DNA of 37,074 bases. Origin: an uncultured Thiocystis sp. GTDB lineage: Bacteria; Pseudomonadota; Gammaproteobacteria; Chromatiales; Chromatiaceae. The position numbers were made by a program, and so were the translations under genes. The notes under the pieces were generated by a model, which was not told the DNA's origin, searched no databases, and worked only from the letters and a program-made list of their open reading frames with translations. Each line of letters opens with the position of its first letter. Position 1 is the stretch's first letter. Positions 1 through 37,074 of this stretch are shown here, piece after piece. The DNA lies in the NCBI RefSeq assembly GCF_903866365.1, contig NZ_CAIPNF010000318.1:1-37074 (forward strand). The letters run 5' to 3'.

Positions 1-75
1 CCGTCTTGCGCAAATGCGGGTGTACCTCGCGTAGCCCGCGCGCCACTTCATCCGCCAATCGTTTGACGCTTCCCA
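1..75 (-). CDS. N-terminal fragment of a probable IS4-type transposase (runs off the window)
   Basis: On the minus strand an ATG at 75 opens a frame that stays open for 25 codons to the window edge and begins MGSVKRLADEVARGLREV. A GGAG Shine-Dalgarno-like sequence sits a few bases upstream (around 80-85). The opening residues resemble, from memory, the N-terminus of a group of IS4-family transposases, but only 25 residues are visible and no catalytic residue can be seen. It lies about 70 bp from the decayed IS4/Tn5-like element at 148-1553, which would fit a spot that collects insertion sequences. The reading frame and ribosome site are seen; the family name is a weak inference. Confidence 0.4.
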
Positions 76-147
76 TGATCTCCAATCACCTCAACATGAC
101 CTCAGCGTCACAGTTTGCCAGAAAGTGATAGGTGATGAGGTTTAAGT

Positions 148-1553
148 CATACCATTACACACAACTTCCCGTGTGCGGTAAAATCGGTTGTTGACCGTCA
201 CGTTCATTGGGGGCCGTATGGGTTGGGCAGAAGAAGAATTTCGCGGGATCGATCTGGGCGACGCGCGTCGCGACCGCCGGGCGGTGCAGTTGGTGGAGCG
301 TCTGGCCGAGCGGCCCACGGCAAGCCTTCCGGGTGCCTGCAACGGGTGGGGCGGAAACCCAGGCGGCGTACCGCTTTCTGTCCCAGGAGACGTTCGACTG
401 GATGGACATCCTTGAACCGCATCGTCAGTGCACCCGCGAGCGCATGGCGACTCAGCCGGTGGTGCTGTGCGTGCAGGACACCACCGAACTGAACTTCAAC
501 GGACAGGCGATCGACGGACTGGGTCCGCTGAGTTTTGAAGCGCCGCGCGGGATGTCCCTGCACCCGACGTACGCCATCACCCCCGAGCGCGAGCCGTTGG
601 GCGTCGTGGATGCCTGGAGGTGGGCGCGGGAACCGAAAGGTCCAGACGGAACCCGTCCGGGGATCAAGGAGCGCGTGCGCTGGGGCGAGGGGTACGCGCG
701 GGTGGCGGACTTGGCCGCCGAGTTGCCGCAGACGCGCCTGGTCGACGTGGCCGATCGCGAAGGCGATCTGTTGGACCTGATGCGGGGCGCGCGCGACTTG
801 GGCAACCCCGCTGACTGGTTGCTGCGCGCCAAGCACAACCGCGCGTTGCCCGAGGGTGATCGCTTGTGGGCACGGGCGAGCCGCTGGGCGAGATCCGCTT
901 CGTCCTGCCGGCGGGGCGCGGACGGGAGGCGCGCGAGGTCCATCAACCGCTTTATGCGCAACGGGTCACCCTCCCGGATGGACGCCGCCGCACCTTGGAG
1001 GCGACTGGCGTGATCGCCCGCGAAATCAACGCCCCGCCCGGCGTCAAGCCGATCGAGTGGCGCCGACTGACCAACCGCGAGGCCACCACCTTGGAGGCCG
1101 CCGTCGAGTTGATCGACGGGTACCGGGCGCGCTGGGAAATCGACAGGCTGTTTTTGGTCCTCAAGGAAGCCTGCCGCGTCGAGGCCCTGCAACTGGGCAC
1201 CCTGGCCCGTCTCGAACGCGCCCTGGCGCTGTTCCTAGTGGTGAGCTGGCGCATCGCCCGCTGGATGCGCCTGGGGCGTACCGTCCCCGATCTGGACGCG
1301 GGGTTGTTGCTGGAAACCGAGGAATGGCAGGCGGCGTCCATCCTGGCCAAGAAGCCCATCCCCCAGGAGCCGCCGCGTCTCAACGAGGTGATGCGACTGA
1401 TCGCCCGCCTCGGCGGATTTCTCGGACGCAAGGGCGATGGCGAACCTGGACTGAAGACGATTTGGCTGGGAATGCAGCGCATCATGGACTTCGCCGCAGG
1501 GGTCAAATATGCCAAGGAGTTATCGGACACGGAAAGTTGTGTGTAATGGGATG
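148..1553 (+). mobile_element. IS4-family (Tn5/IS50-like) insertion sequence, complete ends, decayed transposase
   Basis: The element is about 1.4 kb. Its left end starts CATACCATTACACACAACTT and its right end, read on the minus strand, starts CATCCCATTACACACAACTT. These terminal inverted repeats continue with CCGTGT and a degenerate tail to about 30 bp (left 148-180, right 1521-1553). Directly outside are GGTTTAAGT (139-147) and CGTTTAAGT (1554-1562), a 9-bp duplication with one mismatch, the size expected for IS50-type insertions. The matched ends and near-intact duplication point to a fairly recent insertion, although the transposase has since been damaged. The right inverted repeat overlaps the end of the transposase frame. 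Confidence 0.85.
218..1546 (+). pseudogene. IS4/Tn5-like DDE transposase, two frameshifts
   Basis: The protein is readable only by joining three stretches: 218 to about 350 (WAEEEFRGIDLGDARR, the Tn5-like N-terminal DNA-binding segment), about 350 to 870 in the next frame (starting near ETQAAYRFLSQ), and about 870 to 1546 back in the first frame. The ATG at 218 follows a G-rich ribosome site. The first catalytic Asp lies in VQDTTEL (477-479) and the second in VADREGDL (753-755). The YREK signature is present as YRARWEIDRLFLVLK, but the position of the third catalytic acid (Glu in Tn5) is Asp here (1142-1144). Two frameshifts plus this change make it very unlikely to be active. A programmed frameshift is not favoured, because shifts occur at two separate places in opposite directions. 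Confidence 0.85.
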
Positions 1554-1813
1554 CGTTTAAGTGTACGGGCTGGAGTTAGGTTTTCTGAGACGTCTTGGAG
1601 CTGACGATGGGCTGGGCGGCGGACGAGTCGCCATCGCCGCCGCATCTTTCGCATCCTCGCTCCTCGTCGGCGGACGCACCCATGGCGCACGAGGGCTCAG
1701 CGGACGGGAACGGTATTTTGGGCAATTCCAATAACCAAGCGTAATGAGCGGCTGATTGAGGCAAAAAACTGCCAAGTCTTCGATGGCCCTGCGCTGGCCG
1801 CTGGCTGCTCTAT

Positions 1814-2836
1814 TTAGCGCTCCCAGCCCAAAACGCCGCCCCGCATGAACTGCCAGGTGCGGATGATGTCTAGCACATCGGTTTCGGCGGCGATGTCCGG
1901 CGGAAAGGGCGAATAGGGCGCAGCTAGTTCGACAATCTGGATCGCGGCCTGATCCAGCAGATCCAGGCCGGAGGAGCGCACCACGCGGATGCGTTCCACG
2001 CTGCCGTCCGAGCGCAGCGCGACATGCAGGATCAAACTGCCATAGAGCTGCTCCTCCTTGGCCGCCTGAGGATAGTTGAGGTTGCCGATGCGCTCCACTT
2101 TCCGCGCCCACGCACCCAGATAGCTGGCATAGCGAAATTCGCGGGTGCTGGCGCTGATGGATTTGCGGCGCACGCGATTTGCGTGGTCGGATGCCCGCGT
2201 CTCCAGGCTGGCGGTCAGGCGCGCAATCTCCGAACCCTGGCTGGCGAGGATGCTGGCCGTGTCCGCGGGAGTCTGCCGTCGCGACAGAGTGTCGGGCGGC
2301 GGTCGAGGCTCCCGCGTGGGCTCGACCCTGGTGGCGAGCACCGCTGGATCATCCCGCGCGACAGGCTCCCGCGATGGCGGCTCCGGGACAATGTCGTTGC
2401 GGTCGACCGACGGTTGAGCCGCCTCATCCGGAATGGGCGGCTCGGCGGAAACGCTCTCCGGACGGGTCTCCGCGATGGTCTGATTCGCCGCTGGCGCTGG
2501 GTCGTCGCTGGGTTGCCGCGCCTGGTCAGACCGGATCGTCGTAGCGGAATCGCCGCGGGGCGATTCTCCCAACTGATTCTGTCTCGCGAGTGCCGCGTCT
2601 GGCGATGGCTGGACGATCGCCGATCCGGCGGCGTTCAGAATCAGAACCTCGAGAGCCGTTTCCGGGATTGGTTCCGGCTTCGGTGGAGCGACAGGCACCA
2701 GCAGGATCGCGAGCAGGTGGATCAATCCGGCGCCGATGAGCGCCGGGGCGAAGGCCGGCGTCACGCGGCCTCCATCCGCGGCAGTCAGGAGACGCGGCAG
2801 CGTCCTCGGCGCGTTCGGGTCACTGGAGAGGGTCAT
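1814..2836 (-). CDS. tonB: TonB-family energy transducer
   Basis: The 340-residue protein has TonB architecture. A short cytoplasmic N-terminus is followed by one membrane anchor (about residues 29-51, FAPALIGAGLIHLLAILLV), then a long Pro/Glu/Asp-rich periplasmic spacer (about 52-220). The C-terminal TonB domain (about 236-335) contains the typical NYPQAA...GSLILHVALRSDGSVE core. TonB proteins couple the ExbB-ExbD proton-driven motor to outer-membrane receptors; no exbBD is nearby. The start overlaps the apbE stop by ATGA, so the two are probably translated together. In Pseudomonas aeruginosa tonB3 lies beside gshB and the pilGHIJK-chpA cluster and is linked to twitching motility, and the same neighbourhood here suggests a tonB3-type role. 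The family is clear; the specific role is inferred. Confidence 0.85.
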   Translation of the reverse strand: MTLSSDPNAPRTLPRLLTAADGGRVTPAFAPALIGAGLIHLLAILLVPVAPPKPEPIPETALEVLILNAAGSAIVQPSPDAALARQNQLGESPRGDSATTIRSDQARQPSDDPAPAANQTIAETRPESVSAEPPIPDEAAQPSVDRNDIVPEPPSREPVARDDPAVLATRVEPTREPRPPPDTLSRRQTPADTASILASQGSEIARLTASLETRASDHANRVRRKSISASTREFRYASYLGAWARKVERIGNLNYPQAAKEEQLYGSLILHVALRSDGSVERIRVVRSSGLDLLDQAAIQIVELAAPYSPFPPDIAAETDVLDIIRTWQFMRGGVLGWER

Positions 2837-3954
2837 TGCAATTGGGTTTTCGAAGACTCGGCGGTCATTTGCAGCGGCGCGCTCAACACGATTTCATCCT
2901 GGTCATCCACACGTTCGATGCGTTCCGCCATGGCCGGGTTCATCCGCACCCGGCCCTGACGATCCATCAGCAGAACATCGCGCACCCCCATGTTGACCGC
3001 GATCCGGTGCCAGTCCTTCGGCCCGGCGATGAAGAGCGCGGTGGCGGCGGCCGCCGCCGTCGTCGCATCGTCGTGGATGACGGTGACCGCCCGCGTTTCC
3101 TGGGCCGGCGAGCCGGTGCGCGGATCGATGACATCATGGTACAGCGTGCCCTCGAACAGAAAATTGCGGTCATATTCGGCGATCGTGGCCACGCTCTCAT
3201 TGCCCCGGATCGGCAGGATGGCGAAGACGCCCGAACCGTTGGGGCGGCGAATCGGAATCCGCCAGGGCTGGCCGGCACGGTCGCCGATGGCGCGTAGATG
3301 CCCACCGGCCTGGATCAGTGCATTGTCGATCCCGGTTTCCATCAGCTGCCGGATGGACAGGTCGATCGCATGGCTTTTGGCGATTGCGTTGAAATCCAGG
3401 CTCAGCGCGGCGTTATGGCCGCGCAGATCAAGACCGTCGATGTCGATCTGCGCCATGGTCGGGTTGGCCTTGACCAGGCGCGCAATCCGATCGGGAGATG
3501 GCGGCGGACGGCTGCCCAGCCGGTCATCCTGAAATCCCCACAGCTCCATCAAGTAGCCGATGGCCGGATTGAAGAGTCCATCGCTGCGCGCCGCTAGGGT
3601 TTTGCTAAGACGCACCAATGGCAGCATGGAGGGCGGCGCGACGAATGGCTGGCCGGTTGCGAGCAGTCGATTGACGCGAGTCATGGGGCCGGGATTCCAG
3701 GCATGCCAGTCGCGTTCGAGGTAGGCAAAATCCTGCTCGATCCGGTCCGTGGCCTGTTTCGCCTGCGCCTTGCCGACACCCACCAGACTCACGTCGACCT
3801 GGGTTCCGAACGCCGTGAAGCGAGTGACGATGACTGGAGACCGGTCTTTACAAGCGGTCAGCGCGAGCAAAACGATCAGGACGATCAGGAGCATTCGTCG
3901 ACGCATCGAACGGTTCACGCCAGGATCGGTCGCGGGGGACAATGCAGACAGCAT
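2833..3954 (-). CDS. apbE: FAD:protein FMN transferase (ApbE), lipoprotein
   Basis: ApbE attaches FMN from FAD covalently to Thr/Ser residues of target flavoproteins such as Rnf and Nqr subunits, on the periplasmic side. The 373-residue protein starts at an ATG preceded by GAGG. A hydrophobic signal ends in the lipobox LTAC (about residues 31-34), so it is probably a membrane-anchored lipoprotein. An alternative start at MRRRM, codon 17, lacks a clear ribosome site. Family motifs include the ApbE core SLDFNAIAKSHAIDL and the C-terminal metal and flavin region YHDVIDPRTGSPA followed by AVTVIHDDATTAAAAATALF. The usual GG(D/N) position reads GGH. It overlaps tonB by 4 bp. No RnfG/NqrC-type target is in the window, so its substrate is unknown. 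Confidence 0.9.
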   Translation of the reverse strand: MLSALSPATDPGVNRSMRRRMLLIVLIVLLALTACKDRSPVIVTRFTAFGTQVDVSLVGVGKAQAKQATDRIEQDFAYLERDWHAWNPGPMTRVNRLLATGQPFVAPPSMLPLVRLSKTLAARSDGLFNPAIGYLMELWGFQDDRLGSRPPPSPDRIARLVKANPTMAQIDIDGLDLRGHNAALSLDFNAIAKSHAIDLSIRQLMETGIDNALIQAGGHLRAIGDRAGQPWRIPIRRPNGSGVFAILPIRGNESVATIAEYDRNFLFEGTLYHDVIDPRTGSPAQETRAVTVIHDDATTAAAAATALFIAGPKDWHRIAVNMGVRDVLLMDRQGRVRMNPAMAERIERVDDQDEIVLSAPLQMTAESSKTQLQ

Positions 3955-4058
3955 GGTGTCGCCTCAAGGCTAGGGGTTGGCTGAGTCGCGCTTAAACCGC
4001 GGCAGCCGCAATCTTCATTGTATCAGGCGAGCCCGCTCTCACGGGCGGGCGACGCGGA

Positions 4059-5018
4059 TCAAGCTTGGATGCCGCTCAGTCGAGCCTGGATGCATTCCAT
4101 CAAATCTCCCGCGATGTCGAGATGATTGGCGGCATCCAGTTCGCGGATACAGGTTGGACTGGTGACATTGATCTCGGTGAGATAGTCGCCGATGACGTCC
4201 AGGCCCGCGAACAGGATGCCTCGCGCCTTGAGTTCGGGGCCAACCTGCCCGGCGATCCAGCGATCCCGCTCGGTCAATGGGCGTGCCTCGGCGCTGGCCC
4301 CGGCGGCGAGGTTGCCGCGGGTTTCGCCTGGGGCGGGGATGCGCGCCAGACAGTAGGGCACGGGTTCGCCATCGACCATCAGTATTCTTTTGTCGCCGTC
4401 GCGGATGTCGGGAATGAAACGCTGGATCATGCAGAACCGTCGGCCAAAATTCGTCAGCGTCTCGATGATGACGCTCAAATTGGGATCGTCCTGGCAGACC
4501 CGAAACACCGACGCACCGCCCATGCCGTCGAGGGGTTTCAGAATGATGTCCCGATGGCGCGCGTGGAAGGCGCGGATATCGAGCGCGCGACGGGTGATCA
4601 GCGTGGGTGGCGTACACTGAGGGAAAGCGGACGTAAAGACTTTTTCGTTCGCATCGCGCAGGCTGCGCGGATGATTGACCACCAGACAGCCCTCGCGCTG
4701 GGCCTGCTCCAGAAGGTAGGTCGTAAAAATGTATTCCATGTCGAACGGCGGATCCTTGCGCATCAGCAGGGCATCGAGCCGGGCGAGCGGGCGCGTTTCC
4801 TCCGTCCCGAAACGATACCAGCCGCCGGGGTCGTCGGTGACCTCGATGGTCCGCAGGCGCGCCATGGCGCAACCGTCGAGCAGGTAAAGGTCGGCAACCT
4901 CCAGATACCAGAGTGTCCAGCCACGCCGTTGCGCGGCCAGCATCATGGCGAAGGTGCTGTCTTTTTTGATGTTGATGGATCCGATCGGATCCATCGCAAA
5001 ACCGATCTCGATGGACAT
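4059..5018 (-). CDS. gshB: Glutathione synthetase
   Basis: The enzyme catalyses the second step of glutathione synthesis: gamma-glutamylcysteine plus glycine plus ATP to glutathione, in the cytosol. The protein from the ATG at 5018 is 319 residues, close to the usual 315-320, and begins MSIEIGFAMDPIGSINIKKD, the normal family start. A longer in-frame start at 5108 would add 30 unrelated residues and is not favoured. ATP-grasp landmarks are visible: LKPLDGMGGASVFRV (ATP-binding Lys and glycine loop), the RDGDKRILMVDGEPVPYCLARIP segment, and the C-terminal LFAGLDVIGDYLTEINVTSPTCIRE metal/substrate region. It diverges from pilG across about 260 bp, the arrangement familiar from pseudomonads. No clear Shine-Dalgarno is seen. 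Confidence 0.95.
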   Translation of the reverse strand: MSIEIGFAMDPIGSINIKKDSTFAMMLAAQRRGWTLWYLEVADLYLLDGCAMARLRTIEVTDDPGGWYRFGTEETRPLARLDALLMRKDPPFDMEYIFTTYLLEQAQREGCLVVNHPRSLRDANEKVFTSAFPQCTPPTLITRRALDIRAFHARHRDIILKPLDGMGGASVFRVCQDDPNLSVIIETLTNFGRRFCMIQRFIPDIRDGDKRILMVDGEPVPYCLARIPAPGETRGNLAAGASAEARPLTERDRWIAGQVGPELKARGILFAGLDVIGDYLTEINVTSPTCIRELDAANHLDIAGDLMECIQARLSGIQA

Positions 5019-5278
5019 GCTGGCAGTGTACTTCAGCCGCCAGTCGTTTGTCAGTGCATTCGCTCGGGCTTGCATGCCACATCGCTTGACTCTAGGATCA
5101 CGGATCATTGGAAGGCGCCGGGCATCCTGCCGTATCCGGAAGCCCGGTCGCTAGGCATGTTGTGTCGCCTATTTGCGGAATGGTGACGCCGTTCGCATCG
5201 ACGCACCGCCTCGACCATGGTACAAATCCCAGCTATGTATAGCCGTCTTACAATTTGCCTCGGCAAGGGGCCGCAACC

Positions 5279-5728
5279 GTGACGGACCATGTAGAGAATC
5301 GTGACTTGCGTGGCGCCAGGATCCTGGTGATCGATGACAGCAAAACCATCCGCCGCACGGCGGAAAACCTGTTGGTCAAGGCCGGCTTCGAGGTCTGTGT
5401 CGCGGAGGATGGATTTGAGGCGCTCGGCAAGATCGTCAGCTTCAAACCTGAGCTGGTCTTTGTCGACATCATGATGCCGCGACTCGATGGCTACCATACC
5501 TGCGCGCTGATCAAGAGTAACTCCGCGTTGCGGCATACGCCGGTGGTGATGCTCTCGAGCAAGGATGGACTCTTCGATCGCGCCCGGGGGCGGCTGGTGG
5601 GCGCGCAGATGTATCTGTCCAAGCCCTTTACCGGCGAGGAACTGCTGCGGGCAGTGCGAGGCAATCTGGGACAATCCACCCCACCCCGCTCCGGGTTGGC
5701 GGACGGACGGAGCCCCTCCGACTCCTGA
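5279..5728 (+). CDS. pilG: Twitching motility response regulator PilG
   Basis: This is a single CheY-like receiver domain, a target of the ChpA kinase in the type IV pilus chemosensory (Pil-Chp) pathway. The receiver spans about residues 14-130. The acidic pocket is in LVIDDSKTIRRTAENLL, the phospho-acceptor Asp in LVFVDIMMPRLDGYHTCALI, the switch Ser in VVMLSSKDGLFDRARGR and the conserved Lys in YLSKPF. The track frame could open at a TTG (5255), but the GTG at 5279 is preferred because AAGGGG lies about 7 bases before it. The last 20 or so residues are low-complexity. First gene of pilG-pilH-pilI-pilJ-chpA; its promoter should lie in the 5019-5278 gap shared with gshB. Confidence 0.9.
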   Translation: MTDHVENRDLRGARILVIDDSKTIRRTAENLLVKAGFEVCVAEDGFEALGKIVSFKPELVFVDIMMPRLDGYHTCALIKSNSALRHTPVVMLSSKDGLFDRARGRLVGAQMYLSKPFTGEELLRAVRGNLGQSTPPRSGLADGRSPSDS

Positions 5729-5834
5729 ATACCTGTCAGCCAACAACCGGCCAGGAATTTGCGCAAGCGGATGCTGTGTCGATACGACCTCGTTCATGAG
5801 CAAGGACCATTCGCTGACAAGCCTTAGGCACACC

Positions 5835-6269
5835 ATGAGACGCTTAAACCCGAACGCAAACCCGCCAGCTCAGGACGTGAGTGCTACCAGCGTCTCATCC
5901 GTGACCGCAACCGTGCTGGTGGTCGACGATTCGCCCACCGAGACGCGCATCCTTTTCAATACGCTCACCAAGGCCGGATACCGGGTCGAAACCGCGGCGA
6001 ATGGCGAGGAAGGCGTCGACGCCGCGCGCCGCCTCCATCCTGACGTCATTCTGATGGACGTCATCATGCCGGTTCTGAACGGTTTTCAGGCGACACGGAT
6101 TCTGCGTGGCGACGTGGAAACTGCGGATATCCCCATCATCATGGTGACGACCAAGGATATGAAAACGGACCGCACCTGGGGGTTGCGTCAAGGCGCCAAC
6201 GACTACCTGGTCAAACCCGTGGATCGCCAACTGCTCCTCGAACGGATTCGCATCCTTTTGGGCGCCTGA
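5835..6269 (+). CDS. pilH: Twitching motility response regulator PilH
   Basis: The second CheY-like receiver of the pilus chemosensory operon. In P. aeruginosa PilH opposes PilG, and together they set PilB/PilT-driven extension and retraction. The domain shows VLVVDDSPTETRILF (acidic pocket), VILMDVIMPVLNGFQATR (phospho-Asp), IIMVTTKDMKTDRTWGLRQGA and YLVKPVD (conserved Lys). The ATG at 5835 has an AGG about 8 bases upstream. An in-frame ATG at 5796 would add 13 residues and has a poorer ribosome site, and a GTG just before the domain is also possible. The chosen start leaves a 20-residue polar N-terminal tail that PilH proteins usually lack, so the start is uncertain. Confidence 0.88.
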   Translation: MRRLNPNANPPAQDVSATSVSSVTATVLVVDDSPTETRILFNTLTKAGYRVETAANGEEGVDAARRLHPDVILMDVIMPVLNGFQATRILRGDVETADIPIIMVTTKDMKTDRTWGLRQGANDYLVKPVDRQLLLERIRILLGA

Positions 6270-6274
6270 CGCAA

Positions 6275-6874
6275 ATGGCGCGCACCAACCGTTCCAGAAC
6301 CGACCTGCACGCGCTGATTCGCGATCTTGACGCACGCTGTCGGGCGCGTGCCGCTGGCTTGCCGGACGACACCAAACCGCCCGATAGCTGGGCGGCGGTC
6401 TTGTTTCTGGTGCGCGCGCAGCCCTTTTTGACGCCGCTGGAGCAGATTGCCGAAGTCCTTGAGCTGCCGCGCGACATTACACGGGTGCCGGGTACCCGGC
6501 CGTGGCTGCTCGGCGTCGCGAATAATCGCGGAATCCTGCTGCCAATCTTCCATCTGGGCGCCTTTATCGAAGGGGGGCAACCCCGGCTTCAGGGCAGAAT
6601 CCAGGAGTCTGGCTCGGATCGCCGCCGCGAAAGCCGCGGTCGCGAGCGCGTGCTGGTGGTGAGGCAGGATGAATTGCCCTGCGGTCTGGTCGTCTCCGAG
6701 GCGATCGGCATGCGCTACATCAAACGCGGCGACCGGGTCGCCGAGGTGCCGTGCGGACTGGGCGCGAGCGAACCCTACGTCGATGCCTCGTTTCTGCTCG
6801 ACGGTGCGCCGGTTCCGGTCGTCCGGCTGGGTCGTCTGATTGCCGATCCACTGTTCAACGCGGCCATGGTTTAG
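6275..6874 (+). CDS. pilI: CheW-like adaptor PilI
   Basis: A 199-residue CheW-domain protein that should link the PilJ receptor to the ChpA kinase at the membrane-proximal array. The CheW fold covers about residues 35-190. Recognisable parts are FLTPLEQIAEVLELP, RVPGTRPWLLGVANNRGILLPIFHLGAFI and, near the end, PYVDASFLLDGAPVPVVRLGRLI. A charged Arg/Ser-rich stretch near residues 105-120 (SGSDRRRESRGRERV) is an insertion within the loop region. The gene starts 5 bases after pilH without a strong ribosome site, so translational coupling is likely. Position between pilH and pilJ is exactly that of pilI in Pseudomonas. Confidence 0.88.
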   Translation: MARTNRSRTDLHALIRDLDARCRARAAGLPDDTKPPDSWAAVLFLVRAQPFLTPLEQIAEVLELPRDITRVPGTRPWLLGVANNRGILLPIFHLGAFIEGGQPRLQGRIQESGSDRRRESRGRERVLVVRQDELPCGLVVSEAIGMRYIKRGDRVAEVPCGLGASEPYVDASFLLDGAPVPVVRLGRLIADPLFNAAMV

Positions 6875-7020
6875 GCGCGCGCGAGCGACCTCGGCGGGGA
6901 GTTTGCTCGGTGGTCGAGGTTGCTTGATCGAGCCTGAAAAGCACGTCATGGACCGCTAGGCGTGGCCAGGATATTCAATGGATATTCGCAAGAAAACAAC
7001 GCATCGGGAGTCGGCACTAG

Positions 7021-9057
7021 ATGGCGAAGCCAATTGACATGACTTTGAACAAGACTGCGGCGGGACGGTTCCTGGGAGGCACGCATTGGACGACGCCGGC
7101 GTGGTTGTTGGTCGCGTTGGTCTTTGCCGCGCTGGCGTTGCTGAGCGATCTTCAACTGAGCAATGTCGACGCATCGAATCGGCGGCAGTCCCTCGCCGCG
7201 GCCACGCGGACGATCGAGGCACGGAATCTGGTCGACGCTGCGCGCGAGGCGTCGCGGGGCGACAGCGACGCCCTTGAGCGGATGCGCCAGGCGCACGAGC
7301 AATTGCAGGCCAGTCTTGCGACCCTGATCGGCGACGCCGCTGGCTCGGTGGCGCCAATCAGGGATCGCGTGACGCAAGCCGAGACATCCTGGACCGCGGT
7401 GAGCGCCGCCGCCCAAGGGATTCTGGCCGAGAAGACTCGTCTGCTTGCTCTGCGCGAACACATCGAGAATGTGCAGGCAGTCTTGCCGCAAGTCAGCGAG
7501 AAGATGGCGGCGGCGCAGCGGGACATCGCCGAGACCGCCACACCCGCTCAGGCGCTTCAGGCCGGTCTGCAAACGGCCCGGCTGGAGCGCATGAGCGCGG
7601 CGCTTGCGCAATTCCTGGCGGGCGATCCGCTAGCCTCCCAAACGATCAAGGATTTTTCGGCGGGCATCGACGCGTTCGCTGCCACGCTCGACGACCTGAT
7701 CGAAGCATCCCGGAGCGGTTCAGCGTCGAGTGCCGGCACCCGTTCCGCGCTCGCCGAAACGAAGCGCCTCTTCGACACCCTGCGCGCGTCGGCCGAAAAA
7801 CTGCTGGAATCGATGCAAGCGGTTCAGCCAGCGCTTGACCGGCTGCCGAGCCTGGAGACCGAGGGACTTCGGCTGGAAACGTCATTGCAGGCCCTGATGT
7901 CCGACACTGGCATGAGGGGAAGATACTTCACGGTGGCTGGCATCCCCATTGGCCAAGGCGCGGTTCTGCTGTTCGGCGCCATCGCCGTGCTGAGCCTCGT
8001 TCTCTTGACCCTGTTGACTTTACGCGACGCCAAGCGCCGGGAGGAACTCTCGACCGCCCAGACCGAGCGCGACGAGGGCGCGATCCTGCGTCTGCTCGAT
8101 GAAATGGGCGACCTCGCCAGTGGCGATCTGACCGTCGAGGCCACGGTCACCGAGGACAAGACAGGCGCCATCGCCGACGCCATCAACTACGCGATCGAGG
8201 CCCTGCGCAGCCTGGTGACCACCATCAACACGACTGCCGCCAGGGTGACGCACTCGGCGCAGGAGAGTCGCGCGATCGCCATGCGGCTCGCCGAGGCGAG
8301 CAGCGTGCAATCGTTGCAGATCACCCAGGCCTCGGCGGCCGTGCAGTCGCTCACGGTCCAGATCGACGAAGTGGCCCGCAATGCCGGCGAGTCCGCCGAG
8401 GTGGCGTCCCGTTCGGTGGAAGTGGCCGGACGCGGCGCCCAGACGGTGCGCGATACCATTCAGGGCATGGACGCGATCCGCGAGCAGATTCAGGAAACCT
8501 CGAAGCGTATCAAACGGTTGGGCGAAAGCTCGCAGGAGATCGGCGAGATCGTCGAGCTGATCGACGACATTGCCGATCAGACGAACATCCTGGCGTTGAA
8601 CGCGGCCATGCAGGCGGCGATGGCGGGCGAGGCCGGACGCGGTTTCGCGGTGGTCGCCGACGAGGTACAGCGCCTCGCCGAGCGTTCGCGCAACGCCACC
8701 AAGCAGATCGAGGTGCTGGTGCGGACCATCCAGGCGGATACCAACGAGGCGGTCAGTTCCATGGAGGCCAGTACCGCCGGCGTGGTCGAAGGCGCCAACC
8801 TGGCCGAGAACGCGGGCGAGGCGCTGCGCGAGATCGAGAACGTCTCGGCCTACATCGCCGATCTGACCAAGCGCATTTCCGATTCCTCCCAGCGTCAGTC
8901 CCGGCAGTCCGCCGAGATCAACGATACGGTCCAGGCGATTCGCGCCATCACCGAGGAGAACACGGATGGCACGCGCCGCGCGGCGGACTCGGTCGAGGAA
9001 CTCGCCAACCTGGCCATCGAATTGCAGCGGTCGGTGGCAGGTTTCCGGCTTCCCTAA
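7021..9057 (+). CDS. pilJ: Methyl-accepting chemotaxis-type receptor PilJ
   Basis: The transmembrane receptor of the Pil-Chp system, 678 residues. TM1 lies at about 26-46, followed by a periplasmic helical sensor of about 260 residues, TM2 at about 311-334, a HAMP segment (about 335-390) and a long cytoplasmic signalling coiled coil. The hairpin tip that contacts CheW and kinase reads [21 protein letters not shown] followed by [17 protein letters not shown] (about 519-555). There is no C-terminal CheR-tethering pentapeptide, and no methyltransferase gene (pilK) follows, unlike Pseudomonas. The ATG at 7021 is preceded by GGGAG at about -12. About 146 bases separate it from pilI; chpA follows after 29 bases. 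Confidence 0.92.
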
Positions 9058-9086
9058 CGGACAGGCTGACCACGAGTAGCGGGTCC

Positions 9087-12000
9087 ATGGCAGAAAAAAA
9101 GGTGGTTGAAGGTCTCAAGTGGGTCAAGGGCGAGATCGCCGCGACCCTGCGTCCAGTGCGTGACTTGGTCGAAGCCGGAGGTGCCTCTCACTCGCCGGGG
9201 AATCTGGCGGCTGCCATTCAAGCCCTGGAACAGGTGCAGGGCGTCCTGCTGGCGCTGCAATTGAATCTGCCTGCGCGCCTGGTGCAAGAGATGACCCGGC
9301 TGGCCGAGTGCCTCAACGAAGGCGATTCGACGGCGTTCGAGGCGGAAGACACACAGGACTTTCACGCGATCGCGCGGGTGATGGGTCAGGCGCTTGCTCA
9401 GTTGAACAGTCACCTCGACAGCCTGGATGCCGGCGTCGACGAACGCCCATTGAACCTCTGGTCGATCATCAATGAGGTTCGCGCTGCCTGCAATGACCTG
9501 CCACTGACCCATTCCGAACTCCTGACGTTCGCGGCAGCGGAGACCGACGGCGATGCTCAATGGCGGCCCGAGGCGCTGGAGACTCTGGCCGAGGTCGTGC
9601 GTCAGGTACGGCCTCAATATCACCGTTATCTGGTCGAGTGGTATCGGGGCGGTCCTGACAATCAGGGCCTGACCCGTCTCGGAAGTCTCTTTCGTCATCT
9701 GCACGGCTACCTCAAGGAGGGTGTGCTCGCCGACCTGTTTTTTCTCAGCGAGGCATTTGCCGAAGCCGTGCGGGACGAACGTCTGGCCACCGATGCCACA
9801 ACGCGCTCATTGATGGGGCATATCGATCGGGTCTTGAAGCCGTTGGCCCAAAAGCCGCCGCAGTGGCCGGACGTTGATGTACTGTTACTCATCGAACATC
9901 TCCTGAATAGTCTTTCCGCGGTAGCGGTCAGCACTCCGGCCGTTGCCCGGCTGCGGTCCTGGTATGGTCCAGATCGGTCCGGTACGTTCCCGCCACGCGA
10001 AGACATGGAGGGCTTTGGTGGCGATGTCGCGCTCGCCGAGCTTGCAGGCTCGCTGTTAAGCGAGTTCTCCCAGCTCAAAGAGCAGTTCGATCTGCTGACG
10101 CGCGAGGAGCCGACCGATCGCGACGCGTGGGATGCTTTCAGCGCGCGCCTGTGTCGTCTCGCCGACACCCTGGACGTGGCTGACGTTGGCAACCTGTCGG
10201 AGCGCCTGCGCACGCTTGCCAATGATTTCAGTGGCTCGGCGCGCGACGAGATGGCGAGAGACCAGGCGCGGCTGGAGTCGCAGGCCATGGAACTGCTTGG
10301 CATCGAGGCGGTTCTGCTCGCCCATGCCAGCCATCGCTCGACGCGGGCCAAACAGATCATCGTGCCCGAGATGGATCTGTCCGAACTCACCGCGGCCACG
10401 TTGCGCGAAGCGGGTTACGAACTGGTGCGAGTCAAGGAGGCCATTGCTGGCTGCCATGCCGAACAGGGCACGCTGGATGCCCTGAGCCCGGTGAAGCAAC
10501 ATCTTCTCAGTGTCTCCGGCGCCTTGGCCATTCTCGGCGAGATTCCGGCTGCGGAGCTTGCCGATTCGATCGGCGAACTGGTCCAAAATCGCTATATCAA
10601 GGTCGGGCGGACTCTCACGGATGCCGAATTCGAGCATCTTGCCGATGCCGTCGCAGCACTCGAACTCTATCTTGGTCATCTCCAGGAGGCGATGCCCTTC
10701 GGCGGCAGCCTGATCGAGCGCGGGGGCGAGTCTATTCGCGCCCTTCAGTCCGAGCCTGGACCAACCCTGGCGCTTTCGCTCGAAGAGCCAACCGGCACGA
10801 TGGCAGCTTCTACCGATGTTGAGCTGCCCCTTGAGCTTGATCTCCCTCTCGATTCCGGCATCGTCCCCGACTCCCAGGTATCCATCCCGGATCAACCTGC
10901 TTCGGAGACCGTCCCCGGCTTGATCGAATCGGAGTTTTCCGACGATGACGAGACGGAATTTCTCGATATCTTCATGGAGGAGGCCCGCGAGGAAACCGCC
11001 TCGGCTCAGATCCAGTTTGCACGCTGGGAGTCCAATCCCAACGATGTCTCCGCCCTGGCCACACTCAGGCGCAGCTTCCATACCCTCAAGGGCAGCGGCC
11101 GACTGGTCGGAGCACTGCAGGTAGCCGAGTTTGCTCAGGCGATCGAGTTTCTGCTCAATCGTCTGATGGAAGAGCACGCGTTCCCCACCGAGGACATCCT
11201 GAGCTGCGTGGCAGAGGCGGTGAGACTGTTGCCCGGTCTTGTCACGGCCGAGTCCGAGGGTCTTCAGTTCGACGTCGATCCTCTCGTCTCGCGCGCTAAT
11301 CGGTTGCGGGAGACGTCCGGCTTTGCTGCTGGTCAAGAGCCCGTGACCGTGATCGAACCGGCCGGGCCGCCAGTCGAACTGGTGGGCGCGGAGCTGGCGG
11401 ATCTCGCGGATCAGGTGACCGACCACGACAGTCTGTTCGTCGCCGATGAAGAATTGCTGCGGATCTTCCAGGCGGAAACTTACGAGCATCTTGACGAATT
11501 GCAGGTCTTTCTTCGGCGAGCCGAGGCGGGTGACGCCAGGGTGGACGAAGCGACCCGACGCGCCTTGCATACCCTGACCGGCAGTGCGCGAATGTCTGGC
11601 ATCGACTCCATTGCCACGGTGACCAAGGGGTTGGAGCAATGCATCAAACCCCTGCTGGCCTTGGGCGGCGTGCTGGATGCGCGTCTGCTGGCCCTCATCG
11701 GACGTGCTGTCGACGCCATTCGAGAACGTGTCGACGAATTGCCCGCCCTGGGTGCCGGCGCGGCGGCCCTGGTGAGCCTTGCCGCCGAGATCGCCCAACT
11801 TGAGCCGCCCGTTCTGGCGGACGACAAGATCGAAATCCCCGCGGCAATCGACGCTCTCCAGATCGAGGTGCCACTCGAGTCGGAACCTTTGCGCGAGAAT
11901 CTCATTCCGCCAGAGACCGCTCTCGACGACTCGCCGCGGCATCCCGCGGCGGCCGTCGAACAGGATGCAGGCGGTTGGCGGTCGGTGGCTGAATACGAAG

Positions 12001-14411
12001 GCGAGCTGGAGACAGCGGAACCGACCGACGTCATGCCGGTGCCCGATCCGGAAATGGTCAGTTTATTCCTGGAAGACGCGCGGGATCTGCTCGACAAACT
12101 GGACACGCAATTCCGCGAATGGCAATTGACTCCCCAGAACCTTGGTGCGCTGGATGGCATCAATCGTCTCCTGCACACGCTCAAGGGGAGCGCGCGCCTG
12201 TCCGGGGTAGCGGCCATCGGCGATCTCAGTCACGCACTGGAAACCCGCCTGAAGGCATTGAGCGAAGATCCGGGCGCTGTCAATGAGACGACGCTCGAAT
12301 TGACCCAGCGTGCCGTGGACACCCTCTCGGCGCAGGTCGACACATTGGAGCAGGGAGCGCCACTCCGGCGCATGACGACCCTGATCGAGGCGCTTGGCCG
12401 TTCGCCGCTGGAGATTCCGGGCGTCCCCGAAACGCCGGTGGAAGCGGCCTTGCCGCCGGCCGCGCCGTTCCGGCTCGTCGGAGCGATCCCCCAAGAGGAA
12501 TTCGCGGATCTGGCGAGCTTCCGCGAAGGGCCTGCCCCGAGCGGAGTCGAGGGGCCTGCGGCACTTCCCGCCAGTCCACAGATCCGGGTGCGTTCCGATC
12601 TGCTGAACCGATTAGTCAACCACGCCGGCGAGATCAGTATCTACCGCGGGCGTTTGACGCAACGCAATGGATTGTTGGGTTTTGGCCTGGGAGAACTCGA
12701 CCAGACCGTCGCGCGCCTGCGTGAGCAACTCCGACTGCTGGAGATCGAAACGCAGACTCAGATCATGCATCGCTTCGAGCGCGAGCGCGAGCGTCAGCGC
12801 GAGGAAGAAGCACGCGGGTATGACGGCGAGTTCGATCCGCTTGAAATGGACCGCTTCTCAAGACTCCAGCAGCTTTCCGGCAGCCTGGCGGAGACCGTCA
12901 ACGACTTGGTCAGCGTCAAGGAAATGCTGGGCGGCTATCAGCGCGAATTCACGGATCTGCTGACCCAGCAGGCGCGCATCGCCGACGATCTTCAGGACGG
13001 ACTGCTGCGCACCCGGCTGGTGCCTTTTGTCCAGGTGGTTCCGCGTCTGCATCGCCTGGTGCGCCAGACCGCCGACACCCTCGGCAAGTCGGCGCGCCTG
13101 GAGGTGATCGGTCCCGAGGTGGAACTGGATCGCACCATCCTGGATCGGCTGGTGGCACCGCTCGAACACCTGCTGCGCAACGCGGTGGATCACGGCCTGG
13201 AGGATTCCAACACCCGCATCGCGAACGGCAAGCCGGCGACAGGCAAGGTGACGCTCGCGTTGCACCGCGAAGGCAATGACGCGGTGATCAGCCTGAGCGA
13301 CGATGGCAAGGGCATGGATCTCGCCGCCATTCGACAACAGGCGATCGCCCGCGGACTGCTGGCGCCCCAGACCATCCTGCCGGACGAGGCGCTGCTGCAA
13401 TTCATCCTCGAACCCGGCTTTACGACCTCCGGCAAAGTCACCCAGATCTCGGGGCGCGGCGTCGGTCTGGACGTGGTGGCCTCCGAGATCAAGGTTGCCA
13501 ATGGCTCGATCGCGCTGGAATCGGTCCCCGGCCAGGGCGCCCGCTTCACCGTCCGGCTGCCCTTGACGCTGGCCATCATCGAGGCGTTTCTGGTCTCCGC
13601 GGGGGACAACATCTATGCCGTGCCGCACAGCACGGTGGAGGCGGCGGGCCGTATCGGCCGCGAGGATCTGCTGGCCATCTACCGGGGCGAGGCGACCGAA
13701 TTCACCTCGCGCGGCAATCGCTACAAGGTGGTCTATCTGGGCGGCGTGCTCGATCCCACGCACGAGCCCGATCTCGGCGAACGGCGCTGGCTGCCGCTGC
13801 TGATGATCCGGCTCGGCGAGCAACGGGTGGCACTGCATGTCGACAGCCTGCTCGAAAGTCAGCGAATCCTGGTCAAGCCACTGGGACCGCAGCTTGCCGG
13901 CGTGCGCTGGCTGAGCGGCGGGACCATCCTGCCGGATGGACGGGTCGCGCTCATCCTCGACGCCCTGGCGCTGCTGCGATCCGGCGCGGCTCAGCTCTAT
14001 CGGCCGGCTGCCGCGGCGGTGGAGACCACGAAGGGGCCGCTCTGTGTGATGGTGGTGGATGACTCGCTGACCGTCCGGCGTGTCACGAGCCGTTTGCTGC
14101 GGCGTCAGAATATGGAAGTGCTGACGGCCAAGGACGGGGTCGAGGCCCTGACCCTGCTCGACGAGCGCATGCCCGACCTGCTGTTGCTGGATATCGAGAT
14201 GCCGCGTATGGACGGCTACGAACTGGCGCGTCACATCCGCCGCTCCGATGGCCTGCGGGATCTGCCGATCATCATGATCACCTCGCGCACCGGGGCCAAG
14301 CACCGCGAGTACGCCATGCAGTTGGGAGTGGACCGCTACCTCGGTAAACCGTATCAGGAATCCGAACTGCTTAACGAGATCAACTCTCTGCTGGCGGAGC
14401 GTGCCGGTTAA
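9087..14411 (+). CDS. chpA: Hybrid chemotaxis histidine kinase ChpA/PilL
   Basis: A CheA-type kinase with multiple Hpt domains, the signalling hub of the pilus chemosensory pathway. It is 1774 residues, shorter than the about 2470 of P. aeruginosa ChpA. The first 550 residues are helical PilL_N-like sequence without a clear phosphorylatable His. Three canonical Hpt domains follow, with histidines in FHTLKGSGRLVG (about His665), LHTLTGSARMSG (about His828) and LHTLKGSARLSG (about His1030). Next come the dimerisation segment (about 1190-1310), the HATPase domain with N-box LRNAVDHGLED (about 1365) and GRGVGLDVV, a CheW-like domain (about 1490-1640) and a C-terminal receiver with phospho-Asp in LLLDIEMPRMDG (about Asp1702). 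A repeat-derived insertion lies at about 1147-1158. The stop codon overlaps the converging rsmE stop. Confidence 0.93.
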   Translation: MAEKKVVEGLKWVKGEIAATLRPVRDLVEAGGASHSPGNLAAAIQALEQVQGVLLALQLNLPARLVQEMTRLAECLNEGDSTAFEAEDTQDFHAIARVMGQALAQLNSHLDSLDAGVDERPLNLWSIINEVRAACNDLPLTHSELLTFAAAETDGDAQWRPEALETLAEVVRQVRPQYHRYLVEWYRGGPDNQGLTRLGSLFRHLHGYLKEGVLADLFFLSEAFAEAVRDERLATDATTRSLMGHIDRVLKPLAQKPPQWPDVDVLLLIEHLLNSLSAVAVSTPAVARLRSWYGPDRSGTFPPREDMEGFGGDVALAELAGSLLSEFSQLKEQFDLLTREEPTDRDAWDAFSARLCRLADTLDVADVGNLSERLRTLANDFSGSARDEMARDQARLESQAMELLGIEAVLLAHASHRSTRAKQIIVPEMDLSELTAATLREAGYELVRVKEAIAGCHAEQGTLDALSPVKQHLLSVSGALAILGEIPAAELADSIGELVQNRYIKVGRTLTDAEFEHLADAVAALELYLGHLQEAMPFGGSLIERGGESIRALQSEPGPTLALSLEEPTGTMAASTDVELPLELDLPLDSGIVPDSQVSIPDQPASETVPGLIESEFSDDDETEFLDIFMEEAREETASAQIQFARWESNPNDVSALATLRRSFHTLKGSGRLVGALQVAEFAQAIEFLLNRLMEEHAFPTEDILSCVAEAVRLLPGLVTAESEGLQFDVDPLVSRANRLRETSGFAAGQEPVTVIEPAGPPVELVGAELADLADQVTDHDSLFVADEELLRIFQAETYEHLDELQVFLRRAEAGDARVDEATRRALHTLTGSARMSGIDSIATVTKGLEQCIKPLLALGGVLDARLLALIGRAVDAIRERVDELPALGAGAAALVSLAAEIAQLEPPVLADDKIEIPAAIDALQIEVPLESEPLRENLIPPETALDDSPRHPAAAVEQDAGGWRSVAEYEGELETAEPTDVMPVPDPEMVSLFLEDARDLLDKLDTQFREWQLTPQNLGALDGINRLLHTLKGSARLSGVAAIGDLSHALETRLKALSEDPGAVNETTLELTQRAVDTLSAQVDTLEQGAPLRRMTTLIEALGRSPLEIPGVPETPVEAALPPAAPFRLVGAIPQEEFADLASFREGPAPSGVEGPAALPASPQIRVRSDLLNRLVNHAGEISIYRGRLTQRNGLLGFGLGELDQTVARLREQLRLLEIETQTQIMHRFERERERQREEEARGYDGEFDPLEMDRFSRLQQLSGSLAETVNDLVSVKEMLGGYQREFTDLLTQQARIADDLQDGLLRTRLVPFVQVVPRLHRLVRQTADTLGKSARLEVIGPEVELDRTILDRLVAPLEHLLRNAVDHGLEDSNTRIANGKPATGKVTLALHREGNDAVISLSDDGKGMDLAAIRQQAIARGLLAPQTILPDEALLQFILEPGFTTSGKVTQISGRGVGLDVVASEIKVANGSIALESVPGQGARFTVRLPLTLAIIEAFLVSAGDNIYAVPHSTVEAAGRIGREDLLAIYRGEATEFTSRGNRYKVVYLGGVLDPTHEPDLGERRWLPLLMIRLGEQRVALHVDSLLESQRILVKPLGPQLAGVRWLSGGTILPDGRVALILDALALLRSGAAQLYRPAAAAVETTKGPLCVMVVDDSLTVRRVTSRLLRRQNMEVLTAKDGVEALTLLDERMPDLLLLDIEMPRMDGYELARHIRRSDGLRDLPIIMITSRTGAKHREYAMQLGVDRYLGKPYQESELLNEINSLLAERAG
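12524..12560. repeat. REP-like palindromic element inside chpA
   Basis: The segment GAAGGGCCTGCCCCGAGCGG followed by AGTCGAGGGGCCTGC has GGGCCTGC at both ends as a direct repeat, with CCCC...GGGG complementarity between them. Its core closely resembles a dispersed repeat seen in many GC-rich bacterial genomes (TGCCC(T/C)GAGCGGAGTCGA), whose reverse strand encodes the telltale RLRSGQA. It is in frame and encodes EGPAPSGVEGPAA in the linker between the third Hpt domain and the kinase dimerisation segment. The repeat identity rests on memory of the motif and on a diverged relative at 20996-21057. Confidence 0.6.
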
Positions 14412-15142
14412 ACCTCCTGGAAATCCCCCCACAGCGCCTGAATGACCGCGATGGCGGCCAGTGGCGCCGTCTCGGTGCGGAGAATGCGCGGTCCCAGACG
14501 CACGCCTTGAAAGCCCTGGAGTCGGGCCTGCTCGCGTTCGCGTGAACTCAATCCGCCCTCCGGTCCCACCAGCAGAGTCACGTCCGTCTCCGGGGCGGGG
14601 AGCCCGGTCAGTGCCAGCGGCGCCAGGGGGTCGAGCAGCAGACCGCCAGCGGGCGCGGTCGCCAACCAGGGTTCCAGCGTGGCGGCCGGTTCCAGCGTCG
14701 GCAGCCGTCGGCGCCCGGACTGCTCGCAGGCGCCAATCGCGATGCCGCGCCAGTGCTCCAGGCGCCGTTCCAGGCGTGCGCCATCCAGGCGTACCTGACT
14801 GCGTTCGGTGAACAGGGGCGTGAGCCGTGCGACGCCGAGTTCCACCGCCTTTTGAATCGCATAGTCCATGCGTTCGCCCTTGGAAACGCCAAGCGCCAGA
14901 TGGATACGCAGTCGCGGGGCAATTTCCGGCTCGCTCGCACCCTCGACGAGTACGGTCGCGGCCGTGCGATTCGGCTCGATCAGGCGGGCGTGATAGTCGC
15001 GGCCATCGCCATTAAACAGGATCAGCGGGGCGTTGGCTGTCAGTCGCAGAACCTGGGTCAGATGGCGGGTCGGACCAGCGGGCAATGCCAGACTGGATCC
15101 GGCGCTCAGGGGCGACTCGACGAAAATGCGCGGGAGACGCAT
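14408..15142 (-). CDS. rsmE: 16S rRNA m3U1498 methyltransferase RsmE
   Basis: RsmE methylates N3 of U1498 in 16S rRNA using S-adenosylmethionine. The 244-residue protein starts MRLPRIFVESPL, the normal family start; the longer upstream frame overlaps the DUF423 gene and is rejected. An N-terminal PUA-like part (LTQVLRLTANAPLILFNGDG) is followed by the SPOUT domain. SPOUT hallmarks are LGVSKGERMDYAIQKAVELG, LFTERSQVRL, the knot region LLVGPEGGLSSREREQA and RLGPRILRTETAPLAAIAVIQ. The stop codon (14408-14410) overlaps the chpA stop in convergent orientation, leaving no room for a separate terminator between the two genes. The DUF423 gene ends 8 bases upstream. Confidence 0.95.
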   Translation of the reverse strand: MRLPRIFVESPLSAGSSLALPAGPTRHLTQVLRLTANAPLILFNGDGRDYHARLIEPNRTAATVLVEGASEPEIAPRLRIHLALGVSKGERMDYAIQKAVELGVARLTPLFTERSQVRLDGARLERRLEHWRGIAIGACEQSGRRRLPTLEPAATLEPWLATAPAGGLLLDPLAPLALTGLPAPETDVTLLVGPEGGLSSREREQARLQGFQGVRLGPRILRTETAPLAAIAVIQALWGDFQEV

Positions 15143-15150
15143 CCGACCGC

Positions 15151-15543
15151 TCAGACCGGATCCGAGGTGGCGCGCCAGGCGCCCAACGCTAGGAGTGCCC
15201 AGCCGAGGATCAAGGCAAGACCGCCCAAGGGCGTGATCGCGCCGAGCCAGCGCGCGCCGCTGAGCGTCATCAGCAACAGACTGCCGCTGAACAGGGTGGC
15301 GCCGATCAGAAAGGCCCAGGCGGCGGCATGGACCAATCCGGCGGCCGGGCGTTGGATCAGGAACAGGCCGCAGACCAGGATGGCCAGCGCGTGCAGTCCC
15401 AGATAGTCCGCGCCGGTCCCCCAGTTGGCGAGCAGATCGGGCGCGACGCGCCCCTTGAGTCCATGGGCGCCGAATGCGCCGAGAACCACTGTCAGCAATC
15501 CGCCGACGGCTCCCAGCGTCAGCCACGTTCGCGCCCGCTTCAT
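15151..15543 (-). CDS. DUF423 (YgdD-type) small membrane protein
   Basis: A 130-residue integral membrane protein of the DUF423 family; function unknown. About four hydrophobic helices are visible: WLTLGAVGGLLTVVLGAFGAH, the YLGLHALAILVCGLF segment, AWAFLIGATLFSGSLLLMTL and TPLGGLALILGWALLALGAW. The family signature GAFGAHGLK is present near residues 19-27, and the SGSLLLMTL...TPLGG segment is typical. The ATG at 15543 gives the common MKR(A)RTWL beginning. An in-frame start at 15591 would add 16 polar residues. It lies just upstream of rsmE on the same strand, probably cotranscribed, and is divergent from the aprBA leader. Confidence 0.82.
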   Translation of the reverse strand: MKRARTWLTLGAVGGLLTVVLGAFGAHGLKGRVAPDLLANWGTGADYLGLHALAILVCGLFLIQRPAAGLVHAAAWAFLIGATLFSGSLLLMTLSGARWLGAITPLGGLALILGWALLALGAWRATSDPV

Positions 15544-15757
15544 GGCGTGATTTCCCGATCGCGACTCGCGCATGGTGGACTGCCTCATCAAATCAAATGA
15601 AACCGGGACGATTTCAGGTCTTGTCGATAACCTTACGGCTCAGGCCGCTGGAAACGATACGGGTCGTGCTGGGCGCGCGGTCGATCCATTCGACGGGTGC
15701 ATCGCCATCAGAATTACCTAATAAGGCAATTTTATGAAAGCAGCCGGAAATACTGTT

Positions 15758-15786
15758 TTGATTTTACCGCGTCGAGTCACTACGCT
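15758..15786 (+). promoter_or_regulatory. Candidate sigma-70-type promoter for aprBA
   Basis: TTGATT (15758-15763) and TACGCT (15781-15786) are separated by exactly 17 bases and lie at the edge of an AT-rich patch. If used, transcription would start near 15793 and leave an aprB leader of about 220 bases, which contains the stem-loop at 15925-15979. The -10 matches consensus only moderately, and nothing but sequence supports the call. Confidence 0.35.
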
Positions 15787-15924
15787 CCGATCCCCATAGT
15801 ACCCGGTCAGGACTTGAACGTCCTCGTTGCAGTCGCCCCGCCAGGCTTGCGCCAGGGGTGAAAAAAGGACGAACCTAGTCGAACCAGGCGCGGATGCAAA
15901 CTTCCAAACCTCTCCCGAGGGCCA

Positions 15925-15979
15925 AATGCCGCGGGAGCCGATAGCCGCCTCCCTTCCTTAAAGCAACAAAGGCGGCATT
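15925..15979 (+). promoter_or_regulatory. Stem-loop in the aprB 5' leader
   Basis: AATGCCGC (15925-15932) is complementary to GCGGCATT (15972-15979), and directly inside GGGAG (15933-15937) pairs with CTCCC (15949-15953). The outer stem closes about 30 bases before the aprB start codon. It could stabilise the mRNA or tune translation of a gene expected to be very highly expressed. The pairing is seen; the role is a guess. Confidence 0.5.
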
Positions 15980-16011
15980 CACCGCAGTGAACCGTTAGGA
16001 GATCGAGCACC

Positions 16012-16479
16012 ATGCCAACGTTTGTGCGTACCGATAAGTGCGATGGCTGCAAGGGTCAGGACAAGACCGCTTGCATGTATATCTGCCCCCACGACCTGAT
16101 GAAACTCGATCAGGACGGCTCCGAGACCGGCCATGCCATGAAGGCGTTCAACCAAGAACCCGAGCAGTGCTGGGAATGCTACTCCTGCGTCAAGATCTGC
16201 CCGCAGCAGGCGATCGAATGCCGCCACTATGCCGATGTGGTGCCGATGGGCGCCTCGGTTCAACCCCTGCGTGGCACCGATTCCATCATGTGGACGATCA
16301 AGTTCCGCAATGGCAACATGAAGCGCTTCAAATTCCCCATCCGCACCACCCCCGAGGGCTCGATCGATCCCTACGGCTCCAAGCCAGAGGCCGACATCGC
16401 CAAGATCGGCGACGCTGGGTTCTTCACCCTGGGCGGCGTTCAGAAGCCCGGCAATCCGAGCGAACTGATCCGTAAATAA
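16012..16479 (+). CDS. aprB: Adenylylsulfate (APS) reductase beta subunit, ferredoxin-type
   Basis: The electron-transfer subunit of dissimilatory APS reductase, which in sulfur oxidizers runs sulfite + AMP to APS in the cytoplasm. The 155-residue length fits the family. Two [4Fe-4S] sites are visible: CDGCKGQDKTACMYICP (about residues 9-25) and CWECYSCVKICPQQAIECR (about 46-64). The C-terminal part that wraps around AprA is present (WTIKFRNGNMKRFKFPIRTT). The ATG follows AGGAG at a good distance. aprA follows after 94 bases. The genes aprM or qmoABC, which often accompany aprBA as electron partners, are not in the window. Confidence 0.96.
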   Translation: MPTFVRTDKCDGCKGQDKTACMYICPHDLMKLDQDGSETGHAMKAFNQEPEQCWECYSCVKICPQQAIECRHYADVVPMGASVQPLRGTDSIMWTIKFRNGNMKRFKFPIRTTPEGSIDPYGSKPEADIAKIGDAGFFTLGGVQKPGNPSELIRK

Positions 16480-16488
16480 TCGGTTCCC

Positions 16489-16535
16489 GGCCCGGCAAAG
16501 AGCCGGCCAGGATCAGGCGACGATCAACCGTCGCC
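16489..16535 (+). promoter_or_regulatory. Two hairpins between aprB and aprA
   Basis: The first hairpin pairs CCGGC (16492-16496) with GCCGG (16502-16506) around AAAGA. The second is a perfect 7-bp stem, GGCGACG (16516-16522) with CGTCGCC (16529-16535), around a 6-base loop. Neither is followed by a T-run, so they do not look like terminators. Placement between two cotranscribed genes fits mRNA processing or differential stability. A GAGG ribosome site for aprA lies beyond them. Confidence 0.55.
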
Positions 16536-16573
16536 CCAAGAACACCTAGAACAAAAACTCTGAGGTAGACGAA

Positions 16574-18553
16574 ATGGCTGGAGAATTCGGCAATCCCGAA
16601 ATCGTTGAGGAAGAAGTCGACATCCTCATTATCGGTGGCGGCATGGGCGCGTGCGGCGCCGCCTACGAGATCGGCCCCTGGCTCGATCAGGCAAAAAAAC
16701 AGGGCTATGACCTCAAGGTCAAGCTGGTCGACAAGGCCGCCATGGACCGCTCCGGCGCCGTGGCTCAAGGTCTGTCCGCCATCAACACCTATCTCGGCGA
16801 GAACGATCCCGCCGATTACGCCCGCATGGTCTCCAACGACCTGATGGGCATCACCCGCGACGACCTGGCCTATGACCTGGGCCGTCACGTCGACGATTCT
16901 GTCCACCTGTTCGAGGAATGGGGCCTGCCGATCTGGAAGCAACCCGGCGACGAAGGCAAAAATCTGGTCGACGGCGGCAAGCCGGTGCGCTCGGGCAAGT
17001 GGCAGATCATGATCAACGGCGAATCCTACAAATGGATCGTCGCCGAGGCCGCCAAGAAGGCGCTGGGCACCGACCGCATCCAGGAACGCGTCTTCATCGT
17101 CAAGCTGGTCAACGATAAAACCGATAAGAACCGCATCGCCGGCGCCATCGGCTTCTCGGTGCGCGAGCACAAGGTTTTCGTCTATAAGTTCAAGGCGTGT
17201 CTGCTGGTCGCCGGCGGCTGCGTGAACATCTTCCGTCCGCGCTCCGTCGGTGAAGGCACCGGTCGCGCCTGGTATCCAGTGTGGAACGCCGGCAGCACCT
17301 ACGCCATGGCCGCCGAGGCCGGCGCCGAGCTGACCATGATGGAAAACCGCTTCGTGCCCGCCCGCTTCAAGGACGGTTACGGCCCGGTCGGCGCCTGGTT
17401 CCTGCTGTTCAAGGCCAAGGCCACCAACGCCTTCGGCGAAGTCTACATGGACACCAACAAGGAACTGTTGAACGACTATCCGCCCTACGGCCAAGCCGCC
17501 GTGCCCGCATCCTGTCTGCGCAACCATCTGATGATGAAGGAAATGCGTGAAGGTCGCGGACCCATCTACATGGACACGGTCAGCGCGCTCGGCAAGCTCG
17601 CCGAGACCATGACCCCGAAGGAAATCAAGCACCTCGAAGCGGAAGCCTGGGAAGACTTCCTCGATATGTGCATCGGTCAGGCCGGTGTCTGGGCCGGCGA
17701 GAACATCGAGCCGGAGAAGAAGAACTCCGAGCTGATGCCGACCGAACCCTACCTGCTTGGTTCCCACTCCGGCTGCTGCGGCATTTGGGTCTCGGGACCG
17801 ACCGACATCGGTGCTCCAACCTCCGAGGATCACGCCGACGCAGGCAAAATCCCGAGCCACCTGCCCTCTGGCTGGAACTGGGGCTATCGTTCCATGACCA
17901 CGATCAAGGGTCTGTTCACCGCCGCTGACGGCGTGGGCGCTTCCGGTCACAAGTTCTCCTCCGGCTCGCATGCCGAAGGACGCCTTGCGGCCAAGGCGAT
18001 GGTCAAGTTCTGCATGGACCACAAGGACCACAAGCCAGAGCTGGCCGATTCGGTCGCCGATCTGGTCGATGCGATCTACCGTCCGGTGCGCAATTTCCTG
18101 GAGAACAAGGACTACAGCACCGCCATCGACGTGAACCCGCACTACATCACGCCGAAGATGCTCCAGTTCCGTTTGCAGAAGCTGATGGACGAATACGTCG
18201 CCGGCGTCTCGACCATGTACCAGACCAACGCCAAGATGCTGGAAGTGGCGGATATGAAGCTGGAGATGCTCAAGGAAGACGCCCTGAAGATGCGGGCGAA
18301 GGATCTGCACGAGCTGCTGCGCGCCTGGGAGAACTACCACCGCATCCTGACCGCCGAAGCGCACATGAAGCACATCCAGTTCCGCGAGGAGAGCCGTTAC
18401 CCCGGCTTCTATTACCGGATGGATTACAACTTCGTCGACGAAAAGAACTGGAAGTGTTTCGTCAACTCGGTCTACGACAAGGAAAGCAAGACGTGGAACT
18501 GCTTCAAGCGCGCCCATGTCGATATCGTCGATAAGGCGAAGCTGTTCAAGTAG
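16574..18553 (+). CDS. aprA: Adenylylsulfate (APS) reductase alpha subunit, flavoprotein
   Basis: The FAD-containing catalytic subunit of dissimilatory APS reductase, 659 residues, normal for the family. The N-terminal dinucleotide-binding motif is ILIIGGGMGACGAAYEI (about 17-33), and the FAD-contacting segment KAAMDRSGAVAQGLSAINTY follows. Further conserved stretches are CLLVAGGCVNIFRPRSVGEG and the substrate-site region SHSGCCGIWVSGP...GLFTAADGVGASGHKFSSG. The C-terminal helical domain includes AWENYHRILTAEAHMKHIQF and RYPGFYYRMDYNF. Codon use is strongly biased, as in highly expressed genes; the same bias opens a spurious 764-codon antisense frame. The ATG follows GAGG. A strong terminator ends the unit. 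Confidence 0.97.
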   Translation: MAGEFGNPEIVEEEVDILIIGGGMGACGAAYEIGPWLDQAKKQGYDLKVKLVDKAAMDRSGAVAQGLSAINTYLGENDPADYARMVSNDLMGITRDDLAYDLGRHVDDSVHLFEEWGLPIWKQPGDEGKNLVDGGKPVRSGKWQIMINGESYKWIVAEAAKKALGTDRIQERVFIVKLVNDKTDKNRIAGAIGFSVREHKVFVYKFKACLLVAGGCVNIFRPRSVGEGTGRAWYPVWNAGSTYAMAAEAGAELTMMENRFVPARFKDGYGPVGAWFLLFKAKATNAFGEVYMDTNKELLNDYPPYGQAAVPASCLRNHLMMKEMREGRGPIYMDTVSALGKLAETMTPKEIKHLEAEAWEDFLDMCIGQAGVWAGENIEPEKKNSELMPTEPYLLGSHSGCCGIWVSGPTDIGAPTSEDHADAGKIPSHLPSGWNWGYRSMTTIKGLFTAADGVGASGHKFSSGSHAEGRLAAKAMVKFCMDHKDHKPELADSVADLVDAIYRPVRNFLENKDYSTAIDVNPHYITPKMLQFRLQKLMDEYVAGVSTMYQTNAKMLEVADMKLEMLKEDALKMRAKDLHELLRAWENYHRILTAEAHMKHIQFREESRYPGFYYRMDYNFVDEKNWKCFVNSVYDKESKTWNCFKRAHVDIVDKAKLFK

Positions 18554-18606
18554 GCCCAAAGGGTTTGGCTGACCCGCGTTGCGGGGAAGCTCCGCCAGTG
18601 AGCCAG

Positions 18607-18640
18607 AAAGTCCGGTCACCGTCAGGTGTCCGGGCTTTTT
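18607..18640 (+). terminator. Rho-independent terminator of aprBA
   Basis: AAAGTCCGG (18607-18615) pairs over 9 bp, including one G-T pair, with CCGGGCTTT. A further inner CACC/GGTG pairing closes a GTCA loop, and TTTTT ends the structure at 18640. It lies 54 bases after the aprA stop and before the PIN remnant. Confidence 0.88.
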
Positions 18641-18732
18641 CATGATGGACTTAAACTCTATCGAACAGGTTGCCAGCCGGACGGGTAGATCGGATTGATG
18701 TTTTTCCGGACTCGCCATAAAGTAAGAAACAC

Positions 18733-19098
18733 ATGATTCTTACTGTAGGATCACAACTTCGCAATGGCCTGCGTCATCAAGACAAGCTCGTCATCAATCC
18801 CATCGTGTTCGCCAAAATCGCCTTTGCGTTCGAGACCATCGAAGCGGTCAACGACATGCTGCCAGCGTGTGATGATGACTTCTCGCCCATTTCGCGCGAG
18901 GCGGCTTTTCTGGCGGCGCGCTGCCATGCGCAGTATCGAATGGCTGGCGGTTCACGCGCCATGATTCTGCCCGATTTCCTGATTGGCGCCCACGCCGTCG
19001 TTGATCGGTTGATGCTGCTGACGCGCGACGTTCGCCGCTATCGAACGTATTTCCCTGGCCAGCAACTGATTTGTCCAACCGGAGACGGAATGGCTTGA
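18733..19098 (+). pseudogene. Remnant of a VapC-like PIN-domain toxin
   Basis: The 121-residue frame matches the C-terminal four-fifths of a VapC-type PIN ribonuclease: DKLVINPIVFAKIAFAFETIE, then EAAFLAARCHAQYRMAGGSR, then ILPDFLIGAHAVVDRLMLLTRDVRRYRTYFP. Two acidic residues of the PIN centre remain (about Asp81 in LPDF, Asp99 in LLTRD). The N-terminal first strand with the usual first Asp (type VDTNVLLD) is missing, and the second acidic position, Glu in the usual NPIVYAEVS, is Lys (about Lys28). Two of four metal ligands are thus lost and the product should be inactive. No antitoxin gene is recognisable in the 92 bases between it and the aprA terminator, or downstream. Confidence 0.75.
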
Positions 19099-19267
19099 AT
19101 GCCAGATGCCTGCATGATCCCACGGATGCGAGAAAAGCATCGCGATTGGCGCCACCGACCTCTTTCGTGTCGGATATGAAATAGAAAATCGCTAATAACG
19201 CCACCCTTTATCCTGAAAACCCGTCGATTGCTTAGCAGCCATCGGACCTCGCCGAGGATCCTCCGCC

Positions 19268-20179
19268 ATGAGTCAGACCAAACCCGTCATTCCCTTTCAG
19301 AGCGTCGTGATGCCCGAGGCATTGCAGGCGGAAAACCGGATCCAGTTCCGCTGTCATCCGGGCATCTCCTGCTTCAACGCCTGTTGCCAACGGGCGGATG
19401 TCACCCTGGCGCCCTACGATGTGCTGCGGCTCAAGCGCCGGCTCGGACTGACCTCGACCGAGTTTGTCCGCCAGTACACGGTTCCTTTTCAGATGGACGG
19501 CGACGGACTCCCCGGCATCAAGCTCAAGACCGACGACAACGGCACCTGTCTCCAGCTCGCTGGCGACGCCGGCTGCGGCGTCTATGCGGATCGCCCGACC
19601 GTCTGTCGCTACTATCCGCTGGCGCTCCTGGCCCTGCGCGAAAAGGACTCGCCACATGCCGAGGAGCGCTATTCGCTGGTCCGGGAGGATCACTGCAAGG
19701 GACACGAGGAACCGCGCGAGATCAGCATCCAAGACTATCGCGCCGAACAGGGTTGCGAAGACTTCGATGCTCACAATCGCGAGTGGTATCAGTTAGTTCT
19801 GAAAAAGAAATCCGCTGGCCCCACCGTCGGGCAGCCGCCCCAGACGAGCCTGCAACTCTTTTTCATGGCATCCTATGACATCGAGACCTTCCGCCGTTTC
19901 GTCCTGAGCGAGAATTTTCGCAAGACCTACGCGCTTCCCGATGGCTTTTATGCCGAGGTGGAGCAGGACGACGAAGCCCTGCTGGCCTTCGCGTTCCGAT
20001 TTTTGCGTCAGGTTCTGTTCGGCGAGCGCACGGTCCAGGAGGTCGCGGACGCCTGGGAGCAGCGCGTGGCCCAGCGCCGGGAGGTCTGGGACGCGCGCAA
20101 ACAAGCCGAAATCGAGCGTCGTCTGGCGGCGGAAGATCGGAAATATGCCGAGGGCGGCGATGGCGTCTGTACCGAGTAA
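19268..20179 (+). CDS. YkgJ-family cysteine-cluster protein
   Basis: A 303-residue protein with the Cys-rich YkgJ domain, thought to bind an Fe-S cluster or zinc. Conserved cysteines sit in [14 protein letters not shown] (about 28-41), in NGTCLQL...[20 protein letters not shown] (about 94-118) and in DHCKGH (about 142). The C-terminal third is helical and ends in a Glu/Arg-rich coil. The ATG follows GAGGAT. The biochemical role of the family is not established; some members are annotated as zinc- or iron-chelating proteins. Its neighbour is the SIS-domain isomerase 118 bases downstream on the same strand, without an obvious functional link. Confidence 0.8.
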
Positions 20180-20297
20180 CTCGCGTTCCGCGTGACATCC
20201 GCCGTTTCGATCGCTCCTAACCGCGCGTTCGCCTAGGGGGAGCGGAGAGACGCGATTGACGTCTTTTTCCTTTTTGACTCGCGACGATGGACGCACC

Positions 20298-20891
20298 ATG
20301 AATGAACCCACCGATCCGCGCGCACGGCTCGCGCTACGACTCGACGCGACAGCCACGCTGCTGGCGGCGGTGCAGGCCGACGCTGGGCTGCTGGACGCGA
20401 CCCTCCAGGCCGCGACCCGGACCGCCGAATCCATCAACCGGGGCGGTACGCTCTTCATCTGCGGCAACGGCGGCAGCGCCGGGGAAGCCACTCACCTGAG
20501 CGGTGAGCTGATCGGCCCCTTCCTCGACAAGACCCGCCGCCCGCTCCCGGCCATCGCGCTCGGATTCGACACCAGCGCCGTCACCGCCGTGGCCAACGAT
20601 TTTTCGTTCGACGAAATTTTTTCGCGACAACTCGCCGCCCTGGCGCGTCCCGGCGATGTGCTCTGGGCGCTCTCCACCAGCGGCCGATCGCCCAATATCG
20701 TGCGCGCCCTGGAGACCGCCGCCGCCCGTGGCGTCCTGACCGTGCTGCTCACCGGCGCGCCTCACCCGGATCTGCCCGCCGCGGCCGAGATCGTCCTCGC
20801 GGTTCCTTCGCGGGAGACGCCCAGAATCCAGGAATTGCATCTCGTCCTTGGGCACTTCCTGTGCGAAGTCGTCGAGTCGTCGACTCGTTGA
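20298..20891 (+). CDS. gmhA: GmhA-type phosphoheptose isomerase (SIS domain)
   Basis: The predicted reaction is sedoheptulose 7-phosphate to D-glycero-D-manno-heptose 7-phosphate, the first step toward the ADP-heptose of the LPS core. The 197-residue SIS-domain protein shows GGTLFICGNGGSAGEATHL (sugar-phosphate loop), a TAVANDFSFDEIFSRQL segment typical of GmhA, LWALSTSGRSPNIVRALE and the C-terminal metal/catalytic helix IQELHLVLGHFLCEVVE. The ATG at 20298 has only a weak ribosome site. A TTG at 20256 in the same frame has GGAG at a good distance and would add 14 residues, so the start is undecided. Paralogous DiaA-type proteins share this fold, so GmhA is preferred but not proven. Confidence 0.82.
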   Translation: MNEPTDPRARLALRLDATATLLAAVQADAGLLDATLQAATRTAESINRGGTLFICGNGGSAGEATHLSGELIGPFLDKTRRPLPAIALGFDTSAVTAVANDFSFDEIFSRQLAALARPGDVLWALSTSGRSPNIVRALETAAARGVLTVLLTGAPHPDLPAAAEIVLAVPSRETPRIQELHLVLGHFLCEVVESSTR

Positions 20892-20995
20892 CAGCCGACA
20901 GCGGTGCACCTCATCACCATCGCATTCAGGCAAACGATGCCGCACAGGCGATGCTGGTGTGATTGAGAATCATGGAAACCTCAGTCGCGAGAATC

Positions 20996-21057
20996 GCTTC
21001 GGCTTCGCTCCCTGTGCTGAGCGGCTTGCCCCGAGCGACGTCGAAAGGAGCCGAAGC
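20996..21057. repeat. Palindromic REP-like intergenic element
   Basis: GCTTCGGCT (20996-21004) and AGCCGAAGC (21049-21057) are perfect 9-bp inverted ends of a 62-bp unit. Its interior TTGCCCCGAGCGACGTCGAA resembles the element inside chpA at 12524-12560. It probably belongs to the same dispersed family; diverged. Confidence 0.5.
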
Positions 21058-21212
21058 AAAGACAGACCTGGTCCCGTCCAGCTGACGGTGCCGAAGCGAG
21101 GGCGTTTTCCGCCCCTTCGAGGCCACTTGTGCACATCGAGCGCAGGTTGACATCCGTGGCGAAATCGCGGTTGGAGGCTTTCTTCCATCCTCGGGGAAAT
21201 CTTGTAAGACCT

Positions 21213-21323
21213 TGTTTTCGATTTTCTAAATAACAAATAAAAATACAATTGTTGGTTATTTAAGCTTATTGAAATGAAGAGCCTGACGCGCTTGTCCAAC
21301 AATTTCGCACAGACTTATCCACA
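21213..21323. other. AT-rich island followed by a perfect DnaA box
   Basis: The stretch 21213-21275 is strongly AT-rich and contains AAATAAC (about 21225) and GTTATTT (about 21254) as an inverted pair. TTATCCACA, the consensus DnaA-binding nonamer, occupies 21315-21323. Only one perfect box was found, so an origin is not claimed. The island could equally be the ogt promoter region. Confidence 0.4.
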
Positions 21324-21417
21324 GGATTGCGCACCATCCGTAACAGCATCGGCTAAATCGTCCCGCGACCCGATCATGTGTGTCTTTAGATCCATGCCGT
21401 CGCCTATAGGTGTTCTC

Positions 21418-21966
21418 ATGCCGCACGCACTGATGACGACCCCCTTCGGTTTGATCGGTCTCCGCTGGAGCGACGGCGCCTTGACCGGGGTTGACCTGGA
21501 TCCGCGCCTCTCGCGGCGCGACGACGCGACCGCTGCCCAAGAATCGTGCGTGGATCTTGCGGACCGCGAACGTTCGGAGGCCAGCATGACACGAGAGGTT
21601 AGCGGCGAAGACATGCGCGCGACGATCATGCGTCAATTGACGGATTATTTCGGTCGCCGGGAAGTCGGCTTCGACCTGCCGCTCGTGCTTGCCGGCACCC
21701 CATTCCAACACCGCGTCTGGGCGCTGCTGCGCACCATTCCGGCTGGCGAGACCCGTACTTATGGTGAAATCGCACGCGCGCTTGGCACCGCCGCCCGCTC
21801 GGTGGGTCAGGCCTGTCGAGCGAACCCCTGTCCCATCGTCGTGCCCTGTCACCGCGTGGTGGCTGCGCGGGGACTGGGTGGATTCGCGGGAGACACCAGC
21901 GGCCGCCGGCTCGCCATCAAACGCTGGTTACTGCATCATGAAGGCGTGGCGGAGCGGTCATTCTGA
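21418..21966 (+). CDS. ogt: Methylated-DNA--protein-cysteine methyltransferase (Ogt type)
   Basis: A suicide DNA repair protein that moves the alkyl group from O6-alkylguanine to its own cysteine. The 182-residue protein has an N-terminal ribonuclease-like half (TTPFGLIGLRWSDGALTGVDL) and a C-terminal winged-helix half. The latter shows FQHRVWALLRTIPAGETRTYGEIA (recognition helix and Arg finger region), AVGQA-like SVGQACRANP and the active-site motif PCHRVV with the acceptor Cys at about 144. The ATG at 21418 follows AGGTG; the frame is open further upstream into the AT-rich intergenic DNA, which is not favoured. It lacks the Ada N-terminal Zn domain. The xerD leader repeat follows 44 bases downstream. 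Confidence 0.9.
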   Translation: MPHALMTTPFGLIGLRWSDGALTGVDLDPRLSRRDDATAAQESCVDLADRERSEASMTREVSGEDMRATIMRQLTDYFGRREVGFDLPLVLAGTPFQHRVWALLRTIPAGETRTYGEIARALGTAARSVGQACRANPCPIVVPCHRVVAARGLGGFAGDTSGRRLAIKRWLLHHEGVAERSF

Positions 21967-22010
21967 AGGCGGAGTCGCTTTTGACGCGCCGTCCGCCTAG
22001 TTTCACACTG

Positions 22011-22101
22011 ACCGACCACCGACCACCGACCACCGACCACCGACCACCGACCACCGACCACCGACCACCGACCACCGACCACCGACCACCGACCACCGAC
22101 C
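22011..22101. repeat. Tandem heptamer array, 13 units of ACCGACC
   Basis: ACCGACC is repeated 13 times without a single mismatch from 22011 to 22101. The array ends 10 bases before the xerD ATG, so it occupies the place of the xerD ribosome site and leader. Perfect short tandem arrays change length by slippage. A 7-bp unit shifts spacing by a non-multiple of three, although the array is outside the coding frame. A degenerate echo (GACCGACCACCGA) occurs at the thiD/thiE junction near 35825. Confidence 0.97.
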
Positions 22102-22111
22102 ACTGCCAATC

Positions 22112-23011
22112 ATGATCCAGGACGAGCGGACAGTCATCGAGAGCTTCGCGGACGCGCTCTGGATCGAGCGGGGCCTGAGCGCGAATACGCTCGCGGCCTA
22201 TCAGTCCGATCTGCGCGCCTTCGCCAACTGGTTGGCGGCGGAGCGCGGCCATGGCCTGGTCGCCGCTGCGCGCTCGGATCTGCTGGACTATCTGGCGCTG
22301 CTCTCCCAGCAGGGACGCAAGCCCCGCTCGACGGCGCGCCTGGTCTCCTGTCTGCGACAGTTCTATCAAAATCTTCTGCGCCTGGGACTGATCCGCGAGG
22401 ATCCGAGCGCCCGCGTGGAGGCGCCGCAACTGGGCCGCCCGCTGCCCAAGAGTCTGAGCGAGTCCGAGGTCGAGGCGCTGCTGGGCGCGCCGGATACGCA
22501 GGACACCCGCGGACATCGCGATCGCACCATGCTGGAGGTGCTCTACGCCAGCGGCCTGCGAGTCACCGAGCTGGTCACCCTGACGCCGAGCCAGGTCAGC
22601 CTGACCCAGGGGGTGGTGCGCATCGTCGGCAAGGGCGGCAAGGAACGCCTGGTGCCCCTGGGCGAGGATGCCTGCGAGTGGCTGAAAGACTATGCGCGGG
22701 GACCGCGCCTGGATCTGCTCGGAGGGCGGGTCAGCGATTATCTGTTTCCGACCTCGCGCAGCGATTGCATGACGCGCCAGGCGTTCTGGCTCCTGATCAA
22801 GCGTTACGCGATCCAGGCGGGTGTGGTCAAACCGCTGTCCCCGCATACCCTGCGCCATGCCTTCGCCACCCATCTGCTCAATCATGGGGCGGATCTGCGG
22901 GTCGTGCAGATGCTGCTCGGCCATAGCGACCTTTCAACCACGCAGATCTATACCCATGTGGCACGGGAGCGGCTCAAGCAGCTGCATGCGCGCCATCATC
23001 CCAGGGGTTGA
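22112..23011 (+). CDS. xerD: Site-specific tyrosine recombinase XerD
   Basis: XerD with XerC resolves chromosome dimers at dif during division. The 299-residue length is typical. The N-terminal SAM-like core-binding domain (about 1-95, SLRSANTLAAYQ-type: GLSANTLAAYQSDLRAFANWL) is followed by the catalytic domain. Its signature residues are Arg in YASGLRVTELVTL (about 150), Lys in VRIVGKGGKERLVPL (about 174), His-x-x-Arg in PHTLRHAFATHLL (about 246-249), His in LLGHSDLSTTQIY (about 271) and the nucleophile Tyr280. The opening MIQDERTVIESFADALWIERG is normal for XerD. No Shine-Dalgarno is present; the heptamer array sits immediately upstream. No dif-like site was recognised. Confidence 0.95.
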   Translation: MIQDERTVIESFADALWIERGLSANTLAAYQSDLRAFANWLAAERGHGLVAAARSDLLDYLALLSQQGRKPRSTARLVSCLRQFYQNLLRLGLIREDPSARVEAPQLGRPLPKSLSESEVEALLGAPDTQDTRGHRDRTMLEVLYASGLRVTELVTLTPSQVSLTQGVVRIVGKGGKERLVPLGEDACEWLKDYARGPRLDLLGGRVSDYLFPTSRSDCMTRQAFWLLIKRYAIQAGVVKPLSPHTLRHAFATHLLNHGADLRVVQMLLGHSDLSTTQIYTHVARERLKQLHARHHPRG

Positions 23012-23202
23012 GCCATGGCGAGGGTCGCGAAAGCGCGAAAATTCCAGGTCCAGCGGCGATCTTTGGTATCTTGTCCCGCGGGATTCAAAAATTTAAACAC
23101 GTCAACCGCGTCAACTCCGACGCTTGTTCCGGTGGGTTGGGTCCGTGTCGTCGCCCCGACGACGCAGACCCCGCCGGACGCGGTTTAACGAGAGAGCCAG
23201 CC

Positions 23203-23685
23203 ATGCCATCGTTCGATGTCGTTTCCGAAATCGATCTTCAGGAAGTCCGTAACGCGGTCGATCAGGCCAATCGGGAGATTGGAACCCGGTTCGATTTCAA
23301 GGGCGTCGACGCCAGTTTCGTGCTGACGGACACGAAGATTCTGATGACCGGAGAGCAGGAATTCCACCTCCAGCAGATGATGGATATCCTGCGTCAGAAG
23401 CTGGTCAAACGGAAACTCGATCTCGCCTGTCTGGATCCCGCGGAGCCGGTGTCCACCCTGAACGCCGCCCGTCAGGAGGTCACGCTCAAGCAGGGGGTGG
23501 ACACCGACACCGCCAAGCGGATGGTGAAGGCCATCAAAGCGGGGAAGCTTAAGGTTCAGGCGCAGATTCAGGGCGACCAGGTGCGTATCACCGGCAAGAA
23601 GCGCGACGACCTGCAGGAGGCCATCGCGCATCTGCGCGCGGAAGACTGGGGCTTGCCAGTACAGTTCACTAACTTCAGAGACTAG
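23203..23685 (+). CDS. yajQ: YajQ-family nucleotide-binding protein
   Basis: A 160-residue protein of the YajQ (DUF520) family, which has two ferredoxin-like folds and binds nucleotides; some members have been reported as cyclic-di-GMP receptors. The start MPSFDVVSEIDLQEVRNAVD is the invariant family opening, and NREIGTRFDFKG, KQGVDTDTAKRMVKAIKAGKLKVQ (split here as conserved helix-strand) and DLQEAIAHLRAEDWGLPVQFTNFRD-type end match. The ATG at 23203 follows GAGAG. The frame continues open upstream to 23008 but that part has no resemblance. The gap to xerD is 191 bases and contains an AT-rich patch that may be its promoter. dsbC follows after 13 bases. Confidence 0.94.
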   Translation: MPSFDVVSEIDLQEVRNAVDQANREIGTRFDFKGVDASFVLTDTKILMTGEQEFHLQQMMDILRQKLVKRKLDLACLDPAEPVSTLNAARQEVTLKQGVDTDTAKRMVKAIKAGKLKVQAQIQGDQVRITGKKRDDLQEAIAHLRAEDWGLPVQFTNFRD

Positions 23686-23698
23686 AGATCCCATCGTC

Positions 23699-24433
23699 AT
23701 GAGAAGATTCCGTAATTTTGCCCTCGCAGTCGTCGCCCTGACGCTCGCCACCGATGCCCTTGCCGCCTCGCCCGAGCAGACCATTCGCGACGCCCTCGAA
23801 AAGACCGTGCCCGGTATCAAGATCAGCCACATCGAAGCGGCTCCGATCAAGGGGCTCTATGAGGTTATGGTGGGCACCGATTTGATGTACGTGACTGGCG
23901 ACGGGCGTTATTTCGTCAATGGCCATATCGTCGATCTCAAGACCCGCGAGGATCTGACCGAGCCTCGCTTGGCTTCGGCGCGTAAGCTGCTGATTGATGG
24001 GCTCGGCGAGAGTCAGATGGTGATCTTCGGTCCGGCGGACGCCAAGCACACCATCACTGTCTTTACCGACATCGAGTGCGGCTATTGCCGCAAGCTGCAC
24101 AGTCAGATCGATGCCTACGGCAAGGAAGGCATCCGGGTCCGCTATTTGTTCTTCCCGCGTGCCGGCAAGGGCAGCCCGGCCTACGACGAGGCGGTCTCCG
24201 TCTGGTGTGCCGGCGACGATGCCGCGCGGCGCCAGGCCATGACCGATGCCAAGGCTGGAAAAACGATCGAGGTCAAGACCTGCGATCATCCGATCGACGC
24301 GCACATGGCGCTGGGCGCCGAACTCGGACTACGGGGCACACCCGCCATTGTGACTGAGAAAGGCGATCTGATCCCCGGCTACGTGGAGCCTAAGCGACTC
24401 GCGGCCGAACTCAATGGCGGGGCGGGGAGTTGA
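23699..24433 (+). CDS. dsbC: Thiol:disulfide interchange protein DsbC
   Basis: A periplasmic disulfide-bond isomerase. The 244-residue precursor has a clear Sec signal (RRFRNFALAVVALTLATDALA, cut about residue 22). An N-terminal dimerisation domain (about 25-85, PEQTIRDALEKTVPGIKISHIE) comes next, then a thioredoxin-fold domain. The active site is CGYC (about Cys127 and Cys130) in FTDIECGYCRKLH. The cis-Pro loop is GLRGTPAIV, and a second cysteine pair is in WCAGDD and VKTCDHP (about 182 and 201), as expected for DsbC. It needs DsbD to stay reduced; dsbD is not in the window. It lies 13 bases after yajQ and may share its transcript. Confidence 0.93.
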   Translation: MRRFRNFALAVVALTLATDALAASPEQTIRDALEKTVPGIKISHIEAAPIKGLYEVMVGTDLMYVTGDGRYFVNGHIVDLKTREDLTEPRLASARKLLIDGLGESQMVIFGPADAKHTITVFTDIECGYCRKLHSQIDAYGKEGIRVRYLFFPRAGKGSPAYDEAVSVWCAGDDAARRQAMTDAKAGKTIEVKTCDHPIDAHMALGAELGLRGTPAIVTEKGDLIPGYVEPKRLAAELNGGAGS

Positions 24434-24471
24434 TCGCGCCCGCTTGGATTGATCGCTAGCCGTTTCGCTTC

Positions 24472-25245
24472 ATGTCGCAGCGTCCAATCTCCGCCTTTCA
24501 TCTCGCCTACGTCTGGCGCACCGACCAGGGTCGCGTGCGCGCGCGAAATGAAGACGCGGTTGTCGTCGACCCCGAGTGGGGGCTGGTGGTCGTCGCCGAT
24601 GGTGTCGGGGGCGCCAGCGCCGGCGATGTTGCCAGCCATCTGGCAACCGAAACCATCGCCGATCGCTTTCGACGCCAAGCCATACCCCGCAACGAGCCCG
24701 AGAAGGCGCGTCTGTTCGTCGAGGCAGCGGTCGCGGAGGCCAACATCAACATCTGGCGGCAGGCAAGGGAACAGCGCGACCTGGCCGGAATGGGCACGAC
24801 GGTGGTCGTTGGTTCCGTGGGTTGGGATTGGCTGACCATCGCCCATGTCGGCGATTCACGCATCTATCGATTGAGAGAAGGCGATTTCGAGCAGCTTTCT
24901 CGCGATCATTCCTTTATCCAGGAAGTGATCGACCAGGGTTTTTTTACGTCGCGTGAAGATGCCAAGCGCTATGGAATCGGCGAAAATATCCTGACACGCG
25001 CATTGGGCTCGTCGCCGGTCGTCAAGATTTCCTCCGATGTCATCGAGCTAGCTGCGGATGACCTCTTTGTGTTCTGCACCGATGGCTTGACCGGCATGAT
25101 TCCGGATGACTGGATGCGTCAGATTCTGATGTCCGTGGACGAGAACTCGCTTGACTCGGCCGCCGATGCACTGATTCGTATCGCCAATGAGCGCGGCGGC
25201 AATGACAACATCACGTTCGCGCTGATTCAGGTGGGCGAGCGCTGA
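24472..25245 (+). CDS. PP2C-family protein serine/threonine phosphatase
   Basis: A 257-residue Mg/Mn-dependent phosphatase of the Stp/PrpC type. The metal-binding motifs appear in order: TDQGRVRARNEDA (about 17-29), VVVADGVGGASAGDVAS, GMGTTVVVGSV, HVGDSRIYRLREG with the DHSFIQE segment, FVFCTDGLTGMIPD and the final GGNDNITFALIQV. No membrane segment or fused sensor domain is present. Such enzymes usually reverse a Hanks-type kinase or act in type VI secretion regulation, but no kinase or T6SS gene is in the window, so the target is unknown. A bidirectional terminator follows about 100 bases downstream. Confidence 0.93.
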   Translation: MSQRPISAFHLAYVWRTDQGRVRARNEDAVVVDPEWGLVVVADGVGGASAGDVASHLATETIADRFRRQAIPRNEPEKARLFVEAAVAEANINIWRQAREQRDLAGMGTTVVVGSVGWDWLTIAHVGDSRIYRLREGDFEQLSRDHSFIQEVIDQGFFTSREDAKRYGIGENILTRALGSSPVVKISSDVIELAADDLFVFCTDGLTGMIPDDWMRQILMSVDENSLDSAADALIRIANERGGNDNITFALIQVGER

Positions 25246-25343
25246 AGCCGTTTCCAGAGCGAAACGCGCGCTGTTTTGAGCGGCGCGGCGTGCATCCGAG
25301 TTGAGGGTTGAGAATGGAGTGATTGCGGGTTTCTTGAGAAATG

Positions 25344-25368
25344 AAAGCCCGCGGAATCGCGGGCTTTT
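25344..25368. terminator. Bidirectional Rho-independent terminator
   Basis: AAAGCCCGCG (25344-25353) and CGCGGGCTTT (25358-25367) form a perfect 10-bp stem around GAAT. There are A's on the left and T's on the right, so it can stop transcription from both the PP2C gene (plus) and the SCP2 gene (minus), which converge here. Confidence 0.93.
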
Positions 25369-25388
25369 CGAGCTAAAGCAGAATTCGA

Positions 25389-25808
25389 TCAAGCGAGTTC
25401 GTCAGTCTCGATCTGCTGCATCAAGCCGAAACTTTTAACGAAGGGATTCGCCATGCGCGGATCCTTGAGCATGGCCTTGTAATCGCCGACCTTGAACTTG
25501 AGCTTGCCGGTCGCGAAGGCGGTCCCCATGCCCATCATGCCGATGCCTTTTTCGACCCATTTGAGCCAGTCCTTGAGGTCGGCGCGCATGTCCCAGTTAG
25601 CGGGCGGATCGCTTTCCGACCAGCTTCCGGCGCGCACGCAGACGCCATTCTCGACCACGAAGACACCGCGCGGGTTCTCCTCGTCCTTGAAGCCGCAATA
25701 GATCACGGAGTCGAAATTGATCTCGGCCAGTTTGTCCTTGACCTCGGGCTCGGCATTCCAGGCGTCCTTGAGATGGTTCATCCAGTCAGCGGAAAAGAGT
25801 GCGGCCAT
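25389..25808 (-). CDS. SCP2-type sterol/lipid-carrier domain protein
   Basis: A 139-residue single-domain protein of the SCP2 (sterol carrier-like) fold, which binds hydrophobic ligands in a cavity. Typical parts are WMNHLKDAWNAEPEV, FDSVIYCGFKDEENPRGVFVVENGVC, the WLKWVEKGIGMMGMGTAFATGKLKFKVGDY helix-strand (read in two parts) and KDPRMANPFVKSFGLM near the end. The start MAALFSAD has a perfect GGAGGA ribosome site at the right distance. The ligand is unknown; in sulfur bacteria similar proteins are scattered without fixed neighbours. The gene is monocistronic, ending at the shared terminator at 25344-25368. A short tandem TGATCGCGG doublet lies in the 196 bases upstream. Confidence 0.78.
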   Translation of the reverse strand: MAALFSADWMNHLKDAWNAEPEVKDKLAEINFDSVIYCGFKDEENPRGVFVVENGVCVRAGSWSESDPPANWDMRADLKDWLKWVEKGIGMMGMGTAFATGKLKFKVGDYKAMLKDPRMANPFVKSFGLMQQIETDELA

Positions 25809-26004
25809 AGTTCTAAGTCCTCCAGTGTGGGCAGCGAAAAAGCCAGCGCGGTGATCGCGGTGATCGCGGTGGCCGAATGAAAGCGTCTGATTCCGTCGGA
25901 TGAGTCTTGTGCGGCATGGCATGCGCCAAGCTTTCAAAAACTCAGGGACGGGGGGAAACAATACCCTGGACGCAGGTTTGCGTCGCTCTAAATTTTATCA
26001 GGAA

Positions 26005-26775
26005 TCAACCGAGCGTATAGCCGGCATCCACATTGAGCGTTGCACCGGTGACCAGCCGGGCGCGCGAGGAGGCGAGAAAGAGGACGGCATCGGCGACATC
26101 CGCGGGGGTGACGATCTGTTGTTTGAGGACATGGCGAGCCTGGACGGTGGACGCGATCAAATCGGTCTGGCCGCCCCACATCTCCGAGGCGACCACCCCC
26201 GGCGCGACGCCGTTGACGCGGATGCCCCTTGGCCCAAGACCCAGGGCCAGCCGCCGGGTCAGCATGTCGAGCCCGGCCTTGCTAACCGAATAGCTGGTCG
26301 AGGTGCAGGCGGCAAACGGATGTTGTCCGCAGGCCGACGAAAGATTGATGACGACTGGGGCATCGCTGCGCTCCAGGAGTCCGGCGCACGCCTGGGTCAT
26401 CGCGAACGGGGCGATCAGATTGGTTTCCAGGGTCGCCCGCCAGGCATCGACGCTTTCTTCCAGCTCGCCGGAGTCGAGGATGACGCCAGCGTTGTTGACC
26501 AGGACATCCAGCCGCCCGGATTGCCCGGCGATGGTCGAGACCAGTTGCGCGCGAAAGTCCGCGTCCGTGACGTCGCCGACCAGGGCGATCAAGGTTCCGT
26601 TGGCGATCTGGTCCGGCCAGCGTTCGGTCAGCCGCTCCAGCTTTCCAGGATCGCGTCCGAAGGTATAGACGCGATCGCCGGACGCCAGAAATCCCGCCAC
26701 CAGTCCGGCGCCGATGCCAGAGGCGCCGCCGCTGATGCAGACCGTGCGGCCAGATTCGCGACCTGGAACGCTCAT
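26005..26775 (-). CDS. Short-chain dehydrogenase/reductase (last gene of the zinc-pterin operon)
   Basis: A 256-residue classical SDR. The NAD(P) motif is SGGASGIGAG (about 15-24), the NNAG motif is LVNNAGVIL, and the catalytic Ser-Tyr-Lys lies in VINLSSACGQHP...TSYSVSKAGLDML (YxxxK = YSVSK). The C-terminal VNGVAPGVVASEMW and GATLNVDAGYTLG are typical. Arg in the TFGRDPGKLERL segment after the second strand favours NADPH. The start overlaps the preceding SDR stop by ATGA. Its position after a PTPS and another SDR suggests a pteridine or pterin side-chain reductase, but the sequence alone does not prove a pterin substrate; 3-oxoacyl-ACP-type activity cannot be excluded. Confidence 0.85.
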   Translation of the reverse strand: MSVPGRESGRTVCISGGASGIGAGLVAGFLASGDRVYTFGRDPGKLERLTERWPDQIANGTLIALVGDVTDADFRAQLVSTIAGQSGRLDVLVNNAGVILDSGELEESVDAWRATLETNLIAPFAMTQACAGLLERSDAPVVINLSSACGQHPFAACTSTSYSVSKAGLDMLTRRLALGLGPRGIRVNGVAPGVVASEMWGGQTDLIASTVQARHVLKQQIVTPADVADAVLFLASSRARLVTGATLNVDAGYTLG

Positions 26776-27473
26776 CGTTCGCGCTGCCCCAGATTGGCGT
26801 GGATCAGCGCCCCGTTCAGCACCGGCGCATGGGCCGCGAAGGCGACCGCCTCGGCGATCTCCTCCGGCTCGATCAGACGGTCGAAGGCGGAGAGTCCCGT
26901 GAGCGCGGCCAGGGTGTCCGGGTTGTCGCCGATCAGCGCGCGCAATTGCTCGGTGTCGGTGAAGCCGGGACAGATCATGCAGGTATGGATGCCGCGCCCG
27001 GCGAGATCCTGACAGGTCGCGCGCATCATGCCGGCCAGCGCATGCTTGGCGATGACATAGCTCGCGACCCCCGGTACCGCCTTTTCGGCCAGGGTCGAGC
27101 CGATGTAGATCAGGCTCGATCCCCGGCCCATGCGTGGCACGATCAGTTGGTTCAACCCATTGGCGGCCAGGATGTTGAGTTCGAGCGCCGCGCGCAGATC
27201 CGCGCTGGGAAGGCCGTCGATCCGATCCGAGCGCATGACGGAGGCGTTATGGACCAGACAGACCCGCCCGGCATCGGCAAGCCACGGCTGAAGCGGCGCA
27301 TCCAGCGAGGCTACCGCATCGGGTTCGGCAAGATCGCAAGCGAGATTCTCGACTCCAGACTCGGGACAGGGACGGCGCGAGAGGTTGACGACGGCCCAGC
27401 CGTCGACCAGAAAGCGGGTGGCGATGGCGCGCCCGATGCCGGAGCTGGCGCCGGTGACGATCAAAAGGTTCAT
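26772..27473 (-). CDS. Short-chain dehydrogenase/reductase, sepiapterin-reductase-like by context
   Basis: A 233-residue SDR starting MNLLIVTGASSGIGRAIATR. The cofactor loop is TGASSGIG (about 7-14) and Arg follows in NLSRRP, suggesting NADPH. The NNAG motif is altered to VHNAS. The catalytic residues are in YIGSTLAEKAVPGVASYVIAK (YxxxK = YVIAK). The region after it, CMICPGFTDTEQLRALI, gives a short substrate loop. Bacterial and animal sepiapterin reductases are SDRs of this size, and direct overlap (ATGA) with the PTPS gene upstream makes a 6-pyruvoyl- or related pterin substrate plausible. That assignment is inferred from context, not from diagnostic residues. Confidence 0.85.
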   Translation of the reverse strand: MNLLIVTGASSGIGRAIATRFLVDGWAVVNLSRRPCPESGVENLACDLAEPDAVASLDAPLQPWLADAGRVCLVHNASVMRSDRIDGLPSADLRAALELNILAANGLNQLIVPRMGRGSSLIYIGSTLAEKAVPGVASYVIAKHALAGMMRATCQDLAGRGIHTCMICPGFTDTEQLRALIGDNPDTLAALTGLSAFDRLIEPEEIAEAVAFAAHAPVLNGALIHANLGQRER

Positions 27474-27985
27474 GCGGAAGACTCCCAGGATGAAAAGGCC
27501 CATTGGTCGAGTCCGGAGGAGACGCCGAGTTCGATGGCGCGCAGATCCTGGCCGGCCAGTTCCGGGCGCGCGCGCAGCCGGACGAGCAACAGCGCCGCCA
27601 GTTCCTCGATGGTGACGTTGCGGATCGGCAGCGGCAGGACATCGCGTTCCAGAAAGGGGATCCGCTCGTCGGCGAAAAGGGCGAAGACCATGCCTTCCCG
27701 ATGTTCGAGGCGCAGATGAGGCGAGCGTTGCGGCAGTAGAACGCGCTCGTCGAGCTGGTCGCAGAGCGCCTTCAGCACCCGTTTGAGCAACACATAATCG
27801 AAGGCGAGACCGTCATCGCCCACCGCCGCCGTGACGGCGCAGCGAACCTGAAAGTTGTGGCCATGGAGGTTTTCCCGCTCGGTCGCCGAGAAGAGGGTGA
27901 AGTGGCCGGCGCTGAAATTAAGATAGTCCTTACTGATCTCGATTCGGGTCAGGGGTTGCTGGGGCGTCACCGGGGAGTCTCTCAT
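27470..27985 (-). CDS. 6-pyruvoyltetrahydropterin synthase/QueD-family protein with E-x2-HGH motif
   Basis: A COG0720 protein of about 171 residues. The zinc ligands are His28 in NFSAGHFTLF and His41/His43 in LHGHNFQV. The Cys that normally precedes HGH (C-x3-HGH in QueD, C-x5-HGH in classic PTPS) is absent. Instead Glu38 gives E-N-L-HGH, the E-x2-HGH pattern which, from memory of the COG0720 literature, marks PTPS-III. PTPS-III enzymes can make 6-hydroxymethyl-dihydropterin and replace FolB. A catalytic IRNVTIEELAALLL segment and a C-terminal Glu in AIELGVSSG follow. The start is uncertain: ATG at 27985 is preferred over a TTG at 27994. It overlaps the next SDR by ATGA and lies just downstream of the DUF2796 gene. 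Confidence 0.82.
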   Translation of the reverse strand: MRDSPVTPQQPLTRIEISKDYLNFSAGHFTLFSATERENLHGHNFQVRCAVTAAVGDDGLAFDYVLLKRVLKALCDQLDERVLLPQRSPHLRLEHREGMVFALFADERIPFLERDVLPLPIRNVTIEELAALLLVRLRARPELAGQDLRAIELGVSSGLDQWAFSSWESSA

Positions 27986-27996
27986 GATCTGCAAGT

Positions 27997-28659
27997 CTAT
28001 CCACTTGGGGCGTTTAGCCCGGAGGATAAACCCCCGTCGCGATCTTCATCGAAACGTGCGCCTGACAGGGGCACGAAGAACACCACCGGGTTGACAGGCG
28101 TCAGTTCCGCCTCGCCCCGGCCGTCCCTGGTCGCGTAGTGGATCAGCGCTCGTTGCAGGGCCGGAAAACCGACGAAAAGCCCGAGCGCGGCGGAATCCAG
28201 ACGGTCCGGGCGGGCGCAGCGGAAGCGGTAGCGTGCCGTTAAATGCGCGGGTTCCGCGGTGCCAGGGTCTTGACCGCGCGTGCCGGTCTGCCGATGGTCG
28301 GCGAAATGGGCATCCACACTGGAATCGACCAACCGACACTCGGCATTCGTGTTAAAGCGGATCATGCCGTCGCCGGCCTTCAGGTTTTCCCTGGCCAGAC
28401 GCAGGGTTTCCTGCTCGTCGGCGGTCCGTGGCTTCTGTTGGAAGCCGAGCAGAGTGGCCGCCGGCGCGCCCAGTTCAACGAGAACCTCGGGACCGTCGGC
28501 GTTCATGGCAATGCGCGCGACCCCCTGGACATGCGCGCTCGGCTGGCGGGGCGGCGCTTCCCGCGCGCTCGCCGCTCCCGCAAGCCCGATGGCGACAATC
28601 AGGATCGCCAGTCGGCGGCGTGGTGCGAGACGTGGCGACAGGCTCATTTCGCGCGTCAA
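27997..28659 (-). CDS. DUF2796 (ZrgA-like) periplasmic zinc-uptake-linked protein
   Basis: A 220-residue secreted protein of the DUF2796 family, whose founding member ZrgA is connected with zinc uptake in Vibrio. The N-terminal signal is RRRLAILIVAIGLAGAASA (cut about residue 32). The mature start SAHVQGVARIAMNADGPEVLVEL is the family signature, followed by LLGFQQKPRTADEQETL. Possible metal ligands are the histidines of AHFADHRQ and surrounding acids. The His-rich loop of ZrgA is much reduced here. A TTG at 28659 overlaps the zur stop and has AAAGG 7 bases upstream; an ATG at 28647 is the alternative. Placement directly after znuCB-zur supports a zinc function. Confidence 0.82.
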   Translation of the reverse strand: MTREMSLSPRLAPRRRLAILIVAIGLAGAASAREAPPRQPSAHVQGVARIAMNADGPEVLVELGAPAATLLGFQQKPRTADEQETLRLARENLKAGDGMIRFNTNAECRLVDSSVDAHFADHRQTGTRGQDPGTAEPAHLTARYRFRCARPDRLDSAALGLFVGFPALQRALIHYATRDGRGEAELTPVNPVVFFVPLSGARFDEDRDGGLSSGLNAPSG

Positions 28660-29111
28660 TCCGTCGCCTTTCCGGCGCAGTTCGCGCAGGTGCCGATCAC
28701 CTCCACCACCCGCCGCCGGGGTCGGAAGCCGGTCTCGCTGGCGGCGGATTTCAGGCTGGCGGCGATGGCCTCGTCCTCCAGCTCGGTCACCAGGCCGCAG
28801 TCGGCGCAGATGAGGAATTGGCTAAAGTGCGGATGATCCGGGTGGGTGCAGCCGACATAGGCGTGCAGACTCTCCAGCTTGTGCACCAGTCCCTGCTCCA
28901 GCAGGAAATCCAGCGCCCGATAGACCGTCGGCGGTGCCAGCGGGCGCGAGCCGTCGCGCATGGCCTCCAGGATTTCATAGGCGCCAAGCGGTCGCCGCGC
29001 GGCGCAGAGGATCTGTAGCACCTGTCGTCGCTGCGCCGTGAGACGCACGCCCCGCCGCTGACAGAGCGTATCGGCCTCTTCCAGCGCGGCCTCGGGCGGC
29101 TTGACGTCCAT
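28656..29111 (-). CDS. zur: Zinc uptake regulator Zur (Fur family)
   Basis: A 151-residue Fur-family repressor. The winged-helix N-terminus has LTAQRRQVLQILCAARRPLGAYEIL and the recognition region PPTVYRALDFLLEQGLVHKLES. The metal-binding half has HPDHPHFSQFLICADCGLVTELED and, at the C-terminus, GTCANC. The two CxxC pairs form the structural zinc site. The TVYRALDFLLEQGL pattern and its place beside znuCB favour Zur over Fur. With zinc bound, Zur would repress the operon. It begins 16 bases after znuB and its stop overlaps the start of the DUF2796 gene. A candidate operator lies upstream of znuC at 30835-30851. Confidence 0.92.
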   Translation of the reverse strand: MDVKPPEAALEEADTLCQRRGVRLTAQRRQVLQILCAARRPLGAYEILEAMRDGSRPLAPPTVYRALDFLLEQGLVHKLESLHAYVGCTHPDHPHFSQFLICADCGLVTELEDEAIAASLKSAASETGFRPRRRVVEVIGTCANCAGKATD

Positions 29112-29127
29112 CGGATCGACCTCTCGT

Positions 29128-29976
29128 TCAGGCTCGGGTTGCCTGACGCAGCGCGCCGCGCCAGGTCAGAAAACGGCTCAACAGCGCCGACAGCACATAG
29201 ACGCCGCCGGCCAGCAGAATCATGGTCGGCCCCGCCGGCAGATCGGGACCGTAGGAAAGCCCCAGGCCCAGGGAGGTGAAGAGCCCGCCGAGCAGGGTCG
29301 CGATCACCATCATGCCGCCGAGCGAGTGGACATAATGGCCGGCGATGGCGGCCGGCAGGGTGAGCAGCGCGATCACCAGGATCAGACCGACCACCTGGAT
29401 CAGCAGCACCACGGTCACGGCCACCAGACAGAGCAGCAGCAGATAGAAAAAGGTCACCGGCACGCCGCGCAGTCGGGCGAATTCCTCGTCAAAGGTGACG
29501 GCGAGGAATTGACGATAGAAAAGCGCCACGGTCAGCATCAGCACCAGATCCAGGCCGGCCATGAACCAGAGTTCGCGGGTCGGGACCAGCAGGATGTTGC
29601 CGAACAGAAAGCTCATGAGATCCGTGGCATAGCCGGGCGTCTTGGCGATGAAGAGGATGCCGACCGCCATGCCGATCGCCCAGAGCGCGCCGATCAGGGT
29701 GTCTTCCTGCATCTTCCAGAACAGACGCACGGTGCCGATCAGCAACGCCGAGAGAATGGCGGCGAGCAGCGCGCCCAGCAGCGGATCGAAGCCGTAATAG
29801 AGCGCGGCCCCCATCCCGCCGAGCACCGAATGCGCGATGCCCCCAGCCATGAAGGCGATCCGCTTGACGACCACGAAGGTGCCGATCACCCCGCAGCCGA
29901 GGCTGGCCAGGAGACCGGCCAGCAGGGCGGTCTGGAGAAAGGCGTGCTCGCTCAGGGCGGAAAGAAATTCGCTCAT
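29128..29976 (-). CDS. znuB: Zinc ABC transporter permease ZnuB
   Basis: A 282-residue inner-membrane permease of the ABC-3 metal transporter family with about eight hydrophobic helices. Conserved parts are the N-terminal FLQTALLAGLLASLGCGVIGTFVVVKR (split across the first helix), MAGGIAHSVLGGMGAALYYG, the central KTPGYATDLMSFLFGNILLVPTRELW region and the C-terminal LPAAIAGHYVHSLGGMMVIA and SYGPDLPAGPTMILLAGGVYV. Zinc specificity rests on the zur and znuC neighbours; the family also carries manganese. The start overlaps the znuC stop by ATGA. Confidence 0.93.
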   Translation of the reverse strand: MSEFLSALSEHAFLQTALLAGLLASLGCGVIGTFVVVKRIAFMAGGIAHSVLGGMGAALYYGFDPLLGALLAAILSALLIGTVRLFWKMQEDTLIGALWAIGMAVGILFIAKTPGYATDLMSFLFGNILLVPTRELWFMAGLDLVLMLTVALFYRQFLAVTFDEEFARLRGVPVTFFYLLLLCLVAVTVVLLIQVVGLILVIALLTLPAAIAGHYVHSLGGMMVIATLLGGLFTSLGLGLSYGPDLPAGPTMILLAGGVYVLSALLSRFLTWRGALRQATRA

Positions 29977-30785
29977 CTCGAATGCCGATGCGCGACTAGG
30001 CGCACATGCCCGCCATAGAGTTGCTGGATGGTTTCGGCATTCACCGCGTCGGTCCCATGATAGATGAGCGTGCGATTCAAACAGGCTACCCGGCTGACAT
30101 AGTCCGAAATAAAGGCGATATCGTGCGAGACCAGCAGAATCGTCAGGCGTCGGTTGAGCACCGCAAGCAGATCGAAAACATCGCTTTCGACCCGCTGATC
30201 GATATTGGCGGTCGGCTCGTCGAGGATGAGGATCTCTGGCTCCCCGGCCAGCGCCCGCGCCAGCAGCACCCGCTGCAACTGGCCGCCGGACAGGGTGCCG
30301 ATCCGCCGCCGGGCCAGATCCAGCGCCTCCACTTCCTCCAGCGCCCGTCGCGCGGCGTCCCGATCGGCCGCCCGCTGCCAGCCAAGCATCGGCCCGATGC
30401 CCAGCCGCCCCATCGCCACCGCCTGTTCCACCGAGATGGGGAAATCGCGCGGAAAACTCGGGAATTGCGGGACATACCCGATCCGCCGCGTGACCTGTCG
30501 CGGCGGCTGGCCGAGCACCCGGATCTGTCCAGTCTGAGGTGCCAGCAGACCCAGGATCAGCTTCAAGAGGGTACTCTTGCCGCCGGCATTGGGTCCGACC
30601 AGGCCCACGAATTCGCCGGGCGTGATCGACAGATTCACCTGCTCCAGCACCAGCGAATCGCCATAGGAAAAACTAAGATCACGGACCAGAATGACCGGTG
30701 CCTCCGGGCGTTCGGCTTCAGGCGGGATTACGGACGCATCCTCCCCGTGATCGAAGGGGGACGGCGGAAGAGTGTGTGCGAACAT
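29973..30785 (-). CDS. znuC: Zinc ABC transporter ATP-binding protein ZnuC
   Basis: A 270-residue ATPase energising ZnuB. Walker A is GPNAGGKSTLLKL (about 64-76), the Q-loop is in YVPQFPSFPRDFP, the ABC signature is LSGGQLQRVLLARAL, and Walker B is ILILDEPTANID with the H-loop His in LLVSHD. About 30 N-terminal residues precede the ABC core (DASVIPPEAERPEAPVILV); a later start is possible. First gene of the znuC-znuB-zur-zrgA-PTPS-SDR-SDR run. The periplasmic zinc-binding protein ZnuA is not in the window and must be encoded elsewhere. Confidence 0.94.
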   Translation of the reverse strand: MFAHTLPPSPFDHGEDASVIPPEAERPEAPVILVRDLSFSYGDSLVLEQVNLSITPGEFVGLVGPNAGGKSTLLKLILGLLAPQTGQIRVLGQPPRQVTRRIGYVPQFPSFPRDFPISVEQAVAMGRLGIGPMLGWQRAADRDAARRALEEVEALDLARRRIGTLSGGQLQRVLLARALAGEPEILILDEPTANIDQRVESDVFDLLAVLNRRLTILLVSHDIAFISDYVSRVACLNRTLIYHGTDAVNAETIQQLYGGHVRLVAHRHSR

Positions 30786-30834
30786 GGCGGGTATCCGGCG
30801 GAGCGGCTAGGCTGCGTTCTAATGGGGCGTGAAG

Positions 30835-30851
30835 CGGATAGAGTATAACGT
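30835..30851 (-). promoter_or_regulatory. Candidate Zur operator upstream of znuC
   Basis: On the minus strand the site reads ACGTTATACTCTATCCG, matching 11 of 17 positions of the gammaproteobacterial Zur palindrome ATGTTATAATATAACAT, with a good left half and a weak right half. It lies about 50 bases before the znuC start, within the divergent region shared with the gene at 30952, and includes TATACT, a possible -10. The consensus is from memory and the match is imperfect. Confidence 0.35.
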
Positions 30852-30951
30852 CTTTCATTCCGCTGCCGCGATCCCGCCATCCGAGAGGACATTCCGCGCC
30901 GGGAGCGTTAGGATTGCCCGCACCCGGAATCCGACGCGACGCCAAATCGCC

Positions 30952-31635
30952 ATGACCATCTCCACGCAATTTTATTGGGCCGCCGGCCTGAGCCTCTATG
31001 TGCTGGCCGTGCTCTTCCTGACCCGCCTGCCCTATCGAAAGATGGTTGAGCGTGGCATGGAGCCCATCCGGGCGGTCTATTACAACCGCAAGATCGTGCA
31101 CATGCTGGCCGGCGGGGTCGGCTCGGTGATGGTCCCGCTGGTCTTCACCGATCCCTGGTATCCGCTGGTCAGCGGATTGCTGTTGACGCTCCTGCTCGAT
31201 GTGGCGCATGTCACCGGACTGAGGTTCTACTGGTTCCAGACCGGCGAGAACCGCAACGATGTCAAGTTCGCGCTGATGTGGGCGACGTCGGTTTCCCTGC
31301 TCTGGTGGATTCTGGAGAATCCCTGGCTCGCGATCCTGCCGTCGCTCTACATGGCCTTCGGCGACGGCGTGACCGGGATTGTCCGCAATGCCGTCATCCG
31401 CAAACGCTCCAAGAACCCCATCGGAAATGTCTTCATGCTGCTGGTCTGCGCCCCCATGGGCTGGATCATCGGTGGACTGGCGACCCCGGCCATCCCGCTC
31501 TGGGGGCTGCTCTCGGCGATCGTGGCGACCGTGATCGAACGCTACGAGTTTGGCCCTATCGACGACAATATCCTGATCACGGTCTCGGCCTCCGCGGTGC
31601 TCTTGTTGGGCACCTATTGGGGACCGCTGATGTAA
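30952..31635 (+). CDS. Dolichol/phytol-kinase-like CTP-dependent lipid kinase family membrane protein
   Basis: A 227-residue polytopic membrane protein with about seven hydrophobic helices, related to the phytol kinase / dolichol kinase / CDP-lipid family. Family features are the N-terminal YYNRKIVHMLAGGVGSVMVP (RKxxHxxxG motif), the central SLYMAFGDGVTGIVRNAVI (GDGxxxxxR) and KNPIGNVFML, and the C-terminal TVIERYEFGPIDDNILITVSA. In phototrophs such kinases can recycle phytol or geranylgeraniol, but the lipid substrate is not shown by sequence. The ATG at 30952 has a weak ribosome site; an upstream in-frame start at 30829 would place the N-terminus over the putative Zur site. Divergent from znuC. 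Confidence 0.75.
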   Translation: MTISTQFYWAAGLSLYVLAVLFLTRLPYRKMVERGMEPIRAVYYNRKIVHMLAGGVGSVMVPLVFTDPWYPLVSGLLLTLLLDVAHVTGLRFYWFQTGENRNDVKFALMWATSVSLLWWILENPWLAILPSLYMAFGDGVTGIVRNAVIRKRSKNPIGNVFMLLVCAPMGWIIGGLATPAIPLWGLLSAIVATVIERYEFGPIDDNILITVSASAVLLLGTYWGPLM

Positions 31636-31642
31636 AGCACGG

Positions 31643-32224
31643 CTAAAAAACCTTGGTGAGCGCAAAGCCCGCGAGCAGCAGGAAAAAGACACCGCTCGCC
31701 TGATGCAACCGATGCAGCGGGATGGATCTCAGCAACCGGCATCCCACCAGCACACCCAGCGCCGAGGTCACGGACAAGGCCAGGGTGGCGCCGATCCACA
31801 CCGAGAGCGGCGGCAGGCTGCTCGCCAGACCGGCGACCGCCAGTTGCGTCTTGTCGCCCATCTCGGCCAGCAGGATCATCAGGAAAGTGGTCAGCGCGAT
31901 ACCATCGACGCGGCGTTCATGCACAACATCGCTCTCTTCGTCCTCGGTGGCGCGCAGTGACAGAACCCCGAAGACCGCGAAGAGGATTGCGACAACGCCG
32001 GCCAGCACCCGCTCCGGAATCCACTGGGACAAACCGACGCCGAACACCACGGCCAGGGTATTCAGTACCACGAAGGCGGCAATGGAGCCGAACAGCACCG
32101 GCCCGTGGCGATGTTTTGCCGCGAGGGTCATGCAGACGAGCTGCGATTTGTCGCCCAGTTCAGCGAGAAAGACGAGACCAAAGGTGGTGATTGCGGGGGG
32201 CAGCCAGGCAATCGAATCGGACAT
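31643..32224 (-). CDS. UPF0016 (GDT1/TMEM165-type) Mn2+/Ca2+ exporter
   Basis: A 193-residue six-helix membrane protein made of two homologous halves. Each half has the family's E-x-G-D-(K/R)-(S/T) motif: VFLAELGDKSQLVCMTLAA near residue 20 and LLAEMGDKTQLAVAGLAS near residue 125. A short acidic cytoplasmic loop (ATEDEESDVVHE) lies between. Family members export manganese (bacterial MneA/MntX type) or exchange cations for protons. The ATG at 32224 gives the normal MSDSIAWLPPA start; the longer upstream frame is really the RNA leader. The yybP-ykoY-like leader (32236-32392) supports manganese as the substrate. It converges with the lipid-kinase-like gene, with 7 bases between the stops. Confidence 0.9.
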   Translation of the reverse strand: MSDSIAWLPPAITTFGLVFLAELGDKSQLVCMTLAAKHRHGPVLFGSIAAFVVLNTLAVVFGVGLSQWIPERVLAGVVAILFAVFGVLSLRATEDEESDVVHERRVDGIALTTFLMILLAEMGDKTQLAVAGLASSLPPLSVWIGATLALSVTSALGVLVGCRLLRSIPLHRLHQASGVFFLLLAGFALTKVF

Positions 32225-32235
32225 GGAAGACGCTG

Positions 32236-32392
32236 CTGGGGGCCGGGCAAGGAAACCTTTGGACCAGACGAAACGCGCCCAGCCCCAGCCAGACATCGCG
32301 CCAAGCCCGAGGTTTCGCCAAGCCGAATGACCGCCTGCGTCATGGTGTTGCCACCAAGTCCGTTGACACCGGCTCCTTCCGTGGCGCAAGCA
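32236..32392 (-). ncRNA. Probable yybP-ykoY manganese riboswitch (aptamer plus expression platform)
   Basis: On the minus strand an outer stem pairs GCGCCA (32382-32387) with TGGCGC (about 32299-32304). Between the arms lie, in order, GGAAGGAGCC, GGTGTCAACGG, TTGGTGGCAACACCATGACGC and GGCTTGGCGAAACC, which parallel the conserved elements of yybP-ykoY leaders of proteobacterial mntP and UPF0016 genes (GGAG-AGCC, GUCAAC, CAUGACGC, GGCGAGACC). The stretch after the aptamer can fold into a strong hairpin, GCCCAGCCCCAG (32277-32288, plus strand) against CTGGGGGCCGGGC (32236-32248), just before the start codon: a likely expression platform. No covariance model was run. Confidence 0.72.
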
Positions 32393-32659
32393 AGGGGGGC
32401 TAAGCCCATCAAGCCCGCAGAAATCTATCGGACTGGTATCGAGCTGTCAATTTTTCGACTGCAAACGCGCATCGGTGAAGCCATTCGCAAAACATCCTGG
32501 GACATTGGCGGATACGTCGCCGTGGATTGCAATCGCGCCCGCTTGTTCGACAATTACTCCAATAAAGACCGGTTGAACCCATCGACGCATGCAGTCTAAA
32601 CCGCGTCCACGACGAGACGCATGATGCAGCGTCCGGACACTGCCGGACAGGAGGAAGCG

Positions 32660-33757
32660 ATGATTGCCGATGCGATGAAGACGGTCGTCCCCACGCTCTA
32701 TTGGCACCGTCTTGAAGACGGGCGAGTGCAGTGTGATCTCTGTCCGCGTTTCTGTCGCATCAAGGAGGGACAGCGCGGTCTCTGTTTCGTGCGCGCCTGC
32801 GAGAAAGGCGAGATCGTCCTGACGACCTACGGGCGATCTTCCGGTTTCTGCGTCGACCCGATCGAGAAGAAACCTCTCAACCACTTTTTGCCGGGTACTC
32901 CGGTGCTTTCATTCGGCACCGCCGGGTGCAATCTGACCTGCCGTTTCTGTCAGAACTGGGATATGAGCAAGTCGCGCGAGATGGATATTCTCGCCGATCA
33001 GGCCGCGCCCGAGACCATCGCCCGCGCGGCCGAGTCGCTGGGCTGTCGCAGCGTGGCCTATACCTACAACGATCCGGTCATCTTTCTGGAATATGCCGTC
33101 GCTGTGGCCCAAGCGTGCCGGGCGCGCGGGATCAAGTCGGTCGCGGTCACCGCCGGCTACATCTGTCCCGAGCCGCGCGCCGAATTCTTTGCGTGGATGG
33201 ATGCCGCGAACGTTGATCTTAAGGGGTTTTCGGAGGATTTTTACCACAGACTCTGTAGCGGTCATCTGCAACCCGTGCTGGAGACCCTGGAATACCTGGT
33301 CCACGAGACCCCGGTCTGGGTCGAACTCACCACCCTGCTGATCCCCGGCGAGAATGACTCGGATGCCGACCTGGAGGCCATGACCCAATGGGTGGTCGAG
33401 CATCTGGGGCCGGATGTGCCCCTGCATTTCACCGCCTTTCATCCCGATTACAAGATGTTCGATGTTCCGGCGACGCCGCCGGGAACCCTGACCAGAGCGC
33501 GCGCCATTGCCTTGAGAAATGGCGTGCGTCATGCCTACACGGGAAACGTCCATGATGACGCGGGCGGCAGTACCTATTGTCATCACTGCGGTCACAAGCT
33601 GATCGGGCGGGATTGGTACGTGCTGTCGGATTGGAATCTGACGGCGGAAGGCTGCTGCAATCGGTGCGGGACGGTGTGCGCGGGAGTCTTCGAGGCGCAT
33701 CCTGGAACCTGGGGCGGGCGGCGCCTGCCGGTGCGGTTGCGCGATTTCGCCGGTTAA
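32660..33757 (+). CDS. amrS: AmrS-type radical SAM protein (AmmeMemoRadiSam system)
   Basis: A 365-residue radical S-adenosylmethionine enzyme. The [4Fe-4S]/SAM motif is CNLTCRFCQNW (Cys-x3-Cys-x2-Cys, about 93-101), preceded by an N-terminal cysteine set CDLCPRFCRIKEGQRGLCF (about 22-40). TYNDPVIFLEYA and NVDLKGFSEDFY follow, as in AmrS/PflA-like proteins. A C-terminal zinc-ribbon-like pair, YCHHCG and CCNRCGTVC, extends the protein beyond the common core. ATG 32660 is chosen because GGAGGAAG stands right before it. The partners AmrA and AmrB are absent from the window. The 267 bases upstream (32393-32659), between the riboswitch and this gene, contain no recognisable gene. Substrate unknown. 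Confidence 0.9.
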   Translation: MIADAMKTVVPTLYWHRLEDGRVQCDLCPRFCRIKEGQRGLCFVRACEKGEIVLTTYGRSSGFCVDPIEKKPLNHFLPGTPVLSFGTAGCNLTCRFCQNWDMSKSREMDILADQAAPETIARAAESLGCRSVAYTYNDPVIFLEYAVAVAQACRARGIKSVAVTAGYICPEPRAEFFAWMDAANVDLKGFSEDFYHRLCSGHLQPVLETLEYLVHETPVWVELTTLLIPGENDSDADLEAMTQWVVEHLGPDVPLHFTAFHPDYKMFDVPATPPGTLTRARAIALRNGVRHAYTGNVHDDAGGSTYCHHCGHKLIGRDWYVLSDWNLTAEGCCNRCGTVCAGVFEAHPGTWGGRRLPVRLRDFAG

Positions 33758-33770
33758 GCGAATCTGGCGA

Positions 33771-33888
33771 GCCAACCGCTGTCGTCGTCTCCGCGACAGC
33801 GATTGGCCAAATGGCAGATGTGAAGAGGATGGCGAATCCCCGCCAATCATTGATTCGGAAAATTCAATCTTTCCGCTGATCGGCGGGG
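33771..33888. repeat. Two strong hairpins between convergent amrS and hemL
   Basis: The first hairpin (33771-33807) pairs GCCAACCGCTGTCG with CGACAGCGATTGGC, 14 bp with one mismatch, around a 9-base loop. The second (33838-33888) pairs CCCCGCCAATCA with TGATCGGCGGGG, 12 bp with one mismatch, with an inner GGAAA/TTTCC stem. Neither has a U-tract, so they are not classical terminators. They may block exonucleases at both transcript ends or be palindromic repeats. Confidence 0.6.
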
Positions 33889-33900
33889 CGGTGGGACGTC

Positions 33901-35184
33901 TCAGCCAGCGATCGCCGCGAAGGTCTCCGCCGCCGCGTCCAGCGTGTCCTGGATGTGTCCGTCAGTGTGCGTGCTGGAGACGAATCCGGCCTCGAACGCC
34001 GACGGTGCCAGATAGACGCCGCGTTCCAGCATGCCGTGGAAAAAGGCTTTGAACCGCTCCTGATCGCATTGAGTGGCCTGTTCGTAATTCGTCACCCGCT
34101 CGCCGGTGAAGAAGAGCCCGAACATGCCGCCGACCTGATTGGTGCTGAAGGGGATGCTGGCGGCATCGGCGCGTTCCTGCAAGCCACCGAGCAGCTTGGC
34201 GGTGGTGTCGGCGAGTCGGTCATGGAAACCGGGCACGGAGATCAGTTCCAGGGTCTTGAGTCCGGCGGCCATGGCGATCGGGTTGCCGGAGAGGGTGCCG
34301 GCCTGATAGACCGGGCCGAGCGGCGAGAGACGCGACATGATCTCGCGCCGGCCGCCGAAGGCACCGACCGGCATGCCGCCGCCGATGACCTTGCCGAGCG
34401 CGGTCAGGTCGGGCGTGATGCCATAGAGTCCCTGGGCGCAGCCGAGCGCGACCCGGAAGCCGGTCATGACCTCGTCGAAGATCAGCAACGCGCCGGACTG
34501 ATCGCAGACCTCGCGCAAACCTTCAAGGAAGCCCGGCACCGGCGGGATGCAGTTCATGTTGCCGGCGACCGGCTCGACGATGATGCAGGCGATCTCGGAA
34601 CCGATGGCGGCGAAGGTTTCGCGCACCTGTTCCAGATCGTTGTAGCGCAGCGTGATGGTCAGTTCGGCCAGCGCCGCCGGGACGCCGGGCGAGCTAGGTT
34701 CGCCGAAGGTCAGCGCGCCAGAGCCGGCCTTGACCAGCAGCGAGTCGGCGTGACCGTGATAACAGCCCTCGAACTTCACGATCTTGTCGCGCCCGGTAAA
34801 ACCGCGCGCCAGACGCAGCGCGCTCATGGTCGCCTCGGTGCCGGAGCTGACCATGCGCACCATGTCCATGCTCGGAACCAGTTCGCAGACCCGGTTGGCC
34901 ATGACGGTTTCGAGTTCGGTCGGGGCGCCGAAGGAGAGCCCCTTGTCGAGTCGCTCGCGCACCGCCGCCAGCACCTCGGGATGGGCGTGACCCAGGATCA
35001 TCGGACCCCAGGAGCCAACATAATCGATATAGCGTTTGCCGTCGGCATCGAAGACATAAGGGCCTGCGGCGCGCTCGAAGAACACCGGATCGCCGCCGAC
35101 CCCGCGAAACGCCCGCACCGGCGAATTGACCCCGCCGGGGATGTGGCGTAGCGCGGCCTGGAACAGCTCATGGGAACGGGTCAT
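33901..35184 (-). CDS. hemL: Glutamate-1-semialdehyde 2,1-aminomutase
   Basis: A PLP enzyme converting glutamate-1-semialdehyde to 5-aminolevulinate, the C5 route to heme and bacteriochlorophyll. The 427-residue length is normal. Typical parts are [20 protein letters not shown] at the N-terminus, [71 protein letters not shown] and the PLP lysine region [20 protein letters not shown]. The start overlaps the thiE stop by ATGA, so hemL is the last gene of a thiD-thiE-hemL unit, a grouping common in gammaproteobacteria. Confidence 0.97.
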
Positions 35185-35819
35185 CGGGTGTTCTCCTTCG
35201 GAAACAGGTTGGTGTAGGCGCGGGCGGCGGCGGCGATGTCAGGCTGGTCGAAGACGCCAGAGACAACCGCGAGCATGCGCGCGCCCGCCGCGATCAATGA
35301 ACCGCCATTGTCCGGCGTGATCCCGCCAATCGCAACTGGTGGGATGCGCAGACGCCGGCGCGACTCGGTCAGGAGTCGTGGATCGGCGCGCGCGGCCTGG
35401 GGTTTGGTGGCGGAGGGAAAGAAGCTGCCGAAGGCGATATAGCTGGCGCCGGCCTGTTCGGCGGCCTCGGCGAGTGCCAGATCATCGTAACAGGAGACGC
35501 CGATGATCGCTGCGTCGCCGAGTCGTTCGCGGGCCTGGCGCGGATCGGGGTCGTCGCGGCCCAGATGAACGCCGTCCGCGCCCAGGTCGACCGCCAGTGC
35601 CAGATCATCGTTGACGATGAGCGGAATCCCTGCTTCACGGCAGAGCGTTAGCAGTGCCGCGCCGCGGTCATGGCGTCCCTGGGAGTCGGAATGCTTGTCG
35701 CGATACTGGATCAGACGGGCGCCGCCTTTGATCGCTTGGACGACCTGTTCGGTCAGCGAGACGGGGCTGTTCGATGCGTCCGGGGTGATGGCGTAGAGGC
35801 CGTTCAGGTGATGGATCAT
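35181..35819 (-). CDS. thiE: Thiamine-phosphate synthase
   Basis: It joins hydroxymethylpyrimidine diphosphate and thiazole phosphate to thiamine monophosphate. The TIM-barrel protein of about 212 residues shows [71 protein letters not shown] (read as two adjacent elements), [14 protein letters not shown] and [12 protein letters not shown], the ordered ThiE motifs. The ATG at 35819 is preferred, one base after the thiD stop; a start at 35849 would overlap thiD. Neither has a clear ribosome site, consistent with coupling to thiD translation. The junction contains a degenerate copy of the ACCGACC heptamer. No TPP riboswitch is visible upstream of thiD. Confidence 0.94.
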
Positions 35820-35820
35820 G

Positions 35821-36624
35821 TTATCGGTGGTCGGTCGGGTTGAGATCATAAAGCCGGTTGGGCGTGAGTTGGCAGCGTCCGGACCGAAACGCCCGTTGCA
35901 GGCTGTTCCAGGTATAGGCTTGCGCCGAGTCGACGGCGTCCACCATGCTCATCCCCAGCGCGATCCGGGCCGCGATGGCGCTGGCAAGGGTGCAGCCGGA
36001 GCCATGATACTCGCCGGGCAGTCGCGGCCAGTCCCAATCCCGCCGCGCGCCGTCGGGGCCATGGAGTCGATTGGTGACCTGCCGGGTGTCGTCATGGGTG
36101 CCGGTGATCAAGACCCAGCGCGCGCCCATCTCCAGCAGACGCGCGGCGCAGTCGGCGGGCGAGTCGGCGTCGGTCAGCGTGCGCGCCTCGGGCAGGTTGG
36201 GCGTGATCAGTGTGCTGCGCGGGATGAGTTGCTTGCGTAGCTGCTCCAGCAGGGCCGCGTCGGCAACCCGCTGACCGGCGCCGGATGCCAGCACGGGGTC
36301 GAGGATGACCGGGAGTTCCGGGTGCGCGTCGACGAGGCGGACGATCGCCTGCGCGATCCGTGCATCGCCGATCAGTCCGATCTTCAATGCGCGGGGGTCG
36401 CTGTCGTGGATGAGCGCCTGGCATTGGGCCTCGACTTGTTCGGGCGGTTGCGGATAAAGGTGGCGCAGACCGCAGGTATCCTGGTCGGTCAGCGCGCTGA
36501 TGACGGTGACGGCAAAGGCGCCGCCCGCCCGGATCGACTCGGCGTCTGCGAGGATCCCCGCGCCGCCGCTCGGGTCATGGCCGCCGATGCAGAGCACGAC
36601 GGGACGCTGTGTGGAGACGTGCAT
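35821..36624 (-). CDS. thiD: Hydroxymethylpyrimidine/phosphomethylpyrimidine kinase
   Basis: ThiD phosphorylates hydroxymethylpyrimidine twice to the diphosphate used by ThiE. The 267-residue ribokinase-fold protein shows [21 protein letters not shown] at its N-terminus, [53 protein letters not shown] and the anion-hole/catalytic motif [19 protein letters not shown]. The ATG at 36624 is preceded by GAGGA; an in-frame ATG at 36642 is less well placed. First gene of thiD-thiE-hemL and divergent from the rubredoxin gene. The intervening 142 bases contain a 6-bp AGACAC/GTGTCT stem but no recognisable riboswitch. Confidence 0.95.
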
Positions 36625-36766
36625 GTTTGCGAGTCCTCGCATGATTGCATTGAAATCTCAGAGAGAATCCCTAGATTTTGGGGGATTTCCCATGAAGACA
36701 CGAGGTGTCTATCGAGCGTGGCAATGGCGGTCAGGTCTGCCGTTGCCGCTGAACTGGAGTGGTGCG

Positions 36767-36931
36767 ATGAAGACCTATCAGTGCGTGGTGTGTGGACTGA
36801 TCTATGACGAGGCGCAGGGCTGGCCGCAAGACGGTATCGCTCCGGGGACCAAATGGGAAGATGTCCCGATGAATTGGAAATGCCCGGAGTGCGGAGTCGG
36901 CAAGGACGATTTCGATTTGGTCGAGATTTAA
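36767..36931 (+). CDS. rubA: Rubredoxin
   Basis: A 54-residue one-iron electron carrier. Iron ligands are Cys6 and Cys9 ([12 protein letters not shown]) and Cys39 and Cys42 ([13 protein letters not shown]), with conserved aromatic residues Tyr13, Trp30 and Trp37. GGAG lies about 8 bases before the ATG at 36767; the same frame is open further upstream but codes for nothing recognisable. Divergent from thiD, as in many gammaproteobacteria. The redox partner is not evident in the window. Confidence 0.96.
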
Positions 36932-36936
36932 CCCTA

Positions 36937-37074
36937 GTACAGCGGCGCCCAAGTCCCTGTAAGGGCTTTGGCGATTAATGGTATCCTATTGACTATCTTG
37001 TTCGCACAGTACAGTCAGTATGATCGGCCAACCCCGTTACCGCATTAACCTGCTGGCGTCAGAACGGACCACGC
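36937..37074 (+). mobile_element. Left end of a probable IS630-type element (runs off the window)
   Basis: Just after the rubredoxin stop, a TA dinucleotide (36935-36936) is followed by GTACAGCGGCGCCCAAGTCC and a CCCT/AGGG hairpin, which looks like a transposon terminus inserted at TA as IS630/mariner elements do. The 3' end lies outside the window, so the inverted repeat cannot be confirmed. Confidence 0.45.
37020..37074 (+). CDS. N-terminus of a probable IS630-family transposase (partial)
   Basis: An ATG at 37020 opens a frame reading MIGQPRYRINLLASERTT up to the window edge. The YRINL...ER pattern resembles the first residues of IS630-type transposases (a short strand before the helix-turn-helix). 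Only 18 residues are available, there is no clear ribosome site, and no catalytic residue is visible, so the name rests on resemblance plus the TA-flanked end at 36937. Confidence 0.45.
   Translation, partial: MIGQPRYRINLLASERTT

Follow-up and report, generated by a model that had tools for sequence, protein, structure and literature searches.

A divergent PTPS-fold enzyme with an SDR partner lies beside zinc uptake genes in some purple sulfur bacteria

The seven minus-strand genes at 26005–30785 of the window (the whole stretch of DNA analysed, 37,074 nucleotides) form two modules—znuC-znuB-zur-zrgA, for zinc uptake and control, and PTPS–SDR1(–SDR2). PTPS and SDR1 are paired far above chance, SDR1 lying directly after PTPS in 75/80 named loci (32/33 Chromatiaceae, 43/47 other). 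This second module is older than its zinc linkage and is mostly found without zinc genes. Our best reading of the PTPS protein is a divergent, probably zinc-dependent subfamily, working with a reductase on a perhaps pterin-like substrate. The whole two-module explanation, in which a PTPS–SDR1 pterin-type pathway is co-expressed with zinc uptake, we hold at a little under even odds (roughly 0.45).

All seven ORFs are present and assigned by Pfam (ABC_tran, ABC-3, FUR, ZrgA (PF10986 = DUF2796), PTPS and two SDRs; Table 1), bearing out the sequence-only reading of a packed minus-strand array whose first four members handle zinc. The zrgA product scores 116.7 bits against PF10986 (cut-off 27.4), placing it in the ZrgA family; its NCBIfam score of 79.5 lies below the cut-off of 185. 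ATGA overlaps join znuC/znuB, PTPS/SDR1 (SDR1 starting at ATG 27473) and SDR1/SDR2, as the same reading had it, but its zur/DUF2796 overlap may be lost, as zrgA may begin at ATG 28647, 8 nt past zur. The limit of 16 nt that it set on the gaps fits znuB–zur (16 nt) and fails at zrgA–PTPS, the loosest junction of the array if PTPS is taken to start at GTG 27970. That start, giving 166 aa, is probably correct because an AGGAGA-type ribosome site precedes the GTG in the species of loci L035 and L128; the window counterpart reads ATGAGA. A single transcript is favoured by the shared strand, the tight packing and the lack of any terminator-like site found inside the array. The zrgA–PTPS junction is wider still in L035 and L128, and the same two species have 191 nt between znuC and znuB, counted from where each gene's alignment ends. 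We dropped the idea that the window had lost spacer by deletion, since the L035 and L128 gaps contain palindromic sequence and the direction of change is not deducible.

Table 1 Features of the two-module array and its upstream flank.
Feature	Position	Strand	Basis and remarks
znuC-like ABC ATPase	29973..30785	-	PF00005; ATGA overlap with znuB; NCBIfam zinc models below cut-off
znuB-like permease	29128..29976	-	PF00950; NCBIfam AztB and ZnuB below cut-off
zur, Fur-family regulator	28656..29111	-	PF01475; top NCBIfam model Zur, 133.8 bits, below cut-off of 167
zrgA (DUF2796), zinc-binding periplasmic protein	27997..28647	-	PF10986; ORF extends to 28659
PTPS-fold enzyme, divergent subfamily	27470..27970	-	PF01242; ORF extends to 27994; start by comparison with L035/L128; model and fold search
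SDR1, fixed PTPS partner	26772..27473	-	PF13561/PF00106; ORF extends to 27503; next gene in 75/80 loci
SDR2	26005..26775	-	PF13561/PF00106; found in 28/33 Chromatiaceae loci
Zur-box-like site, 5' of znuC	30836..30855	-	14/18 specified positions
zrgA–PTPS spacer, joint between the two modules	27971..27996	-	26 nt long here, against 193 nt (L035) and 166 nt (L128)

Conservation differs between the pair and the full array. The PTPS–SDR1 pairing is widespread; the unbroken seven-gene order was seen only in the window and the two species closest to it, and direct zrgA–PTPS adjacency only in L035 among the 80 named loci, besides the window and L128. (L129 and L035 appear to be one contig.) SDR2 accompanies the pair in 28/33 Chromatiaceae and 0/47 other loci. 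Zinc-type genes lie upstream of PTPS in 18/33 Chromatiaceae loci; they come in two arrangements, znu/zur and MacB/DUF3299, with znu genes in 10/33 Chromatiaceae against 0/47 other loci. Neighbours were taken from ad hoc rough gene callers, and one locus, L065, was assigned to Chromatiaceae by similarity. A phylum-wide PTPS search was positive in 1/398 genomes, the window's own, with at most nine candidates scored per genome, so this rarity is not firm.

The zinc genes and the PTPS module of Chromatiaceae might simply be chance neighbours, the module lacking any zinc-dependent role, and we give this appreciable weight, somewhat short of even. Consistent with it, no zinc-type gene was found upstream in 15/33 Chromatiaceae and 47/47 other loci under our labelling criteria (cluster membership, or at least 40% identity to a protein encoded in the window, which other zinc families would escape), and in relatives the gap between zinc genes and PTPS varies and holds intervening genes such as an antiporter. 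The recurrence of two arrangements with different zinc-type genes argues the other way, as does the tight packing in the window. The Zur-box-like site 5' of znuC also occurs in the two nearest species; shuffled versions of the sequence there attain its score at a frequency of 0.035, and three other window matches (at two places) equal it. No convincing Zur-like site stood out immediately 5' of PTPS. Zinc control of the PTPS module is plausible in the window species.

The zinc-type histidines of PTPS (His31, His44 and His46) are invariant, so the enzyme probably needs zinc. Glu41 holds the ExxHGH place in 81/81 aligned rows and HGH is invariant, matching the PTPS-III signature (ExxHGH, PMC5041015). 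The PTPS-I motif CxxxHGH is unmatched, Arg40 replacing the QueD Cys in 81/81 rows; so is CxxxxxHGH of PTPS-II, position 38 being Thr in 74/81 and Cys in 0/81. The PTPS-IV signature FGPAQ (PMC5445326) is absent from the window protein, and the function of PTPS-V is described as unclear (PMC5041015). Among solved structures, Plasmodium PTPS is the nearest relative in a profile search (5.3e-30) and the top match in a fold search with a PTPS model (TMq 0.83–0.84); with the same profile, QueD and QueD2 give weak matches (4.9e-5 to 2.3e-4). Aligned to 1y13, the subfamily differs from the Plasmodium enzyme at E83 (LDE for LDH) and S160 (Ser for the VSES Glu), both in 81/81 rows, and positions 158–160 carry no acidic residue in any row. 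The LDE sequence and this acid-free stretch suggest that the substrate may be non-pterin.

SDR1 and SDR2 both stand apart from known pterin reductases. The pteridine reductase (FolM/PruA) motif TGx3RxG (PMC13259868) occurs in 0/22 SDR1 and 0/15 SDR2 rows, and the classical SDR motifs TGx3GxG and YxxxK in all 22 and all 15 (Ser accepted for the first Thr).

Two functions raised in the sequence-only reading, a QueD-type zinc-sparing paralogue and a folate bypass, fit poorly because PTPS is not a QueD, FolB is present in 30/30 tested Chromatiaceae carriers and 8/37 other carriers are without FolB, FolK and FolP. For queuosine, QueD paralogues tied to Zur have been proposed as a low-zinc backup (PMC2770081). 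The place of PTPS in a zinc locus would suit such a role, as would the gene for a queuosine precursor transporter that lies near it in 32/47 non-Chromatiaceae loci; the strand of this gene varies, so we read its nearness as salvage or synteny. The missing QueD motif and the genome's own QueD, elsewhere in a queC-queE locus, led us to drop the backup, and the invariant zinc-type histidines and the SDR partners also speak against it; we regard it as very improbable.

A folate bypass, in which under zinc scarcity a PTPS-III enzyme would replace FolB as the source of 6-hydroxymethyl-dihydropterin, draws on the ExxHGH Glu and the nearness to Plasmodium PTPS, whose Glu is responsible for that product (PMC2229834). 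The position of folK could hint at folate as well: in 23/28 tested folK-bearing non-Chromatiaceae carriers it is no more than 10 kb away from PTPS, and in all 23 the two genes are on opposite strands. Outside Chromatiaceae, the searches for fol genes and for further PTPS-family genes covered all loci but ten of 47 (L083, L085, L086, L089, L091, L096, L099, L102, L105 and L114). FolB is missing in 9/37 of these carriers, which at first seemed supportive; eight of the nine retain PTPS with FolK and FolP also gone, which reversed the argument. The ninth, G606, a 2.0 Mb genome labelled K189A clade isolate, has FolK and FolP. With FolB in every Chromatiaceae carrier tested, the Plasmodium LDH His and VSES Glu both substituted, PTPS tied to an SDR, TGx3RxG missing from both SDRs and SDR2 found in none of the 47 loci outside Chromatiaceae, we consider the bypass improbable.

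The eight folate-lacking carriers are G599, G601, G603, G605, G616, G617, G627 and G628. Two of them are single-contig chromosomes, and the eight fall in two or more parts of the PTPS tree, where the comparison group 'fol' took in L110 (G625), which has FolB and FolK and lacks a canonical FolP. A permutation in the same analysis as the joint fol-gene absence and folK distance gave 0/100,000, with genomes treated as independent. Three of the eight (L098, L112 and L113) have no adjacent SDR1. Six give a weak Pterin_bind match (~310 aa). In G599, the one genome in which the model was run, the match is above the cut-off for methyltetrahydrofolate:corrinoid methyltransferase, and by eye its neighbours in G599, G601 and G626 resemble a corrinoid methyl-transfer cluster. 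PTPS is the sole PTPS-family gene found in 36/37 non-Chromatiaceae carriers. In Chromatiaceae carriers the usual pterin precursor is available, given FolE2 in 30/30 and FolE1 in 23/30.

That the PTPS fold has been re-tooled for another substrate (a heterocycle or sugar phosphate, for example), whose product SDR1 reduces, we rate as unlikely though by no means far-fetched. That every row has lost the VSES Glu and LDH His, that the SDRs are unlike pterin reductases and that PTPS is retained without FolB, FolK and FolP all point this way, against a preserved fold, preserved zinc-type histidines and ExxHGH, and a pterin-4a-carbinolamine dehydratase (PCD) gene upstream of PTPS in 8/33 Chromatiaceae loci. 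The presence of PCD says little, because 18/20 non-carriers have it too.

In the favoured two-module explanation, both modules would probably share one transcript in the window species. ZnuCB, Zur and ZrgA would import and sense zinc. PTPS, structurally nearest the Plasmodium PTPS-III form, would use zinc to modify a dihydropterin-type substrate at its side chain, with dihydroneopterin triphosphate or a related compound as the likeliest candidate. SDR1 would reduce the product, and in most Chromatiaceae SDR2 would carry out a further step. The final compound would be neither folate nor queuosine, nor would it serve aromatic amino acid hydroxylases as a cofactor. Where the module sits in the zinc locus, as in some purple sulfur bacteria, the two may be co-expressed under zinc scarcity, and zinc import would then be accompanied by synthesis of a zinc enzyme.

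A broader proposal is possible, if on the doubtful side: that PTPS–SDR1 is an undescribed module of Chromatiaceae and Pseudomonadales-type bacteria, in which a COG0720 subfamily with a re-tooled active site (ExxHGH and LDE, no VSES Glu) and a reductase make a novel cofactor, a reduced pterin or a pterin-like compound, distinct from folate, queuosine and biopterin; some purple sulfur bacteria would have brought it under zinc control. PTPS and QueD are the widespread annotations of COG0720 proteins, and the subfamily here fits neither. Its persistence without FolB, FolK and FolP points to a metabolite, pterin-type or new, for which there is no known user. As a small pair with a clear ancestral partner, it is directly testable with purified proteins.

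Several known systems share parts of this arrangement. From ZnuABC/ZrgABCDE zinc uptake, ZnuC, ZnuB, Zur and ZrgA are present here, and DUF3299 and MacB/FtsX-type genes lie upstream of PTPS in relatives; no pterin-type enzyme is named in the available part of the zrg operon account (PMC9820375). Biopterin synthesis likewise runs from a PTPS (PTPS-II) to an SDR (sepiapterin reductase), whereas here CxxxxxHGH is missing, the SDRs are not of pterin-reductase type and aromatic amino acid hydroxylase is absent from 50/50 genomes, in a search set outside which the non-Chromatiaceae carriers fell and whose control matched 1/14 known genomes. QueD (PTPS-I) and QueD2 have the fold and zinc-type histidines in common with our PTPS, which differs in its Arg for Cys, an insert of ~40 residues relative to Escherichia coli QueD and the coexistence of a separate QueD. 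PTPS-fold genes in clusters judged by eye to be tetrahydromethanopterin-type (L116–L127 and L131) encode proteins ~30% identical, of similar length and with ENxHGHN; they differ in a Cys before the Glu (10/10 rows), mostly His-Asp for Asp-Glu, and a Glu-Glu retained at 159–160. Plasmodium PTPS (PTPS-III; 1y13, 2a0s) has the same length, an insert with RD, the ExxHGH Glu and the zinc-type histidines; the proteins described here depart from it in LDE, in Ser for the VSES Glu, and in being paired with an SDR in genomes where FolB coexists with PTPS or FolB, FolK and FolP are absent together.

All seven genes of the array lie where the sequence-only reading put them, and the arrangement is real (see the table). 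ATGA overlaps join znuC/znuB, PTPS/SDR1 and SDR1/SDR2. Comparison with L035 and L128, loci from the two nearest species, places the PTPS start at a GTG codon, leaving a zrgA–PTPS gap of 26 nt in the window; the corresponding gaps in L035 and L128 measure 193 and 166 nt. The znuC–znuB spacing is ~190 nt in both of these species, against the overlap in the window; at more than one junction, it seems, this array gains or loses spacers. No terminator-like or sigma-70-like sites were found within the window array, which is likely co-transcribed. In L128 the search found no promoter-like sites and about as many terminator-like sites as expected (four against 4.0), including one at the znuC–znuB junction. 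The array is built of two modules, one for zinc and one combining PTPS with the SDRs. Its PTPS is closest, among named sequences, to that of Thiocystis minor (89% identity). Close to the array lies a gene for an antiporter of divalent cations (GDT1 family); in L035, L044 and L060, as in the window, gdt1 and znuC stand on either side of an opposite-strand gene.

Coordinates of features in the window and in compared loci
Feature	Location	Coordinates	Strand
znuC, znuB, zur, zrgA (DUF2796), PTPS, SDR1, SDR2	window	26005-30785	minus
PTPS start (GTG)	window	27970	minus
Zur-box-like AAAGACGTTATACTCTATCC	window	30836-30855	
GDT1-family antiporter gene	window	31643-32389	
znuC–znuB spacing	L035	3649-3839	
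znuC–znuB spacing	L128	4667-4857	
ORF with three PTPS domains	same genome (G000), contig C195 (L130)	2023-4551	
Queuosine precursor transporter gene	L078	7408-8133	

A close PTPS orthologue (at least 67% identity) is present in 41 of 195 genomes of the order, the remaining matches being distant. From a scan of named genomes we compared the best 80 of 244 loci. Chromatiaceae supply 33 of them, L065 being assigned on similarity and the other 32 on their titles; most of the remaining 47 carry Pseudomonadales or Gammaproteobacteria in their titles. In this set, where loci of at most ~12.5 kb, some stopping at contig ends, may make neighbour counts too low, SDR1 directly follows PTPS in 32/33 Chromatiaceae and 43/47 other loci, SDR2 comes next in 28/33 and 0/47, and a same-strand znuB or znuC lies upstream in 10/33 and 0/47. 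Counting any zinc-type gene upstream (znu, zur, zrgA, DUF3299 or MacB-type, the last two by analogy only) gives 18/33 and 0/47. The zrg permease has been described as MacB-like (PMC9820375); a DUF3299 protein matches 4hsp, an entry named only 'hypothetical protein'. Conservation of the zinc–PTPS set stands in part: the zinc link is kept in some members of one family and in none of the 47 other loci. In 10 of the 33 Chromatiaceae loci the upstream genes include one for a sodium/calcium antiporter, which often separates zur or zrgA from PTPS. The gene for pterin-4a-carbinolamine dehydratase (PCD) precedes PTPS in eight loci, seven titled Thiocapsa plus L065; EncFtn-like and PCD genes occur together upstream in L041, L043, L052, L057, L058, L062, L065 and L067. 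L109, a metagenome contig labelled Klebsiella pneumoniae, probably wrongly, has the PTPS–SDR1 pair as well.

The Zur-box-like sequence agrees with 14 of the 18 specified positions of the published E. coli Zur pattern (PMC6103462), a score equalled by three other matches at two places in the window. The core GTTATACT also precedes znuC in L035, L128, L045, L053, L054, L055 and L060, with good to ordinary scores; L044, L056, L061, L063 and L135 gave no convincing Zur-like site. None stood out directly ahead of PTPS, and the best match in the 2.5 kb upstream (15/18 at -1263 in L036) was scored without a control.

The three-domain PTPS protein on C195 keeps CxxxHGH in its middle domain alone and is the genome's own QueD; we take the flanking genes to be queC and queE. 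Distant relatives (~30% identity; L116-L127 and L131, other genera of the same family) form a second PTPS-fold subfamily with the motif Cys-Glu-Asn-x-HGHN, Cys preceding Glu in 10/10 rows, unlike the window type; by eye, their clusters look tetrahydromethanopterin-type. Zur-linked QueD paralogues are already on record (PMC2770081). The proposal that PTPS is a zinc-sparing, QueD-type backup holds poorly, given the separate QueD and the replacement of CxxxHGH (with Arg40 invariant). PTPS is the sole PTPS-family gene found in 36 of 37 tested non-Chromatiaceae carriers, with no second one such as QueD. Of the 47 non-Chromatiaceae loci, 32 have a gene for a queuosine precursor transporter close to PTPS.

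A folate bypass also holds poorly, with FolB in 30/30 family carriers and FolB, FolK and FolP jointly absent in 8/37 others. Across 50 genomes of the family (30 carriers, 20 non-carriers), FolB occurs in 50, PCD in 47 (29/30 carriers), FolE1 in 31 (23/30) and FolE2 in 49 (30/30); aromatic hydroxylase was found in 0/50, by a search whose control gave a signal in 1 of 14 known genomes. Searches for FolB, FolK, FolP and the PTPS family took in 37 of the 47 non-Chromatiaceae carriers: FolB is absent from 9, FolK from 9 and canonical-strength FolP from 10. All three are missing in G599 (L075), G601 (L077), G603, G605, G616, G617, G627 and G628, the first two being single-contig, chromosome-level assemblies. 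These eight apparently lack de novo folate synthesis, and PTPS is thus retained without its late steps. They carry MetH-length pterin-binding proteins and occupy at least two places on the PTPS tree; three (L098, L112, L113) lack an adjacent SDR1. A weak FolP-like match in G599 was rejected as a methyltetrahydrofolate:corrinoid methyltransferase. Among the 28 non-Chromatiaceae carriers with folK, 23 have it no more than 10 kb from PTPS, always on the opposite strand; we read this as synteny, though it may also hint at a folate role.

SDR1 and SDR2 are classical SDRs, with TGx3GxG and YxxxK in all rows; the Arg of the pteridine-reductase motif, as defined in PMC13259868, is absent from the rows of both. 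SDR2 scores 125.9 bits against the pteridine reductase model (cut-off 288). Among the best 60 solved chains, SDR1 is closest to glucose-dehydrogenase and FabG types, and the nearest to SDR2 include other SDRs, L-xylulose reductase and glucose dehydrogenase. Their substrates cannot be named from homology.

Across 81 PTPS sequences Arg40, Glu41, Asp82, Glu83 and Ser160 are invariant, His31, His44 and His46 likewise. A profile from 32 sequences has Plasmodium PTPS as top match (1y13, 5.3e-30), followed by QueD2, QueD and others at 4.9e-5 or weaker. AlphaFold2 models the protein with confidence (mean pLDDT 94.7), and the four Plasmodium entries rank first in Foldseek (TMq 0.83-0.84). ExxHGH is the PTPS-III signature (PMC5041015), and its Glu is required for 6-hydroxymethyl-dihydropterin formation by the Plasmodium enzyme (PMC2229834). 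Among the matches listed in a literature search that covered few subscription journals, no paper dealt with the PTPS–SDR pair or its zinc locus. Phillips 2012 reportedly sets out the COG0720 subfamilies, and the window family may already be numbered among them. An altered PTPS whose reductase partner is nearly fixed is what remains, a more interesting prospect than zinc sparing or folate bypass. In PTPS enzymes the His of LDH is catalytic and the Glu of VSES holds the pterin ring. None of the 81 rows has an acidic residue at 158-160, and the QueD Glu falls two to four columns off the window-type Ser in MAFFT alignments. Window-type PTPS carries LDE at the place of the LDH shared by Plasmodium PTPS and E. 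coli QueD, and its Ser replaces the Glu of the Plasmodium VSES.
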